From contig PMHO01000045.1 of NCBI GenBank assembly GCA_003156715.1, positions 14,754 through 78,753 on the forward strand: a stretch of DNA of 64,000 nucleotides. Reading direction: 5' to 3'. The stretch comes from Candidatus Tityobacter terrigena (lineage in GTDB: Bacteria; Vulcanimicrobiota; Vulcanimicrobiia; Vulcanimicrobiales; Vulcanimicrobiaceae). The translations under genes were made by a program, and so were the position numbers. Below the pieces are notes generated by a model. The model did not search any database. It saw only the letters and a list, made by a program, of their open reading frames with translations, and was not told the DNA's origin. Positions 1-64,000 of this stretch are shown one piece after another. The number at the start of each line of letters is the position of its first letter. The stretch's first letter is position 1.

Positions 1-2
1 CG

Positions 3-1007
3 CTCGATTGTGGGGCCACGCTCGAAGACGTCGTTCAGCGCGTCTCCGTTTACGGCGAACCGCGCGCCGATGGTGCTAACGTCGTCCTGGTCAACCACGC
101 ACTGACCGGGTCGAGCCGCGTCCTCGACTGGTGGGGCGGTCTGGCCGGCCCCGAAAAGCTGCTCGGCACGCGCCTTCTCGCCGTCGTCGGCATCAACGCG
201 CTCGGAAGCTGCTACGGTTCGACGGGTCCGCTTTCGCCTGGACCGCATGGAATTGCGTGGGGCGAACGCTTTCCGCTGATCAGCGTCGGCGACATGGTGC
301 GCGCCCAACGCGCGGCGCTAGCGTCGCTCGGTATCGAACGCTTGGCTCTCGTGGTCGGCGGCTCGCTCGGCGGAATGCAGGCGCTCGAGTGGGGTTTGCA
401 GGCGCCGGGCTCGGTCGAGCGCGTACTCTCGATCGGGGCCTACGACTGGTTCTCGGCCATGGGCATCGCTCTCAATGCGGTCGCGCGCGAAGCGATCGCT
501 TCGGCAGCAACGCCGCGCGCCGGCATCGAACTGGCACGCAAGATCGCCATGCTGACGTACAAGAGTGAAGCGCTTCTTGCGCGCCGGCACGGCCGCAAGT
601 TCGACCGCAAGGGCGCCAACCCAGCGCGCAACAAGGAGGACCGCTTCGACGTGGAGGGCTATCTCGACCATCAAGGCGCGATCTTCTCGGCGCGCATGGA
701 TCCGCAAGCGTACCTGACGCTGACGCGTGCGATGGACCTCTTCGATACGCGCGACCGCGCGCCCGCCGATCCTGGGCCGGCGTTCACGTTCGTGGGCATC
801 TCGAGCGATTGGCTCTTCTTACCCCAGTACGTGCGCGAAGCGGCCGCCCGTTTCGCGGCGGCTGGTGCCGACAGCGTCTATTTGGAGCTTGCCTCCGATC
901 ACGGGCACGACGCCTTTCTGGCCGAGCCCGAGCGCCTCCAGGCGTTGGTCGCGCCCCGCCTCGCCTCGCTTTACGCTGCCGCCGGCGGAGCCCTCACGCC
1001 CAGCTAA
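3..1007 (+). CDS. metX: Homoserine O-acyltransferase (MetX), 5'-truncated by window edge
   Basis: Alpha/beta-hydrolase-fold enzyme that transfers an acetyl (or succinyl) group to the homoserine hydroxyl in methionine synthesis. The reading frame is open from base 3, so the start lies outside the window. Visible family marks are NHALTGSS near the visible N-end (oxyanion region), GSCYGSTGP, the nucleophile elbow GGSLGGMQALEW, the acid SSDWLF, and the catalytic histidine in DHGHDAF near the C-end. About 334 residues are visible, close to full family length, so only a short N-terminus is missing. Acyl-donor specificity cannot be decided from these motifs. It converges on the next gene with only 5 bases between the two stop codons. 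Confidence 0.93.
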   Translation, partial: LDCGATLEDVVQRVSVYGEPRADGANVVLVNHALTGSSRVLDWWGGLAGPEKLLGTRLLAVVGINALGSCYGSTGPLSPGPHGIAWGERFPLISVGDMVRAQRAALASLGIERLALVVGGSLGGMQALEWGLQAPGSVERVLSIGAYDWFSAMGIALNAVAREAIASAATPRAGIELARKIAMLTYKSEALLARRHGRKFDRKGANPARNKEDRFDVEGYLDHQGAIFSARMDPQAYLTLTRAMDLFDTRDRAPADPGPAFTFVGISSDWLFLPQYVREAAARFAAAGADSVYLELASDHGHDAFLAEPERLQALVAPRLASLYAAAGGALTPS

Positions 1008-1012
1008 CGCCG

Positions 1013-2257
1013 CTATGGCGCGGCTACGCGCCCCTCCCGAAGCGTTTGTGCCCGTCCGCCGCGTCGCGCGATAACCGTAACGGCGAGCGCAGCGCCGACC
1101 GCCAGCACGTTTGCGACGAGCGTAAAGCGATCCGACAGGGCAGTCATCGATTCCATCGTCGCGCCGCCGAGCGGACCGCCGATGAGCGCGTCCATCAGCG
1201 CGCCCGCGAGCAGCGCCCCGGCTACGAACGATCCGAGGAACGCCCAGACGACCTTGGGCGGAAACGACTTGCGGTAGATGCCGATGAGCGGCGGGACCAG
1301 GAGGTCGCCGTAAATGAACGTGGTGTTCGCGCCCAGCGGAATGCCCGCCAACGCTAAATAGCGGGCGATCGGGACGTTTCCCATCGAGCACACGAACGTT
1401 ATTATGGCGAGACCAAGACCGGTAAGGAGCAACAGCGGGTAGCCGAGTATCGGCACCGCTCCCACCGCGTGCAGCGCGCCCGATAACCACGCGCTCGGCA
1501 CGAGCGCCGCCGCGAATCCCGCGACGACGAACCCGATAAGGAGGTCGTTGCGCAGCATGGCGACGTCGCCAAGGGCGACCTCGAGGACGCCGCGCCAAGT
1601 TGCTGATTTGCGCAAGTCGGCCGCTCCCGGCTCTTCCCCTGCATCGGCTTCATTCAACACCGCTGCCGGATCGGCCCGAAACGCATCCTCGTGGTGCGCG
1701 CTGCAGAAAAGATACGTTTTCCCTTGGTACGCAATCGCGCGCTGCGGATCGCCCGTCATGCCGCACTGCGGGCACCCATCGGAAGGCTCTGAGCCGTAAA
1801 GTCGAGCGGACGCCGCCAGTGCTGCCAACTCGCCCGGTCGAAACAGCAGGCCGATGCCGGCCGAGACGACCGCGATGATGATGATCCCGCCAAAGAATTC
1901 GGCGAAGGCGAACCTCCAGCCGAGCAACGCCCAAAACATGATGAGGATCGCGACGTTCATGTTCGTCGACGAGATCAAGAAGGCGAAGACGGCACGCAGA
2001 TCGGCGCCCTTGCGAAACAGTCCGCGCGCCGCGGCAGCCGCCCCGTACGAACAAGCCGACGCGATGATGCCGAACGCCGCGCCGGTCAGGATGCCGCGCA
2101 GGTTCGGACCGAGCGCGCGCTCGAGCGCGCGGCGCGAGAACGCGACCTGCGCGACGGCCGAAATCAGAAAGCCGAAAATCAAACCGTACAGGCTGTCCCA
2201 GAGAAACTCGAGCGTCATGCGGACGCCCGAAAAGAGATCGCCCGCTAGTGCTTCCAC
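1013..2257 (-). CDS. ArsP/YraQ-type permease with internal YHS/TRASH-like metal-binding insert
   Basis: 414-residue inner-membrane permease of the UPF0718 (ArsP/SO_0444) type. The N-terminal half has several membrane spans with the conserved small-residue run ASACSYGAAAAARGLF, and the C-terminal half repeats a similar membrane unit with FVCSMGNVPIARYLAL. Between them, around residues 160-195, sits a cytosolic insert with DGCPQCGM and TYLFCSAHHEDAF, which resembles a YHS/TRASH metal-binding module. Members of this family export arsenic or heavy metals; copper or zinc is plausible because of the Cys/His insert, but the substrate is inferred. The start overlaps the stop of the enoyl-CoA hydratase gene by 13 bases, so the two are probably co-transcribed. 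Confidence 0.85.
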   Translation of the reverse strand: MEALAGDLFSGVRMTLEFLWDSLYGLIFGFLISAVAQVAFSRRALERALGPNLRGILTGAAFGIIASACSYGAAAAARGLFRKGADLRAVFAFLISSTNMNVAILIMFWALLGWRFAFAEFFGGIIIIAVVSAGIGLLFRPGELAALAASARLYGSEPSDGCPQCGMTGDPQRAIAYQGKTYLFCSAHHEDAFRADPAAVLNEADAGEEPGAADLRKSATWRGVLEVALGDVAMLRNDLLIGFVVAGFAAALVPSAWLSGALHAVGAVPILGYPLLLLTGLGLAIITFVCSMGNVPIARYLALAGIPLGANTTFIYGDLLVPPLIGIYRKSFPPKVVWAFLGSFVAGALLAGALMDALIGGPLGGATMESMTALSDRFTLVANVLAVGAALAVTVIARRGGRAQTLREGRVAAP

Positions 2258-3048
2258 TTCGGCGCGCGGCGCTCCAGAAAAGCGCCGATCCCCTCTTGCG
2301 CATCGTCCTCGAGGGCGTTGGCGGTCATGACGTTTTTGGCGTAGGCGTAGGCCCCGGCTTGATCGAGGTCGATCTGCGCGTAGAACGTGCGCTTGCCGGT
2401 CGCAACGGTCGCGCCGCTCGCGCGCGCAATCGTGCGCGCCAACGCCTCAACCTCGGCGCCCAACCGCTCGGCGGGCACCGCGCGGTTGATCAGACCCCAC
2501 TCCGCAGCGGTGGCGGCGTCGATGAACTCGCCGGTCAGCAACAGTTCCATCGCGCGCTTACGCCCGACCGCCCGGGTCACGGCAACCATCGGCGTCGAGC
2601 AAAAGAGTCCGGTCTTGACGCCGGGGGTCGCAAACTTTGCATCGAGCGAGGCGATCGCAAGATCGCATGCGGCGACCAACTGGCAACCGGCGGCGGTCGC
2701 GATCCCGGCGACCTCGGCGATGACCGGTTGCGGGATCGACTGCAGCTCCGTCATCAGGGCGACGCAGACGTCGAAGATCTCCTCGACCCGGGTTGCTTCT
2801 TCATCGGTGATGCCGGTTGCGCAATGCAGCTCGCGCAGATCGTGCCCGGAACTGAAGACCGGGCCGAGCGCCCGCAGGATGGCAACCTTCACCGAGCGAT
2901 CGGTGCCGATCTCTTGCAGCGCCGCGATCAGCTCGCGCATGGTTTCGAGCGAGAGCGCGTTGCGCTTCTCCGGATTGGCTAGGACGATGGCGGCGATGCC
3001 GTCTCCGCGCTCGAGCGCGATGCGGCGAAACGTACTCGTGTCGATCAT
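2245..3048 (-). CDS. Enoyl-CoA hydratase/isomerase family protein
   Basis: 267-residue crotonase-fold protein. It shows the oxyanion-hole elements SSGHDLREL and GIATAAGCQLVAACDLAIAS and ends with the usual ERRAPKW tail, where many crotonases have a similar ERR-P-F/W motif. The glutamate pair used by classic hydratases is not evident, and the sequence looks more like the ECHDC3-type branch, so the exact reaction (hydratase, isomerase or thioesterase-like) is open. It is the first gene of a minus-strand pair with the metal permease; there is no obvious functional link between them. Confidence 0.85.
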   Translation of the reverse strand: MIDTSTFRRIALERGDGIAAIVLANPEKRNALSLETMRELIAALQEIGTDRSVKVAILRALGPVFSSGHDLRELHCATGITDEEATRVEEIFDVCVALMTELQSIPQPVIAEVAGIATAAGCQLVAACDLAIASLDAKFATPGVKTGLFCSTPMVAVTRAVGRKRAMELLLTGEFIDAATAAEWGLINRAVPAERLGAEVEALARTIARASGATVATGKRTFYAQIDLDQAGAYAYAKNVMTANALEDDAQEGIGAFLERRAPKWKH

Positions 3049-3122
3049 CGGTCTTCTTCCTTTTACCGGCTCCCCTAGTGGCCAGACCCGTCAACGCCCC
3101 GGCGGGTTGCTAACTACCGCGA

Positions 3123-3234
3123 AGCTGCGTGAAAACCTCGCTCCGGCGGGCGCGCGAAATCGACAATTACAGCTAGCGGTCGGACTACGGCTCGCGGAGC
3201 CCGAGAGCCAGAGCGGTTTCAGGGGCAAGGGCGG
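3123..3234. repeat. Diverged dispersed repeat, copy A
   Basis: About 112 bases that align with 10810-10928. Shared blocks include GAGAGCCA, TTCAGGGG and CTCGCTCCGGC. Read on the minus strand both copies give a similar peptide (ALAPETALALGLREP here, ALSPEVAVALALKQP in copy B). In this copy the stop codon of the truncated hydrolase falls inside the repeat. The nature of the repeat is unknown. Confidence 0.6.
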
Positions 3235-3787
3235 CACCTTCGTCAAGGAAGCCGGCGAGCGGGTCGGCGAGAGCCTTTGCTTCCCCGATGCGCCTTCGCA
3301 CCGCAGGATCGGTTGCTGGCATAAACGTGACCGTCGAGACGCTAGAGTTCGCGCCATGCGCAAAGAGCCGCGAGACTCGCCCTGGATGGTGCATGGCCAA
3401 GTCGAGGCCCACGATTGCGCCATCGCTGAACCCTACGAAGGCGGCACATCGCAAATTCAGCCGGTCCATCACGCCGACGACGTCTTGGGCGAAGCGATGA
3501 TACCCGAGCGGCTGCGGCGAGCATGTACTTCGCCCCTGACAGCGTGTGTCGATGACGATAGCTCGGTATCCATTTTTAATGAGGCCGGGGACGAGAAAGC
3601 CCCAATCGTCCGCCGAGTCTTTCCCACCTTCCAAAAGGACGATGGGAACACCAGATCCATATGAGCCGTACCAGATTCTGACGCCGTTTACTGGAACGAT
3701 GCCGGCGGCCGCCGGTGGCCCGAGAATGGGCGGAACCGGCAAGTGCGCCGTCAATAAGGCGAGAACGATCGCTATCGGCAAGTGCAT
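3185..3787 (-). pseudogene. Alpha/beta hydrolase, C-terminally truncated
   Basis: 200-residue product with a signal-peptide-like N-terminus (MHLPIAIVLALLTA), the oxyanion region LLEGGKDSADDW and the nucleophile elbow GFSDGA. The lid/cap start is present, but the protein stops before the part that should carry the catalytic Asp and His; complete family members have roughly 270-300 residues. The last 20 or so codons lie in repeat copy A, so the reading frame probably ran into foreign sequence and lost its 3' third. The product is probably inactive. It could also be a short variant that is still expressed. Confidence 0.6.
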
Positions 3788-3828
3788 ATCAGAAGCTTTT
3801 CATTCTAATAGCTTCCGCTCGGTGGTTG

Positions 3829-4326
3829 TCAGGCGCGAACAAACTCCATTATCCAGTTCGTCTCCCACGTGCGTGCGTCATCGTCAGAGAAGGCCTGCTC
3901 CCAACGGCAGTGTTCGTGATCTTGCTGCGTCCAAGTGAATCGCACGACGATCCTGCGTCCTTAGTACTCCTCGTGATCGAAAAAATATCCGATTCGATTT
4001 CTGAACCTTCCAGTCGTTGGAATTCCGAACGCTCCGCTACCCACCGTGCTCCAGTATATGCTCCATTCGTGCGACTTGACATCGTACAATCTCAGGGCTA
4101 GGGCATGGATTGACCGCCCGTCCACGATCGGTGCATCGTATTGCTCGAGATTGGCGAAACCGGCGAGTAGCGGCATCTCGGTGGATGTTGATGAGAACTC
4201 GTACCATTCGGTCGATCCGGTAAGCGGATGGCGAAGGCGACTATTGGGTATGTTCCACCGCCCAAACAGAAAGTCAAAATCATGTCGACCGTCTGTGACG
4301 CAAATTCCAGTAGATGTTTGAGACAA
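3829..4326 (-). pseudogene. DUF1579-like protein interrupted by one in-frame stop
   Basis: The first 121 codons (4326 to 3964) carry the family signature RHDFDFLFGRWNI. An in-frame TAA stands at 3961-3963. The same frame then stays open for 43 codons to a TGA at 3829-3831 and encodes HCRWEQAFSDDDARTWETNW. The intact relative at 7413-7988 has AHWEQAFSSDGGRTWETNW at this place and a glutamate where the stop falls (NYEGK versus EEY-stop-GR), so a single G-to-T change (GAA to TAA) explains the lesion. No signal peptide is present, unlike the relative. A base-calling error cannot be excluded. Confidence 0.75.
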
Positions 4327-4357
4327 GCCGGCTCCTTGAGAGGGACAGAGGTTATGA

Positions 4358-5042
4358 TCAGCGTGGCGCTCGGTCTGTTACGTATCGATCTGCATTATTC
4401 TGCGAAGCGGGCGTTCTTTCGATAAAAGGTGGCAGCACATAGGCCGGGATCGGAATGTCGCTGTCCAACCGTGGGTCGGTCAGCGCGCGGCCGCGCTCGA
4501 TCCGTAGTGGAAGTTCGCCCGCCCAAACGCGCAAATCCATATCGCCCGGCGCGTCGATCGGCGGACCGTTCCGCACCTTCGCGGACGCCGTTTCGATCGA
4601 TATGCGCATCACGAGCGTCGCTTGCAACTCGCGCTCTGAAAGGGGGACGGACGTCGTCCCAGCGACCCGCGCACGCGTGTTCGGAGATGGCACGGAGTGC
4701 CTGCAGTTTTTCGCCGGCATCCGCAACGGTGACCGCTCGGCCGAGCACGACGACGGAGCGAAAATTCATGGAGTGTGCGAAAGCGGAGCGCGCGAGGACG
4801 ATACCGTCCGCGATCGTCACGCTAACGCACACATCGCGCTCGCTCGCCCCCTTTAGCCAATGCGCGAGTACCGAGCCGTGAATGTATAAGGCTCGATCGA
4901 TGCGCCCATGTAGTGTCGGCAACACGATCGGTCCGCGACTGTCGGCCAAGCCGACGTGACAAAAGATGCTTTCATCGAGAATGCTTGCAATCGTTGCAAA
5001 ATCATATCGTCCACGCTCAGGGTAGCGTCCCAGCCGAATCAT
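4358..5042 (-). pseudogene. PPOX-type flavin-binding protein (nitroimidazole-resistance NimA-like), frameshifted
   Basis: The N-terminal 140 or so codons (from 5042) encode a split-barrel FMN-binding domain: CHVGLADSRGPIVLPTLHGR, then ALYIHGS and SMNFRSVVVLGRA. After WDDVRPP the frame is lost. The neighbouring frame (ending at 4358) carries the expected continuation SERELQATLV, SAKVRNGPP and VWAGELPLR. The switch is in a homopolymer stretch (CCCCCTTT) near 4640, where removal of one T restores the reading frame. It is either a true pseudogene or an indel error in the assembly. The family acts as nitroreductase-like or pyridoxamine-oxidase-like flavoproteins. Confidence 0.75.
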
Positions 5043-5054
5043 CGAAGAGGCGGG

Positions 5055-5777
5055 TCAGCGGAGAAGCGAGCGCGCAGTCGGCTCGAGCCGAAGCGTTGTA
5101 ATCGGGCCGAGCCTTGGTCCCGAAAATGAGTCGAGGCCGCGTTGCCAAGAGCCTTCCCGGCGTAAGCAGTCGAGATATCGATCGTACGCAGCCGCATCCG
5201 CGAAGTTCGCGAGCCACACGAAGGCATTTTCGTTCTCCCGAACGGGTAGGGCGGGATATGTGTTGCGGCTTCGTTCGGTCGCCAACCGCGCGACGATGTT
5301 GCCACCATAGCGTGCGACGAGGGGAGCGAGCACTGTGTCGAAATGGAGAGCGAACTTCGCTTCAACCGCCGCCTCGAATGTGTGCACGCTCGCGACGTAC
5401 AGTCGTGGGCGCTCGCCCGACGCTGCGCCGGTTCGCCCGCGTCGTACCGCGAAGCCGGCATTGGGGTGCGCCGGGTGCAGGAGCAAAACGTCGTCGGAAT
5501 CGATCATCGTTGCATTCGCCGCCGCCTTGTGCGCCTGCCAGGCAGGACCCCCGTAAAAAGTAGCGAGCGCATTGGCGCGTGTGCTCATGTCAGGGAACCC
5601 GCGCATCCAGACGAATCGGTCATCATCGTCGAGGGAGCGAAATTGCCCGAGGATCCTCATTCCGGCGTGTTCCTGCGGCTCGATAAATTCACGTTCGAAT
5701 AATTGAATCAGCTCGTCCCGCCGGCATGGATGCAACCTATACTGCCGGAGCTCGACGATGGCATTCTTTCCGCTCAC
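5055..5777 (-). CDS. NIPSNAP family protein
   Basis: About 240 residues with two ferredoxin-like NIPSNAP repeats: IVELRQYRLHPCRRDELIQL at the N-terminus, then the FVWMRGF and FVWLANF strands in repeats one and two. Function is unknown; the fold is that of dimeric alpha-beta barrel proteins. I take the GTG at 5777 as start, because the open frame further upstream begins only at a TTG and adds residues not seen in the family. It is divergent from the MocR gene at 5845, so the short gap between them probably holds both promoters. A relative lies at 9354-10181. Confidence 0.75.
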   Translation of the reverse strand: MSGKNAIVELRQYRLHPCRRDELIQLFEREFIEPQEHAGMRILGQFRSLDDDDRFVWMRGFPDMSTRANALATFYGGPAWQAHKAAANATMIDSDDVLLLHPAHPNAGFAVRRGRTGAASGERPRLYVASVHTFEAAVEAKFALHFDTVLAPLVARYGGNIVARLATERSRNTYPALPVRENENAFVWLANFADAAAYDRYLDCLRREGSWQRGLDSFSGPRLGPITTLRLEPTARSLLR

Positions 5778-5844
5778 ACCGGTAAAGTAGCATGTATCGT
5801 GGTTCCAGGAAAGGACCGGCAAGGATCATAATGAGGGAGCCACC

Positions 5845-7286
5845 ATGAAACCGGGTGGCATCTCGATCGATCGCCGTTCAAGCGTGCCGCTGCATCGTCA
5901 GCTCGAACGCGCTTTTCGCGACGCCATCCTAGGGGGGCGCCTCCAGCCCGGAGACCGTATCCTCTCGAGCCGTGAGCTGTGCGTGCATCTCGGCCTCGCG
6001 CGCAACACCATCCTCGATGCGCTCGGCCAATTGGAGGCCGAAGGGTATTTGGTGACTACGCGCGGCGTCGGTACGTTTGTCGCCGAGTCGATTCATCGCG
6101 TCGCGGGTCCGCGCGGATCGTCGAAAACTGATCGCGATATCGCCCCGTCGACGGCGGCAGTCGACCTCCTCAATGCGAGCGCGCTCGCGGCAAAGCCGGG
6201 GGACGCCCTTCCCTTCCGGCCGGGCGTCCCGGATCTCGAAAGCTTCCCGCTTGCCTTCGTGCGGCGCTGCTTTAATGGGCAGCGCCTGCGTCCCCAGCTT
6301 CTCGACTATTCCGATATTTCCGGCGACGAACATTTGCGCGAAGCAATCGCCGAGCGGTTGCAGCAAACGCGCGGAATCGCCTGCACGCCGGACGAGGTGC
6401 TCATCACGAGCGGAGCCCAAGCTGCGTTCTCGCTCATCGCGCGAGTCTTGCTAGGACGGCGCGACGCGGTCGCGGTCGAGGATCCAGGATATCCCAATGC
6501 GCGCGCCGCGTTCTCGCCGGCGGCGCGCGAATCGTTGCGGTGCCCGTCGACGATTCCGGTATCGTCGTTTCCGCCTTCATCAAGCGGGCCGCGCGTTGCG
6601 CAGTCGTCACGCCGTCGCATCAGTATCCTACCGGCGCCGTGCTATCACTGGAGCGCCGGTTCGCGATTCTCGATTGGGCGCTCGCACACGGCGCATGGAT
6701 CGTGGAGGACGACTACGACAGCGAGTTCAACTACACGGGCCGGCCGCAACCGGCTCTCGCGAGCCTGGATGGAGGCCGGCGAGTACTCTACGTCGGAACC
6801 TTTAGCAAAGTACTCGCACCGGCGTTGCGTATCGGGTATATGGTCGTGCCGCGAACGCTTCGCGCCGCCTTTGCCGCAGCGCAGCGAGTGACAGGGGAGG
6901 GTCCGAGCCCGCTGTTGCAGCGGGCACTTGCAGCGTTCGTGCGGGGCGGCGGATTCGCGCGCCACATTACGAAGATGCGCACCCTTTATGATGGCCGGCG
7001 TCGCTTTACGAGCGCTGAATTCGCCCACGCCTTCACAGGTTTCGCATGCGTACGGGACACTCGCGCGGGCTTACACTTCGTGCTCGCGCTTCCGGCGACG
7101 ATCCGGGACGCCAGCGTGTCTGCCGCTGCCGCGCAAGCCGGCATCGTCGTGCCGGCGCTTTCGACCTATTTCCATGGGGTGCCCCGTGCCAACGGCCTCG
7201 TCGTGGGATTCGCGTCGACGCCGCCCCTTGAAGCAAAGCGTGCGATCGCGGAGCTGCGAGCGGCGGTCACGCGGATGAACGGCTAG
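5845..7286 (+). pseudogene. MocR/PdxR-type GntR regulator with aminotransferase domain, frameshifted
   Basis: The N-terminal winged helix (VPLHRQLERAFRDAILGGRL, RELCVHLGLARNTI) is followed by a fold-type I aminotransferase domain. The first frame holds up to NARAAFSP near 6510, then turns to nonsense. The second frame takes over with IVAVPVDDSGIV, PSHQYPTG, the VEDDYDSEF motif and the PLP-lysine region GTFSKVLAPALRIGY, ending at 7286. One missing G/C in the CCGGCGGCGCGC run near 6520 accounts for the shift. MocR proteins sense PLP-related or amino-acid ligands; the adjacent PPOX-type gene would be a sensible target. The SD GAGGGA precedes the ATG at 5845. Confidence 0.8.
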
Positions 7287-7412
7287 ATCTTCTGGTCCGG
7301 CCGCGTCGAATTCATACTAACCGTAGTCTCGCGAGCGGACAGGCGTTCTAACGTGTGGCTCCGGGCGAATTCAGGAATGTGGCTCTTACCTCGGGACCCG
7401 AGATTTTTTACA

Positions 7413-7988
7413 ATGACGCGGATGACGTCACTAAGGATGACCTGCTTCGCACTTATGCTTCTTGCACAGATAGCGGCAAGTTCTTTCGTTGCAACGCCAG
7501 CGACGCAGCAAACACTTGAGCGTCGAGACGGTCAGCATGATTTCGACTTTCTTCTAGGAAACTGGAAACTGGAGAATCGCCGTGTCGACTATCCGCTTCC
7601 CGATTCTCATCGCTGGACCGCGTTCGGCGGAACCTCGAGCGCGCATGCGCTCTGGAACGGCCGGGCGGTACTTGAAGTAGTGCGCTTCGACGAGCCGGGA
7701 CATCCGATCGACGGGCTTTCGCTGCACTTTTACGACGGCCGTAGCCGCCTTTGGAGCCAGTATTGGGCGACTGCTAGAAGCGGCTTGTCGCCGGTTCCAA
7801 ACGTTGGCGCGCTTGACGCAGCAGGAACCGGCGTGCTCGTCGACCGGGAAAATTACGAGGGAAAGCCGGTCATGAGCCGTTATCGTTGGACACATACACG
7901 CAATACGGCGCATTGGGAGCAAGCATTCTCAAGCGATGGCGGCAGGACTTGGGAAACCAACTGGACCACCGACTATACGCGCGAGTAG
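7413..7988 (+). CDS. Secreted DUF1579-like protein
   Basis: 191-residue product with a cleavable signal peptide (TCFALMLLAQIAASSFVATPA) followed by the family signature RDGQHDFDFLLGNWKLENRR and a C-terminal HWEQAFSSDGGRTWETNW. This is a lipocalin-like barrel family of unknown function. I chose the ATG at 7413 because it directly precedes the signal peptide; the upstream in-frame extension is charged and unlikely. It is the intact relative of the interrupted copy at 3829-4326 and is probably followed by the DUF2214 gene in the same transcript. Confidence 0.75.
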   Translation: MTRMTSLRMTCFALMLLAQIAASSFVATPATQQTLERRDGQHDFDFLLGNWKLENRRVDYPLPDSHRWTAFGGTSSAHALWNGRAVLEVVRFDEPGHPIDGLSLHFYDGRSRLWSQYWATARSGLSPVPNVGALDAAGTGVLVDRENYEGKPVMSRYRWTHTRNTAHWEQAFSSDGGRTWETNWTTDYTRE

Positions 7989-8050
7989 CAATCGGCCGAA
8001 CGGGCCATACTATCGGCACTTCTCGTACACCGGTTCGGAGGTGAAACGCG

Positions 8051-8491
8051 ATGCTTGATCTCAGTCTAGCAATCGGTCACCATCTCATTATTTTCGCCCT
8101 ATTTGGGATACTGGCCGTTGAACTCGCCTTGCTTCGAGATGGGATCACCTTAGATACGGTTCGCCGGATCGGTCGCATCGATATATGGTACGGGATTTTG
8201 GCCGGCGCGATCCTTGCGATCGGGTTTTCACGCGCCATCTTCGCCGCTAAGGGATGGCCGTATTATTCCCACAACGGCTTTTTCTGGGCGAAGATCGCGA
8301 CGTTCGCAACGATCGCCCTCTTATCGCTTCCACCAACGTTTCGGTTTATTCGGTGGGGCCGCGCAAGTGCTCCACCTTCCTCAGAGGACATACGCCGCGC
8401 GAAGGTTTTTCTATACACTGAGCTCGTGCTATTCGCGCCGCTTTTGGCATTTGCTGCAGCCATGGCGCGCGGCTACGGGGAAATGCGATGA
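8051..8491 (+). CDS. DUF2214 family integral membrane protein
   Basis: 146 residues with four predicted membrane helices (around residues 6-26, 47-66, 78-98 and 124-142), matching the length and topology of DUF2214. A strong SD (GGAGGTG) precedes the ATG. Its stop overlaps the start of the AraC-type gene by 4 bases (ATGA), so both are translated from one message. Function unknown. Confidence 0.78.
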   Translation: MLDLSLAIGHHLIIFALFGILAVELALLRDGITLDTVRRIGRIDIWYGILAGAILAIGFSRAIFAAKGWPYYSHNGFFWAKIATFATIALLSLPPTFRFIRWGRASAPPSSEDIRRAKVFLYTELVLFAPLLAFAAAMARGYGEMR

Positions 8492-9348
8492 AGGCTCTCG
8501 GGTTGCAGATGCAGTTCTCGCTAATCGCCTCGAGCGACGGACGTCTAGGGGACGGCATCGACGCCTCGCTGTACAACATTTCGGCTGGGATTTCGGCACG
8601 GCCGCCAAACGCCGCATACACGGCGGTGTTACACCTCAGCGCTCCGGTCGAAGGAAGCTGCCGCTGCGACGACCGGTTTGTCGAGCGCGTCATTAAGCCC
8701 GGTGACATCGACTTTATCCCACTTGGGCACGCTGCGACCTGGCACGACAAGGGACCGGGACGGGTTGCGCGGATAAGCTTGAGTTCAGCTTTCATTCATC
8801 AGACGGCGAACGATATCGGGGCTAGAAAAATCGGCGAGCTTTCTTTTCCGTCGCTGCTAAGCCTTCGCGACCCCGTTCTGCAGCATTTGATGCTCGCGAT
8901 CGTCGCTGAGCTCGAGAGCGGCGGAGAGGATCGGCTCTTGGCGGCAAGTTTGGGGACGGCCATGGCGACGCGGCTCCTGCGTCGCTACGCGCGTGTGGGT
9001 ACGGACCCGCATAAGGATGGCCTATCGCGGCGACAGATTTCGCGAATTACCGAGTATATCGAGGCAAATTTTGCAGAGAATCTTTCGCATGCGGATATAG
9101 CTGCCCTGGCCGGGATTAGTCCTTCGAGGCTCAAAGCATTGTTCAAAGACTCATTCGGCATGCCCGTCCACCAGTACGTCATCCGAAAGCGTGTCGAGTA
9201 CGCAGCGCGTCTCCTCTCAGAACGCGGCGCGCGCATTTGCGATATCGCGCAACAAGCCGGATTCTCTGATCAGAGCCATATGGCGCGATTCATGCGCCGG
9301 GTCATTGGTACGACGCCGGCGGCGCTACTGCGAGAGTTTCATCGCTGA
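8488..9348 (+). CDS. AraC family transcriptional regulator
   Basis: 286 residues. The N-terminal part is a cupin-like sensing domain (VIKPGDIDFIPLGHAATW). The C-terminal 100 residues hold two helix-turn-helix motifs: LSHADIAALAGISPSRLKAL with FKDSFGMPVHQYV, then ICDIAQQAGFSDQSHMARFM. The ligand is unknown. It is translationally coupled to the DUF2214 gene and faces the NIPSNAP gene tail-to-tail with 5 bases between stops. The likely targets are the neighbouring membrane and NIPSNAP genes, by position only. Confidence 0.88.
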   Translation: MKALGLQMQFSLIASSDGRLGDGIDASLYNISAGISARPPNAAYTAVLHLSAPVEGSCRCDDRFVERVIKPGDIDFIPLGHAATWHDKGPGRVARISLSSAFIHQTANDIGARKIGELSFPSLLSLRDPVLQHLMLAIVAELESGGEDRLLAASLGTAMATRLLRRYARVGTDPHKDGLSRRQISRITEYIEANFAENLSHADIAALAGISPSRLKALFKDSFGMPVHQYVIRKRVEYAARLLSERGARICDIAQQAGFSDQSHMARFMRRVIGTTPAALLREFHR

Positions 9349-9353
9349 CGCCG

Positions 9354-10181
9354 TCATGTCGAGCAGCGGAGTAATGAGCGCGGCGTCGGCCTCAGCAGAT
9401 CGACTTCAGGGGGAATGTACATTCGGGCTAACGCAAAATCGTCCTCGACCGCCAGCCACCGCGGGTCATTCGAGAGCGAAATCGTGTAGCGAACGTAGGT
9501 CGCTTTGTCGGGGAAGCACGCAAACCAAACGAATAGGTTGACGTCGCCGCGGACGGGCAATGTTGGAAAGTTGTTTGGGCTATGGTCGGTGACGAACGAC
9601 GCGAGAATGAGCGCGCCGTGGGCATTTACCACTCGGCGGATCGTGTTTTCGAAAGTCCGGTTGAACTGCTCTTCTGGCGTCGAGCCGAGGTAGTAGATGG
9701 TGGCGACGACTAAACCCTTCGGTTCCGCCGTGCTGCCGATCGGCGGTCGCGGTTTCGAAACCGGAAAACCTGAACCGCCGTGCGCCGGTCGCAACAAAAG
9801 TACGTTGCCGCTCTCAAGAAGCAGCGAATTCACTTCTTGTCGATGCGTCTTCCACACTTTTCCGCCGTAGAACGACTCGAAGTCCGCTTTACGGGTCGAC
9901 ATACTCGTAAAACCCTGCAGCCAGTCAAAACGGTTTGGAAAGCCCGCGACTCGAAACTGACCTGGAAGCGAAATGCCCGCCGCCTCCTGGCCTTCGATAA
10001 ACGAACGTTCATAAAGCCGAACGAGAGCGTCGCGCTTTCCTGGCAGAGTGGTGTACTGGCGCAGTTCGACCACGGGGCAACACGACGCGCTTGGACGCAG
10101 GTCGTTCGCTCTTGAATCGGTTCCGACCGCGCCTTCAAGGGCCACGGCCAAGCAGAAAAGGATTAGCCTTGTAGTCGGCAT
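9354..10181 (-). CDS. Exported NIPSNAP family protein
   Basis: 275 residues with an N-terminal signal peptide (MPTTRLILFCLAVALEGAVG) and two NIPSNAP repeats (VVELRQYTTLPGKRDALVRL; FVWFACFPDKATYVRY). I chose the ATG at 10181 because it overlaps the stop of the upstream gene as TAATG and directly precedes the signal peptide. It is a relative of the cytosolic NIPSNAP protein at 5055-5777, but here it is exported, and a di-cysteine (SCCPVVEL) lies just after the signal region. Function unknown. Confidence 0.75.
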   Translation of the reverse strand: MPTTRLILFCLAVALEGAVGTDSRANDLRPSASCCPVVELRQYTTLPGKRDALVRLYERSFIEGQEAAGISLPGQFRVAGFPNRFDWLQGFTSMSTRKADFESFYGGKVWKTHRQEVNSLLLESGNVLLLRPAHGGSGFPVSKPRPPIGSTAEPKGLVVATIYYLGSTPEEQFNRTFENTIRRVVNAHGALILASFVTDHSPNNFPTLPVRGDVNLFVWFACFPDKATYVRYTISLSNDPRWLAVEDDFALARMYIPPEVDLLRPTPRSLLRCST

Positions 10182-10642
10182 TAGCGTATTGCGCCGTAAT
10201 AGGGAGACGCCTGGCCGTATGCGTATTTCCATTGGCCGTCCAGCTTAACCCAGACATCGCCATAGCGAACTCGGGCATCGTAGATTTTGCCTGACGACGT
10301 GTAGCGCACATGCAGAATTGCCGTTACGATCGCGCAATCTCGATTATAGTGGCGAACCGAAACGTTCTCCGGCTCATTGATCAGGTACCTAGCGGACCGA
10401 TCCGCGGCGTCGGCTAAAAAGCTGCGACGATTGTACACCTTTCCTCTGGCCGACACGAGTTCATAGTCGTCGGTGGTGAGATTTCCGAGCGCCCTTACAT
10501 CGTAATTCTTTGTCGCGGTCTGAAGCGTCGCGTTGAGTTGCGTAAGCTGCTTGACGGTGGAGTCTTGCGGCTCAGCCAGTGCAAGCGCGCTAGCTATGGC
10601 CAGCGCGGAGCTCCACGCCGCGATTCTTAGAAATACCTTCAT
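10181..10642 (-). CDS. Secreted NTF2-like / DUF4440 protein
   Basis: 153 residues: signal peptide MKVFLRIAAWSSALAIASALA, then a SnoaL/DUF4440-type cone fold with YDVRALGNLTTDDYELVSARG and VKLDGQWKYAYGQ. The ATG at 10642 is preferred over the longer frame because it starts the signal peptide. It is coupled to the NIPSNAP gene by a TAATG overlap. It could be an enzyme or a ligand-binding protein; nothing in the sequence decides this. Confidence 0.75.
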   Translation of the reverse strand: MKVFLRIAAWSSALAIASALALAEPQDSTVKQLTQLNATLQTATKNYDVRALGNLTTDDYELVSARGKVYNRRSFLADAADRSARYLINEPENVSVRHYNRDCAIVTAILHVRYTSSGKIYDARVRYGDVWVKLDGQWKYAYGQASPYYGAIR

Positions 10643-10666
10643 GAGATGAGGATATCCGGCAGTCAC

Positions 10667-10946
10667 CTCCTCGCGTTAGTACAATCCGGCAGCGTCCAGT
10701 ACAAAATGGCGAGGGGAAAATCCACCTGCGCAGAGCCCCAGACTAGTCGTGCCGGCCTTATGGCAAGGCCGCGAAACCTTCAAAAGTTGACCGCCGAAGA
10801 TGTGACCGGCTGCATGAAATCTCGCTCCGGCAGGCGGCTCGGGCGGTCGACGCATTTTGTCCGCGCTGCTTTTGGCGCGCAGGCTGCTTGAGTGCGAGAG
10901 CCACGGCCACTTCAGGGGAAAGGGCGGCCCGTCGCTTTAGTGCTGT
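10667..10946. other. Non-coding stretch containing repeat copy B
   Basis: 280 bases with no convincing gene. The right half (10810-10928) is the second copy of the diverged repeat, ending 18 bases before the stop codon of the hydrolase gene. The left half should contain the promoter of the NTF2-like gene, but I see no clear consensus boxes. Confidence 0.5.
10810..10928. repeat. Diverged dispersed repeat, copy B
   Basis: About 119 bases aligning to copy A (3123-3234), with shared blocks GCTGC-TGAAA, CTCGCTCCGGC, GAGAGCCA and TTCAGGGG-AAGGGCGG. It lies immediately 3' of an alpha/beta hydrolase gene, as copy A does. Confidence 0.6.
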
Positions 10947-12053
10947 CTAGGGCAAATTCGGAAGTACTGGAAAACGACGCAGCAACCAGTCGAAGAAGGT
11001 CTCGTGCCACAATGTGCTCGCGCCCTCTTGGCAGTGCTCGGCGCCGCCTGACGCGCGGTCATAGACAACTTTCTCGACGGAACGTGCGCCGGTGAGGGCG
11101 TCGACGTACGCCGCCGCCTGTGCGACCGGTATAAACTCATCTTCCGCTCCGACGAGAATGAGTACGTCGCCGGAAATCCGATGGGCGACGTCTGCCAAGC
11201 GGTAAGCCGAAGAGCGATCGAGAATTTCTTCCAGCGTTTGCACGCCGAACGTCCAGCGCACGCTATCGATGAGTCCGGACACGCCCGAGCTCCCCGATGT
11301 CGCCGGAGCCCGTGCCAGCGCGGCGTAGTGGCGCGCGATATCGAGAAAGTCGTAGCAAACATCGAACGATACGACGCCCTCAATCCGCGGCTCGAACGCA
11401 GCCGCACGCGGCGCGAAGTACCCACCCATGCTCATTCCGACGAGCACGATCGAAGGCGGCTTCGAGTGCGTGTTGAGGTAGGCATCGAGTACCGCCGCAT
11501 TCGGCTTCTCCCATTCCGGCGTAAAGAATAGTCCATACTCGCGCAGGGCTGCACCCTGCCCGGGCCCCTCGTAGGTGAGCACTCCGTAGCCGCGCCGATA
11601 AGCCGCCGGCACGAGCGCGAAGTAGAGCTCTTCCAGGGTCGAATCTTCGCCGCCGACGAACACGATGAGCGGCTTGGTTTCCCATCCGGCCGGACCCGGG
11701 TAGAAAATCGCACGCAGGGCACCTTTCTCGTAGGCCACGCTGGTACGCTCGTGAGCGATGCCAAGCGCCTGCAGGCCACGATCGAAGGCTTCGGTCTGCG
11801 AGGTCCAGGCCAATGGGCGCCGGATATCCTCCGGCTTTAAGAGGAACTCAGCGGTCCGCCAATAGTTATGTGCGCGTAGGTACGCGAGTCCCTTGCTGAC
11901 CTGGTCGCGCGTTCCTTCCGCGCGAGCGACGTTGCGCTTGGCCGTCGCAGCCCAGGCGTCGTACCAGCCGCTTGCGTCGCCCCCGTGAATCAAACCGATC
12001 GTTTCGAGGATCTCGGTTACGTCCGCGCCGCCGTTTGCCACTTCATTGAGCAC
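10947..12053 (-). CDS. FrsA-like alpha/beta hydrolase, start probably frameshifted
   Basis: 368-residue reading frame with a helical N-terminal cap and a C-terminal alpha/beta-hydrolase domain: VFVGGEDSTLEE (oxyanion strand), YEGPGQGAALREYG, nucleophile elbow GMSMGGYFAPRAAA, acid VGAEDEFIP, and a histidine in GAEHCQEG. This resembles the FrsA / pseudooxynicotine-hydrolase group acting on C-C or ester bonds; the substrate is unknown. The frame remains coding upstream of the GTG at 12053 (LFADPEYHFQALRV) but has no start codon before a TGA. An ATG at 12160 in the next frame gives MTTQEDAANVPANG, so a one-base indel near 12100 is likely. Confidence 0.7.
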   Translation of the reverse strand: MLNEVANGGADVTEILETIGLIHGGDASGWYDAWAATAKRNVARAEGTRDQVSKGLAYLRAHNYWRTAEFLLKPEDIRRPLAWTSQTEAFDRGLQALGIAHERTSVAYEKGALRAIFYPGPAGWETKPLIVFVGGEDSTLEELYFALVPAAYRRGYGVLTYEGPGQGAALREYGLFFTPEWEKPNAAVLDAYLNTHSKPPSIVLVGMSMGGYFAPRAAAFEPRIEGVVSFDVCYDFLDIARHYAALARAPATSGSSGVSGLIDSVRWTFGVQTLEEILDRSSAYRLADVAHRISGDVLILVGAEDEFIPVAQAAAYVDALTGARSVEKVVYDRASGGAEHCQEGASTLWHETFFDWLLRRFPVLPNLP

Positions 12054-12291
12054 ACGAAGTGCCTGGAAGTGGTATTCCGGATCGGCGAAGAGGCGCCGAT
12101 TCCCAGGGAGCCGGCGGAACCGTTCGCCGGCACATTTGCCGCATCTTCTTGGGTGGTCATCGTCAGCCTCGCTTCACGATCGTTTCACGACCCTCCAGAC
12201 TCGATCGGCGCCTGAAAGCTCGGTTTCCATGCGACGCGGCCGTGCAAGTGCGAAACGAGTCGAGCGTAAACGACTTGGACTCTCAACAGAA

Positions 12292-12576
12292 TTAGTCGGC
12301 TCGCTCCGTGGTAGGATCGATCGTCTTGCGAACTTCGGTGACCTTGGTGGCAGGAAAGCCGCTGACCTCGGCATGCTTGTGGATGATCGCCTCATCCTTG
12401 GCCAGATAGACGCAAAAGGTCTTGTCGCCCGCAACGTAACTCTCGACCCATTGAATGTCTGGACCAAGCTGCCGCAACGCTTCATTGGACTTTGCGGCGG
12501 CCCCGCGGAGCTGCTCGCGGTCAAGCGAACCGACTTGCGGGATATCTCTTTCAATAATGAACCTGTGCAGAGCCAT
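12292..12576 (-). CDS. DUF4242 (SCO4226-type nickel-binding-like) small protein
   Basis: 94 residues beginning MALHRFIIERDIPQVGSLDR, then WVESYVAGDKTFCVYLAKDE and a C-terminal DPTTERAD. This is the typical size and pattern of DUF4242 ferredoxin-like-fold proteins, some of which bind nickel. I chose the ATG at 12576 because a perfect SD (GGAGGT, read from 12586-12581) precedes it. An intrinsic-terminator-like hairpin sits directly upstream of this SD (see 12590-12614), so the gene may be controlled by attenuation or simply have its own promoter close by. Confidence 0.85.
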   Translation of the reverse strand: MALHRFIIERDIPQVGSLDREQLRGAAAKSNEALRQLGPDIQWVESYVAGDKTFCVYLAKDEAIIHKHAEVSGFPATKVTEVRKTIDPTTERAD

Positions 12577-12589
12577 CGTTACCTCCAAC

Positions 12590-12614
12590 AAAAAAGGCGG
12601 CCAGAGAGCCGCCT
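12590..12614 (-). terminator. Intrinsic terminator just upstream of the DUF4242 SD
   Basis: On the minus strand: AGGCGGC, loop TCTCTG, GCCGCCT, followed by a run of T. The 7-bp stem is perfect and the T-run reaches to within a few bases of the SD of the next gene. It may end the transcript of the methyltransferase gene (stop at 12769) or act as a leader attenuator. A 63-codon open frame (12742 to 12551) runs through it, but I do not call it a gene. Confidence 0.65.
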
Positions 12615-12768
12615 CGATTGCGTCTTCCCCCAGGCGCACGGGCATCCTCTCTCGGGCGCCAACGGGCCGGCCGGTACCGGTCCCAATGCGCTCGTATCGC
12701 GGGAAGCATCTCGAAGGCGAGGTCGATCGCCCGCCGCGTCATACTAAGACGTCGCTACTAGCGAGCAG

Positions 12769-13419
12769 CTAAGGATGGGACCACATGGCGTTGGCGAGCA
12801 TGCCCGCAAAGATGATGAGAGCGAAAAGTCCGATCGTCGCTTCCGCGCGCAACCCATCGCGTAGCGAGGCGGGCTGGACGGCGGCGGGCGCGACCTTTCC
12901 GGGCAGCGGAATGAGGCGCGGTACGGTCGCCCGATAGTGCGCGTACGCGTTGCCCAGCTTCGCAGCGAGAAAGGGCTCTTCGACGAAGATCAGCGCGTAG
13001 TTGAAGGCGGTGACGCTTAGGGTTACCAACAGCAGGACCGGCCATGGGCCGACCAAGCCGATGCCGATCGCCTGAAGGACGTTACCGAGGTAGAGCGGGT
13101 TGCGCGTGAAGCGATACGGGCCGCTGACGCGAAGCTGCGGCGACTGCGGATCCGCCTGCCACACGATCGACGACGATAGATAGCTTGATGCCCAGACCCT
13201 CAGCGCAAAACCGGCCACGACCGCGAGACCCGCGATCGATGCGCCGAGCACCGGACTGCCCAGCGAGCGATACACGGGCACCGGCGCAATCCCGGCGAGG
13301 CCGGCGATCAGAAATCCGAAGAAAAACGCGAGGCCGTATGTGAGCCCGAACACGGCGAAGCGCTTGCGGTAGAACCAGGGAGCGGTATCGGCCGGCGCGG
13401 CGTCGCTGCTGGGATTCAC
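12769..13419 (-). CDS. Isoprenylcysteine carboxyl methyltransferase-like membrane protein
   Basis: 216 residues with five hydrophobic segments. The signature GPYRFTRNPLYLGNVLQAIG, followed by EEPFLAAKLGNAYAHYRATVPRLIP, is the SAM/membrane motif of the ICMT / phospholipid N-methyltransferase family. The GTG at 13419 gives VNPSSDAAPADTAPWFYRKRF as N-terminus; the long upstream open frame has no family resemblance. The substrate is unknown and could be a lipid or a lipidated small molecule. Confidence 0.82.
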   Translation of the reverse strand: MNPSSDAAPADTAPWFYRKRFAVFGLTYGLAFFFGFLIAGLAGIAPVPVYRSLGSPVLGASIAGLAVVAGFALRVWASSYLSSSIVWQADPQSPQLRVSGPYRFTRNPLYLGNVLQAIGIGLVGPWPVLLLVTLSVTAFNYALIFVEEPFLAAKLGNAYAHYRATVPRLIPLPGKVAPAAVQPASLRDGLRAEATIGLFALIIFAGMLANAMWSHP

Positions 13420-13453
13420 GCTACGCCGATACCGTGCCGAAGGGGCGTCTGTT

Positions 13454-14053
13454 TCAGCCCGCCTCTGTCGGAGGTGAAAGGGCGGCGCGATCTTTTGCTG
13501 TCCGCTGGTACGCTTTGTGCGCCGATTTCGCGCGTCGCAAAACACGGGCGAAAGGGGCGACGAGCCTAACGTGGGTTATCACGACGCGCTCGCCGCGCGC
13601 GAGCGCCTCCGAGGTTGCGGCGGACACGCTCGGAGCGTCGTCGTTCTCAGAGGGTCGCAGCAGCCAAGCGACAACCTTTTCAGCCTGTTCCTCGCTGTCG
13701 TAATCACCCGCCACCAATTCTGTGGCCGAGGACAAACGGCAAACGACTTGCCACAGCGGCTTCGGAACGCGAGGGGCTGACGCCGTGCTCACCGTACGCT
13801 GTGCTTGTGTGCTCTGAGAAGCCGGAACCTGGAGAGCCCATGCGACAAGCCGCCAGCGCTTCTGAGCCTGCGCAAAATGCGCGTGGTCGTTTTGGGCAGG
13901 CAGCGGAAGAGAACGCGTACAGACGGTTTCCACCCCGCACGCTTCACAACGATAGATGCCCGGGTAGTGGACCATGGCTCCCGGCTCGTGAAGCTCGTCG
14001 TAAACCCCGTCCTCGCTTTGTTCCAGGAGTTCGTTATACTTGTACTGTGGCAC
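13454..14053 (-). CDS. Zinc-ribbon 'protein L'-like domain protein with C-terminal extension
   Basis: 199 residues from a GTG at 14053, chosen because an SD GGGGAG stands five bases upstream and the frame before it is arginine-rich shadow sequence. The first 70 or so residues (QYKYNELLEQSEDGVYDELH, PGIYRCEACGVETVC, LPLPAQNDHAHF, RWRLVAWALQVP) resemble a small protein family with one CxxC zinc ribbon and an H-x-H. The remaining 125 residues (LWQVVCRLSSATELVAGDYD, then a basic tail) are unfamiliar. Function unknown. It is divergent from the phosphoesterase gene. Confidence 0.6.
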   Translation of the reverse strand: MPQYKYNELLEQSEDGVYDELHEPGAMVHYPGIYRCEACGVETVCTRSLPLPAQNDHAHFAQAQKRWRLVAWALQVPASQSTQAQRTVSTASAPRVPKPLWQVVCRLSSATELVAGDYDSEEQAEKVVAWLLRPSENDDAPSVSAATSEALARGERVVITHVRLVAPFARVLRRAKSAHKAYQRTAKDRAALSPPTEAG

Positions 14054-14178
14054 GGTCTCCCCGACGGTCCGGCGTTTGGGTCGCCTTCCCGGCGACGTCG
14101 CTTTCTTTCGGTATCGGGAGTCCGAGGCGGTTCCAGTAGGGCCGTGGCAGCAGAAGGTGGGCCAGTACGTTCTACGCG

Positions 14179-15624
14179 ATGCGCAACGTGATGCGAAATA
14201 TCGCAGCTGCCTTGGCGATCGCATCGTGGGGGCTGGTCGCGTGCTCGGGGAGCACGACTTCCGCGCCGAACGCCCCGAACGTGACGCCGTCCCCCACGAG
14301 GGGAACACCGGCCCCGACGCCGACGCCGGGTACGACGCTCCACGTACCAATCGCCGTCCCAAGCCCGATTGCGCAACAACCGCTCGGCGGCGGGAAGATT
14401 GCGCACGTCGTCATCATCATCCAGGAAAATCGCTCGTTCGATAACCTCTTCAACGGATTCCCCGGCGCAGACACCGTTCGAACCGCCGACGACATGGGAA
14501 CGAGCGTGCCGCTGAAGGCAGCGAATCTCAATGCCTCGCTCGACCCGGCGCACGACCACGGCACGTGGTATCGCAGCTGGGACGGAGGCCGAATGGACGG
14601 CTTCGCTACCGCCGGAGGCCGCTCGTCAACCCCTCCGTTTTTCTACGTCCCCGAGTCCGACGCCCAATCGTACTGGAACATGGCGCAGAGTTACGGGATC
14701 GGCGACCGCATGTTTCAATCGAATACCGGCGGCAGCTTCCCGGCCCACCTTTATCTGATCGCCGGGCAAGCCGATCTCAGCGATATCATCACCGTCCCGA
14801 TCGGCTCGAATGGCTGGGGTTGCGCGGATCCGCCCGGATCCCGGGTCTATCAGGTCCAACCCGACGAAGCCGACGAAGTCGCCGGACCGTTCCCATGCTT
14901 CAATCTGCCCTCGATCGGCCAAGAAATGGACGCCAGAGGCCTCCAGTGGCGCTATTATGCCCAGACGCCATACTCGATCTGGGACGAATATGAAGCCGTG
15001 CAGTACGTCTACGGCGGCCCCGATTGGACGGCCAAGATCGTGAGCCCGGAGACGCGCATCTTGACCGACCCCGGCGGTCCCTCGGGGACGCTGGCGACGG
15101 TGACCTGGGTCACGCCAAGCTGGGAAGACTCCGACCATCCCGGCGTCCCCACCGACGATGGGCCGCAGTGGGTGGCTAGCGTCGTCAATGCGATCGGCGA
15201 AAGCTCGTTTTGGAGCAGCACCGCGATCTTCATCACATGGGACGACTGGGGAGGTTGGTACGATCACGTCGCTCCCCCGCAGCTCGACAGCATGGGTTTG
15301 GGTTTCCGCGTACCGCTGATCGTCATTTCGCCATATGCGAACAGTCATTACGTTTCGCATGTCGTCCACGAGGACGGCAGCATCTTACACTTCATCGAGG
15401 AGGCGTTCGGACTTTCGACTCTTGCGGCCAGCGACGCGCGCGCGGACAACTTAAGCGACTTCTTTAATTTCGACCAAGCGCCGGCGCCTTTTTCGCCGTT
15501 CGCAACGTCGCTTCGCCGTCCCGAGGATTTCAAACGCCCGGGGGCAGTCGATCTGAGCCGTGCCGGCGACCTCGACGACCCGCCTCCTGCTTCGCTGCAT
15601 ACGACGGAAAAGCCAGCGCGCTAG
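14179..15624 (+). CDS. Secreted phosphoesterase family protein (phospholipase C / acid phosphatase AcpA type), lipoprotein
   Basis: 481 residues. The N-terminus has a lipobox-like signal peptide ([11 protein letters not shown]) followed by a Pro/Thr-rich linker. The catalytic domain starts with [20 protein letters not shown] (metal and nucleophile region), and has [32 protein letters not shown] and [16 protein letters not shown], all hallmarks of PF04185 phosphoesterases. It would hydrolyse phospholipids or other phosphate esters outside the cytoplasm; the substrate is not readable. An 8-base gap to the glycosyltransferase gene suggests co-transcription. Confidence 0.9.
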
Positions 15625-15632
15625 GGCGCTGG

Positions 15633-17138
15633 ATGATGCGCTACCGCCCCTTACCGTGGATCGCGGCGGCCCTGACGCTGATCTTTCACGCGTTCGGCAA
15701 CGCGCATTACGGATTCTTTCGAGACGAACTGTACTTCATCGCTTGTGGACGCCATCCGGATGTCGGCTACGTCGACCAGCCTTCGCTCGCGCCGCTCATG
15801 AGCGCGGCCTCGCAGGTCTTCGGTCCTTCGCTGTTCCTGCTTCGCTTCGTGGCTGCCACGTGCGCCGCCGCCGCCGTATTCGTCACGTGCCTGCTCGTCG
15901 ACGATCTCGGCGGGGGCGCGTTCGCGCAGGTGATTGCCGCGATCTGCGTCGCGCTCGCGCCCGTGCTTGCGTCGTTCGGCACGAAGGTCTCGACCGACAT
16001 GCTCGCCCCCTCGCTCTGGCCGCTTGCAGCGCTCTGCACCTTTCGCGCCTTGAACCGAGACCCGCGCTGGTGGCTCGGCGTCGGCTTAGCGCTCGGCGTC
16101 GCGTTTAATTCGAAGTACAGCGCGATCTTTTTCGGCGCGGCGTTGGTCGCCGGAGCGATCGTATCGGGTCAAGGGCGCCGGCTCGTGAACCATTGGTTCG
16201 TGCTCGGTGCCTTGCTCGGCGTTGCGCTCGCGCTGCCGAACGCCGCGTGGCAACTCGTGCATGGTTTGCCGATGCTCGAGCTCCTGCGCAACGGTGCAGC
16301 GGGAAAGAACGTCGTCCTCTCGCCGCCGCAATTCGTCTTACAACAGATCCTGATTCTGAATCCGGTCCTCTCCCTCGTTTGGATCGCCGGCCTCGCGTGG
16401 AGTCTCATGCATCGAAGCCTGCGGTGGATCGGTGTAGCCTTTCTATTGCTCATCATATTGATGATCGCGCTTCACGCGAAAGACTACTATCCGGCCGCGT
16501 TCTACCCCATCCTTTTCGCCGCCGGCGGGTGCGCGATCGAAGCGTGGACGCTGCGTGCTCGCTGGACGCGCCCGCTCGTCGCGGGGGTGCTGGCCGTTTG
16601 CGGTCTGATCCTCCTCCCCTTTGCGATGCCGATTCTTCCCGTCGGAACGTTCATCGCCTATCAGAGTGCCTTCCATCTGAAACCTCATTCGAGAGAACAT
16701 ATGGAGCTCGGCGTGCTGCCGCAGGATTTCGGCGACATGTTCGGCTGGCCGGAAATGACCGGCGCCATCGCCGCGGCTTATTTTTCCATACCGCCGGACG
16801 AGCGCTCGCGCGTGCTGATCTATACCGCGAACTACGGCGAAGCGGCCGCGATCGATTTCTTCGGCGGCGGCCACCGCTTGCCGCCGGCGACGAGCCATCA
16901 CAATCAGTACTACCTATGGGGAACGCGCGGCTATACGGCTCGCGATCCCATCGTGATCTCGATCAACGTGAGCCAATCCGATATGCGCAAATCCTTCAGA
17001 TCGGTGCGGCTTGAGAACGAATATGCCGGCGCGCCGCTTGCGATCCCGCTCGAGCGCGACGATCCGATCCTCATTTCAACGGGTCTAAAGCGCCCGCTCG
17101 CACGGGCTTGGCCCTTCACGGTCAAGCTCTATTACTGA
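15633..17138 (+). CDS. GT39/PMT_2-type membrane glycosyltransferase
   Basis: 501 residues with about ten membrane helices. The first loop shows the acidic motif RDELYFIACGRHPDVGYVDQPSLAPL, where the DE and the DQPSLAPL stretch are typical of the dolichyl-phosphate-mannose mannosyltransferase-like (ArnT/PMT_2) group. A C-terminal extracytoplasmic domain of roughly 140 residues follows. It probably transfers a sugar from a polyprenyl carrier to a lipid or protein. It shares a transcript with the upstream phosphoesterase gene. Confidence 0.87.
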   Translation: MMRYRPLPWIAAALTLIFHAFGNAHYGFFRDELYFIACGRHPDVGYVDQPSLAPLMSAASQVFGPSLFLLRFVAATCAAAAVFVTCLLVDDLGGGAFAQVIAAICVALAPVLASFGTKVSTDMLAPSLWPLAALCTFRALNRDPRWWLGVGLALGVAFNSKYSAIFFGAALVAGAIVSGQGRRLVNHWFVLGALLGVALALPNAAWQLVHGLPMLELLRNGAAGKNVVLSPPQFVLQQILILNPVLSLVWIAGLAWSLMHRSLRWIGVAFLLLIILMIALHAKDYYPAAFYPILFAAGGCAIEAWTLRARWTRPLVAGVLAVCGLILLPFAMPILPVGTFIAYQSAFHLKPHSREHMELGVLPQDFGDMFGWPEMTGAIAAAYFSIPPDERSRVLIYTANYGEAAAIDFFGGGHRLPPATSHHNQYYLWGTRGYTARDPIVISINVSQSDMRKSFRSVRLENEYAGAPLAIPLERDDPILISTGLKRPLARAWPFTVKLYY

Positions 17139-17373
17139 GCGCGAGGCGCCGCGACCGAACGCCGACGCTCGTGCCGACGCGCGACTTCAATGGTGGCGGA
17201 TTAAGCTCGGGCGCAAGCCATCGTATCGACCTTATTGCATCTGCCATCCATCGCTGATACCATGACGAGTGCCCGGCGAGTCATCCGATCTTTGGTACGG
17301 CAGTATCGGCGTTCGGTCGCCGGCTCCCTTGAGCTTCCGTTAACCAATCGCTTTCGCGTGGGAGATGACTCCG

Positions 17374-18345
17374 ATGACCATTTGCACCCTTAAGAATTCA
17401 ATCGGACGGGCCGCGCACATCGCGTTTGCCCTATTGCTCGTTTCCTTGGGCTCGCAGAGTGCGCTCGCCCATACGAACGGGCTCGCCCCATCCTTTGGCC
17501 AGCCGGCCCGCTTTCCAGGCGCTCGCGGCTCCGACGGCTTCATGCGCGCCGTCAATTCGCGGACGAGCCTCCTCTATGTCTCGGATCGAACGAACAGCCT
17601 GATCGACGTGTTCGACCGCAGCACCGGTAACGTCGTCGGCGAGATACGGAGCGGCTTACGAGCGCCGGTTGGCCTCTTTGTCGATTCGAACCATAACCTG
17701 TGGGTCGCGAACGGTGCCGACAACGACATCCTCGAGTTTCCGCGCGGCGCGACGAAGCCGAGCGAGCGTCTCAAGGATCCGAACCAACCCAACGACGTTA
17801 CGATGTGCCCGGACGGCACTCTCTATGTCGCCGATGCCTTCGGCCAGGGCGGAGTCGGCGTTTTCCCGCCAGGCAGCCAACGCGCGACGCGGCGTCTCGA
17901 AGCCGAAGTCAGCAACGCGGGCGGCTTCGAGGACTTCGTGACCTGCGATTCCAACGGCAACGTTTTTGCCTCCGGATTCGTCGGTGCGTCACCGGGTCCG
18001 GGCGTCACCGGTTGGATGGGCGGCACGCAATCGGGTTACCAATTCGTCACGTGGAACTCATCGGAAGACGGTATCAAGGCGACGCGTAAGAACACGCTCT
18101 TGATCGTCGACGGAGGCAACATCGTCGAGTACACCGAGAAAGGACATGCGACGGGAGTTTCAATCGGCACGTCCAGCCAGTGGGTGGACCTCGCGCTCGA
18201 CAAAAGCAACAACGTCATCTTCGGCGCTGTTCCAAGCCTCTATGTCTGCCAGTCTCTTGAGTTCCCGAGCGGAACTCCGATCAGCGAATATTCAACCTCC
18301 AATTTCGCCGACCCTGAAGGCGTCGCAATCGATCCGGGCGGCTAA
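17374..18345 (+). CDS. Secreted NHL-type beta-propeller protein
   Basis: 323 residues with signal peptide (AHIAFALLLVSLGSQSALA) and repeated propeller blades: LLYVSDRTNSLIDVFD, LWVANGADNDILEFPRGATKP, LYVADAFGQGGVGVFPPGS, and later NNVIFGAVPSLYVCQSLEFP. Such proteins bind carbohydrates or serve as scaffolds; the ligand is unknown. The second ATG (17374) has the better SD distance (GGGAG nine bases upstream) than the ATG at 17365. It belongs to the same broad family as 19395 and 57309. Confidence 0.78.
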   Translation: MTICTLKNSIGRAAHIAFALLLVSLGSQSALAHTNGLAPSFGQPARFPGARGSDGFMRAVNSRTSLLYVSDRTNSLIDVFDRSTGNVVGEIRSGLRAPVGLFVDSNHNLWVANGADNDILEFPRGATKPSERLKDPNQPNDVTMCPDGTLYVADAFGQGGVGVFPPGSQRATRRLEAEVSNAGGFEDFVTCDSNGNVFASGFVGASPGPGVTGWMGGTQSGYQFVTWNSSEDGIKATRKNTLLIVDGGNIVEYTEKGHATGVSIGTSSQWVDLALDKSNNVIFGAVPSLYVCQSLEFPSGTPISEYSTSNFADPEGVAIDPGG

Positions 18346-18379
18346 CACCTTGTCGCTCTCGTGGGACAAGGGATAGAGC

Positions 18380-18426
18380 GAAATGGGCGATGCAGGGATC
18401 GAACCTGCGACCTTCACCTTGTAAGG
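18380..18426 (-). repeat. 47-bp direct repeat: 3' half of tRNA-Val (att-like)
   Basis: Identical over 47 bases to 22473-22519, which is the 3' half of the intact tRNA-Val gene plus 4 flanking bases. Identity stops just past the anticodon loop (CTTGTAAGG). The orientation relative to the intact tRNA is that expected for the displaced original 3' end after integration of an element into the tRNA gene. Confidence 0.85.
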
Positions 18427-18458
18427 TTTCAATTCGATCTGGGAAAGGGCCAACCTAC

Positions 18459-18489
18459 ACGAGAAGCCTTGTAAATCAAGGCTTCTCGT
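18459..18489. repeat. Perfect 13-bp inverted repeat with 5-base loop
   Basis: Left arm 18459-18471, loop TAAAT, right arm 18477-18489. The arms are exactly complementary. The element contains CCTTGTAA, the same 8 bases that form the end of the tRNA-Val repeat 50 bases earlier. There is no T-run on either side, so it is not a standard terminator. Confidence 0.75.
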
Positions 18490-18610
18490 CATCGGTGGCC
18501 TTCCAAGAGATTCCGCGACATTCAGGTCCCCGTCTCCGCCGCCGAAAAGGCCCGATTCCTTGAGGGCTTTCGGCGTTCTTGTTATTGCGGCAAGACCAAG
18601 CAGGACGCGC

Positions 18611-18840
18611 TTATGGACGTTGGTCGGCACTTGCCAGGTCCGTCTGCAACTTGCGCATGGCCATCGAGATGCGGCTCCTGATCGTCCGAGCGGAACGCTC
18701 CTGCGTGATCTCGACGTGGGTCTTGTTTCCATAATACGCGAGCGTGAGCGCCGTCTGCTGTTCCTCGGGAAGCCTTCCGAGGACGGCTTGCAATCGTTGG
18801 TCTCGACGGGACCAAAGCGCGTACACTTGCTCGAGACCTG
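18611..18840 (-). pseudogene. ECF sigma factor fragment (region 4 only)
   Basis: Minus-strand open frame with RRDQRLQAVLGRLPEEQQTAL, then TLAYYGNKTHVEI and SRISMAMRKLQTDLA, which is the region 4 helix-turn-helix of an ECF sigma factor. Region 2 is absent: upstream codons give no sigma-like sequence. The coordinates mark the recognisable part only. It appears to be a remnant of a sigma/cupredoxin/metallophosphoesterase locus. Confidence 0.65.
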
Positions 18841-18894
18841 CGTTCGGCCCGACCCATCCGCCGATGCCCGTGGCGGCATATGCACTCACGTGAG

Positions 18895-19040
18895 CAGATT
18901 ATTTGCGGGCTGGACTCCGAGGGTCCACACCGCCGGTACGTGGCAGCACGTCTTCACCACGCCCGGTACCTACCGCTATTTTTGCGAACTGCATCCATAT
19001 ATGAAGGCGACCACGTCGTCCTTCCGGCTGCACCGGCAAA
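18895..19040 (+). pseudogene. Cupredoxin fragment with frameshifts
   Basis: GTWQHVFTTPGTYRYFCELH (about 18930-18990) followed by PYMKAT, matching the C-terminal copper site of the intact cupredoxin at 21060-21440 (TWQHVFSKPGTYAYFCERHP). The preceding GLDSEG and the following VVLPAAPAK are in another frame, so two frameshifts are needed. The N-terminal half with the first copper histidine is missing. Confidence 0.7.
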
Positions 19041-19042
19041 GT

Positions 19043-19242
19043 ATGGAGCTAACTATCAAACGCAGCGATTTCCTCAAGCACGTTGCTTGGACTGGACCGG
19101 CATCGCGTGCTCCTTGACGAGCAGCGGCCTCTTCAATGCGCAGAGAGCGCTAGCCACGGGTAGCGGAATTTCATTCGTGCAGATCGGCGATAGTCACATC
19201 GGCTTCGTACACCCGGAAAAACTGCAGCTTCCGCAAAGTTAG
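19043..19242 (+). pseudogene. Metallophosphoesterase N-terminal fragment, frameshifted and truncated
   Basis: Starts MELTIKRSDFLKHVAWTG, a Tat-like leader. A one-base loss near 19095 shifts the frame; the other frame continues TGIACSLTSSGLFNAQRALA and FVQIGDSHIGF, the first metal-binding motif (D-x-H) of calcineurin-like phosphoesterases. The rest of the enzyme is missing and a stop follows at 19242. Confidence 0.65.
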
Positions 19243-19394
19243 TACTCAGCGTGCTGGGCCATCGCAGCGTCGCATTCGCACGCAATGCTGCGACGATCAC
19301 CGACCACTCAGCGCAATAGTAGCTTTACGCTTTCTTCATAACCCTACGCTATGTAATAAAATCAACACACCAACCTCGCTCGAAGGAGAATCAC

Positions 19395-20444
19395 ATGAAA
19401 CCACCCTATCACATCGGGGCCGTCTGCGTAGCCATGGGACTCGCAGCGTGCTCTGGCGCGCAGACCGGCTCAACGGCGAGCGCCATTCCCGTGGGCGGCG
19501 CGCCGCAGACCACTTCCATCACCAGCGCAACGACGCCGGGCGCCAATAAAGGCCAAAATCTCGCCGGTGCCCACAAAGCAACGAGTGGACTCCTTCTCGT
19601 CCTCAACGAAGGCGGCGGCACGGGCGGCACGATCGGCGAATTTCCCGAAAGTGCGAACGGAAACGTCGCGCCGAGCTCGGTCATCTCGAGCGCGGTGGGT
19701 CAACCGTTCGCCATCGCCTTCACTTCGACAAACAATGGGCGCATCGGGATTGCGGACGGCAACCTCGACAACTCCGGTTTGGATGGTGTCGAAACGTTCG
19801 CACTTTCGACCGGCGATTTCAAGACGGGAATCTGTGGCTTCACAAAACCCAGTACGACGTATGCCGTGGCGTTCGACAGTAGCGGGAATATCTACGTTTC
19901 TGTCGAGAGCTCCGGAGGCAGCGTCGAGAGAGTCGACGTTTTCCCGTCTGGGCAAAACAACTGCAAGCCGCCGCTGCGCACCATCTCCGACAGGGGCCGG
20001 CTGGCCATCGACAGCAACAACGTGCTCTATGTGTCGAATAGTACCACGAACACCATCGATATCTTTCCGGCAGGATCGTCCACCATGGTGGCACAGATCG
20101 GCGGAAGCAACACCGGGCTAATAGCTCCCGGTACGGTGGCCCTTGACGCTTCAAATAACGTCTACGTCGTCTCTAACACGGGGACGATCAGCGAGTTCGC
20201 AGCCGGAGCGACCGGCAACGTCGCGCCGATTCGCACCATCGCCGGCTCAAACACCGGGCTGAACGGAGGGGGCATCGCAGTCGCAGTCAGCAAGGCGAGC
20301 GGTGAGATATTCGTCCTGAACAACGGCACGAACGCAGTCCTTGGCTTTGCAGCGACTGCAAGCGGCAACGTTGCGCCAATCCAAACGCTTGCGGGCAGTG
20401 CTACGCAGTTCTCGAATCCGATAGGCCTTGCGGTAACTGAGTAA
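19395..20444 (+). CDS. Beta-propeller lipoprotein with GNVAP repeats
   Basis: 349 residues. The N-terminal lipobox (VAMGLAACSGA) predicts a lipoprotein. After a low-complexity linker come about six blades, several beginning with variants of GNVAPIRTIAGSNTGL or GNVAPIQTLAGS, each preceded by strands such as NVYVVSNTGTISEF. SD GAAGGAGA precedes the ATG. It lies inside the segment bounded by the tRNA-Val repeats. The ligand is unknown. Confidence 0.78.
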   Translation: MKPPYHIGAVCVAMGLAACSGAQTGSTASAIPVGGAPQTTSITSATTPGANKGQNLAGAHKATSGLLLVLNEGGGTGGTIGEFPESANGNVAPSSVISSAVGQPFAIAFTSTNNGRIGIADGNLDNSGLDGVETFALSTGDFKTGICGFTKPSTTYAVAFDSSGNIYVSVESSGGSVERVDVFPSGQNNCKPPLRTISDRGRLAIDSNNVLYVSNSTTNTIDIFPAGSSTMVAQIGGSNTGLIAPGTVALDASNNVYVVSNTGTISEFAAGATGNVAPIRTIAGSNTGLNGGGIAVAVSKASGEIFVLNNGTNAVLGFAATASGNVAPIQTLAGSATQFSNPIGLAVTE

Positions 20445-21059
20445 CTACGGCAAAGCCAGACTCCTGAAGACCACAACCCGAGGCCAACTGCCTCGCCACC
20501 CCGCACACGGCTTCGCAATCGCGAGGCCGTCGTTGCTTTGCTGCCTCGCTCGCATCACAGCTGCGGCCCCGCGCAGCACGGCGGCTACCTCACGTGGCTG
20601 GTCACGTCGACCTGTATGCGAGCGTCTTCGCGATCAAGCGAGAGGTCCGCTATGAAGACGCTCCTTAACATGGTCGTCTAGCTTTCGCCGGATTGCTCCT
20701 GTTGCTTCGCATGTAAGTGGGTCGGGGGTTCCAGCCCCCCACCCCCACCATTGAAATCACGCAGAAAGCTCGACGAATCGGCCCTTTCTCGAGTTCTTTG
20801 GCATCATCGTCCGGTCCGAGCACGTGGCGCGCCACCGCGTACAGCGTACTCCCGAAGCGGCGTAAGCCGTTGTGAGACCTTCCGGCCGCTTCGCTGCGAA
20901 AAGCCCGGCGGTGCGAGCATCCTCGGCACCGCCGTCATCGGTTCTTAAAGCAACTCGCCGGCGCCCTCAGACGCGGTTTGTGCAAGGTCCCCGTCGAGGA
21001 GAGCGTCCAAGCAATGCCGGCGCCGCTCCAGCTGACGTGCTCGATAAAATCGCGCTGTT
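20445..21059. other. 615-base stretch without recognisable gene
   Basis: No reading frame here looks like a protein. One notable part is a tRNA/tmRNA 3'-end-like sequence at about 20714-20746. The rest gives no recognised gene or clear promoter. Confidence 0.5.
20714..20746 (+). other. tRNA/tmRNA 3'-end-like fragment
   Basis: The segment can fold as a T-arm: stem GGGGG, loop TTCCAGC, stem CCCCC, then ACCCCC and ACCA. No matching 5' acceptor half or D-arm lies upstream. Loop position 57 is C instead of the conserved purine and the acceptor part is one base short, so it is at best a scar of a tRNA or tmRNA 3' end. Confidence 0.35.
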
Positions 21060-21440
21060 TCATTTCGCGGTACCATCCTTTGGTGACGCAGGAAGGACGA
21101 CGATCGTCGCCTTCATGTACGGGTGACGCTCGCAGAAGTAAGCGTATGTTCCAGGCTTGCTGAAAACGTGCTGCCAGGTGTTTCCGGGCTCGAGGCCCTC
21201 GGAGTCAAAGCTCTTATTGACGGCCGTGACGGTGTGCGCCTCGTCGTCGCCGTTGACGAACGTAACCCGGTCGCCAACGTGGATGGTGGCCGGAGTAGGA
21301 TTGTATTTGAAGTCCTTAACGTGCACGCTCAAGACCGCCGGCAGCAGCGTTGGAGCGGCAGAGGATTGAGCAGCGGTGGCGCCGCCTAAGCTCAGTGCAA
21401 ACGTTGCGGCGGCGAGGCAGCGCGATAGTGTTGCGTACAT
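21060..21440 (-). CDS. Exported cupredoxin (plastocyanin/amicyanin-like)
   Basis: 126 residues: signal peptide (LAAATFALSLGGATAAQSSA), then VHVKDFKYNPTPATIHVGDRV. The type 1 copper ligands are all visible: His in DEAHTVTA, Cys in YFCERHP, His in the same stretch, and Met in PYMKA. It is an electron carrier or copper-binding protein of the periplasm. The degraded cupredoxin at 18895-19040 has a closely similar C-terminus, so this may be a second copy. Confidence 0.88.
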   Translation of the reverse strand: MYATLSRCLAAATFALSLGGATAAQSSAAPTLLPAVLSVHVKDFKYNPTPATIHVGDRVTFVNGDDEAHTVTAVNKSFDSEGLEPGNTWQHVFSKPGTYAYFCERHPYMKATIVVLPASPKDGTAK

Positions 21441-21756
21441 CCTGCCCCTCTACGCCGCCGCCCGGGCGCGCGGATGACTCGGAGTCGACTTTTTCGGCGG
21501 GCGACCCCGCAGTGCACTCGCCCCCGGGAAGTCCAGATTACTTTTCTTTCGCGAAGATCGAAGGCGCGACGGCCCGTTAAGCCGGTGGTGCGGATAAAGG
21601 AACCTCGCGGAGCCCTGGGCGCCGGTGCTCTCCCTTGCCGATGCTCGGGGAGCTAAGAAATAAGCGTGGCGCAGGCGCGCGCCGCACGAATCGCCGGCAC
21701 GCGCCGAAACCGAAACAATGTGTTGGATTCCGAGTTGAGCTCGGCAATAACGCTGG

Positions 21757-22083
21757 TTAGAAACCTGACGGAATGTGGAACTGCTCGCGGAAGTAAGCGT
21801 CGTAGACTTGCTCTTCTTGACCGATCGTGATGGTGGCTGGGGAAGCCGGCGCCGGGTTCGCGGCGCTTATGGGCTGCTTGGGAGCCTTGCCGATCAGGTG
21901 CAGGGTGTTCAACTGACCGTCAACGGGCGCGAGCTGGGCGATCGTGACCCGTCCGGATTGCGCGTTGATGACCAACAGAGAATCGTTCGGGATGGCGGTG
22001 CCTCCCGGCCATGTTTGGGCTGAGGCGGCAAGGGGAGCCGCGAGTGTTGCGGCGAGCGTGAGGGCCAGGGTGAAATGTTTCAT
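21757..22083 (-). CDS. Small secreted protein of unknown function
   Basis: 108 residues with a clear signal peptide (MKHFTLALTLAATLAAPLAASAQ) followed by a mature part of about 85 residues rich in Pro and Ala (PISAANPAPASPATITIGQE) and ending EQVYDAYFREQFHIPSGF. I recognise no family. The ATG at 22083 has the SD AAGGAA; the long frame upstream is arginine-rich and unlikely to be coding. Confidence 0.65.
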   Translation of the reverse strand: MKHFTLALTLAATLAAPLAASAQTWPGGTAIPNDSLLVINAQSGRVTIAQLAPVDGQLNTLHLIGKAPKQPISAANPAPASPATITIGQEEQVYDAYFREQFHIPSGF

Positions 22084-22472
22084 GGAAATTCCTTCGCGGC
22101 GACGATTTGTGGCAAGCTGCTTTGGGTTTGCTCTGCCCTTCATACGCCGCAGTGCGCCAGCACGGATGACAGACGCTTGACGAAGGCGGCCGCGCGCGTA
22201 ATATCGTTTCGGTGGCGACAAGCGCATGCAGGCTACGCCCGAAATCTTCCTTTCAAGAATAAGACCCGAAACCGAATGGGTTCGTTTTGTTAGCCGACCG
22301 TCGTGAGTGATTTGCGCGGACGAGCGGCGTACCCACGGTCGTTGCGGATGACATCTGCGAGACGAAGGCGAAGCCGTCGGCACGCGATCAGCAGCGCTCG
22401 TTTCGTGACGGACTTCCAGACCTGAAGGCGGGTCGGAATTCCTATTCGCTGAAAACGCTCAGGGGATTAAGT
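22084..22472. other. About 390-base non-coding stretch
   Basis: It lies between the small secreted gene and the tRNA repeat. I see no gene, no clear promoter consensus and no hairpin of note. Confidence 0.4.
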
Positions 22473-22476
22473 GAAA

Positions 22477-22548
22477 TGGGCGATGCAGGGATCGAACCTG
22501 CGACCTTCACCTTGTAAGGGTGCTGCTCTCCCGCTGAGCTAATCGCCC
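22477..22548 (-). tRNA. tRNA-Val(UAC)
   Basis: Full cloverleaf on the minus strand: acceptor GGGCGAT paired with ATCGCCC, D-arm GCTC/GAGC, anticodon loop CTTACAA (anticodon TAC, reads GUA), T-arm GCAGG TTCGATC CCTGC, discriminator A. The anticodon stem has one mismatch at its base. CCA is not encoded. The 3' half is duplicated at 18380-18426. Confidence 0.92.
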
Positions 22549-22744
22549 GCAACGGCCGGTCTTCTTCGCGAGCCACCTCGATTCGCCCGCCGTGCAGGCT
22601 TGCGATGAGCGGTGCCGGGGATCGAAAGCCCCTAGTAAGAATCGACCTTCATGCTGACGGTGCGCTCTTCGTGGCGGTCATTGACGAACGCTTCCGATGT
22701 TGTCGACGCCGTCGCCCTCGATCGAACGGAAATGAGCTAAGACA

Positions 22745-24529
22745 GTGCGTCGTACCGGGTCTCTCCTCTTTGCATTCGCGACCTTCGCGCTCGCGCCGGC
22801 CCTTGCGCGTCCGGCGCTCGCCTCAGAGGCCGGCCCGCGTTTGCAAGCGCTGGCGAAGGCGATGACCTTCGACTGGGCGGCCGCGCATCCGCTGACCGCC
22901 ACGGCTCTCGGCTTGACGCGCTATGACGGCGAACTCGATCGCCCCTCGCGCGCACAGCGGAGCCGCGACCTGGGCGTCATTCGCGCTTGGGAGGCGCAGC
23001 TCGCCGCGGTTCCCCTGGGCAACGCAACCTTGGTGGAACGCGACGACGCGGCGTTGCTGCGCGCGCAGCTGATCGGCATGGAACGCGAATACACCGTCTA
23101 CCATACCGCCGAGAAGGACTACTCGGCGCCGGCCAATGCCATCGTCAACACCCTCTTCTTACAATTTCAGTATCTGCCGATCGCCGGCCGCGACGGTGCG
23201 ACCAAGAGCGACGTCGCCCTCGCCTGGGCGCATATCATCGCGCGCTTGCAAAACGCGCCGGCGTACATCGTCGCGGGCCAAGCGCTAGTCACGCATCCGG
23301 GACACCTCTCCGGCGTCATCGGCGCTTCGGAGCTAGCGGGCGCACCCGATTTTCTCGACGGTGCCCTAACCCAGGCGGCGAAGACCCAAACCGGCGGCGC
23401 GCAGCTGCAGGCCTTCCTGCGCGGGCGCGATGCAACGGACGCGACCCTGCGCCGAACGATTCGTTACCTACGAACGAACGTGAGCCGTTGGCCGGAAAAT
23501 TATGCGATGGGTCGCGCGGCGTACGACGCGATGCTGCGCGACGAACAGCTTCTGCCGTTCGACGCGACCGACATCGTGCGCATGGGCGCGGGCGAACTGG
23601 CGCGCGGATGGGCCGAACAGATCTGGGTCGAGCACCTTGCGCACATCCGCGGTACGCCGATCGGCCCGGCGACCGGCGGCGGTCTCGCACCCGGCGGCAC
23701 CGCGCTGATCGGCTATTACCGAGAACGTTTGGCGGAGCTGCGGCAGTGGGTGACGCAGCATCACGTCGTCGCCGTACCCACCTGGCTTGGCGACATACGC
23801 GTCGTCGAGACGCCGAAGTTCTTGCAGCCGGTCTCGCCCGGAGCCTCGATGCAATCGCCCCGCCTTTTCGCAAAGGAAACAACGGGCTTCTACTACATCA
23901 CGCCGCCCGTCTCGCTCGCCGATGCCGCCAAGCACCTCGATCCCAACGAGGACTTCGATCGCGATCGCATCTGGTCGACCGGCGCCCACGAGGCGATGCC
24001 GGGCCACTTCCTGCAGATGTCGATCGCGCGCCGCAATCCTGACTTTGTGCGCCGCATCCAAGGGAGCGGCGTCTTCGCCGAGGGCTGGGCCTTCTACGGC
24101 GAGGAGATGTTCGTGCAGCTCGGCCTCTACGGCGACGACCTCGACGGGCGCTACTACGTCGCGCAGTGGGAGCGTGTACGCGGCGCGCGAGCGACGGTCG
24201 ATCCGAAGCTCGCGAGCGGCGAATGGAGCTACGATCGAGCCGTCGACTTCTTCGCGCAACAAACCGGCTTCCCGAAGTCCCAGGCGCAGGCCGCAGTTGC
24301 CGGTATCGCGCTCAACCCTGGCTACGTCATCTCGTACACCGCGGGTCGTTTTCAACTGGAGAATCTGCTGGCCGCTTATTGGCAGCGCATGGGGGCGCGC
24401 GGCTCGCTCGAGGATTTCCACGACCGTCTGCTCTGCTACGGCACGACGCCGTTCGCGGTGGTGGCGCCCGAGCTTTTGGCGGATCTGGGCAAACCGCTCG
24501 CGCAAGTGCGCGCCGCCGCTCGCTACTGA
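22745..24529 (+). CDS. DUF885 family (gluzincin-like metallopeptidase) exported protein
   Basis: 594 residues: signal peptide (LLFAFATFALAPALARPALA) then a mostly helical domain. The zinc-type motif HEAMPGHFLQ (around residue 415) with the downstream EGWAFYGEEM is characteristic of DUF885, related to M32-like carboxypeptidases. It probably acts in the periplasm as a peptidase, although substrates of this family are poorly known. GTG start at 22745. An inverted repeat over its stop codon may serve as a terminator. Confidence 0.87.
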   Translation: MRRTGSLLFAFATFALAPALARPALASEAGPRLQALAKAMTFDWAAAHPLTATALGLTRYDGELDRPSRAQRSRDLGVIRAWEAQLAAVPLGNATLVERDDAALLRAQLIGMEREYTVYHTAEKDYSAPANAIVNTLFLQFQYLPIAGRDGATKSDVALAWAHIIARLQNAPAYIVAGQALVTHPGHLSGVIGASELAGAPDFLDGALTQAAKTQTGGAQLQAFLRGRDATDATLRRTIRYLRTNVSRWPENYAMGRAAYDAMLRDEQLLPFDATDIVRMGAGELARGWAEQIWVEHLAHIRGTPIGPATGGGLAPGGTALIGYYRERLAELRQWVTQHHVVAVPTWLGDIRVVETPKFLQPVSPGASMQSPRLFAKETTGFYYITPPVSLADAAKHLDPNEDFDRDRIWSTGAHEAMPGHFLQMSIARRNPDFVRRIQGSGVFAEGWAFYGEEMFVQLGLYGDDLDGRYYVAQWERVRGARATVDPKLASGEWSYDRAVDFFAQQTGFPKSQAQAAVAGIALNPGYVISYTAGRFQLENLLAAYWQRMGARGSLEDFHDRLLCYGTTPFAVVAPELLADLGKPLAQVRAAARY

Positions 24530-24549
24530 GCGGCCGTTTACCGGCCGCT
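24529..24549. terminator. Hairpin between convergent genes
   Basis: AGCGGCCG, loop TTTAC, CGGCCGCT: a perfect 8-bp stem starting at the last base of the DUF885 stop codon and reaching into the stop region of the convergent esterase. There is no T-run. It probably works as a bidirectional terminator or transcript-end hairpin. Confidence 0.5.
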
Positions 24550-25351
24550 AGCCGAACGCCAGCGCGGCGATCCGCTGGTTCATCACATCGGCCGGGTCGA
24601 TCAGCCGCGCGCAGATCGAGAAGTGGTTATCCTGCGGCGCGACTTCGACCGCCCCCTCGCACCCCAAGCGCCGCCACCCTTCGACGAACGTGCGCGATTG
24701 ATCCGCAAAGCCGGGCGGGTCGCCGGCGCCGTAAATTGCGTCGACCGGCAGCGGGCGCGCGGGACGCAGCGCAAGCGGGCTGAGCGCGCGCGCTTCGGCT
24801 GCATCGAGCTGCAGCCATTCGTTGATGTAGGTCTCGCGCAACGGCTCCAAATCGAAAACACCGCTAAGCGAATAGAGCGCGTGGAGCGGCCCAGCGACCG
24901 CGCCCATCGCCGCCAAATGCGCGCCGGCCGAATGTCCGTAGGCGACAATGCGCTCGACATCGTAGCGATAGGTCGCGCCGTTGGCCCGCAACCAGCCCAG
25001 CGCCCGTCGCGCCTGGGCGACGATAGCGCGCAGCGGAACCTCCGGCGCGAGCCCGTAATTGACTACCGCAACTGCGACGCCGTGCGGAACGAGTCCGCGC
25101 GCAACGTACGAAAAATCGTCCTTGCCGAACTGCTTCCACCAGCCGCCATGAAAGAAGACCGCAAGCGGTCCGCCCGCGACCGGAAACAAATCGAGCCGCT
25201 CGTCGGGACCGGCTCCAAAGGCCAGGTCCCGAACGATCTCGAGCTCGGCCCGCGCCCCCACGCTTTCGCAAGCGTACCAATCGAAGAAGCGCTGATAATC
25301 TGGAACGAGCGCACGCGCGTTGTAGGCACGGTCGCGTGCCTGAGCTTCCAT
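24548..25351 (-). CDS. Alpha/beta hydrolase, kynurenine-formamidase-like esterase
   Basis: 267 residues. The oxyanion motif is FFHGGWWKQFGKDDF, the nucleophile elbow is AYGHSAGAHLAAM, and a histidine stands in PQDNHFSICARL. HGGWW with GHSAGAH is typical of the arylformamidase / carboxylesterase (DUF4180-like, BD-FAE) group. I chose the ATG at 25351 (MEAQARDRAYNARALVPDYQ) because relatives begin in this way; the frame continues upstream but would run into the divergent gene. The substrate is unknown. Confidence 0.8.
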   Translation of the reverse strand: MEAQARDRAYNARALVPDYQRFFDWYACESVGARAELEIVRDLAFGAGPDERLDLFPVAGGPLAVFFHGGWWKQFGKDDFSYVARGLVPHGVAVAVVNYGLAPEVPLRAIVAQARRALGWLRANGATYRYDVERIVAYGHSAGAHLAAMGAVAGPLHALYSLSGVFDLEPLRETYINEWLQLDAAEARALSPLALRPARPLPVDAIYGAGDPPGFADQSRTFVEGWRRLGCEGAVEVAPQDNHFSICARLIDPADVMNQRIAALAFG

Positions 25352-25478
25352 GCCGATCCGGTTTCCCAACGCGCGCCGGATCTCTTTCGTGAGATAGAAG
25401 GCGCCGAGGCCTTGCCGGAGTCCGTATCTTGCCGATAGCATATCGAACGGCCGCTTCCGCTGCGGTCCGCTTAATTTG

Positions 25479-26177
25479 ATGGTTCGCTTCACTTGGTCCC
25501 CATTTTCATGTGCCGTCGCGGTCGCGCTCGCTGCGGCGTGGCCGCTTTGCACGACGGCGCAGCAGCCGGCGATCCCCGCGTGGCTGACGCTGCGCCCGGG
25601 GACCGTCGCGCGCGTCGACGTCGCGCCGTGGCCGAGCGATGACGGACCCGAGGCCGCGGTGGCGGCGAGCGCGCGATCGATCGAGCACTACGGCGGGGAC
25701 GAACTGGTGCGACCCGACGATGTCGTCCACGAGCCGGTCGGGGTGCGCGTCGTCGTCGTCCGGCTCTTAGCCCGGCGGATTGCACTCGTGCGCGGCGTCG
25801 GAGGGCATTGGACTGCGTACACGCGCATCGAACGCCTCATCCCCGAGATCCCGGCTGGAACCCCGCTGCTCGTCGCGGGCGGCTTCGAAGGCTTCGCCGA
25901 CTTTTTTCCCTCGCTCGACACCCCGTCGAGCGGCGCCGGGCGCATCGAAACCGGCGCGCGGCTGGTCGGCCTCAAGCTCGGGATCGCCCCGCTCGATCAG
26001 CAAAGTTCGGCCCTGGTCCGAGTGAAGGTGCTGGTTCGCTCGGGCAGCCGCTCGGGCCAGGTGGGATGGCTTCAAGTGGGCTACACGGGCTTGCCGCACC
26101 CACCGAGGCAACCGGCCTCGAATGCCGAGCGCGTGTGCCGCTGCCGCATCGTGCAGTTCGGGGACTCCGGCGAATAA
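25479..26177 (+). CDS. Secreted protein of unknown function
   Basis: 232 residues with signal peptide (FSCAVAVALAAAWPLCTTAQ). The mature part contains VVVVRLLARRIALVRGVGG and a C-terminal RVKVLVRSGSRSGQVGWLQVGY, loosely like SAF/ChapFlgA-type beta-clip pieces, but I cannot assign a family. It is first in a plus-strand run with the acyltransferase and the coiled-coil gene. A basic C-terminus with CRCR is unusual for an exported protein. Confidence 0.6.
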   Translation: MVRFTWSPFSCAVAVALAAAWPLCTTAQQPAIPAWLTLRPGTVARVDVAPWPSDDGPEAAVAASARSIEHYGGDELVRPDDVVHEPVGVRVVVVRLLARRIALVRGVGGHWTAYTRIERLIPEIPAGTPLLVAGGFEGFADFFPSLDTPSSGAGRIETGARLVGLKLGIAPLDQQSSALVRVKVLVRSGSRSGQVGWLQVGYTGLPHPPRQPASNAERVCRCRIVQFGDSGE

Positions 26178-26221
26178 GAAAACGGTTCACCCCTCGCGCC
26201 GCCGAGCCGATAACTCACTCT

Positions 26222-27997
26222 GTGAAGGTGTTTGAGGAGGTGGACGAGCCGCTCGCCCACCGCGTGGATATTGCCTCGAGCGATACCCACCGGGAACGTT
26301 TCGCGCACCTCTACGGTTTACGCGGCTTGGCGATCCTGGCGGTCGTCTTGGCCGAGGTCGTCCGCTACGCGCCTGGGCTGCCGTTCCGCTATCCGGCGGA
26401 ACTGAGCGTAGCCCGGGCAGGCGTTCATGGACTCGACTTGTTCTTCGTGATCTCGGGCTTTGGGCTGGCCTACCCGGCACTCGCCGTCATGCGCCAGGAC
26501 GGCAAAGCGTATCTGGATGTCGCGCGCTACGCCGTGAAGCGCATCTTTCGCATTATGCCGGCCTACTGGGTGGCGCTGGCCCTAACGGTTTTGGTTCCGC
26601 TGCTCGCCTCGTATTACGGCATCTTCAGCGTCGCCGGCTTCGGAACGCCCCATCCGCTCTCGAGCTTCTTGCATCAAGCCTTCTTCGCCGGCAACGACGC
26701 CGGCAACGACGGCTTCTGGACGCTCGGGGTTACCGCGCGTTGGTACTTGGTCTTTCCGCTCCTGCTCGGGCTCTGGGTCCGCGCGCCGCGCTGGTTCGCT
26801 ATGCTGGCCGTCACGCTCACCGCCGCGGACCTGCTAACGCCGGCGCACTCGATCGGCGTCGGGGCGTTAGTCGCCTGCATGCTGGGTATCGTCGCCGCCG
26901 ATCTTCGGGTTGCGAACCCCAGTTGGGCGCGTTTCGCCTTCATCTTCGCGATCGTGGCAGCCGGATGCGCCTCCCTCCTCGAGCAGGTCGTCGCCGCCCT
27001 ACCCGGGCCGCTCGTCGCCGGAACCATCTATCCCTCCAATCCACTCTGGCAGGTAGCCGCAGGCGCTTGGCTCGTGGCCGTCGGGCGTTCCCGGCTGCTT
27101 GACCGAGCGTTTTCACTGCCGCTCCTGGGCGTGTGCGGCGCCGCGTCGTTTAGCATATCGCTCGTCGTTGCGCCGCTCGTCGTCTTCATTTTTCACCAGG
27201 CTAGCGGCCGGCAGAGCGCCGTTAACGCCGCGCTTGCCGCGTATGCCGCCGCGCTGATCGTGGGCTTCATCCTGTGGCAGGTCGTCGACCGCTGGTTCGC
27301 CGGCACCAGCCTTCGACAAGCGATCGCCGATAAGGCCGCGCCGCTCATCTGGCGGGTGCTCGCAGCGATCCGTTGCGAACGTGTCGAGATCGTCGAGGTC
27401 GTCGCTGCGGCTCGGCTCGACCTCGCGACCGCCGTCAACGGAGCGCACGTGCCCTCGTCCTTTTATGCGCCGCCGCCGCGACCGGACGCGGGCAACCTCG
27501 CCACCGTCATGCGCCGCAGCGGCTCACCGGAAGATCTCGCCGCGGAGATCTTGCAGGCCAAGAAGCGCCTGGCGGAACGCTCGATCGAACTTCTTGGCGA
27601 CCGCCTCGAAGCGTCCCCGGCCGAGCCCGACCGCTCCGAGCCGGCGGGGTTCTACGACAAGACGAATCGCACCAATGAAGCGCCCGCGGCGCCTGCGCTT
27701 GCGGCAGTCCCCTCGGCGCCCGCGCCACCCGCCACTGACCGCGCGCCGTCGCGGATTCACATCCGAGCGATCTCGCCGGCAAAGCCGGCTGTGCCGCCGC
27801 CGACCGAGCCGGCATCGGCACCCGCTGCAGCCGCAGAACCGCCTACGCCTGCGTTCGCGGAGTCTGGCGAACACCGCGTACGGTTTACGCTGCGACCGGT
27901 GCGGCCCGCGCCGGTGCGCATCTCGGCAACAACCCACGTGCCCCTACCGTTCAGTTTTTCCGCCAACGGCGAGCGCGCCAGAGCGGACGGGGGTTAG
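26222..27997 (+). CDS. Acyltransferase-3 family protein with long Pro/Ala-rich cytosolic tail
   Basis: 591 residues. Residues 30-360 form the membrane acyltransferase-3 domain: HLYGLRGLAILAVVLAEVVR, DLFFVISGFGLAYPAL, YAVKRIFRIMPAYWVAL and FWTLGVTARWYLVFPLL. Typical members O-acylate surface sugars. After the last helix there is a tail of roughly 200 residues, rich in Pro, Ala and Arg, which most relatives lack. I chose the GTG at 26222 because the much longer open frame overlaps the preceding gene. The catalytic His is seen as HLYGLRG (family R-x-x-A region preserved). Confidence 0.8.
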   Translation: MKVFEEVDEPLAHRVDIASSDTHRERFAHLYGLRGLAILAVVLAEVVRYAPGLPFRYPAELSVARAGVHGLDLFFVISGFGLAYPALAVMRQDGKAYLDVARYAVKRIFRIMPAYWVALALTVLVPLLASYYGIFSVAGFGTPHPLSSFLHQAFFAGNDAGNDGFWTLGVTARWYLVFPLLLGLWVRAPRWFAMLAVTLTAADLLTPAHSIGVGALVACMLGIVAADLRVANPSWARFAFIFAIVAAGCASLLEQVVAALPGPLVAGTIYPSNPLWQVAAGAWLVAVGRSRLLDRAFSLPLLGVCGAASFSISLVVAPLVVFIFHQASGRQSAVNAALAAYAAALIVGFILWQVVDRWFAGTSLRQAIADKAAPLIWRVLAAIRCERVEIVEVVAAARLDLATAVNGAHVPSSFYAPPPRPDAGNLATVMRRSGSPEDLAAEILQAKKRLAERSIELLGDRLEASPAEPDRSEPAGFYDKTNRTNEAPAAPALAAVPSAPAPPATDRAPSRIHIRAISPAKPAVPPPTEPASAPAAAAEPPTPAFAESGEHRVRFTLRPVRPAPVRISATTHVPLPFSFSANGERARADGG

Positions 27998-28000
27998 AGC

Positions 28001-29203
28001 GTGATCGAAGGCGCCGACGTCTCAGCGGTCGAGCACCAAATCCTCGACTTGACGGCCACGGCGATCCGCGCGGCCAAAGAGCGCGCGGACTGCGAAGCAT
28101 CGCTCGCTATTCTGCAAAGGACCCTCGAGCGCGCGCAAGCGGAGCTGCCCGAAGCGGAGCGGCTCGCCAAGCGCAAACGCCAGGAGGCGCACGACGCGGT
28201 CCGCGGCAGGGCCGATCTCGAACGCCGCATCAGCGATCTCCTTGAGGTCGAGGAGGTCGCGCGCACGCGCTCGCACCAAGCCACGCAACGTGCTGCGAGC
28301 TTCAAGGCGGCGATGACCTTTGCGGCCGCCGCACGCGCGGAGGCCGAGCGCGGCGGCGACGTCGCGCGCTTCGAGCGCGAGGGCGGCGTAGCAGAGCGCG
28401 CGCAACGGGAATTCGCAGCCGCTGAGGTTCGTGCGGCTGAGGAGCGCGAGGCCGAAGCAAAGGTGGCCGCCGAGCGCGCGAACCTGGAAACGCACGCTGC
28501 CGCCGAGCGGGAGATCGAAACAGTCATCGCCTCGGAGCGGCAAGCGGCGGAACGCCGCTGCGCCGACCTAGGCTCGATCGTTGCCCGCGTAAAAGACGAC
28601 ATCGCAGCCGCGCGTGAAAACGTCAAGCGCTTCCAAATCGACTTCGATCGCCTCTCGAGCCGGCGCGACGCGGCCGAGGGCCAATTGCAAGAGGTGCGCC
28701 GACGAGCGCGCAACGAGATCGAAACGCGCGTTGCCCAGCTGCTGGCTACCGAAGAGTCCGCCCGCCGCGAACGTTTGGAGCAAGAGGGATTACTGGCGGC
28801 CCTTGACGAGAGCGAGGCGCAAGCCGAAAACGAGCGCAGCGCTGCCGAGAGCGCGGAACGGGAGCATCTCGGGCGCAAGGCTGCGCCGGCCGGCGAGGCG
28901 CTCGGGCCCGCGCTCGGCACTCGAGCGGCGCCGCCCGCACCGTCGCCGCGTTCCGCCGTTACGGCTCCATCGAACGACCTGCCGTTTGCCGCCGGCACGG
29001 CCGCCTCGTCTGAACCGCTCGCACCTTTTGGCGACGAAGGCATCGCCGAGCAACCCCCCAGGCCGCTTTTCGGATGGTTCGGACGGCGTCAAACCGCATC
29101 TCCGGTCGAATCGGTGGAGGACCTCGGACCGTCGATTGCCGAGCGAATCGCGCGCGATTTCGGCCTACTCGGCAGCAAAGACCCGGCTACCGAACTCGGC
29201 TAA
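28001..29203 (+). CDS. Coiled-coil protein of unknown function
   Basis: 400 residues. Residues 10-290 are almost continuous heptad-like helix rich in Ala, Glu and Arg (ERERAQRE-type repeats), then a low-complexity linker and a C-terminal part with LFGWFGRR and IAERIARDFGLLG. No domain is recognised. It follows the acyltransferase stop by 3 bases, so it is certainly in the same transcript and may work as a scaffold with the acyltransferase tail; this is inference. Confidence 0.65.
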   Translation: MIEGADVSAVEHQILDLTATAIRAAKERADCEASLAILQRTLERAQAELPEAERLAKRKRQEAHDAVRGRADLERRISDLLEVEEVARTRSHQATQRAASFKAAMTFAAAARAEAERGGDVARFEREGGVAERAQREFAAAEVRAAEEREAEAKVAAERANLETHAAAEREIETVIASERQAAERRCADLGSIVARVKDDIAAARENVKRFQIDFDRLSSRRDAAEGQLQEVRRRARNEIETRVAQLLATEESARRERLEQEGLLAALDESEAQAENERSAAESAEREHLGRKAAPAGEALGPALGTRAAPPAPSPRSAVTAPSNDLPFAAGTAASSEPLAPFGDEGIAEQPPRPLFGWFGRRQTASPVESVEDLGPSIAERIARDFGLLGSKDPATELG

Positions 29204-29222
29204 GAACGTCTAACTCCGCCGG

Positions 29223-29579
29223 CTACGGCGCGAGCAGGTCGGTGATCTCAAAGCTGAGCGCTTCGCTCGTGAAAGGCTTCAAGAGAAAGCCCTGCGCTCC
29301 ACGCCGTACGGCCTCGACCGCGGTCGGCTTGTCCTTGAGCGCCGAAATGACGAGAATTCTCGTTCCGGGACGTTTGCGGACGATGCCTTCGATGCAGGTC
29401 AAGCCGTCCATCTCGGGCATCGAGATGTCCATCGTCACGACGTCCGGTTCGAAATGCTCGATCGCGCGCAAGGCTTCGACGCCGTTGCAAGCCGTTTCAA
29501 TGTGATCTTCGGGTTTTTCGATCGTGCGGCGAATCGCGCGGCGGATCACGTCCGAATCGTCGACGACCAGCAGTTTCAT
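29223..29579 (-). CDS. CheY-like single-domain response regulator
   Basis: 118 residues: LLVVDDSDVIRRAI (acidic pair), phospho-acceptor Asp in VVTMDISMPEMDGL, switch Thr/Ser in VISALKDK, and Lys in LLKPFTSEAL. There is no output domain. The start overlaps the stop of the upstream kinase gene (TGATG), so it is the cognate partner of that kinase. The output target is not in the window. Confidence 0.93.
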   Translation of the reverse strand: MKLLVVDDSDVIRRAIRRTIEKPEDHIETACNGVEALRAIEHFEPDVVTMDISMPEMDGLTCIEGIVRKRPGTRILVISALKDKPTAVEAVRRGAQGFLLKPFTSEALSFEITDLLAP

Positions 29580-31333
29580 CAGGAGACCTCTCGATAGCTC
29601 GCAGCGAGTGCCGCTCCGCCGGCGGTGGGAATGACGAACGAGAACTCGCAGAAGCGCCCGGTCTCCGAGTTGACCGAGATTTCGCCTCCGCACTCGTCGA
29701 CGACGCGATGTTTGATGACGTTCATTCCCATGCCGCGTCCGGCTTCGCTCGTCGTGGAATCGGCGGTTGAAAACGCCGGTGCGAAGATGAAACCCGCGAT
29801 GTCGGAGTCGTCGACTGAGCCGGCGTGCTCGGGTGAGAGCAAGCCGCGCTCGATGGCGCGCGCTCGAATCTTGTCCGGATCGAGGCCCCGGCCATCGTCT
29901 CGGAACGTGAACGCAAAGGTGTCGGGCGGAGCGTCAGGCATCGGACGGATTTCGAGCGTCGCGGTGCGCGGCTTGCCGCTCCGCTCGCGCTCTTGCGGAT
30001 CCTCGACGCCGTGTGCAAGGCTGTTGCGCGTAAGTTGAATGAGAACGTCTTTGACGATCAAGCGGTGGCCGGCATCGAGCCCGCGCGTGTCGAATCGGAA
30101 CGCGTCGACACGCACGTCCTTTCCGAGTTTTTGCCCGAGCTGCTTGGCCAGCGTTTCGATGTTCGCGACCAGTTCGTCGCCTTCGCGCTCGCGAATCTGC
30201 GCGGTGCGCTGAATGCCTGCGAGCTTGACCCGCAACGCTTGCAGGTCGTCGAGATCGCCCCGAAATTCGGCCAGGCCGATGACCAAGCTCAAAAAGTCGT
30301 CGCCGCCGAGCGCCGAGCGGTTGCGCAAATCCGAAACGCGCTGCTCGAAGTCCGCGGCCCGGCGTTCGAAATGATCGAGGCGCAGCAAGGTCGCGTTTCC
30401 CTTGATGTTGTGGATGCGCTGCAGAACGATGTCGAGGCGGCTGCGCAATAGCGCCGTTTGGCCGGTGGTCGCCGAGGCGAAGTCGGAGGCGCGCAGCGCT
30501 TCGTCGATCGCGTGCAACTGCTCCTGAGCGGTTTGAACGAAACCGTCGAGGGTGCGCGGATCGACGTGCAGGATGCCGATCAGCAGCTCGAACTGCTTGA
30601 CCTTTTGCTGTTCCGATTCGCGCAGGTGGCGCTCGCGCACGGTCCGTTCGGTAAGGTCCTCGACGGAGACCAGCACGCGCGATACGGCGTTGCCCTCGAT
30701 GATGCGGCGGAAAGCGAAGCTCAGGTAGCGGACGGTAGGCGACCCGTCGGCGGTCGAGACGTTGACCTCGATCTCGTCGAGCGGGTTGACCTTGAGCAGC
30801 GTGCGCTCCTTGCGCGTCATGTCGAAGAGCAGCGCGAGATAATCACGCGCGGTCTTGAACATCTTTTCCGATAACAGGCGCTGCAGAACGTTGAGGAAGT
30901 TCTCGTTGACGAGGTCTTTCTGATGGAAGACGCTTTCGAGCTCGCTCGAGTAGCGGCTCTGGATGAGGAAGGAGCTGTCGATCAGCATCAGGTGAGCGCG
31001 CACCGAGTCGAGGATGGTATCTGCCTCGCGCTTGGAGGCCTCGAGCTCGCGCACGTGCTGCGCGAAGTTGGTGTTTTGCTCGTCGAGCGCATCGGCCTGA
31101 GCCTTCGTGCGGCGGCGAAGGAGCATCCAGGCTGTGCTAAGACCCACGATGACGAGCGCGAACCCGGCGCTGCCGAGCTCGACGCAGCGTAGAACCTCCC
31201 CGTGGACGGCATTCGAAACGTACGCAAGAAAAGCGGCAACGGCAAGCAACACTGCGCCGATCGCAATTGGTCCAAGTGCGAAGGCTCGTTCAAACCTCGG
31301 TATTGCCCGGCTCGCGACCGCCGAATCGTGCAA
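29579..31333 (-). CDS. Membrane CheA-like histidine kinase with internal Hpt domain
   Basis: 584 residues: two N-terminal membrane helices (about 20-40 and 55-72), a short coiled coil, a PAS-like region (about 105-235), an Hpt-type helix bundle with RIHNIKGNATLL (His about 308), and an HATPase domain with N-box LTRNSLAHGVED, DDGRGLDPDKI and GRGMGMNVIK. There is no CheW-like domain. The start is a TTG at 31333, supported by GAGG seven bases upstream and by a stop codon just before in frame. It phosphorylates the coupled CheY-like protein. Confidence 0.87.
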   Translation of the reverse strand: MHDSAVASRAIPRFERAFALGPIAIGAVLLAVAAFLAYVSNAVHGEVLRCVELGSAGFALVIVGLSTAWMLLRRRTKAQADALDEQNTNFAQHVRELEASKREADTILDSVRAHLMLIDSSFLIQSRYSSELESVFHQKDLVNENFLNVLQRLLSEKMFKTARDYLALLFDMTRKERTLLKVNPLDEIEVNVSTADGSPTVRYLSFAFRRIIEGNAVSRVLVSVEDLTERTVRERHLRESEQQKVKQFELLIGILHVDPRTLDGFVQTAQEQLHAIDEALRASDFASATTGQTALLRSRLDIVLQRIHNIKGNATLLRLDHFERRAADFEQRVSDLRNRSALGGDDFLSLVIGLAEFRGDLDDLQALRVKLAGIQRTAQIREREGDELVANIETLAKQLGQKLGKDVRVDAFRFDTRGLDAGHRLIVKDVLIQLTRNSLAHGVEDPQERERSGKPRTATLEIRPMPDAPPDTFAFTFRDDGRGLDPDKIRARAIERGLLSPEHAGSVDDSDIAGFIFAPAFSTADSTTSEAGRGMGMNVIKHRVVDECGGEISVNSETGRFCEFSFVIPTAGGAALAASYREVS

Positions 31334-31386
31334 ATGATTGCCTCACGGAAACTCATCTATTGCATCGGCGCCCGGAGGCGGCAGGA

Positions 31387-32652
31387 TTAGGGAGTTCGTG
31401 CGCGCTGGAGCGGCCGGCGCGTAGCCGGCCAAAGCCGGCCCGCGAGCGTCTTGGCCAAGGCCTCCATGCTTGCGACGTCGGTCGCGGGGGCAAACAAACG
31501 GAGATAGGGCAGCGCGGCCTGCATCCCGCGCGCCGTCGGCTCGTAGCCGGGGACGCCGCTATGCGGGTTGAGCCACACGATCGCGGCCGCTCGGCGCGCG
31601 ATCGCGCGCATCGCACCGCGCAGCTGGTCGATGTCGCCGGCGTCGAGCCCGTCGCTGAAGACGATTGCCAGCGTATCGTCGGAAAGCGCCCGCCCTCCAG
31701 CACCGCGGACGAAGGCCTGCAGGCTGGCCCCGATGCGCGTGCCACCGCCCCAGGCCTCACGTAAACCGTCAAGCCGCTCTGCACCCTTTTCGAGCCGGCG
31801 CAGGTCACGCGTGATCTCACGCAACTCGGTGCTGAAAAGGTAAACGCGGGCGCGCGAGGTGCGGCGCGTCAGCGCCTGGGCAAAGGCAAGCATCATCGTC
31901 GCGTGCTCCGCCATCGAGCGGCTGCCGTCGACCAACACCGCGAAGCGCGGGCTGCGGGGCGGGTGGCCCAGCCACTTGAGGACCATCGGGTCGCCCCCCG
32001 TCCCGAGGCTGGAGCGCAGCGTGCGGCGCAAGTCGAAACGCCGGCCGTTCTGCTGCGAGCGCCAGCGGCGCGCTGGGCCAAGGCGCACGCCGGCGACCAG
32101 GCGGCCCGCCGCAGCCAGCATCGCGTTACGCGCCTCACGGTCGACGTGCGCCTCACCGCCGCCCGAAACGGCCGGGCTGTACTGCGCCCGCAAGGTGCGA
32201 GCGGAAGCCTCGCCGGCATCGCCTTCGAGCGAAACACGCCGGCCGAGCGCCGGCTCCGAGTCGTCAGGCTCCCGCTGCGCGGTGCCGCCTTTGGGCGTCC
32301 GGCCGGGGGAGGGCTTCGAGCGCTGCTCGCTGCGCGGCGGCGCCTCGGCGGCGACCGCCCGGAATGCCTGCCTCGGCTGGGGCCGGCCGCCCGCGCCTCC
32401 TAGGAAGAACGCGTCGAAGGCGCGGTCGAATGCGGCCACCTCCGGCTGCGACCCGCACAGCACCAAGCGCAAAGCGTCGCGCACCCGCTCCGGATCCTCG
32501 ATGCCGACCAGCTCCACGGCGCGCAACCCGTCGCGCATCTCGGCCGGTCCGATCCGGAAACCGTGCTCGGCGCGCAGCAGCCCGCAGAAATCGACCAGGC
32601 GCGAGGGAAAGTCGACGACATCCCCGTCCTTGGAGTCACCCCCGCCGCGCAC
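31387..32652 (-). CDS. coxE: CoxE-like VWA-domain protein (CO dehydrogenase maturation)
   Basis: 421 residues. The N-terminal part (DVVDFPSRLVDFCGLLRAEH) is CoxE-like, followed by a disordered linker and a C-terminal von Willebrand A domain with the MIDAS-type VLVDGSRSMAEH, SDGLDAGD and an intact GGGTRIGAS. CoxE works with the MoxR ATPase CoxD in assembling the sulfurated copper-molybdenum site. The GTG at 32652 overlaps the coxD stop by 17 bases. Last gene of the cox operon here. Confidence 0.85.
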   Translation of the reverse strand: MRGGGDSKDGDVVDFPSRLVDFCGLLRAEHGFRIGPAEMRDGLRAVELVGIEDPERVRDALRLVLCGSQPEVAAFDRAFDAFFLGGAGGRPQPRQAFRAVAAEAPPRSEQRSKPSPGRTPKGGTAQREPDDSEPALGRRVSLEGDAGEASARTLRAQYSPAVSGGGEAHVDREARNAMLAAAGRLVAGVRLGPARRWRSQQNGRRFDLRRTLRSSLGTGGDPMVLKWLGHPPRSPRFAVLVDGSRSMAEHATMMLAFAQALTRRTSRARVYLFSTELREITRDLRRLEKGAERLDGLREAWGGGTRIGASLQAFVRGAGGRALSDDTLAIVFSDGLDAGDIDQLRGAMRAIARRAAAIVWLNPHSGVPGYEPTARGMQAALPYLRLFAPATDVASMEALAKTLAGRLWPATRRPLQRARTP

Positions 32653-33574
32653 GGACCGAACCAAGACCGAAATCGGGCTCGACCGGACCCGCGTCGCGAT
32701 CGTTTCCCTCGGCGAGCAGCGGCTCGTAACGCGCGCGCAAGCTGTGGAACAGGGCCCAGTCTTCCTGGACTTTGAGGACGCAGCCCAGCGTCTTCTCGAC
32801 GGCCTCGTCATCGAGCGCGTCGCGGTGCAGGCGTACGAGCGCGAGGCCCCAGTCCAGGCTCTCGGCGACTCCCGGGACCTTCTGAAACGGTTCGCCGCGC
32901 AGGAACTCCATGAAGCGGGCGATCTGACCGGCAAGGCGGGCGTTGATGCCGGGCAAACGCGCCTGCAAAATCGCGACCTCGCGTGCGCGATCGGGATAGT
33001 CGATCCACAGGTATAGGCAGCGCCGACGCAGCGCGTCGGAAAGCTCGCGGGAGCGATTCGAAGTCAGGACGACGGCAGGCCGATGGCGCGCGCGCACCGT
33101 CCCGAGTTCGGGGATCGTGACTTGAAATTCGCCGAGCAACTCCAGCAGAAACGCCTCGAAGGCTTCGTCGGCACGATCGATCTCGTCGATCAAGAGCACG
33201 GGCGCCCGGTCCTGCACGATCGCTTCGAGCAACGGCCGTTTCAAGAGGAACGCTTCGCTAAAGATCTGCGCTTCGCGGGCTTCGGCCGACGCGGTTTCGT
33301 TCTCGGTCAGCCGGATGCGCAAGAGCTGCTTGGGATAGTTCCATTCGTAAAGCGCGGCCGCTGCGTCGAGCCCCTCGTAGCACTGCAGGCGAATCAGCCG
33401 CGTCTCGAGCAGTTCGGCAAGCGCCTTCGCGCTCTCGGTTTTTCCGACGCCGGCCGGTCCTTCGATCAACAGCGGCTTCTCGAGCGCGAGCATCAACTCG
33501 AAGGCGGTCGAGAAACTCTCACCGGCGATGTAACCTTGCTGCGCGAACCGTTCGCGGATTCCCTCGACGGTCAC
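32636..33574 (-). CDS. coxD: MoxR-type AAA ATPase CoxD
   Basis: 312 residues. Walker A in LLIEGPAGVGKTESAKALAE, Walker B LLIDEIDRADE, sensor 1 VLTSNRSRELSDALRRRC. The pattern YEGLDAAAALYEWNYPKQLL is typical of the CoxD branch of MoxR proteins. It acts with CoxE on the CO dehydrogenase active site. The GTG at 33574 overlaps the previous stop as GTGA. Confidence 0.92.
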   Translation of the reverse strand: MTVEGIRERFAQQGYIAGESFSTAFELMLALEKPLLIEGPAGVGKTESAKALAELLETRLIRLQCYEGLDAAAALYEWNYPKQLLRIRLTENETASAEAREAQIFSEAFLLKRPLLEAIVQDRAPVLLIDEIDRADEAFEAFLLELLGEFQVTIPELGTVRARHRPAVVLTSNRSRELSDALRRRCLYLWIDYPDRAREVAILQARLPGINARLAGQIARFMEFLRGEPFQKVPGVAESLDWGLALVRLHRDALDDEAVEKTLGCVLKVQEDWALFHSLRARYEPLLAEGNDRDAGPVEPDFGLGSVRARRG

Positions 33575-34581
33575 GCTTCGGCGGCGAAGCCGAGATAACG
33601 CTGCGGCTCGGCCGCAAACGAATCCGCGCAACCGGCGCAGCAGAAGAAAAACGAACGGCCGCCGTGTTCGTAGCGGTGCCGCGTGAGATCGGGATCGAGC
33701 CCCATGCCGCACACCGGGTCGAGCTCGAGGCGCGCTGCGTGGTCGCGCTCCGGCGCGTCATGCCCCGCTTCGAGAAGGGTCGGGGTGACTTGAACGATCT
33801 CGGCGACGATCGAAACGGCAACCTCGCCCGGCGTGCGCGCACCGATGTCGAGTCCGACCGGATTGCGAATGGTCGCGATGCGCTCTCGCGAGATGCCGCG
33901 CCGGCCCAAGACGCTGAAAACTCCCGCGGCTCGTTTGCGACTGGCCAGCAAGCCGACGAACGCGACCCCCGATGCGAGCAGAGCTGTCAGCGCTTCCTCA
34001 TCATAGTGCCCCTGCGAGGCGACGACCGCGACGAGTCGCGCACGCGCCGTAGGATCGAGCGCCTCGAGATACGCATCGAAGGCGTCGATCGCGATGGCAT
34101 GCACGCCCGCCGTCGATTCGAGGTCGCGCAGTTCGTCCTCGGCCACGACGCGCACCACGGCATACTCGAGCCCTGCCGCCATGCGTGCCAATGCCTCGGC
34201 AACCGGGGTAAACCCGATCACGGCCAGACTTCGCAGCGGGAGGTGCGGCTCGATGTAGACGTCGACCGCTCCCTCCGAAGCGCAGCTCATCGGCAAGATG
34301 ACGCGCTCGCCTCCACCGTCATCGCCATTCTCGGCGGACGAATCGGGCCGAATCTGCAACAGCAGCGGCCGTCCGCTGCGAATCGCTCCCAGAGCCTGGC
34401 GGCGCACGATGTCGCGCGAACACGAGCCGCCGACGAACCCCTCCATGTGACCGTCGGCGAAAACGAGTGCCCGGTCGCCTAAATGCGAGCTGACCGGCGA
34501 GCGTCGACCGACCACCGTCGCAACGGCAAAGCTCGCGCGCCTGCGCTCGAGCTCCGCCAACCGGTCGTAGAACGGCGTCAT
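33571..34581 (-). CDS. XdhC/CoxF-type maturation factor fused to a YHS domain
   Basis: 336 residues. Residues 1-100: XdhC N-domain (ERRRASFAVATVVGRRSPVS, GFVGGSCSRD). Residues 115-265: Rossmann-like XdhC C-domain (SLAVIGFTPVAEALARM, VVASQGHYDEEAL, RNPVGLDIGARTPGEVAVSI). The last 45 residues are a YHS metal-binding module (DPVCGMGLD, FFFCCAGCADSFAAEPQRYL). XdhC-type proteins bind the molybdenum cofactor and help its sulfuration and insertion. The YHS fusion is unusual and may carry copper for the CO dehydrogenase site; this is inference. Confidence 0.87.
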   Translation of the reverse strand: MTPFYDRLAELERRRASFAVATVVGRRSPVSSHLGDRALVFADGHMEGFVGGSCSRDIVRRQALGAIRSGRPLLLQIRPDSSAENGDDGGGERVILPMSCASEGAVDVYIEPHLPLRSLAVIGFTPVAEALARMAAGLEYAVVRVVAEDELRDLESTAGVHAIAIDAFDAYLEALDPTARARLVAVVASQGHYDEEALTALLASGVAFVGLLASRKRAAGVFSVLGRRGISRERIATIRNPVGLDIGARTPGEVAVSIVAEIVQVTPTLLEAGHDAPERDHAARLELDPVCGMGLDPDLTRHRYEHGGRSFFFCCAGCADSFAAEPQRYLGFAAEA

Positions 34582-34593
34582 GGATCGTGCGGC

Positions 34594-36951
34594 TTACGCT
34601 CCGGAGTCGCGAATCGCGCGCCACACCTTCTCGCGGGTGAGCGGCATATCGATGTGCTTGATGCCGAGCGGCGCAAGCGCGTCCATCACCGCGTTGACGA
34701 AGGCCGCGGGCGAGCCGACGTTGGGGGATTCGCCCACACCCTTCGCGCCGATCGGATGGTGCGGACTCGGCGTCACCGTGTTGCCCGTTTCCCAGGCCGG
34801 CGTCTCGAGCGACGTCGGCAGGAGGTAGTCGGTGAAGTTTGGGTTGAGATGATTGCCGTTCTCGTCGAAGGTGATCTCCTGCATGAAGGCGATAGCGAAA
34901 CCTTCGGTTAGGCCGCCATGGATTTGCCCCTCGACGATCATGGGGTTAATCACCGTTCCGCAGTCGTCGATCGCGACGAAGCGGCGCACCTTGGTCGCCC
35001 CGGTCGCGCGATCGACGTCGACCACGGCAACGTACGCACCGTGTGGGAACGTCATGTTGGGCGGATCGTAGTAGTACGTCGCCTCGAGGCCTGGTTCGTT
35101 GCCGGGACCAGGGTTGGTATAGGCGGCGAAGGCGATCTCCTTCATGCCGATCGTTTTCCCGGGCACGCCTTTGACTTGGAACTTGTAGTCGATCCAGTCG
35201 ATGTCGTCCTCTGCCGCTTCGAGCAGATGGGCCGCGACCTTGCGCGCCCGTTCCCGAATGCGTTGCGCGGCCTTGACGAGCGCGGCGCCGGCGACCGGCG
35301 TGCTGCGGCTTGCATACGTTCCCAAACCGTAGGGCGCGGTATCGGTATCGCCCTCTTCGACGCGCAGGTTTTGCGGGTCGAGCCCGAGCTCTTCGGCGAC
35401 GATCTGCGCCCAGGTCGTCTCGTGACCTTGGCCTTGATGTCGCGTTCCCGTGCGCACGATCCCGGAGCCGGTCGGGTGGATGCGGATCTCGGCGCTGTCG
35501 AACATCTTGATGCCCATGATGTCAAACAGTCTGCCGGGGCCGGCGCCCACGACTTCGGTAAAGGTCGAGAGACCGATGCCCATCAGCTCGCCGCGCTGAC
35601 GCCGTTCGGCTTGCTCGCGCCGCAGATCTGTGTAGCCGATGCGATCGAGCGCCTTGCGCAAGGTCGTCTCGTAGTCGCCGCTGTCGTACTCGAAGCCGAG
35701 CGGCGATTGGTACGGGAACTGTTCTTTCTTGAGGAAGTTCAGGGAACGCAGCTCGGCCGGATCCATCTTCAGCTCGCCGGCGAGCAGATCCATTCCGCGC
35801 TCGATCGCGTACGACGCTTCGGTAACCCGGAACGAGCAGCGATACGCGATACCGCCGGGCGCCTTGTTGGTGAAGTACGCGTCGAGTTCCGTGAACGCGA
35901 CCGGAAAATCGTACGAACCCGTAACGACGCCGAACATGCCGGCCGGATACTTGGTCGGGTCGGCGGCCGCGTCGAAAGCACCGTGGTCGGCAACGGTCGT
36001 TACCTTGAGTGCGGTGAGCTTCCCGGCCTTGCTCGCGCCGATCTCGACGTCCATGTGGTAGTCGCGCGCGAAGCCGGTCGTCGTCAGATTCTCGGTGCGC
36101 GTCTCAACCCACTTAACCGGTACGCCGAGCACCACCGACCCGACCGCCGAGACGACGTAGCCGGCATAGACGGGCACCTTGTTGCCGAATCCGCCGCCGA
36201 TGTCCGGCGAGATGACGTGAATCTTGTCCTCCGGGATGCCGGTGACGAGCGAAACCACCGTGCGATGCGCGTGCGGCGCCTGCGAGGTCAGGTACAGCGT
36301 CAGCCGTCCGCTGGCGCCGTTCATGTCGGCGATCGCACCGCACGGTTCGAGCGGCGCGGGATGGCAGCGTTGGAAGTAAATCCGCTGCTTGACCTTCACT
36401 TCCGAGCTAGCCAGGGCCGCATCGGCCTCGGCCCGCTTGCCGACCTCCCAGTGATAGATGTGGTTCGTCTTGTTTTCACGGTCGTCGCGCAGGATGTTCC
36501 CGTCGCGCCTGGCGACGAACGGATCGACGATCGGGTCGAGCTGCTCGTATTCGACGACGACGAGTTCGGCCGCATCGTTCGCAATTTCGCGCGACGTCGC
36601 CACCACGCCGGCGACCTCTTGGTATTGATAGAGCACTTTGCCGACGGCGAGCACCATCTGCTTGTCGTAACCGTGGAACGTCGGAATCCACGCCAGGCCG
36701 GCTGCCGTCAGGTCTTCGCCGGTGAGCACGGCCTTCACGCCGGGAACGGCGAGGGCTGCACTCTTGTCGATCTTGACGATGCGGGCATGCGCGTACGGAC
36801 TATGGACGATCGCCAGATGCAGCATGTTCGGCAGGACGATGTCGTCGAGGAAGCGCCCGCGGCCTTGGATCAGTCGCGGATCTTCCTTGCGCTTCATCGA
36901 CTGGCCGACCGAGTGGCGCGCCTTGGGTTCGGAGTCGCTGGTGATGCTCAT
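34594..36951 (-). CDS. coxL: Form I aerobic CO dehydrogenase large subunit
   Basis: 785 residues, the molybdopterin-binding catalytic subunit that oxidises CO to CO2. The active-site loop is AYRCSFR at residues 369-375, with Cys372 as the copper-sulfur ligand; this motif marks form I enzymes, whereas form II has AYRGAGR. Other cofactor motifs are GGGFGNK, HQGQGHETTWAQI and KGVGESPNVGSP, the last with the catalytic Glu. The length matches known CoxL (about 800). The operon order is coxM-coxS-coxL-xdhC-coxD-coxE with short gaps or overlaps. Confidence 0.95.
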   Translation of the reverse strand: MSITSDSEPKARHSVGQSMKRKEDPRLIQGRGRFLDDIVLPNMLHLAIVHSPYAHARIVKIDKSAALAVPGVKAVLTGEDLTAAGLAWIPTFHGYDKQMVLAVGKVLYQYQEVAGVVATSREIANDAAELVVVEYEQLDPIVDPFVARRDGNILRDDRENKTNHIYHWEVGKRAEADAALASSEVKVKQRIYFQRCHPAPLEPCGAIADMNGASGRLTLYLTSQAPHAHRTVVSLVTGIPEDKIHVISPDIGGGFGNKVPVYAGYVVSAVGSVVLGVPVKWVETRTENLTTTGFARDYHMDVEIGASKAGKLTALKVTTVADHGAFDAAADPTKYPAGMFGVVTGSYDFPVAFTELDAYFTNKAPGGIAYRCSFRVTEASYAIERGMDLLAGELKMDPAELRSLNFLKKEQFPYQSPLGFEYDSGDYETTLRKALDRIGYTDLRREQAERRQRGELMGIGLSTFTEVVGAGPGRLFDIMGIKMFDSAEIRIHPTGSGIVRTGTRHQGQGHETTWAQIVAEELGLDPQNLRVEEGDTDTAPYGLGTYASRSTPVAGAALVKAAQRIRERARKVAAHLLEAAEDDIDWIDYKFQVKGVPGKTIGMKEIAFAAYTNPGPGNEPGLEATYYYDPPNMTFPHGAYVAVVDVDRATGATKVRRFVAIDDCGTVINPMIVEGQIHGGLTEGFAIAFMQEITFDENGNHLNPNFTDYLLPTSLETPAWETGNTVTPSPHHPIGAKGVGESPNVGSPAAFVNAVMDALAPLGIKHIDMPLTREKVWRAIRDSGA

Positions 36952-36961
36952 GCGTCTGCTC

Positions 36962-37459
36962 CTACGAAACGGCGACGGGTTCGGCGACGGGCTCAGCCGC
37001 CAGTTCGCCCGCCGCTTGCTGCACGGCCTTGACGATGTTTTGGTAACCCGTGCAGCGGCACAGATTGCCGGAGAGCGCTTCGCGAATCTCGCCTTCGCTC
37101 GGGTGCGGGTTCTTTTTCAGGAACGCTACCGAGGTCAGCATCATGCCCGGCGTGCAGAAGCCGCACTGGAGCCCATGGCAGTCCCAAAACGCTTGTTGCA
37201 ACGGGTGCAGCTTGCCGCCTTGCGCGAGCCCCTCGACGGTCGTGATCTCGTGCCCGTCGGCCATCACGGCGAACATCGTACACGATTTGACCGCGCGCTC
37301 GCCATCGAACAGCACGACGCAGCAACCGCAACTCGAGGTATCGCACCCGACATGCGTGCCCGTAAGGCCGAGCTCTTCGCGCAGGAAGTATGCCAGCAGC
37401 ATGCGCGGCTCGACGTCGCGTTCGAACGCCGTGCCGTTGACCGTCAACGCGACCTTCAT
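36962..37459 (-). CDS. coxS: CO dehydrogenase small [2Fe-2S] subunit
   Basis: 165 residues. N-terminal plant-type [2Fe-2S] site (CDTSSCGCC and a fourth Cys in KSCTMFAV), and C-terminal [2Fe-2S] domain ([25 protein letters not shown]). It carries electrons from the molybdenum site in CoxL to FAD in CoxM. The ATG at 37459 overlaps the coxM stop as ATGA. A short C-terminal repeat of [10 protein letters not shown] is unusual. Confidence 0.95.
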
Positions 37460-38337
37460 GCCATTCCTCCAACTCCTAAGCGTTCGAGCGCCGACACCAG
37501 CGCGCGGGCGACGAGCACGCCCGCCATCTCTTTCTTGAACTCGGCCGAGCCGCGCGTGTCGGAACCGGGGTCGGCCTCCTTGCGGGCGGCGTCGGCGGCC
37601 GCACGGATGACGTCCTTGCTCGGCTTCGCGCCACGCAGCAGCTGCTCGGCCTCGGAAACGCGCAGCGCTTTCGCTCCGACGGCTCCGATCGCAACGCCGG
37701 CCTCGGCGATCGCGCCGGAGGTGTCGAGCGTGAGCTGAACCGCCGCCGAGGCGGTTGCGAAATCGCCGACCTTGCGCTCGAGCTTGGCAAACGCGCCGGA
37801 CGTGTGCTCGGAAGGACGCGGAAACTGCACTTCCAACGCCATTTCGTTCTCGGCCAACGCCGTCGTGAAGGAGTCGACCAAGAAGTCGTCCGCCGAAAGC
37901 GTGCGCGTTCCGGCGGGCCCTCGCACCACGATCTGCGCTCGCCCGGCTAACGCTGCGACGCCCCAGTCGCCCGCCGGATCGCTGTGGCAAATACTGCCGA
38001 CGACCGTCCCACTTTGGCGGACGACCGGGTCGGCAACGAGCACCGAGACGTCAGCGATCATCCGATAACCGGAGGTGACGAGCTCGGAGGTCTCCAGGGC
38101 GGCATCGCGCGTGCCCGCCCCGATCAGCAAGCTTCCGCCGGTTTCGCGCAGATAGCGCAAGTCGTCGATCGCATTGATGTCGATCAGCACCGACGGCCGG
38201 GCCAGCCGAAAACGCATTGCCGGAATGAGGCTTTGTCCGCCCGCCAGGATTCGCGCCTCGCCGCCGTGTTGCGCTAGCGCCGCGACGGCTTCGTCGGTCG
38301 AGCTCGCGCGAAGGTAGTCGAATCGTGCTGGGAACAC
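37456..38337 (-). CDS. coxM: CO dehydrogenase medium FAD-binding subunit
   Basis: 293 residues. The two FAD-binding loops are AGGQSLIP near residue 32 and [15 protein letters not shown] near residue 112 (usual form TIGG), followed by the CODH FAD C-terminal domain ([18 protein letters not shown]). First gene of the minus-strand cox operon. An inverted repeat lies 15-34 bases upstream of the start (38352-38371). Confidence 0.94.
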
Positions 38338-38351
38338 ACGTGCCTCTCAGT

Positions 38352-38371
38352 CAGCCAAATAAGCCTGGCTG
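38352..38371. promoter_or_regulatory. Inverted repeat upstream of coxM
   Basis: CAGCCA, spacer AATAAGCC, TGGCTG: a perfect 6-bp inverted repeat located between the promoter area and the coxM start codon. It could be an operator or part of a leader. No regulator gene in the window is obviously linked. Confidence 0.4.
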
Positions 38372-38653
38372 GGTTCCGTTCGACAGAAGTAACTCCTGCG
38401 ACATTTCCGTCATTCTACCGGGCCAATGACGTCGTTGCGCACGAAAGGTTGAAGTCGTCGCGCGAGCAGCAGTTTTCGTAGCGCAAGCGCCGCAAGCCGA
38501 CGAAGGCTTAGCGACGGCTTCGTTAGAGCGGCGGGTGCCGCGCCGTCATGCGAGAAGCAACAGGCCGGGATGACGATCGCATGACTTTCGTTTCTCTGGA
38601 ACGTTGAGAACGCGCGCCTCCTCGTACGCCTGCAATCGGTATCGCTAGAAGCG
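38372..38653. other. Intergenic region, cox operon and STAS gene promoters
   Basis: About 280 bases between the divergent coxM and STAS genes. Open frames here do not look coding. Both promoters must be in this interval, but no consensus boxes stand out. Confidence 0.4.
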
Positions 38654-39100
38654 ATGGCGATGCGCGATGAGGGTCCGGACGACGAGCGGAGACCACGCGA
38701 CGAAGGGCAGGGTGCTCCTAGCCGCGCCGCAGGAGCCGGACCGCCCGAGCCGACCCGCTTCACCATGTCGGTCTTGGACGACGCGTGCCTGCTGCAGATC
38801 GCGGGCGAGCTCGATTTGAGCAATGCGGCTGAGTTCGAGGCCCAGATCGGGCGGGCGGTCGAGCGTCGCTCGATCGTGGCGATCGATTTGCGCGCGTGCC
38901 GGTACTGCGACAGCGCCGCCTTGAGCGTCCTCGTACGCACTAGGAAAGCGCTGGGCAACTATCTGCGCGTAGTGATCCCGGAAAGCGGGCAGGTGCGACG
39001 GATTTTCGACCTCGCACAGTTGACGCAGGCGCTCGGCACGTGCACGACGCTTGCGGACGCTTTGGCAGGCAAGGCCGACGGCGGCTCGGCGTCGGCGTAA
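38654..39100 (+). CDS. STAS-domain anti-sigma factor antagonist
   Basis: 148 residues. A charged N-terminal tail of about 36 residues precedes a STAS domain: LLQIAGELDLSNAAEFEAQI, then IDLRACRYCDSAALSVLV, where the Ser in DSAAL is the phosphorylation position of SpoIIAA/RsbV proteins. It is followed by an HATPase anti-sigma protein at 39180, so the two form a partner-switch pair. A start at the ATG at 38765 is possible. Confidence 0.85.
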   Translation: MAMRDEGPDDERRPRDEGQGAPSRAAGAGPPEPTRFTMSVLDDACLLQIAGELDLSNAAEFEAQIGRAVERRSIVAIDLRACRYCDSAALSVLVRTRKALGNYLRVVIPESGQVRRIFDLAQLTQALGTCTTLADALAGKADGGSASA

Positions 39101-39179
39101 CACGCTTCGCTTTGCATCGGCGTGACACACTTCGCTTCGCCGTTGAGTTAAAGTGGCCGCCGCTGGGTAGCTTGAGCAT

Positions 39180-39620
39180 GTGACGGAATTCCGAGCTCGT
39201 TTTCGAGCTGTGCCGACGAGCGTTCCCAAGGCGCGGCGTGTTATCGTCACCTTCGCCGCTGCCCACGGCTTTGCCCAAGAAGACCTTGAGGACATCGAAA
39301 CGGCCGCCGGCGAGGCCCTTGCCAATGCGATCGAGCACGGGAACCGGGCCGACGGGTTCATCGAGCTCTTCTGCCAGTTCACCGACCTGGTGCTCGTCGT
39401 CGAGGTGAAGGACTGGGGCGCCGGATTTCTCCCGGGCAAGAGCATCGGAGAGCGCTCGGAGGGCGCGCGCGGGCGCGGCTGGGGCATTTTCCTGATGAAG
39501 TCGCTGATGGACCGGGTCAGCCACCGCGAGAACGGCTCGCTCGTTCGCCTTGAGAAGCGTCTCCCGCGCGCGCAGCGCCGTCAGGCGCAGGGACACGGCC
39601 CGGTTCGCGATCTAGACTGA
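39180..39620 (+). CDS. Anti-sigma regulatory factor (RsbW-like HATPase)
   Basis: 146 residues: TAAGEALANAIEHGNRADGF (N-box), VEVKDWGAGFLP (G1) and RGRGWGIFLMKSLMDRV (G2) of the GHKL kinase family in the RsbW/SpoIIAB form. GTG start at 39180. It would phosphorylate the neighbouring STAS protein and sequester a sigma factor not present in the window. Confidence 0.87.
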   Translation: MTEFRARFRAVPTSVPKARRVIVTFAAAHGFAQEDLEDIETAAGEALANAIEHGNRADGFIELFCQFTDLVLVVEVKDWGAGFLPGKSIGERSEGARGRGWGIFLMKSLMDRVSHRENGSLVRLEKRLPRAQRRQAQGHGPVRDLD

Positions 39621-39634
39621 ACCTTGCGAAACGG

Positions 39635-39883
39635 TTAGTTGTCGCGCGCCCCTTTAGCGCGAAATTGAAGCACCTTGCAGCCATCGGCGGCCTCTGGGTG
39701 AGGCTGCCCGCAGTGCTCGCACGATTCGACCGCTTCTTGGGTCGTCTCCTCGAGGTGCAGGCGCGCGTCGAGGAGCGCGTCACGGCGCCCAGGCGTATCG
39801 TGGAGCTCGAGCGCGACCTGGGCGCGCGCATGGTTCTCAGCAGCCTCTCTCAGATCGAAAATTGCCTCGAGCTTTTCTTTCAT
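39635..39883 (-). CDS. Small zinc-ribbon-like protein
   Basis: 82 residues: a helical N-terminal half (KEKLEAIFDLREAAENHARA, VALELHDTPGRRDALLDARL) and a C-terminal CEHCGQPHPEAADGC with CxxC plus a third Cys. I know no family. It sits 47 bases downstream of the HD gene on the same strand. The ATG at 39883 has no strong SD, so the start is uncertain. Confidence 0.5.
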   Translation of the reverse strand: MKEKLEAIFDLREAAENHARAQVALELHDTPGRRDALLDARLHLEETTQEAVESCEHCGQPHPEAADGCKVLQFRAKGARDN

Positions 39884-39930
39884 TTCGAGACGTTCATTGC
39901 CCGATTGCCCGGACTCTAAACAGGAAAGCG

Positions 39931-40524
39931 TTAGTCCCCCGGCCTGGCTTCGGCAAGGTAAATGGAGCGTTTGGGAGCGGCCAAAACGCGGCGCAGCATC
40001 GGCTCGAACGCCTCCAACGGCATGCTCGCAAAATTCGGATCGAATGAGCTCTGGTCGTACTTCTCGCAGAACTCGAGCGTGTAACCATAGGATGGATGGT
40101 CGCGGAAACGGTCGCGCATGTTGCGGTCGAGCCCGATGTAGTGGAAGAAATAGTAACCTTGGAAGATGCCGTGGTGGTCGAGCATCCAGTGGTTTTCTTC
40201 CGATACGAACGGCTTGAGGACGGCGGCCGCGATTTCGGCGTGGTTGTACGTGCCGAGCAGGTCGCCCATATCGTGCAGCAGGGCGCACACGACGTACTCT
40301 TCGTCGCGGCCGGCCTGGTGCGCCCGCGTCGCGGTCTGCAGGCTGTGCTCGAAGCGGTCGACCGCAAAGCCGCCGAAATCACCGCGTAGCTCGCGCAGAT
40401 GCGCCATCAAGCGGTCGGGAAGGTGCTGCGCGAACGGATAGAACGACTTTCCGATGATCTGCCAATCGGCGGCCGTCCCTTCGGTCATGGCGCTGAACGC
40501 AGCGCGCTCGGTGGTCTCGATCAT
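39931..40524 (-). CDS. HD-domain protein (PhnZ-like)
   Basis: 197 residues. The motif EHSLQTATRAHQAGRDEEYVVCALLHDMGD, with a later HHGIFQGYYFFHYIG, is the HD metal site of the small PhnZ/MIOX-like oxygenase or phosphohydrolase group. Substrate unknown. The gene is divergent from phosphofructokinase, with a short shared promoter region. Confidence 0.8.
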   Translation of the reverse strand: MIETTERAAFSAMTEGTAADWQIIGKSFYPFAQHLPDRLMAHLRELRGDFGGFAVDRFEHSLQTATRAHQAGRDEEYVVCALLHDMGDLLGTYNHAEIAAAVLKPFVSEENHWMLDHHGIFQGYYFFHYIGLDRNMRDRFRDHPSYGYTLEFCEKYDQSSFDPNFASMPLEAFEPMLRRVLAAPKRSIYLAEARPGD

Positions 40525-40595
40525 CCGGCTTGCACTCCCTCGGCCGCTAGCGTTCGACGGGGGGCGCAGGAACCATCGCGCCGGAAGAACGACGC

Positions 40596-41855
40596 ATGAA
40601 CGAACGGCTCGCTATCTTGGTCGGCGGCGGACCCGCGCCCGGCATCAACGGCGTCATCGCCTCCGCCACGATCGAGGCCATCAACAGCGGCTTGAGCGTG
40701 CTCGGTCTCTACGACGGGTACCGTCACATCGCGCGCGGCGACACCTCGCACGTCAAGGAGCTGAGCATCGACGACGTCTCGCGTCTGCACGGCACCGGGG
40801 GCTCCGTGCTGCGCACGTCGCGCACGAATCCGGGGAAGGACGAGGCGACGCTGGCCAATTGCATTCGCTCGCTCCTGCAGCTGGGCGTGCGCTACCTCGT
40901 CGCCATCGGCGGCGACGACACGACCTATGGCGCGTCGCTCATCGCCGCTCAGACGCGCGGCCGCCTCGGGGTCGCGACAGTCCCTAAGACGATCGACAAC
41001 GACCTTCCCCTTCCCGACAATGCGCCGACGTTCGGCTTCGAGACCGCGCGCGCGTTCGGCACGACCATCGTCGAGAACTTGATGGAGGATGCGCGTACCG
41101 CGTATCGCTGGTACCTCGCGATCACGATGGGCCGCAAGTCGGGTGCGCTGGCGCTGGGCATCTGCAAGGCGGCCGGCGCAACGCTCGCCGTGCTGCCTGA
41201 GGAGTTTCCCGAAAACCCGATCGATCTCGACCGCGTCGTCAACACGGTCGTGGGGGCCATCGTCAAGCGCAAGTCCTTCGGTCACGAGCACGGCGTCGCC
41301 GTGATCGCCGAAGGGATTGCCGAGCGGCTGAACGCGCAGCAGCTGGCCGCGCTCGACAACGTGGCTCACGACGCGTACGGGCACGTTCGGCTGGCCGACG
41401 TCCCGATCGGCATGGTCCTGCGCGACGCCGTTCGCGAGCGGTTGACGGAGCTCGGGCTCGACATCACCGTCGTCACTAAGGACATCGGCTACGAGCTGCG
41501 CTGCGCGAAACCGGTGCCCTTCGACGTCGAGTACACGCGCACGCTCGGCTACGGCGCGGTGCGTTACCTGCTGCAGGGCGGAAGCGGCGCGTTGATCGCG
41601 CTCTCGGGCGGACGCGTCAACCCGGTCACGCTCGAGGAGCTTCTCGATCCGGCGACGGGCCGCATTCGGGTTCGCCTGGTCGACGTGACGACCGAGTCGT
41701 ACGAGGTCGCGCGAAAGTACATGATCCGCCTCGAGCCGGGCGACCTGACGGAGCCGCGCCTCTCGCGACTGAGCGTTCAAACGTCGCTTTCACCCGACCA
41801 GTTCGCCGAACGTTTTCGATCGGTCGTCGACGCGCAGCCTGCCGCCGCCTTGTGA
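40596..41855 (+). CDS. Phosphofructokinase, pyrophosphate-type
   Basis: 419 residues. The donor-site motif is GGDDTTYGAS (residues 105-114) and the fructose-6-phosphate motif is PKTIDNDLP (130-138). Asp after GGD and Lys in PKTIDND are the residues found in PPi-dependent enzymes, whereas ATP enzymes usually have GGDGS and PGTIDND. The reaction would be reversible fructose-6-P plus PPi to fructose-1,6-bisP. Malic enzyme follows 10 bases later, so both central-carbon genes are co-transcribed. Confidence 0.9.
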   Translation: MNERLAILVGGGPAPGINGVIASATIEAINSGLSVLGLYDGYRHIARGDTSHVKELSIDDVSRLHGTGGSVLRTSRTNPGKDEATLANCIRSLLQLGVRYLVAIGGDDTTYGASLIAAQTRGRLGVATVPKTIDNDLPLPDNAPTFGFETARAFGTTIVENLMEDARTAYRWYLAITMGRKSGALALGICKAAGATLAVLPEEFPENPIDLDRVVNTVVGAIVKRKSFGHEHGVAVIAEGIAERLNAQQLAALDNVAHDAYGHVRLADVPIGMVLRDAVRERLTELGLDITVVTKDIGYELRCAKPVPFDVEYTRTLGYGAVRYLLQGGSGALIALSGGRVNPVTLEELLDPATGRIRVRLVDVTTESYEVARKYMIRLEPGDLTEPRLSRLSVQTSLSPDQFAERFRSVVDAQPAAAL

Positions 41856-41865
41856 GGAGCGGAGC

Positions 41866-43569
41866 ATGAATGACGAGTACGTCCTTGCCGGCGACGACGC
41901 GATCGAAACGCCGCTCTGCGGCCTCGAACTGCTCAACACGCCCCTGCTCAACAAGGGGACGGCGTTCACGGAGTCCGAGCGCGACGCGTTTCGCCTGCAT
42001 GGCCATCTGCCGCCGCATATCGGTACCCTTGAGGGCCAAGTGCAGCGGCGGATCGTGGCGATGCGCGCGCTCGGCACCGACTTCGACCGCTACGTTTTTC
42101 TGCGCGGCTTGCAGGATGCGAACGAGACGCTCTTTTACGCTTTGCTCACGCAGTACATCGACGAGCTCAATCCGATCGTTTACACCCCGACGGTCGGGCT
42201 CGCGTGCCAGCAGTTCAGCCACATCTACGCGCGGCCGCGCGGGCTTTTCCTGAGCTATCCGCACCGCGACAAAATCGACGCGATTCTGGCCGAGCACTTT
42301 TTCGACCGGGTGCAAGCGATCGTGGCCACCGACGGCGAGCGCATTTTGGGGCTCGGCGATCAGGGCGCGGGCGGCATGGGAATCCCGATCGGCAAGCTCG
42401 CGCTCTACACCGCCTGTGCCGGCATTCATCCGGCCGCGACGCTTCCCATCATGCTCGACGTGGGCACGGACAACGCGGAACGCTTGGCGGATCCGCTCTA
42501 CATCGGGTGGCGCCACGAGCGGGTTCGCGGCCAAGACTACGACGATTTTCTCGACGCGTTCGTTAGCGCGGTGCAGCGCCGTTGGCCCGGTGCGCTGCTC
42601 CAGTTCGAGGACTTCGCACGCAACAACGCGGGGCGTCTGCTCGAACGCTACCGCGACCGTTTGCTCACCTTCAACGACGACATCCAAGGAACCGCGGCCG
42701 TGGCGGCCGGGACGCTGCTTGCGGCCATCAACGTGACGGGAAAGCCGCTAGCCGAGCAGCGGATCGTCATCTTCGGAGCGGGCTCGGCCGGCTGCGGCAT
42801 CGCCGCGCTGCTGCGCCGCATGATGCTTTCGCAAGGCATGAGCGAGGCGGAAATTCGCACCCGCTTCTTTGCCGTCGATTGGAACGGGCTGCTGGTCGAG
42901 GGCGACAAAGATTTGCAACCGTTCCAAGCGCCGTTCGCGCAGCCCCGAGCCGCCGTCGCCGGCTGGCGGCCCGAGGGAGAACCGATTGAGCTCGCCGATG
43001 TCGTCGAGCACGCCAAGGCGACGGTGTTGATCGGCGTCTCCGGTCAGCCCGGCACGTTCACCGAACGGGTCGTCCGGGCAATGGCCCGCTCCTCCGAACG
43101 ACCCATCATCTTTCCCCTCTCGAACCCGACCGCGCGCAGCGAAGCCACCCCCGAGGATTTGCTCGAATGGTCGGGCGGACGTGCGATCGTCGGCGCGGGA
43201 AGCCCCTTTGCGCCGGTGACGCGCGACGGAAAAACGATCAAGATCGATCAGACGAATAACTCGTACATCTTTCCGGGAGTGGCGCTCGGGGCGCTCGCCG
43301 CGGAGGCACGGCGCATCAGCGACGGCATGTTCGAGGCCGCCGCGCTTACGCTGGCCGGCCTCTCACCGGCCAAAGCGGACACATCGGCGACGCTCGTGCC
43401 GCCGATCCGCGACCTTCGCCAGGTCGCCCGCTCGATCGCCGAAGCCGTCGCCAAGAAAGCGCGTGACGAGGGCCTGAGCGATCCGCTCTCCGACGACGAG
43501 ATCGTGGCGCGCATCGACCACAAGATGTGGACGCCCCGCTACCGGCCCATCCGGCCTCCGCAGGAATAG
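41866..43569 (+). CDS. NAD-type malic enzyme
   Basis: 567 residues. It shows NPIVYTPTVGLACQQFSHIY (N-terminal malic domain), TDGERILGLGDQGAGGMGIP (substrate/catalytic region), FNDDIQGTAAVAAGTLLAAI (metal and substrate), FGAGSAGCGIAALL (NAD Rossmann) and FPLSNPTARSEATPEDLLEW. Full length for the large malic-enzyme family. The SD GAGGAG precedes the ATG. It converts malate to pyruvate and CO2. Its stop is followed within a few bases by the serine-recombinase remnant. Confidence 0.95.
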   Translation: MNDEYVLAGDDAIETPLCGLELLNTPLLNKGTAFTESERDAFRLHGHLPPHIGTLEGQVQRRIVAMRALGTDFDRYVFLRGLQDANETLFYALLTQYIDELNPIVYTPTVGLACQQFSHIYARPRGLFLSYPHRDKIDAILAEHFFDRVQAIVATDGERILGLGDQGAGGMGIPIGKLALYTACAGIHPAATLPIMLDVGTDNAERLADPLYIGWRHERVRGQDYDDFLDAFVSAVQRRWPGALLQFEDFARNNAGRLLERYRDRLLTFNDDIQGTAAVAAGTLLAAINVTGKPLAEQRIVIFGAGSAGCGIAALLRRMMLSQGMSEAEIRTRFFAVDWNGLLVEGDKDLQPFQAPFAQPRAAVAGWRPEGEPIELADVVEHAKATVLIGVSGQPGTFTERVVRAMARSSERPIIFPLSNPTARSEATPEDLLEWSGGRAIVGAGSPFAPVTRDGKTIKIDQTNNSYIFPGVALGALAAEARRISDGMFEAAALTLAGLSPAKADTSATLVPPIRDLRQVARSIAEAVAKKARDEGLSDPLSDDEIVARIDHKMWTPRYRPIRPPQE

Positions 43570-43572
43570 CCG

Positions 43573-43720
43573 TGCGGCCGGCCCCCGTGTCGATGTGGTC
43601 GGTCGGTCAGCGATCGCAGCGTCACGTCGCGCTCGCGTAACATTTCGCCAATATCGAGAAGGTCTCGCAGCGACCATCCGAGGCGGTCGAGCCGCCAGAC
43701 GGTGCGACCAGGGTTTCGCC
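43573..43720 (-). pseudogene. Serine recombinase fragment, copy 1 (left flank of island)
   Basis: On the minus strand the remnant reads RLDRLGWSLRDLLDIGEMLRE followed by RDVTLRSLTD, the part of the resolvase/invertase catalytic domain around the conserved RLDRL motif. Frames change near both ends. About 85 percent identical by eye to copy 2 at 46461-46613, in the same orientation. Confidence 0.75.
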
Positions 43721-43949
43721 GGGAGTGCTTATTTCATGTGGGCGGCTCACCTCGGGTAACCAGAGAGCACCACGGGATACGGCAAAATACGGGAGATAAG
43801 GGTTCCGGTGGGGCTCCAATGGGGCTCCGCCGAACTAACGCCGGGAGCGTAGAGCCAGGCGCTACGGGCCGGGTACGTAGGGCTCGTTTTAGATCGGGCG
43901 TCGGTTGGCTGGTTCTTGGCCGGGCCACGCGGGCGTGAAGGAGCAAAGG
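43721..43949. other. Leader region of the four-gene island
   Basis: 229 bases without a gene. It contains a tandem TGGGGCTCC (twice, 2 bases apart, near 43810-43830) and ends with the SD of the first island gene. Presumably it holds the promoter of the operon. Confidence 0.4.
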
Positions 43950-44408
43950 GTGTCAAACGACAGCGCATCAGGCGGCGGCGCGATTAAGCCGCAACCGAGT
44001 CAGGCGGTTCGGTTCGATCCGCTAACCCCGAGCGCGAACGCGGCGGTTTTCAGTTCGCTCTCCAAAGAGCAGCAGGACGTGCTCCTAATGGAATATATGC
44101 GTGGCAACCTCGACGTCGGCAAGAAGGCGGCTCAAATGCACGTCGACGTCGACGCGTTCAGGTCTGCGTTGGAGGTTATGTCGGCCAAGACGAGAGAGGT
44201 TTCGTCTCAAGAGGGTGTGTCGGTCCAATTCCAACACACGCAAGAGTCGTCATTCGGTAAGACCGAGGTCATTATGGGCAACACCGCTCAAGCTGCGAGC
44301 GGTAAGCTCACGCGCACGATGGCGAACGAACGGAATCTTACGCCGTTCTACTACATCGGCGGGATTATCGGGCTCTTAATTTTAGTTTCGCTTTTTATGC
44401 ACCACTAG
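43950..44408 (+). CDS. Island protein 1: tail-anchored protein with HTH-like N-terminal part
   Basis: 152 residues from the GTG at 43950, preceded by SD AAGGAG. Residues 30-75 (SSLSKEQQDVLLMEYMRGNL, then DVGKKAAQMHVDVDAFRSAL) look like a helical, HTH-like unit. A beta-rich middle (SVQFQHTQESSFGKTEVIM) follows, and the protein ends in one membrane helix (FYYIGGIIGLLILVSLFMHH). Such topology predicts a cytosolic domain anchored by its C-terminus. No family recognised. First gene of the four-gene operon. Confidence 0.65.
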   Translation: MSNDSASGGGAIKPQPSQAVRFDPLTPSANAAVFSSLSKEQQDVLLMEYMRGNLDVGKKAAQMHVDVDAFRSALEVMSAKTREVSSQEGVSVQFQHTQESSFGKTEVIMGNTAQAASGKLTRTMANERNLTPFYYIGGIIGLLILVSLFMHH

Positions 44409-44410
44409 CG

Positions 44411-44704
44411 TTGCTGAAGTCTCGGATCTTCGTCAATCAAAGCACGGACGTGGAGCACGAGGTTCGTAGTCTAGAGAGCCTGGCTCGAAAACACTCGCTC
44501 GACGACGCGACAACGGACGCTCTGATTGCCGAGGCGCGCGGGCTGCTAGCGGACTTTTGCCAAACCGCCATCGACGCTGCGAACGGTCATTTTAGCGCGG
44601 AGATCAGTAAGACGATCAAAGGCCCGAAATACGAGGTCGCGTTCGTGCTGCGGCAAGAGCCATTGCCCAAGCGCGGCGGGATCATGAGTCTCTTCAGGCG
44701 GTAG
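44411..44704 (+). CDS. Island protein 2: small soluble protein
   Basis: 97 residues from a TTG at 44411, only 2 bases after the previous stop, so translation is probably coupled. It has an N-terminal helical part (EHEVRSLESLARKHSLDDAT, DALIAEARGLLADFCQTAID), then a short beta part (KGPKYEVAFVLRQEPLPKRG), and a basic C-terminus (MSLFRR). No known family; no membrane helix. Confidence 0.6.
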   Translation: MLKSRIFVNQSTDVEHEVRSLESLARKHSLDDATTDALIAEARGLLADFCQTAIDAANGHFSAEISKTIKGPKYEVAFVLRQEPLPKRGGIMSLFRR

Positions 44705-44713
44705 TCGCATAGC

Positions 44714-45526
44714 GTGCCTTATTACGGATATGGGAGGCGTTGGCGAAGCTACCCGCGGCGGGAGTACAGCAGCTTTTCGAGAGACGTAAGCAATATGGAC
44801 GCTGTCGTGAAGGCAGCGTTCTTCGCTCTCCGTGCTTCGGATCGAACGAAGCTCTTTCGCAGATACGAGCGAGAGTATGGCAAGGGCGCGTGCTCTTACG
44901 CAAAGCAGACCATCGCAAAGTGGGAACACGGCCACGTTAAGATGAGCGAAGAGATCTCAAAGCGTCTCTTCAAACTCTTGCCACCGCTTATGAGTGTCGA
45001 GGACAAGTACAACATCGTCGAAGCGATCTGGAAAAAGCACAGCACGCTAGCGCGGTCGCTCAAATACGTTCGGATTGGCCCCGATGTTAACCCTGAGTCG
45101 GTGCTCCATGCGATAGGCGTCTATTTTGACGGCCTGAACATTCAGCACGCGATCCCCGAACGGCTTGCCGGTGAGTTTCAGTGGCTGGCGGCCGAAGACG
45201 TGGCCGTCAAGCAACAGCTCCTCAACCACTTCATGCTTGAACAGCGGCGGACAGCGATGGCGAACGCGGCGCTAAATCTCGATATGCTGCTGCGCGCTCT
45301 TCAGTCGGACACCGAAGCGCTGATTACGACGTTTTCGCATACGATTATCACGGGTGAGCATCAGGTCGAAATCGTTGCCGAACGCTCGCGCTCTGGGTTC
45401 ATCTTTAGCGATCTGCGACAAGACCCGCCGAAGCCACCTGAGCCTACGGTTCTCGAAAGGTTCTCTGGGTTTCTTATCCTCGCGCTAATAATCGCCGGCA
45501 TCTTCGCTTTCTGCGTGCCGCATTGA
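44714..45526 (+). CDS. Island protein 3: tail-anchored protein of unknown function
   Basis: 270 residues from a GTG at 44714, 9 bases after island gene 2. The N-terminus is Tyr/Arg-rich (PYYGYGRRWRSYPRREYSSF), followed by a long helical domain (AAFFALRASDRTKLFRRYER, TIAKWEHGHVKMSEEISKRL, FKLLPPLMSVEDKYNIVEAI). A later piece LITTFSHTIITGEHQVEIVA resembles, weakly, the beta parts of proteins 1 and 2. It ends with a single membrane helix (FSGFLILALIIAGIFAFCVP). No family recognised. Confidence 0.65.
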   Translation: MPYYGYGRRWRSYPRREYSSFSRDVSNMDAVVKAAFFALRASDRTKLFRRYEREYGKGACSYAKQTIAKWEHGHVKMSEEISKRLFKLLPPLMSVEDKYNIVEAIWKKHSTLARSLKYVRIGPDVNPESVLHAIGVYFDGLNIQHAIPERLAGEFQWLAAEDVAVKQQLLNHFMLEQRRTAMANAALNLDMLLRALQSDTEALITTFSHTIITGEHQVEIVAERSRSGFIFSDLRQDPPKPPEPTVLERFSGFLILALIIAGIFAFCVPH

Positions 45527-45560
45527 CGCTTGCGATGATGCTATACGCTCTAAGCGAACC

Positions 45561-46181
45561 GTGCCCGTGACGCGTCGACGCAATTACACGTACGCCGCAC
45601 AGAAGCGTCGTCGCACAACACTCGTGCGGAGTTTCGTCGTGCTCACCGTTTGCATCGCGGCTGCGGTCGGCGCGTTTTTCGTAATGCATCCCATCTCTGA
45701 AGTAAGGAGAGCGGTTGCGACGCATCTTACCGAGCCGTCGTTAGGGAGTGCGTCAGCTGTTCCGGTTGAGATGTCGAGCGAGCTACAAGACGCGAAGCTG
45801 ACGCCCGGTGCAGTAGCGACCACGGACGTGAAACTCGTGTGCAGCCCTGGCTACGCCTCGAACGTTCGTCCGCGCGGAGCTTTGTGGAAATCGCTTAAAG
45901 CCGAAGCTTACGCGCGATACGGAATACCGCCTGGCCACCGGAGCGACATCGATGCGGCGGGCGTGCACCATCCTGCGTATCAGGTCGACCACTTGATACC
46001 GCTAGAAATCGGCGGCGATCCGACGAGCTTAGAGAACATATGGCCGCAACCGACTGTGGAAGCCGAGATAAAGGACCACGTAGAGAACAAACTTCACGAG
46101 CTTGTATGCAGCGGGCAAATGCCCATCGGCGTCGCGCAGCAGCGGGTTAGGGACAATTGGACGACGGCGGTCGAAAAGTGA
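45561..46181 (+). CDS. Island protein 4: membrane-anchored HNH nuclease-like protein
   Basis: 206 residues. A strongly basic N-terminus (RRRNYTYAAQKRRRTTLVR) precedes one membrane helix (SFVVLTVCIAAAVGAFFVM). By the positive-inside rule the rest lies outside the cytoplasm. The C-terminal domain is an HNH nuclease type: YQVDHLIPLEIGGDPTSLEN followed by IWPQP and KDHVENKLHELVCSGQMP, with the DH, the E/N metal residues and the two Cys typical of this group. GTG start at 45561 (a second GTG two codons later is possible). It is last in the operon. Confidence 0.8.
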   Translation: MPVTRRRNYTYAAQKRRRTTLVRSFVVLTVCIAAAVGAFFVMHPISEVRRAVATHLTEPSLGSASAVPVEMSSELQDAKLTPGAVATTDVKLVCSPGYASNVRPRGALWKSLKAEAYARYGIPPGHRSDIDAAGVHHPAYQVDHLIPLEIGGDPTSLENIWPQPTVEAEIKDHVENKLHELVCSGQMPIGVAQQRVRDNWTTAVEK

Positions 46182-46460
46182 GCGCGGGTTCGTCCGGACT
46201 ATGCATGCGCTGCATGGCTATGCGGCCTGAAAATTGCGCCACGAGGGATACTACCTCACGATTCTCGTGTTCCATGACCTAAAGGGCTGTCAGTTAGGGC
46301 GTTATCGCGGCCCCGGCGTCTTTCGCTGATCGCGCGCGGTCTCAGCGAAATCCTGGGGACGAAGCTCACGGCGTTTCTCGCCGGCGCTCGCCGCGTGATC
46401 ATGGGCGAAGCTCCGAATCGCGCCTGGCCGCGCTCTACGACCCGGCGCCGAGCACCGCGT
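46182..46460. other. Non-coding stretch after the island operon
   Basis: About 280 bases with decayed recombinase-derived sequence towards the right end; I see no intact gene and no clear terminator. Confidence 0.4.
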
Positions 46461-46613
46461 AGAGCATCCGGCCGGCGGCCGTTCCCGTGTCGATGTGGTT
46501 GGTCAGCGATCGCAGCGCGACGTCGCGCTCGCGTAACATTTCGGCAATATCGAGAAAGTCTCGCGGCGACCGACGGAGGCGGTCGAGCCGCCAGACGACC
46601 AAGGTGTCGCCGG
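46461..46613 (-). pseudogene. Serine recombinase fragment, copy 2 (right flank of island)
   Basis: Minus-strand reading AGDTLVVWRLDRLRRSPRDF, then LDIAEMLRERDVALRSLTNH and IDTGTAAGRMLYAVLGAGS before a stop. This is the RLDRL-to-RML part of a resolvase/invertase catalytic domain; the N-terminal catalytic Ser and the DNA-binding HTH are missing. It starts directly beside the dodecin stop codon. Confidence 0.8.
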
Positions 46614-46614
46614 C

Positions 46615-46824
46615 CTAGTCCTCCAGTGTAAATCCGGCCTTGATCGTCGCTTGATAGTGCTGGATTTTTCCCCCGTCGACGTGCCCGCGCACTTCGACGA
46701 GTTCGAACCAGCCGAGGTTTCTGATCGTCTTCGCGGCCTTCGCCACGGCGTTCTCGATTGCGGCCGAAACGCTCTTCTTGGAGCTGCCGACGAGTTCGAC
46801 GACCTTGTACACGTGGTCCGCCAC
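46615..46824 (-). CDS. Dodecin family flavin-binding protein
   Basis: 69 residues: VYKVVELVGSSKKSVSAAIE, NAVAKAAKTIRNLGWFELVE, VRGHVDGGKIQHYQATIKAG. Length and the W in the LGWFEL strand fit dodecins, which form hollow dodecamers that store flavin dimers. GTG at 46824 is chosen because a GGGAGGA SD stands upstream. Its stop codon abuts recombinase remnant copy 2, so the island inserted exactly at its 3' end. Confidence 0.92.
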   Translation of the reverse strand: MADHVYKVVELVGSSKKSVSAAIENAVAKAAKTIRNLGWFELVEVRGHVDGGKIQHYQATIKAGFTLED

Positions 46825-46926
46825 CGGCTTCCTCCCTGTCGACAGGTGAGTCGAAAAGGCCGCTTTCGCAAGGATTGCGGCGCAAACCCGCTTGAAAGAA
46901 CCGCACTTGGGGGTAAGACCGAATCG

Positions 46927-47736
46927 ATGCAGCAAGCGAACGCAGCCCTGTACGGTTTCGAACAAGAGGTACTTACCTGCGCTGGTCCGGCTGCGCATAT
47001 GGTGCAACTCTACGAATCGGACGACCGCCTGCTCGTTCGTAATGCAGGGCGCTACTTTGCCGAAGGTTTCGGACGGGGCGATCGCGGCTTGATCGTCACG
47101 ACCGAGGAGCGCGCCGAGGCCTTTCGCCGCGAGTTCGGGCGGCTCGGCATCGACGCAGCGGCTGCCGTACGCGACGAGCGGCTTACGTTCTTCGATTCAC
47201 ACCAGACGCTGGCGCGAATTTTGGTCGACGGCTACCCCGATGCGGCACGCTTCGACGAGATCGTCGGTGCGGCGTTGCGACGCCTCGTCGCAAGCAACGA
47301 GAGCGGCGCTTTGCGCGCGTACGGTGACATGGTCGGCACCCTCTGGACGGCACGGCAGTTCCCGTCGGCGATCCGGCTCGAACAGCTCTGGGGCAAACTG
47401 CTGGCGCAGGTTCCGTTCAGCTTATTTTGCGCTTACTCGATCGACCTCTTCGGTACGGATTTCGAGGCGGGGGTCGTCGATGCGTTGCTTTGCGCGCACT
47501 CGCATTTCTTGCCGGCGGGGTCGAACGCGACGCTGCAGAGCGCGCTCGGGCGGGCGATGGAAGACGTGCTAGGCGCAAAGGTTGCGAGCTTGCCTGCGGT
47601 CAAGCTCGAACGGCGTCCAGCGTGGCCCGAGCTGCCGCGCGCCGAGAGCCTGATCCTCTGGCTAAAAAAGAACCTGCGCGACCAAGCCGGCGACATTTTC
47701 GTTCGAGCCCGGCAGTATTATCAAGAAACGGCTTAG
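46927..47736 (+). CDS. MEDS (DcmR sensory) domain protein
   Basis: 269 residues: AAHMVQLYESDDRLLVRNAG, YFAEGFGRGDRGLIVTTEER, LWGKLLAQVPFSLFCAYSID, which is the MEDS fold seen in stress-signalling proteins and RsbR-type sensors. It has no output domain. It faces a PAS-SpoIIE phosphatase gene tail-to-tail, and with the STAS and anti-sigma genes in the window suggests a partner-switch network. The ATG at 46927 was chosen as the first start after the upstream promoter space. Confidence 0.82.
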   Translation: MQQANAALYGFEQEVLTCAGPAAHMVQLYESDDRLLVRNAGRYFAEGFGRGDRGLIVTTEERAEAFRREFGRLGIDAAAAVRDERLTFFDSHQTLARILVDGYPDAARFDEIVGAALRRLVASNESGALRAYGDMVGTLWTARQFPSAIRLEQLWGKLLAQVPFSLFCAYSIDLFGTDFEAGVVDALLCAHSHFLPAGSNATLQSALGRAMEDVLGAKVASLPAVKLERRPAWPELPRAESLILWLKKNLRDQAGDIFVRARQYYQETA

Positions 47737-47745
47737 CGAACCGCC

Positions 47746-49758
47746 CTAGCGACGATCGCGCAGACGCACCGGCGCGCTTAGCATCTCTTTTTTCCGTTCG
47801 ATCGAGAGTACCGCGCGCAGCTCCGTCCCGAAACCGGGCGACGGCCGGACCGACGCTTCTTGCGTCAGCTGCTTGATGAGGAAGATGCCGCGCCCGTCCT
47901 CATCCAACACGTTGCGCGGCAGCTCGCCGTTGAGGTAACGCAGCCCGGGACCGGTATCCCGAACGGTCAGGACCGGATTCTCGGAGCGCCAGTCGACGTG
48001 GACTTCCACCAGACCAGGCGCATGCTCGACCGTGTTCGCGAGGATCTCGCCCACTACGAGCTCGCCCGCAAAAAGCTGATCCGGCTCGGCGGCCATGCGC
48101 CGCAGGTAGGCGATGATCTCCCGGCGCGACGCGTGCGCGCTATACGGATCGCTCGAGTGAAAGCGCCACGTTTTCTCGAGCGTGGCCGGATCCGACCGGA
48201 GCGCGGCGAGGTCGACGACGGAAAATTGCATCAGCAAGAGCGCTGCATCGTCGCGCGCGGGCATATCGTCGAAGACGATCTCCCGAATCGCTCTCGCCGG
48301 CCGCGCGATGTTCGTGTCCTCAACCAGCAGAGCCACGGCAGCCCGCAGCCGTTTTTCGACGGCGATCACGTCGCGCGAGAATTCGATCATGCCGTCCGTG
48401 TAGAGGGCCACGACCGCGTCCTTGCCGATCGCGAAGCGCTGCGTCACGAGGTTCATCTCGAGCCCGATTCCGAGCGGCGTTCCACCGTACGGCAGCGATA
48501 CCGCGGGACGAGCGTTCGTACGCGCGACGATCGGCGGCGGGTGACCGGCGTTCGCATACGTTATCGTCGCGTGCGCCGAATCGACGAACCCGACGATCGC
48601 CGTGACCATCATATCCGGTTCTTGGTAGTTGAGAATGCGGTCGAGCTCGCGCAGGATGTCGGCGGGATCCTCGAGCCTGAACGCGAGCGTGAAGATCGCT
48701 TGCCGTAGTTTGCCGACGATGATCGAAGCTTGCAGGCCATGGCCGGCGACGTCGCCGATCGAGAAGCCGAGACGGCCGTCGGGAAGCTCGAAGGCATCGT
48801 ACCAGTCGCCGCCGACGAGCGCGTCGCCCTCCGCCGGAAGATAGACGGCGTCCATGCGCAGCCCATGCCGCTCCGGCAGCTCTTTCGGCAGGAAGATGTC
48901 TTGCAGCGTTTCGGCGACGCGTTTGGTGTGCTCGAGCGCGCGCCGCTGGGCGTCGATGTTGACGTTGCTGCCGTACCAGCGCTCGATCTTCCCGCTCCCG
49001 TCGAGCAGCGGCTCGATGCGCGTCAGGAACCACTGAAAAACGCCGTCGAAGCGGCGCAGCCGGTACTCCATCTCGAAGGGTTCGCCGGTCGCGATCGAAT
49101 GCGGCCAGCGGCGCATCACTTCGAGAAAGTCGTCGGGATGGTGAGCGGCTTGCCAGCCCCATCCGGCCGCCTCTTCGGGCGACTGGCCCGTGAACTCATA
49201 CCAGCGATGGTTGTACCAGTCGATCGAACCGCTCGCATCGGCCGTCCAGCAAATCACGGGAAGCGACTCGGCAAGGACGCTGAAACGTCGTTCGGAATCG
49301 GCCAGCAGCGCGCGCTGCTTCGCCAGTGCTTCCTCGGCGCGCCGATGCTCGTCGATGTCGGTGCAGGTACCGTACCATCGAAGGATGCTTCCGGCGGCGT
49401 CGCGCAGCGGCGCGGCGCCGGTCACGATCCACGCGTACGAGCCGTCGGCTTTGCGCAGGCGCAACTCGATCGCGAGGTCGCCTCCGCTTTCGAGGGAGAG
49501 CTGCCACGCCTTCATCACCCGTTCGAGATCGTCCGCATGAACGATCGACGGCCAAGCCAGGCCGAGCACGACGTTTGGCTCGTGGCCCGTAAATTCGCGC
49601 CAGCGACGGTTTACGAACTCGACGGACCCATCGGCGGCAGCGGTATAGATCATCGTCGGAAGCGCATCGGCCGCGGCGCACCACGCGGCGAATGCGACAT
49701 CCGGTTCCAACGCCGAGGCCGGCCGCGACACGATGTCCAAGCCCGCAGGTTGATTCAT
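47746..49758 (-). CDS. PAS-PAS-SpoIIE phosphatase with C-terminal HATPase domain
   Basis: 670 residues. Two PAS/PAC domains (about 20-145 and 155-275; VEFVNRRWREFTGHEPNVVL and IDWYNHRWYEFTGQSPEEAA) are followed by a SpoIIE/PP2C phosphatase (VGGDWYDAFELPDGRLGFSI, GDVAGHGLQASI, VALYTDGMIEF) and a C-terminal GHKL ATPase (LVVGEILANTVEHAPGLVEV, GRGIFLIKQL). It would dephosphorylate STAS antagonists and probably also act as anti-sigma kinase. Soluble. The cofactor of the PAS domains is unknown. Confidence 0.9.
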   Translation of the reverse strand: MNQPAGLDIVSRPASALEPDVAFAAWCAAADALPTMIYTAAADGSVEFVNRRWREFTGHEPNVVLGLAWPSIVHADDLERVMKAWQLSLESGGDLAIELRLRKADGSYAWIVTGAAPLRDAAGSILRWYGTCTDIDEHRRAEEALAKQRALLADSERRFSVLAESLPVICWTADASGSIDWYNHRWYEFTGQSPEEAAGWGWQAAHHPDDFLEVMRRWPHSIATGEPFEMEYRLRRFDGVFQWFLTRIEPLLDGSGKIERWYGSNVNIDAQRRALEHTKRVAETLQDIFLPKELPERHGLRMDAVYLPAEGDALVGGDWYDAFELPDGRLGFSIGDVAGHGLQASIIVGKLRQAIFTLAFRLEDPADILRELDRILNYQEPDMMVTAIVGFVDSAHATITYANAGHPPPIVARTNARPAVSLPYGGTPLGIGLEMNLVTQRFAIGKDAVVALYTDGMIEFSRDVIAVEKRLRAAVALLVEDTNIARPARAIREIVFDDMPARDDAALLLMQFSVVDLAALRSDPATLEKTWRFHSSDPYSAHASRREIIAYLRRMAAEPDQLFAGELVVGEILANTVEHAPGLVEVHVDWRSENPVLTVRDTGPGLRYLNGELPRNVLDEDGRGIFLIKQLTQEASVRPSPGFGTELRAVLSIERKKEMLSAPVRLRDRR

Positions 49759-49943
49759 TCCGGTCCTCGTCCCGCGATGCGGCGTTCGCCTCGATCGAGC
49801 GAGCTCGTCCTCACCGCACTACCCGCCGCCGCTTGCTCGAACCTTTGCCTCCGACCTAGGACCTTTCGCGGGCTTCGAAGCGGGACGATAATACGCGGCA
49901 TGGAGGTCTCGTCCGTTCGATTCGCGGGACCGCTCGTCGATCC

Positions 49944-50918
49944 GTGCTGAGCACTTGGCTGACCCGGACGGCCGGACTACGGGTTCCGCTCGTCAACGCG
50001 CCGATGACGCCCGCGGCCGGCGGCCGCCTGGCTCGCGCCGTGAGCGATGCGGGCGGCCTCGGGTTCGTGGGCATCGACAGCCGCGACGAGGTGACGTCCG
50101 TCCGCGACCAGGTGACGCTGGCGCGAGCGGGGCGCCCCGACGTTCCGCTCGGCATCGGGCTGATGGCGTGGGTCTTGCCGAGCCGGCTCGAGCTGCTCGA
50201 TCTCGTGCTCGAGCTGCAGCCGACCTTCGTGTCGATCTCCTTCGGCGATCCGGCTCCGTACGTGGATGCACTTCACCGCCGGGGCATCCTCGTCGCCTCG
50301 CAGGTGCAAGATCGTGAATCGGCTCTCGCCGCCTCCGCTGCCGGGGTCGACGCGATCGTCTCGCAGGGAACGGAAGCGGGCGGACACACCGGCGCCGTCG
50401 GGACCTTGACGCTCCTGCAGATCGTGCTCGAATCGGTAGCGCAACCGGTGCTCGCCGCGGGCGGCATCGCGAGCGCCCGCGGCGTCGCCGCGGTGCTCGG
50501 CGCCGGAGCGGAAGGCGTCTGGGTCGGAACCCCGTTCTTGCTCGCCGCGGAGAGCCGCGTTGCCGACGCAACGCGCAGCCTGATCGCGCGCAGCCGCGAG
50601 GGCGACACGGTGCTGACGCACGTCTTCGACGTCGCGCAGGGACTAGCGTGGCCGGCGCGCTTCCCGGGCCGCGCCATCGCCAACGAATTTACCGCCGAAT
50701 GGCACGGCCGCGAGGACGAGCTGAGCTCGAACTTTGGTGCTCTGGAGAGGTTCGCGCGCGCCAAGCGCGAGGGTGACGTCACGTTGAGCAACGTCTATGC
50801 CGGACAGTCGATCGGCCTGCTCGCGAACGTCGAGCCGGCCGCCGCGATCGTTGCGCGCTTGATGAACGGGGCGGAGGAATTGCTGCGCCTGCGGCCCGCG
50901 AGCATTCTTTCGGATTGA
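49944..50918 (+). CDS. Nitronate monooxygenase family flavoprotein
   Basis: 324 residues: NAPMTPAAGGRLARAVSDAG (FMN loop), GIGLMAW, VSQGTEAGGHTGAVGTLTLL (active-site His and substrate loop), VLAAGGIASARGVAAVLGAG and EGVWVGTPFLLAAESRV (FMN phosphate). It is a TIM-barrel FMN enzyme oxidising alkyl nitronates or related substrates. GTG start at 49944. Confidence 0.9.
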   Translation: MLSTWLTRTAGLRVPLVNAPMTPAAGGRLARAVSDAGGLGFVGIDSRDEVTSVRDQVTLARAGRPDVPLGIGLMAWVLPSRLELLDLVLELQPTFVSISFGDPAPYVDALHRRGILVASQVQDRESALAASAAGVDAIVSQGTEAGGHTGAVGTLTLLQIVLESVAQPVLAAGGIASARGVAAVLGAGAEGVWVGTPFLLAAESRVADATRSLIARSREGDTVLTHVFDVAQGLAWPARFPGRAIANEFTAEWHGREDELSSNFGALERFARAKREGDVTLSNVYAGQSIGLLANVEPAAAIVARLMNGAEELLRLRPASILSD

Positions 50919-51011
50919 GCCCCTTCGGGGGATTTGCGCTCGGCTGCGCTGTAGAACCGCCCGACATCGGTCGTTCCACGACACGCTGCTTCTTCGTTGA
51001 GGAGATTTCTT

Positions 51012-51494
51012 GTGTTCACGCGTCCAATTGCGATCGTTACGGTCGCCTGGCTCGCCGCGTTCTTCGGCGCCGCGCAGCCCGCTTCTGCAGGCAGCGGTTT
51101 AGCTGCGAGTTGGCTTGTGACGTACTACCTCGATCCGACCGGGTCGATGGGTTCCGTGCAGTGCGTCAACTTCGGCAAGACGGGTGAAACCGATGGCGTC
51201 GCGCGCGGCCTGTGGCACGCGCTGACCCTACCGGGCTGGAAGGGCGAGTGGGTGACGAAGGGCGAGCATTTCGCTTGGCACGGTGCGTACACCGCGAACG
51301 GCGAAACGACCGTGACCTACGCCACCGGCGATTTCATCAATCGCGATCAGGCTGCCGTGACCTCGTCGGCAAGCCTCAAGGTGACGTCGTCGGGCGTCGT
51401 TACGCGTAATACCGGAACCGCGACGATGGTCCAAGTCGCGCGGTGCAGTGAAGCGCCGCAGCATCATGGCAGCGACCCGATGTCGGAATTTTGA
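51012..51494 (+). CDS. Small secreted protein of unknown function
   Basis: 160 residues with signal peptide (IAIVTVAWLAAFFGAAQPASA). The mature part contains LVTYYLDPTGSMGSVQCVNF and RGLWHALTLPGWKGEWVTKG, with two Cys in total. GTG at 51012 is preferred since GAGGAG stands 7 bases before it. The gene overlaps the convergent regulator gene by 31 bases. I recognise no family. Confidence 0.62.
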   Translation: MFTRPIAIVTVAWLAAFFGAAQPASAGSGLAASWLVTYYLDPTGSMGSVQCVNFGKTGETDGVARGLWHALTLPGWKGEWVTKGEHFAWHGAYTANGETTVTYATGDFINRDQAAVTSSASLKVTSSGVVTRNTGTATMVQVARCSEAPQHHGSDPMSEF

Positions 51495-54289
51495 GCTAAA
51501 GGAGCCGAGCGAGCTTCATCGATCGCCTGATGCGGGGTCAACGCCGCTCCGCGGGCAGCGTGCCGGTCGCGCTCGCCCGCACTCAAACGTTCTTCGAGAA
51601 GCGCCGTCAGGCTGCGGTGCGTGAGCGCTTCGGTGTGCTCCCGCCGGTAGCCGGCGCGACCGAACGCGGCGTCGCTGTAGCCCTGCAAGCGCGCGGCGCG
51701 TTCGCTTTGGCCCTGGCGGGCCACCGCCAAAGCGAAGTGCTCGAGGGCGATGCTGAGGACGACCGACTCGGCATCGGCACCCGCCAGCAACCCGATCGAT
51801 TCGAGCGCCGCCGCGCGGGCGGATGGAACGTCGTCGAGCGCCAGCAGATAGCCGGATAAATTCGCGAGCAGGTTGGCGTGCTGCTCGCGCCCGATCAGCT
51901 GGGACGCGCGCGGGATCAAGTCGCGCGCGAGATCGATCGCCTCGGCGGTATTCCCCAAAGCGTGTTCGACCTCGGCGATGTTGAGCGTGGCGTTCGCTTC
52001 GTTGTATTCGTTGCCCGAGGCGCGCAGGAGTTCGCGGTGGTCGCGCCACGCACGAATCGCCGCGTCGAACTCGCCCGACTGCTGCGAAACGTAGGCTCGC
52101 AACTCGAGCTGGTCGAGCCGCCGGCCCAGCGCCGGCGTCGCACCGGCGAGCGCTTCCGCCTCATCGAGCGCGCTCGAAGCTTCGGCAAAGCGGCCCAGGC
52201 GCGCGGACGCGTACGCATAGTACGAGAGTGCGGTGACCAGCGTCTCAGCGCTGCCGGCAGCGCGCGCAAGTGCGATCGCCCGGACGGCTGCATCGAATGC
52301 TTCCACCGGCCGGAAGCCGTTGGCCGCCAACCACGCTAGCGCCGCCAGCACGCGGGCGAGCAACGCTGCGTCGTGCTCCCCGATGGAGGCTGCAAACCGC
52401 TCGAGGCGCGCGATGCCCTCGGTCCCGAGGCCGAGCCGGCTCCACGGATGGCCGACCGCGGCCGCCAGCGCCGCACCGAGCCGGACGTCACCGCCGGCGA
52501 GCGACCAGTTCATGGCCGCTCGCAAGTCGTCAAGTTCGGGAGCCAGGACCGACATGAACGATGCGTCGCTTCCCGTACGGCGGTGATCCAATTCCGTTCG
52601 GTCCGCGAGCCTTTGAAAGTGCGCGAGGTGGCGCGCGGCGACCGCTTCGCGCTTGCCGCCGCTCGTCAGCTTCTCGAGGGCGTACTCGCGCACCGTTTCG
52701 AGCAAATGGAAACGCTTGCGTTCCTCGCCCGCGTCCGCCGTCACGAGCGACTTGTCGACGAGCGACTCTAACGCGTCGAAGACCTCGGACTCGTCGAGGT
52801 CTTCGCCGGAGGCGACCGCCTCGAGCGCTTCGAGCGTGAAGCCGTTCGCGAAGATGCCGGCCGCGCACAAAACGCTGCGCTCGCGCTCGCCGAGCAGGTC
52901 GTAGCTCCAGTCGATTGCGGCGCGCAAGGTTTGCTGGCGCGGCATCGCGTCGCGCCGTCCGCCCGTCAAGAGCCGCAAGCGCTGGTCCAGCCGTGCGTGC
53001 AGCTGCGAAGGACTCAGCGTGCGCACCCGCGCCGCCGCGAGCTCGATCGCGAGCGCGATGCCGTCGAGCCTGCGGCAAACCCGCGCGATGGCCGGCGCGT
53101 TGTCGTCACGCAACCGGAAGGCCGCATCGGCGGCGCGGGCTCGCGCTACGAAAAGCTCGATCGCCCCGTATTCTGCAGCGCAGGCTGCGTCCAGCCCGGG
53201 GACTTCCGTCGGGGCCGGCAACGAGAGGGACGGAATGCGATAGATCGTTTCGCCCGCGATCGCAAGCGCTTGCCGGCTCGACGCGAGGACGTGCAGATTG
53301 GGGCACGTGCGCAGGAGCGTCGATGCGACCTGGGCGACTGCCGCAACGAGATGCTCGCAGTTGTCGAGGATCAGCAGCAGGTGTTTCGCCCTCAACGACG
53401 CGCTTAGCTCGCGCAACGCATCGCCTTCGCCGGACAGCTGCACGCCGAGATCCGCCGCGATCGAACCTGGAATCAGTTCACCCTCGGAGAGCGGCGCAAG
53501 CTCGACGAGCCACGCGCCGTCGGCCCAGCGCTCGAGCGTCTCGACGCCGACCTGCAGCGACGCGCGCGTCTTGCCGATGCCGCCCGCGCCGGCGAGCGTC
53601 ACCATGCGATGGTGTGCGAGCAGCGCCCCGATCTCGGCCACCTCGCGCGCGCGCCCGATCAACGGACCCGCCTGCACGGGAAAGTTGTTGCTCAGGACGT
53701 TGAGCGAACGAAGCTTCGGGAAATCCGCCGGCAAGCCGGGCGCCGTGAGCTGATACACGCGCTCGGGTTTGGTCAGATCTTTGAGACGGTGATAGCCGAG
53801 ATCGGCGAGCGTCCCCTCGGCGGACGGCGTTTGCGCGAGAATGTCCGCGCACGCTTGCGAGAGGATGACCTGACCTCCGTAGGCGGTTGCGAGGAGGCGC
53901 GCCACCCGATTCAGTGTCGGGCCGAAATAATCGCCGTCACGCTCGTCGGCGCTACCGCTGTGCAACGCCATGCGAACCCGCAAGCCGCCGACCGCCGAAA
54001 AATCTTCCGTGCCGAGCCGGCGTTGGGCGTCGAGCGCCGCGGCGGCGGCGTCGGCGGCGCTTGCAAAGGCGGCACAGAACGCGTCGCCGATCGTCTTGAA
54101 AACGAATCCTCCGCACCCGGCGATCGCGGCGCGCACGATCTCGTCGTGGCGCCGTAGCGCCGCCTGCATCGCCACGTGGTCGCGCTCCCAACGCTGCGTG
54201 CTTCCCTCGATGTCGCTGAACAGGAACGTCACCCTTCCGCTGGGCGGCGCAACAGCGGGTTTCATTGCGGGATGCGGCACCGGGTCCAT
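51464..54289 (-). CDS. Adenylate-cyclase-domain / AAA-type regulator (AfsR/SARP-like STAND protein)
   Basis: 941 residues. Residues 15-190: class III cyclase homology domain (VTFLFSDIEGSTQRWERDH, FKTIGDAFCAAF, GPTLNRVARLLATAYGGQVI). Residues 215-500: STAND ATPase with VTLAGAGGIGKTRASLQVGV and LLILDNCEHLVAAVAQVAST. The remainder is a helical TPR-like array. There is no DNA-binding HTH at the C-terminus. The start has AAGGGA upstream. It may sense a ligand and produce a signal nucleotide or control transcription through a partner. Confidence 0.85.
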   Translation of the reverse strand: MDPVPHPAMKPAVAPPSGRVTFLFSDIEGSTQRWERDHVAMQAALRRHDEIVRAAIAGCGGFVFKTIGDAFCAAFASAADAAAAALDAQRRLGTEDFSAVGGLRVRMALHSGSADERDGDYFGPTLNRVARLLATAYGGQVILSQACADILAQTPSAEGTLADLGYHRLKDLTKPERVYQLTAPGLPADFPKLRSLNVLSNNFPVQAGPLIGRAREVAEIGALLAHHRMVTLAGAGGIGKTRASLQVGVETLERWADGAWLVELAPLSEGELIPGSIAADLGVQLSGEGDALRELSASLRAKHLLLILDNCEHLVAAVAQVASTLLRTCPNLHVLASSRQALAIAGETIYRIPSLSLPAPTEVPGLDAACAAEYGAIELFVARARAADAAFRLRDDNAPAIARVCRRLDGIALAIELAAARVRTLSPSQLHARLDQRLRLLTGGRRDAMPRQQTLRAAIDWSYDLLGERERSVLCAAGIFANGFTLEALEAVASGEDLDESEVFDALESLVDKSLVTADAGEERKRFHLLETVREYALEKLTSGGKREAVAARHLAHFQRLADRTELDHRRTGSDASFMSVLAPELDDLRAAMNWSLAGGDVRLGAALAAAVGHPWSRLGLGTEGIARLERFAASIGEHDAALLARVLAALAWLAANGFRPVEAFDAAVRAIALARAAGSAETLVTALSYYAYASARLGRFAEASSALDEAEALAGATPALGRRLDQLELRAYVSQQSGEFDAAIRAWRDHRELLRASGNEYNEANATLNIAEVEHALGNTAEAIDLARDLIPRASQLIGREQHANLLANLSGYLLALDDVPSARAAALESIGLLAGADAESVVLSIALEHFALAVARQGQSERAARLQGYSDAAFGRAGYRREHTEALTHRSLTALLEERLSAGERDRHAARGAALTPHQAIDEARSAPLAQNSDIGSLP

Positions 54290-54369
54290 CGACGTTCCCT
54301 TCGGCCCGGCAGGCGGCGTGTCCCGAAAGCGCGGTCAAAAGGCCGCTCGCGTCGAAGGAAAGCCCTCGC

Positions 54370-55020
54370 ATGAGAAGCGGGATCGAAGTCGTCAGCGCCG
54401 TGGGGCATGGCGTCCTTCACGAATTGACCGGCGTCATCGCTCGCTTCGAGGGCGACATCGTCAGCGTGGAAATCATCGAGCAAAAGGCGCCGCACGCACG
54501 CATCGTCTTCGAGATCGACTTGCCCGGCGATGCGGCGCTGCTGGCGGACGCACTCGCCGAGCTGCCCATCGTGGAAAGCGCGACGCCGGTCGCAACGATG
54601 GAGCGCATCTACGGAAAGCGCATCGTCATCATGGGCGGCGGCGCGCAGGTCGGGCAAGTGGCTCTCGGCGCGATCGCCGAGGCCGACCGCCACAACATTC
54701 GCGGCGAACACATTTCGGTCGATACGATTCCACTGGTGGGCGAGGCGGCGCTCGCGGCTGCCGTTCGGGCCGCGGCGCGCCTGCCGCGCGTGAAAGCGAT
54801 CGTGCTGGCCGGCTCGCTGATGGGCGGCGCGATCGAGCAGGCGGCGCGCGAGGTGCGCGCGCGTGGCCTGCTCGTCGTCAGCCTGAACATGGCCGGCAGC
54901 CTCCCCGATGCGGCCGACCTCGTGGTCACGGATCCGGTACAGGCCGGCGTGATGTCGGTCATGGCGGTCGCCGACACGGCCGCCTTCGCACTCGGCCGCC
55001 TCAAACGACGCGTATTTTGA
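54370..55020 (+). CDS. DUF5612 (ACT-like) protein, methanogen-type
   Basis: 216 residues. An N-terminal ACT-like domain (IEVVSAVGHGVLHELTGVIA) precedes a conserved C-terminal unit: YGKRIVIMGGGAQVGQVALG, AEADRHNIRGEHISVDTIPL, VKAIVLAGSLMGGAIEQAAR and SLNMAGSLPDAADLVVTDPV. To my knowledge this pattern is that of DUF5612 proteins of methanogenic archaea, where the function is unknown. It has no operon partner here apart from the DoxX gene downstream. Confidence 0.72.
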   Translation: MRSGIEVVSAVGHGVLHELTGVIARFEGDIVSVEIIEQKAPHARIVFEIDLPGDAALLADALAELPIVESATPVATMERIYGKRIVIMGGGAQVGQVALGAIAEADRHNIRGEHISVDTIPLVGEAALAAAVRAAARLPRVKAIVLAGSLMGGAIEQAAREVRARGLLVVSLNMAGSLPDAADLVVTDPVQAGVMSVMAVADTAAFALGRLKRRVF

Positions 55021-55120
55021 AACGGGCGCCCGCATAACCGCAGCGGCCGGTCCGAAACCGAAGCGGGAGCGCAGCAAGGTGAGAAGCAAAGCACCGGCAC
55101 CGAAAGAAAGGCTTGGCATC

Positions 55121-55501
55121 GTGAAAATCGTCGTGCTCGCGGCTCGGATTCTGCTCGGGCTCGCGTTCCTGATCTTTGGTCTCAACGGGTTCCTGCACTT
55201 CTTCCCCGCGCCGCCGATGTCGGGACTCGTAGCAACGTTCTTAGGCGTGCTCGCTTCATCGCACTACTACGTGCTGATCTTCGCGGTGCAAGCCATCGCC
55301 GGCATCCTTTTGCTGACCGATCAGTACGTCACGCTTGCGTTGACGATGCTGGCAGCGGTGCTGGCAAACATCTTCACCTTTCACATCACGATGCAGCCGC
55401 AGGGCCTGCCGTTACCGATCGTGGTCACGGTGCTTTGGTTCATCGTCGCGTGGTCGAGGCGTTCGCAGTTCGCTGCGCTGCTCGCGCGAAAACCCATCTA
55501 A
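55121..55501 (+). CDS. DoxX-like membrane protein
   Basis: 126 residues with four membrane helices (IVVLAARILLGLAFLIFGLN, YYVLIFAVQAIAGILLLTDQ, LALTMLAAVLANIFTFHITM and a last one near LPIVVTVLWFIVAW). LLGLAFLIFGLNGF is typical of DoxX-like proteins. GTG at 55121 starts the membrane part; a GTG at 55079 would add 14 charged residues. Role unclear. Confidence 0.75.
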   Translation: MKIVVLAARILLGLAFLIFGLNGFLHFFPAPPMSGLVATFLGVLASSHYYVLIFAVQAIAGILLLTDQYVTLALTMLAAVLANIFTFHITMQPQGLPLPIVVTVLWFIVAWSRRSQFAALLARKPI

Positions 55502-55519
55502 GGAGCGCCAACGAGCGGC

Positions 55520-57190
<1,671 letters not shown>

Positions 57191-57308
57191 CGAAGAGCCC
57201 GCTTTCGCGGCGCGAGGTGCGGCGACATGCGAAACGCATTTCTGCCGCGCGAAAGGCGCGGCGCGAGCGGGCGTTTAATGAGTTGGGCCGCTCGTTCGGA
57301 GGACGGTC

Positions 57309-58412
57309 ATGTCGTTTCATCGCGGATTCGTGCTCGCATCGGCGGTATTCGTAGCCATGTCGTTTACCGGGCGGGCCGCGACGACGGCTGCCTTAATGCG
57401 ACCTGGAGCCGGCCAGGCGGCCGTGTCGCGCGTGCCCGCCGCGGGGAACGCCTGCCCGGCGCGAGCGGTCTTCTTGCGCCTGTTCGGAGAGATGCGCGGC
57501 TACCCGCTGGAGGCGCAGGGGCAAACGACCCCCTGCACTGACGTGGCGGGCAAGAGAACGCTGCTCGAGGGCAACGGTAACGGGTACGGCGCGATTCAAA
57601 TCGATGCCGACGGGCGCCCCAATGCGCTCGCCTTTCAGTCGAACGGTTACGGTGGTTTGCTGATCTTTAAGGCAAACGCCAACGGAAACGCCCCGCCGCT
57701 CACCTCGGTGCTGGTCGATCAGGACCACGTGGCACTCGCTACTGATGCCGAGTTGAACGATTTTGTCGTAGCGAGCCAAGGCTACCAGGCCGACAGTTGC
57801 TGGTACGTCGTTCCCGCCGGCCAGACCATGCCTAGCCTTTCGAACTGCGATGCGAACGTCGACGCAATTTATGCGCTGGCGAGCGACCCCGCCGGGGAAC
57901 TAGCCGCCGTGGGATTCGACACTGCTTCCGGCGATCTGCGCGTGGATTTTTTCACGGGCGCTGCGACGGCGTCGCCGACGTTGGTGCGCACCATCGAGGG
58001 TTCCGCGACGAACTTTCCCGTGTCGACCGGATCGTATTTCGCATACTCGTTCCAGCTGGCGGCCGACCCCCGTTCGGGTGAGCTCTACGTCTACATCGGC
58101 GGCCCGACCCTCGGCAGCCCGCCGCCTTCGAACGTGCCGCTCGTCGAAGAGTTCGCCGCCGACGCAAGCGGCGATGCTGCGCCCATCCGCACCATCGCGG
58201 GCGCGCTGACCGGTTTGCCGGCCTCGGCCTTCGGCGCCGACGTGCTCGCGCTGGACGACCGCAGCCGGCTCTACGTGAGTTCGAGCGTTCCGTCGATCGC
58301 GGTCTTCGGCGCGCACCAGCACGGCAACGTCGCGCCCGAACGGACCATCTCCGACAGCAGCGCCAAAAGCCAGCAAACCGCCGTCGGGATCGCGGTGCGC
58401 ACCTCACGCTAG
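57309..58412 (+). CDS. Secreted beta-propeller protein with GNVAP repeats
   Basis: 367 residues with signal peptide (LASAVFVAMSFTGRAATTAA). It has blade-like repeats including QADSCWYVVPAGQTMPSLSN, GDAAPIRTIAGALTGLPASA and GNVAPERTISDSSAKSQQT, related to the lipoprotein at 19395. Cysteines in the middle (DSCW, SNCD) are unusual for the family. Function unknown. Confidence 0.75.
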   Translation: MSFHRGFVLASAVFVAMSFTGRAATTAALMRPGAGQAAVSRVPAAGNACPARAVFLRLFGEMRGYPLEAQGQTTPCTDVAGKRTLLEGNGNGYGAIQIDADGRPNALAFQSNGYGGLLIFKANANGNAPPLTSVLVDQDHVALATDAELNDFVVASQGYQADSCWYVVPAGQTMPSLSNCDANVDAIYALASDPAGELAAVGFDTASGDLRVDFFTGAATASPTLVRTIEGSATNFPVSTGSYFAYSFQLAADPRSGELYVYIGGPTLGSPPPSNVPLVEEFAADASGDAAPIRTIAGALTGLPASAFGADVLALDDRSRLYVSSSVPSIAVFGAHQHGNVAPERTISDSSAKSQQTAVGIAVRTSR

Positions 58413-58427
58413 CGGGTTTCGACGTCA

Positions 58428-58449
58428 CTGTGCCAGCACGCTGGCACAG
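58428..58449. promoter_or_regulatory. 10-bp inverted repeat before the nuclease/helicase gene
   Basis: CTGTGCCAGC, AC, GCTGGCACAG: a perfect 10-bp inverted repeat with 2-base spacer, 20 bases upstream of the start of the large nuclease gene. It could be an operator site, or the end of the preceding transcript. Confidence 0.5.
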
Positions 58450-58469
58450 CGCTCCGGCAGACTGAGCGC

Positions 58470-61400
58470 ATGCAGCTGCTCGACGAGCGGGTCGTCCTTT
58501 CCGCCTCCGACCTCAACGACTTTCTCGCATGCGAACACCTGACCGCGCTCGAGCTCGGCGTTTTGCGGGGCGAGCGCGAGCGGCCAGCCCAGAAATCGGC
58601 AACGGCCGAGATTCTGGCGCGCCTTGGGAACGAGCACGAGCGCCGCTATTTGGAGAAGCTTCGCGCGGACGGCATCCAGGTCGTGGACATCGACCGCTCC
58701 TTCGAACAGGGCTGCGACCGGCTGAACCGGCTGCACGCGCAGGCCCAGGCTACGGTCGACGCGATGCGCCGCGGCGCGAGCGCGATCTATCAGGCGACCT
58801 TTCTCGAGGGCGACTGGGTGGGCCACGCCGACGTCCTGCGCCGCGTCGAGGAACCCTCGGAGCTTGGCCCCTGGTCGTACGAAGTCGAAGATACGAAGCT
58901 GGCGCGCTCCACCAAGCCGTACTTTCTCGTGCAGCTCTGCTTCTATAGCGCGTGCGTCGAGCGCATCCAGGGCCGCGCGCCGCAGGCGATGCACGTCGTG
59001 CTCGGCGATGGAACGCTGCGTTCGTTCCGCGTCGACGATTTCGCCGCGTACCAGCGCGCCGCGCGCGGCCGTCTCGAAGAGCGCGTTGCGCTGCCGCCCA
59101 ATGGCTCGACCGCGACCTATCCTTACCGGAACGAGCACTGCGGACTGTGCGTGTGGGACGCACAGTGCTCTGCGCGGCGGCGCCGCGACGATAGCCTGAG
59201 CGAAGTCTCCGGGCTATCGCGGCTGCAGGAGCGCCGCCTGCGCAGCGCCGGCATTACGACGCTGGCGGCGCTGGCACGCTGCGAGCCGGAAGCCCGGCCG
59301 GCGGAGATGGAGCGCGCGACCTTTGAGAAGCTCGCACGGCAAGCGCGCCTGCAGTTCGAGCAACGGACTGCGTTCGCGGCGGGGGATGCCGACCCGTACC
59401 GCTACGAGCTCCTGCCGATCGATCCCGCAGATGAAGAGAACGGGCCGCGCGGCTTCGGGTTGCTGCCGCAACCCTCGCAGGGCGACGTTTTTTTCGACAT
59501 GGAGGGCGATCCGTTCTACGACGTCGCCGACGGGCTCGAGTATCTCTTTGGTGCGTACACCTGCGACCAGGGATTCGTCCCCTTTTGGGGTTGCGACCGG
59601 GGAACGGCGCCGTGGCGCGACCGCCGGTACGAGAAAGGTGCGTTCGAAGCGCTGATCGACTTCGTCATGGCGCGTCGCAAAGCCGATCCCGGCATGCACG
59701 TCTACCACTATGCGGGCTACGAGAGGACCGCGCTGAAGGCACTTGCCCAGCGTCACGCGACGCGCGAAGACGAGGTCGACACGTTGCTGCGCGAAGAGCG
59801 GTTCGTCGACTTGTTGCGCGTCGTCCGTCAGAGCATCGTCGTCGGTCAGCCGGGCTACGGGCTCAAGAAAATCGAAGCGTTCTTCGGCGGCCGTGCGGCC
59901 GGCGCGATCGTGGCCGGCGACGAATCGGTCGTGGAGTTCGAACGCTGGCGGGTCCGGCGCGACGATCCTGCCGCCGAAGATGAGCCACGCGATGCGATCC
60001 TCGACGCGATCGAAGCATACAACCGCCAAGACTGCATCTCGACGTGGAAGCTGCGCGACTGGCTCCTGGCGCGGCGCGACGACGCCGAACGAGCCTTCGG
60101 GCTTGCGATCCCATTTTTCGAGGGAAAGAAGGCCGACGAAAATGGAGCGAAGCCGGAAAGCGATCCGGACCTGCGGGCGGCTTTGCGCGCGTCGATTCCC
60201 GCGGATTTCGACATAGCATCGGCCCCAACCGACGATAGCGTGCGGCCTTTGTGGCTGGCCCTGCAGTTGCTCGATTACCATCGCCGCGAAGAGAAGCCCG
60301 TATGGTGGGCGTTCTTCGATCGCTGCGCGTCCTACCGCGACGATCCCGCGACGCTGCTCGACGACGGCGAGTGCATTATCGCGCTGGAGCTCGTCGGCGG
60401 TCCGCAACCGGTCAAGGATTCGATGGAATACACCTTCCGCTTCCCGCCGCAGGAAATCAAGGTCGACGACGGCGACCCCTTTGACCCGGTCACGGAAAAA
60501 CGAACCGGCACGGCCGTGACGATCGAAATGCAAAACGGCGGCGGTTTGCTGCGACTGCGGCGCGGAGCGCGTTATCGCGATCTCCGGTTGCCGGCTGCGA
60601 TCGTCGTAAACAAGATCTTCCGGACCGACTCGCTCCAAAAAGCGCTTGCTCGATTCGCCTGGGCGCTGCTCGGCGGCGCTCCGGATAATGGCACGTACCG
60701 CGCGGCATTCGACCTGTTGACGGCACGCGCTCCGCGTTTACGCGGGCGCCTTCCCGGCGCGCGCATTCAACCCGACGCCGTCGACCCGGCCGCGCTCAGC
60801 GCGCTCATCGACTCCCTCGACGATAGTTATCTCTTCGTGCAGGGCCCGCCCGGATCGGGCAAGACCTACCAAGGCGCACATGCGATCGTGACACTGCTCG
60901 CCGCAGGGAAGCGCGTCGGAGTAACCGCCAACAGCCACAAAGCAATCAATAACCTGCTGAGCGAGGTCGAACGCGTTGCGCGTGAGCGGAGCGTGAGCTT
61001 TCAGGGCCAGCGCAAGTACACCGAGGACGACCAAGCGTACGTGCCCGCTCCGGGCGCCGGCGGCAGCATCGCCAACATCAAAGGCAGCTTCGCGCTCGGC
61101 GCCGGCGGTCTGTACGCCGGCACGGTCTGGGCTTTCGCGGCTCCAAGCATGGAAGCGCAGATCGATGTCCTGTTCATCGACGAGGCCGGTCAGGTTGCGC
61201 TTCCAAACGCGCTGGCGGCGGCATTGTCCGCACGCAGCATCGTCTTGCTCGGCGATCCGCTTCAGTTGCCCCACGTCAGCCACACGTCGCATCCGGGCGA
61301 CATCGATGCTTCGGTTCTCGAGCATCTGCTGCACCTGGAGCGGCGTCCGGTGGCTCCCGGCGAAGGCGTGTTGCTCGACCACACTTGGCGCATGCACGCC

Positions 61401-61994
61401 GACGTATGCCGTTTTATTTCCGGCCTGATGTACGAGGGGCGCCTGCACCCGGTCGACGCCTGCAATCGGCAGCGCGTCGATTCAGCCGGCCTGAGCGGTA
61501 CCGGCATCCGCTACCTGCCGGTCGACCACCTCGACGCGCGCGTGCGCTCGCTCGACGAAGCAAAGACGATCGCGCAGCACGTCGAGCTGCTTCTGGCGGG
61601 CCAGGTGACGGAGGCGAGCGGGCGCGTGCGCCCGTTCAAACCGGCCGACGTCATCGTCGTTACGCCCTACAATTCGCAACGCCGCTGCATTGAGACCGAA
61701 CTCAAAGCGCGCGGCGGCGGCTGCGAATGCGTCGCCGTCGGCACGGTCGATAAGTTTCAAGGCCAGGAAGCGTACGTCGTTTTCTTCTCCACGGCGAACT
61801 CTAGCCCAGAGGACGCTCCGCGCGGCATCGAGTTCATCTTCGACCGAAACCGCCTCAACGTCGCCATCTCGCGCGCTCGTGCGCTAGCGGTCTACGTCGG
61901 CAGTCCGGCGCTCCTACGCGCCAACGCGAGCACGATCGAGCGGATGCGGGCGCTCTCCGCCGGCTGCACGCTGGTCGAATACAGCCTCAGCTAG
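58470..61994 (+). CDS. TM0106-family RecB-like nuclease fused to SF1 helicase
   Basis: 1174 residues. The N-terminal part (LSASDLNDFLACEHLTALEL, ERRYLEKLRADGIQVVDIDR, the Cys cluster CGLCVWDAQC) is the RecB-like nuclease fold. Residues 330-560 form an RNase-H-like exonuclease region (FFDMEGDPFYDVADGLEYLF, HYAGYERTALKALAQRH, NRQDCISTWKLRDWL). Residues 780-1170 are a DNA2/NAM7-type helicase (QGPPGSGKTYQGAHA, LFIDEAGQVALPNAL, DKFQGQEAYVVFF, NVAISRARALAVYVG). It probably acts in DNA repair or in defence against foreign DNA. It ends in a CTAG shared with the convergent stop. Confidence 0.88.
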   Translation: MQLLDERVVLSASDLNDFLACEHLTALELGVLRGERERPAQKSATAEILARLGNEHERRYLEKLRADGIQVVDIDRSFEQGCDRLNRLHAQAQATVDAMRRGASAIYQATFLEGDWVGHADVLRRVEEPSELGPWSYEVEDTKLARSTKPYFLVQLCFYSACVERIQGRAPQAMHVVLGDGTLRSFRVDDFAAYQRAARGRLEERVALPPNGSTATYPYRNEHCGLCVWDAQCSARRRRDDSLSEVSGLSRLQERRLRSAGITTLAALARCEPEARPAEMERATFEKLARQARLQFEQRTAFAAGDADPYRYELLPIDPADEENGPRGFGLLPQPSQGDVFFDMEGDPFYDVADGLEYLFGAYTCDQGFVPFWGCDRGTAPWRDRRYEKGAFEALIDFVMARRKADPGMHVYHYAGYERTALKALAQRHATREDEVDTLLREERFVDLLRVVRQSIVVGQPGYGLKKIEAFFGGRAAGAIVAGDESVVEFERWRVRRDDPAAEDEPRDAILDAIEAYNRQDCISTWKLRDWLLARRDDAERAFGLAIPFFEGKKADENGAKPESDPDLRAALRASIPADFDIASAPTDDSVRPLWLALQLLDYHRREEKPVWWAFFDRCASYRDDPATLLDDGECIIALELVGGPQPVKDSMEYTFRFPPQEIKVDDGDPFDPVTEKRTGTAVTIEMQNGGGLLRLRRGARYRDLRLPAAIVVNKIFRTDSLQKALARFAWALLGGAPDNGTYRAAFDLLTARAPRLRGRLPGARIQPDAVDPAALSALIDSLDDSYLFVQGPPGSGKTYQGAHAIVTLLAAGKRVGVTANSHKAINNLLSEVERVARERSVSFQGQRKYTEDDQAYVPAPGAGGSIANIKGSFALGAGGLYAGTVWAFAAPSMEAQIDVLFIDEAGQVALPNALAAALSARSIVLLGDPLQLPHVSHTSHPGDIDASVLEHLLHLERRPVAPGEGVLLDHTWRMHADVCRFISGLMYEGRLHPVDACNRQRVDSAGLSGTGIRYLPVDHLDARVRSLDEAKTIAQHVELLLAGQVTEASGRVRPFKPADVIVVTPYNSQRRCIETELKARGGGCECVAVGTVDKFQGQEAYVVFFSTANSSPEDAPRGIEFIFDRNRLNVAISRARALAVYVGSPALLRANASTIERMRALSAGCTLVEYSLS

Positions 61995-62320
61995 CCTGCC
62001 CGGCTCCTTCGAGTCGCGGCGCCCTTTTTGGCGCGCGCGCTGCGGTTCTTCTGCGGATGCACGCCGAGCTCGCGCCACGACTCCTCCGAAAGCTCGACGT
62101 CGTAATGTTGCGCCGCCTTCTTGATGTTGGCGAAGGCGAGTTCGCGCTCGGCAGCGGTGACGTCCTCGACTTGATCGAAACGCGCCACTGCGTTTCGAAC
62201 GTGCCGGGCGTCGGTTAGCGGCTCTTTGCGTTTCTTTGGAAAGGCATAGACCGAGTCCGGAAGGTCGCTCTGCTTCGTCAGGCGCCCGTGTTTCTCGTGG
62301 GGTTTCCATGTCGCTCTCAT
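61991..62320 (-). CDS. DUF6582-like small protein
   Basis: 109 residues, starting MRATWKPHEKHGRLTKQSDL and containing VYAFPKKRKEPLTDARHVRN, AVARFDQVEDVTAAERELAF and SEESWRELGV, as in small proteins annotated DUF6582. The C-terminus is strongly basic (RSARAKKGAATRRSRAG). Its stop codon overlaps that of the nuclease/helicase gene within CTAG. The ATG at 62320 is preferred because the frame upstream adds unrelated charged residues. Confidence 0.7.
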   Translation of the reverse strand: MRATWKPHEKHGRLTKQSDLPDSVYAFPKKRKEPLTDARHVRNAVARFDQVEDVTAAERELAFANIKKAAQHYDVELSEESWRELGVHPQKNRSARAKKGAATRRSRAG

Positions 62321-62483
62321 GCCGTTCTCGTACCCGCCGGCACGCCGTCGCTCACGCGGGCCCACGAGAAAAAAGCCAGCCTTGAGCCCCGCCTAGCCCG
62401 CTTGCGCCGACTGACGAACGTGCGAAGGGACCTGGCTGTCGACGTCCTCGCGCAAGGGGACGTCGACGTTTGCACGGGATTGT

Positions 62484-63023
62484 CTATTGTTTATTGCAGA
62501 GGGTGGTTACAGGCGGATTCGCCTTACCGCCCTTGTCGACTGACACGCTGACGTCTTTCGTCGACGTGTCGCTCAACTTGGTCATGGTGTCGTGTCCGGA
62601 CGAACCGTCATTCGTAACGGTCGCGATCGTCGTCATGGCCGCACCTTGCCAGCCCGGTGACGTCGTCACCCCGTAGGCGCCGAAATCATCGACGAACACC
62701 GTGACCCAAAGATGGTTCAGCTGGTTATAGGTCAACCAGGCGTCCGTCGTGATCGGCCTGGTCCGATACTGATCGAACGGCGGGGCAACGTCGTGCGACT
62801 GGATCCAGCGGCCGTCCAAGCCCATCGAGAAGGTAACGGTGTCGGGACGGCTCTTTCCACGCACCGTGGCGACGCACTTCCACGTCCCGATGAGGAACGT
62901 CATGCTGCTCAAATCCGGCTTGAGATCGGGAACCGGAGTCGGTGCGGCCGTTGCCAATCCGCTTCCTCCCAGAACGAGAAGCCCGGCCAAAAGAACAATA
63001 GCCCCAGCTGCTCTACCAAACAT
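62484..63023 (-). CDS. Secreted DUF1579-like protein
   Basis: 179 residues with signal peptide (AAGAIVLLAGLLVLGGSGLATA) and a lipocalin-like domain: MTFLIGTWKCVATVRGKSRP, VTFSMGLDGRWIQSHDVAPP, YNQLNHLWVTVFVDDFGAYG. SD AAAGGAG precedes the ATG at 63023. It is distantly related to the DUF1579-like genes at 3829 and 7413. Function unknown. Confidence 0.75.
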   Translation of the reverse strand: MFGRAAGAIVLLAGLLVLGGSGLATAAPTPVPDLKPDLSSMTFLIGTWKCVATVRGKSRPDTVTFSMGLDGRWIQSHDVAPPFDQYRTRPITTDAWLTYNQLNHLWVTVFVDDFGAYGVTTSPGWQGAAMTTIATVTNDGSSGHDTMTKLSDTSTKDVSVSVDKGGKANPPVTTLCNKQ

Positions 63024-63179
63024 CACTGACTCCTTTAGAAGCACAATTGAGGAAAAGCGTGCCGCGAGACGAGCGGCACCGCTAAGTGCCCGCTTCCGCT
63101 TGGGAAACCCTCCTGGCAGGCAGGCCCCGAAGCGAGCATTCCGGTGCAGCGCGCGCGAAAATTTGGGAACAGCAGCTAG

Positions 63180-63779
63180 GTGAGCTTTCGCGAACCGCCC
63201 GGGGAAATAAGCAGGAGTCAATTCGTGGCTCGGACCTCACTTTCGGCCGTTGCGCTGCAACTCTCAGGCAGCGGCGCGGCCGTATCGGAGCCGGCCGGGC
63301 CCGCCTCGGCGACCGCAACGCCAACGTTCGTGCTCGACGTCAACGGCCGCGAGCACCAGCTGACGGTCGATGCGCGCGTGACGCTGCTCGACGCGCTGCG
63401 CGACCGGCTGGGCCTCACCGGCACCAAGAAGGGCTGCGACCAGGGAACGTGCGGCGCATGCACGGTCCTGGTCAACGGGCGCCGCATCGATTCGTGCTTG
63501 ACGCTTGCTGTTATGCATGAGGGCGATCGCGTGACCACGATCGAGGGGCTTGCGAGCGGCGAGCAGCTCCATCCGATCCAAGCGGCCTTCATCAAAAACG
63601 ACGCCTTTCAGTGCGGGTACTGCACGCCGGGTCAGCTCATGTCGGCCGTCGGGATGGTGAATGAGGGTCACGCCATCGACCGCAACACGGTGCGCGAGCA
63701 GATGAGCGGCAACATCTGCCGCTGCGGCTGCTATCCGCATATCGTCGACGCGGTCCTCGATTGGAAGGGTCGTTCGTGA
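63180..63779 (+). CDS. Molybdenum hydroxylase [2Fe-2S] subunit (PaoA/YagT-like)
   Basis: 199 residues. An N-terminal stretch of about 45 residues, possibly a weak export or Tat-like leader (SRSQFVARTSLSAVALQLSG), precedes the two [2Fe-2S] domains: KGCDQGTCGACTVLVNGR and FQCGYCTPGQL with ICRCGCYPHIVDAV. The CRCGCYPHI ending is typical of periplasmic aldehyde oxidoreductases rather than of CoxS. It is followed by an FAD-subunit gene overlapping by 4 bases (GTGA). Confidence 0.9.
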   Translation: MSFREPPGEISRSQFVARTSLSAVALQLSGSGAAVSEPAGPASATATPTFVLDVNGREHQLTVDARVTLLDALRDRLGLTGTKKGCDQGTCGACTVLVNGRRIDSCLTLAVMHEGDRVTTIEGLASGEQLHPIQAAFIKNDAFQCGYCTPGQLMSAVGMVNEGHAIDRNTVREQMSGNICRCGCYPHIVDAVLDWKGRS

Positions 63780-64000
63780 ATCCGTTCCGCTACGAACGGG
63801 CGCAGAGCGGAGCAGCCGCCATAGCGGCGGCGCAACACGACGGCGACGCGCGGTTCGTAGCCGGCGGAACGAACATCCTCGACCTCATGAAGATCCACGT
63901 TGAGGCGCCGTCGCTGCTCGTCGACATCAACCGCTTGCCGCTGTCGAAAATCGAGCTGCGGGGCGACAGCGTGCACATCGGGGCGCTCGCGCGGCTGAAC
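63776..64000 (+). CDS. FAD-binding subunit of a second molybdenum hydroxylase (partial)
   Basis: 75 visible codons from the GTG at 63776: NPFRYERAQSGAAAIAAAQH, then FVAGGTNILDLMKIHVEAPS with the FAD motif AGGTN, and LLVDINRLPLSKIELRG. It continues beyond the window. The order iron-sulfur subunit then FAD subunit matches the PaoABC-type operon; the molybdenum subunit is expected next. Confidence 0.88.
   Translation, partial: MNPFRYERAQSGAAAIAAAQHDGDARFVAGGTNILDLMKIHVEAPSLLVDINRLPLSKIELRGDSVHIGALARLN

What the first reader, a model, noticed from the sequence alone, without database searches (positions are those of the whole stretch)
43570..46614. Four-gene operon with two tail-anchored proteins and an extracytoplasmic HNH nuclease, bracketed by recombinase remnants
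Seen: genes at 43950, 44411, 44714 and 45561 are on one strand with gaps of 2, 9 and 34 bases. Proteins 1 and 3 each end in a single membrane helix, protein 2 is small and soluble, and protein 4 has a basic N-terminus, one membrane helix and an HNH nuclease domain (YQVDHLIPLE, then EN). The whole block lies between malic enzyme and dodecin with decayed serine-recombinase copies at both ends. Known: HNH domains of this type are often nucleases in defence or DNA-uptake settings. Inferred: a membrane complex in which proteins 1 and 3 sense or hold, and protein 4 cuts DNA on the outer face of the membrane, for example entering phage or transforming DNA. I know of no described system with this gene set.
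Basis: partly seen in the sequence, partly recalled or inferred. Interest (0 to 1): 0.85.

Follow-up and report, generated by a model that had tools for sequence, protein, structure and literature searches.

The report
Mobile membrane gene cassette plus nuclease
A rare, horizontally moving set of three undescribed genes, two of them encoding membrane-tethered proteins, is found in distantly related bacteria and here carries a secreted-type DNA-cutting enzyme as an optional extra; it looks like a defence-type cassette, but no function has been shown.

Summary
All are under purifying selection (dN/dS about 0.14-0.21 where it could be calculated). They sit in a low-GC island between two decayed copies of one serine-recombinase fragment.

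The conserved unit is not the four-gene set but the trio P1-P2-P3. It recurs in 3 of 149 genomes of the host's phylum. It also recurs, in the same order and with the same tail-anchored layout, on a conjugative Vibrio harveyi plasmid. There it abuts an intact serine recombinase, at a slot where a related plasmid carries toxin-antitoxin and HEPN genes. P1-P3 have no family match in Pfam, PHROGs, PADLOC, NCBIfam or PDB, apart from a recognised tail on one distant P3.

The HNH gene follows the trio in only 2 of 4 loci. It belongs to a widespread secreted HNH family that normally occurs alone. In one locus P3 instead carries a large extracytoplasmic repeat domain; in Vibrio there is nothing extra.

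Best reading: a mobile, inner-membrane, defence-type cassette with an interchangeable outward-facing part, the HNH nuclease being one version. Mechanism is inferred; confidence about 0.4.

The parts
43569..43722 (-). left serine-recombinase (resolvase catalytic domain) fragment, decayed
   Evidence: 84% direct repeat of the right copy over 154 columns with 11 gap positions; 101-nt ungapped core at 91%; only two copies in the genome; reading as resolvase catalytic domain is from the translation
43938..43943 (+). Shine-Dalgarno AAGGAG before P1
   Evidence: read from sequence
43950..44408 (+). P1: helical domain, invariant G-S-V..H.Q..S.G.TE..MGNT..AA.G..RT segment (44211-44321), C-terminal membrane helix (about 44343-44399)
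   Evidence: homologues in G014, G055 and the Vibrio plasmid
44411..44704 (+). P2: small soluble protein with conserved C-terminal basic-hydrophobic tail (GIMSLFRR / PLLKRLFGG)
44714..45526 (+). P3: Tyr/Arg-rich N-terminus, helical cytoplasmic domain, beta-hairpin, C-terminal membrane helix (about 45449-45511)
   Evidence: AlphaFold2 pLDDT 69.7, no structural match
45561..46181 (+). P4: basic N-terminus, membrane helix (about 45630-45686), extracytoplasmic HNH domain (DH...N...KD..E, about 45987-46085)
46471..46613 (-). right serine-recombinase fragment, same stretch and orientation as the left one

Best explanation
A mobile, defence-type cassette that works at the inner membrane. Shown: a three-gene core (P1-P2-P3) moves horizontally as a unit between phyla, and its outward-facing part varies. 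Inferred: P1 and P3 are tail-anchored with their soluble domains in the cytoplasm, and P2 is a soluble partner that docks through its basic-hydrophobic tail. Inferred: the complex senses or is triggered by an invader at the membrane (phage DNA entry or an incoming plasmid), and P1/P3 act on the membrane or on the invader. Inferred: where present, the extracytoplasmic HNH nuclease is an accessory effector that degrades incoming DNA in the periplasm, and is not needed by the core.
For: Trio in the same order in three genera of the window's family and on a conjugative Vibrio harveyi plasmid, P1 36% over 59% of its length (E 2e-12) and P3 28% over 80% (E 4e-20). P1 and P3 keep a C-terminal membrane helix in the window, G055 and Vibrio. 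Sporadic: 3 of 149 genomes. GC drop, recombinase remnants, and on the Vibrio plasmid a neighbouring intact resolvase at a cargo slot filled by RelE/Phd and HEPN genes on a related plasmid. Variable outer part: HNH in the window and G014, three-repeat extracytoplasmic domain fused to P3 in G055, nothing in Vibrio, CFI-box C-terminal domain on a Thioalkalivibrio conjugative-plasmid P3. P3 in G014 is interrupted by a transposase insertion, as expected of a dispensable gene. Purifying selection.
Against: No PADLOC, Pfam, PHROGs or NCBIfam hit for P1-P3 proper. No fold match for P3. No defence genes seen beside the window copy. Only four trio loci are known. No function shown for any part; mobility and sporadic spread fit other cargo too.
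Confidence: 0.4

Rival explanations
1. Entry or surface exclusion, or inter-plasmid competition: membrane proteins carried by conjugative elements that block entry of a competing element, with the periplasmic HNH helping to destroy transferred DNA.
For: P3 relatives sit on two plasmids typed conjugative; membrane layout.
Against: The window and G014/G055 copies are not next to visible conjugation genes; the Vibrio trio lies outside the tra region, at a cargo slot.
Confidence: 0.15
2. Toxin-antitoxin-like or addiction cargo: one tail-anchored protein damages the membrane, and P2 and the other restrain it.
For: On a related plasmid the same slot carries RelE/Phd and HEPN genes; small tightly linked genes; a Gp49-like/HTH pair lies just downstream in G055.
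Against: Three conserved genes, no antitoxin-like DNA-binding protein recognised; P3 split by an IS in G014 leaves the rest in place.
Confidence: 0.15
3. Two unrelated things side by side: P1-P3 are a mobile membrane module of some other role, and the HNH gene is an ordinary secreted nuclease for DNA scavenging that happens to follow.
For: The HNH family is widespread and usually solitary with a signal peptide; the trio occurs without it twice.
Against: P3-HNH adjacency is kept in two different genera (window and G014), with both genes diverged together (51% and 58% identity).
Confidence: 0.2
4. Decaying island without current function.
For: Recombinase remnants at both ends are decayed; P3 in G014 is broken.
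Against: All four window ORFs are intact and under purifying selection.
Confidence: 0.08

Closest known systems
SNIPE (membrane-bound GIY-YIG nuclease, PMC13190303)
   Same: Single-pass membrane anchoring of a nuclease, which could act on DNA entering the cell.
   Different: [quoted passage not shown] here the nuclease is HNH, predicted outside, encoded apart and dispensable, and DUF4041 is absent.
Secreted 'DHLIPLELGG...NLWPQP...KD' HNH family (stand-alone, mostly annotated hypothetical)
   Same: P4 shares the DH, N, KD..E residues and the paired cysteines.
   Different: P4 has a basic N-terminus and an uncleaved-looking membrane helix and lies behind P3; the usual members are solitary with a signal peptide.
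Zorya (ZorA/ZorB membrane complex with, in type II, the HNH nuclease ZorE; from my own knowledge)
   Same: Membrane proteins plus a nuclease in one operon.
   Different: No ZorA/ZorB homologue by Pfam or PADLOC; P1 and P3 are single-pass tail-anchored and the HNH is predicted extracytoplasmic.

Membership tests
SNIPE | DUF4041 domain | tested here: not met
   no hit in Pfam or PADLOC
SNIPE | GIY-YIG nuclease domain on the same chain as the membrane anchor | tested here: not met
   P4 is HNH-type; no GIY-YIG hit
SNIPE | nuclease domain cytoplasmic | tested here: inconclusive
   basic N-terminus, one membrane helix and family-wide paired cysteines point to outside; no topology assay
Zorya | ZorA and ZorB homologues | tested here: not met
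   no Pfam or PADLOC match for P1-P3
Secreted HNH family | DH...N...KD..E signature and paired cysteines | tested here: met
   alignment with family members of the phylum; tblastn to 50 plasmid records
Secreted HNH family | DNA cleavage activity | not testable with these tools
   needs purified protein
HET-s-related amyloid signalling motif (considered for the P1 conserved segment) | hydrophobic residues at motif positions 3, 6, 8, 14 and G at 17 (PMC5485727) | tested here: not met
   no 21-residue window of any P1 fits; no PDB or Pfam match
Known anti-phage defence systems (PADLOC) | match to a system model | tested here: not met
   nothing but two weak matches at E 0.019, to a distant P3 and to the G055 fusion

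The most novel reading that the evidence does not exclude
P1-P2-P3 are the core of an undescribed, cross-phylum defence system that acts at the inner membrane and plugs in different extracytoplasmic effectors (HNH nuclease, repeat domain, CFI-box tail), so that invading DNA can be attacked in the periplasm before it enters the cytoplasm.
Probability: 0.2. Interest if true: 0.85.

Novelty: new variant of a known kind. Interest (0 to 1): 0.55.

Why it matters
If the trio is a defence module, it adds three protein families that current defence libraries miss. Its link to an outward-facing nuclease would make periplasmic interception of invading DNA testable with three or four small genes. Even if not, it is a rare, unannotated cassette shared between the chromosome of an uncultured bacterium and a Vibrio plasmid.

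Tried and rejected
Amyloid-signalling reading of the invariant P1 segment: considered and dropped, because the published position rule is not met and no library matched. Phospholipase-D reading of the fourth gene of G055: no Pfam hit. P3 as a degenerate HNH domain: one pairwise score beat 300 shuffles but it does not recur in other pairs or in the profile comparison, so chance. P1 and P3 sharing a membrane-proximal module: weak only (hhalign E 0.005, probability 7%). Structure route: P1 model too poor (pLDDT 53), P3 model without match. Viral contigs, phage records and E. coli genomes: no relatives of P1 or P3. Empty-site comparison: too few relatives carry the malic enzyme gene to show an empty site, so not shown. 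No sigma-70-like promoter found, which is not informative for an organism whose promoters are not known.

Full report
Observation. The start of P1 at 43950 has a Shine-Dalgarno and agrees with the start of its homologue in G014. Hydropathy places one helix at the C-terminal end of P1 and P3 and one near the N-terminus of P4. The block has 55-60% GC between flanks of 64-68%. It lies between malic enzyme and dodecin (dodecin by Pfam), with a direct repeat of a serine-recombinase fragment on each side that occurs nowhere else in the genome.

The genes are real. Between the window and G014 dN/dS is 0.14 for P1 and 0.19 for P4; P2 and P3 are saturated at synonymous sites with pN 0.25 and 0.33; P1 and P3 against G055 give 0.16 and 0.21.

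The core is three genes. A search of 149 genomes of the phylum with a P1 profile and with a P3 profile finds the same three genomes only. In G014 the order is P1-P2-P3, with P3 interrupted by a DDE transposase insertion. The contig with the end of P3 and the HNH gene overlaps the first contig by 141 identical bases, which suggests that they join in the assembly graph. In G055 P1-P2-P3 are intact. P3 is 593 aa, with about 310 residues beyond the membrane helix that show three cysteine-paired repeats (read from the sequence), and the next gene is a 137-aa membrane protein that is not HNH. A plasmid search then gave the same trio on a conjugative Vibrio harveyi plasmid: P1 140 aa, P2 86 aa, P3 274 aa, overlapping by a few bases, both tail helices kept, no fourth gene. 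A lone P3 relative is on a conjugative Thioalkalivibrio plasmid, where the tail is a CFI-box-CTERM domain (39.3 bits against a cut-off of 40) and no P1 or P2 lies nearby.

Mobility. On the Vibrio plasmid the trio ends against a convergent intact resolvase (Pfam Resolvase E 1.5e-44) with IS elements on the other side. Related plasmids share the recombinase but not the trio. On V. harveyi pvh5, matching flanks enclose a RelE/Phd pair and a HEPN gene instead, and on other plasmids the neighbours differ again. The window block has the same geometry: cassette on +, recombinase remnant on - behind it.

The HNH gene. Its family is found in ten further genomes of the phylum, in unrelated neighbourhoods and often with a signal-peptide-like start, and in 50 plasmid records from Streptomyces to Deinococcus (three contexts fetched, one of them without annotation). 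The members covered over those positions share DH, N, KD..E and two cysteines, which fits an oxidised, extracytoplasmic protein. The window and G014 copies share an insert before the DH motif with the G130 member. In G130 that HNH gene overlaps or directly follows a membrane-anchored protein whose C-terminal domain resembles the tail of G055 P3 (E 6e-5; L023). This is a thin but independent hint that such HNH enzymes partner with the outward-facing tail that P3 can carry.

Mechanism, with status. Shown by sequence: conserved trio, tail helices, exchangeable outer part, horizontal movement, selection. Inferred: P1 and P3 soluble parts lie in the cytoplasm (tail anchors); HNH outside (basic N-terminus, cysteines); P2 docks by its conserved basic-hydrophobic tail; the complex responds to an invader at the membrane. 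The placement of HNH across the membrane from the P1/P3 domains means that if they cooperate it is through the membrane, as the G055 P3 fusion suggests is possible for P3. Since the trio persists without HNH, the core action most likely lies in P1-P3.

Comparison. SNIPE (PMC13190303) is the nearest idea, a membrane-held nuclease acting on entering DNA, but membership fails on DUF4041, nuclease type and single-chain layout. No known defence family matches P1-P3.

Verdict. Defence is the most likely role but is not shown.

Limits: four trio loci only; the collection of named genomes could be scanned once, with a profile of the three close copies; genomes outside the phylum could not be searched by profile; the structure models are weak.

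Noticed in passing
L023 (G130:C28), 1492-3161, minus strand: A solitary HNH gene of the same subfamily overlaps a membrane-anchored protein whose C-terminal beta domain resembles the extracytoplasmic tail of G055 P3.
   Followed up: partly
L006 1-2750 and L007 1-396 (G014): P3 of G014 is split by a DDE transposase insertion; the two contigs overlap by 141 identical bases.
   Followed up: yes
L016:5887-6816 (Thioalkalivibrio pTK9001): A lone P3 relative whose membrane helix is replaced by a CFI-box-CTERM domain, a tail of unknown role.
   Followed up: partly
L015:6128-6721 and L049-L053: Vibrio plasmids carry a resolvase next to a cargo slot that holds toxin-antitoxin/HEPN genes, a GIY-YIG gene, chaperonins or the P1-P3 trio on different plasmids.
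   Followed up: partly
L011:5458-6169 (G055): A Gp49-like toxin and HTH antitoxin pair directly downstream of the trio.
   Followed up: partly
window 46927-47736: A MEDS (DcmR-type sensory) domain protein just beyond dodecin.
   Followed up: no
window 34594-38337, minus strand: Genes that read like a xanthine/CO dehydrogenase-type large and medium subunit set; not tested.
   Followed up: no
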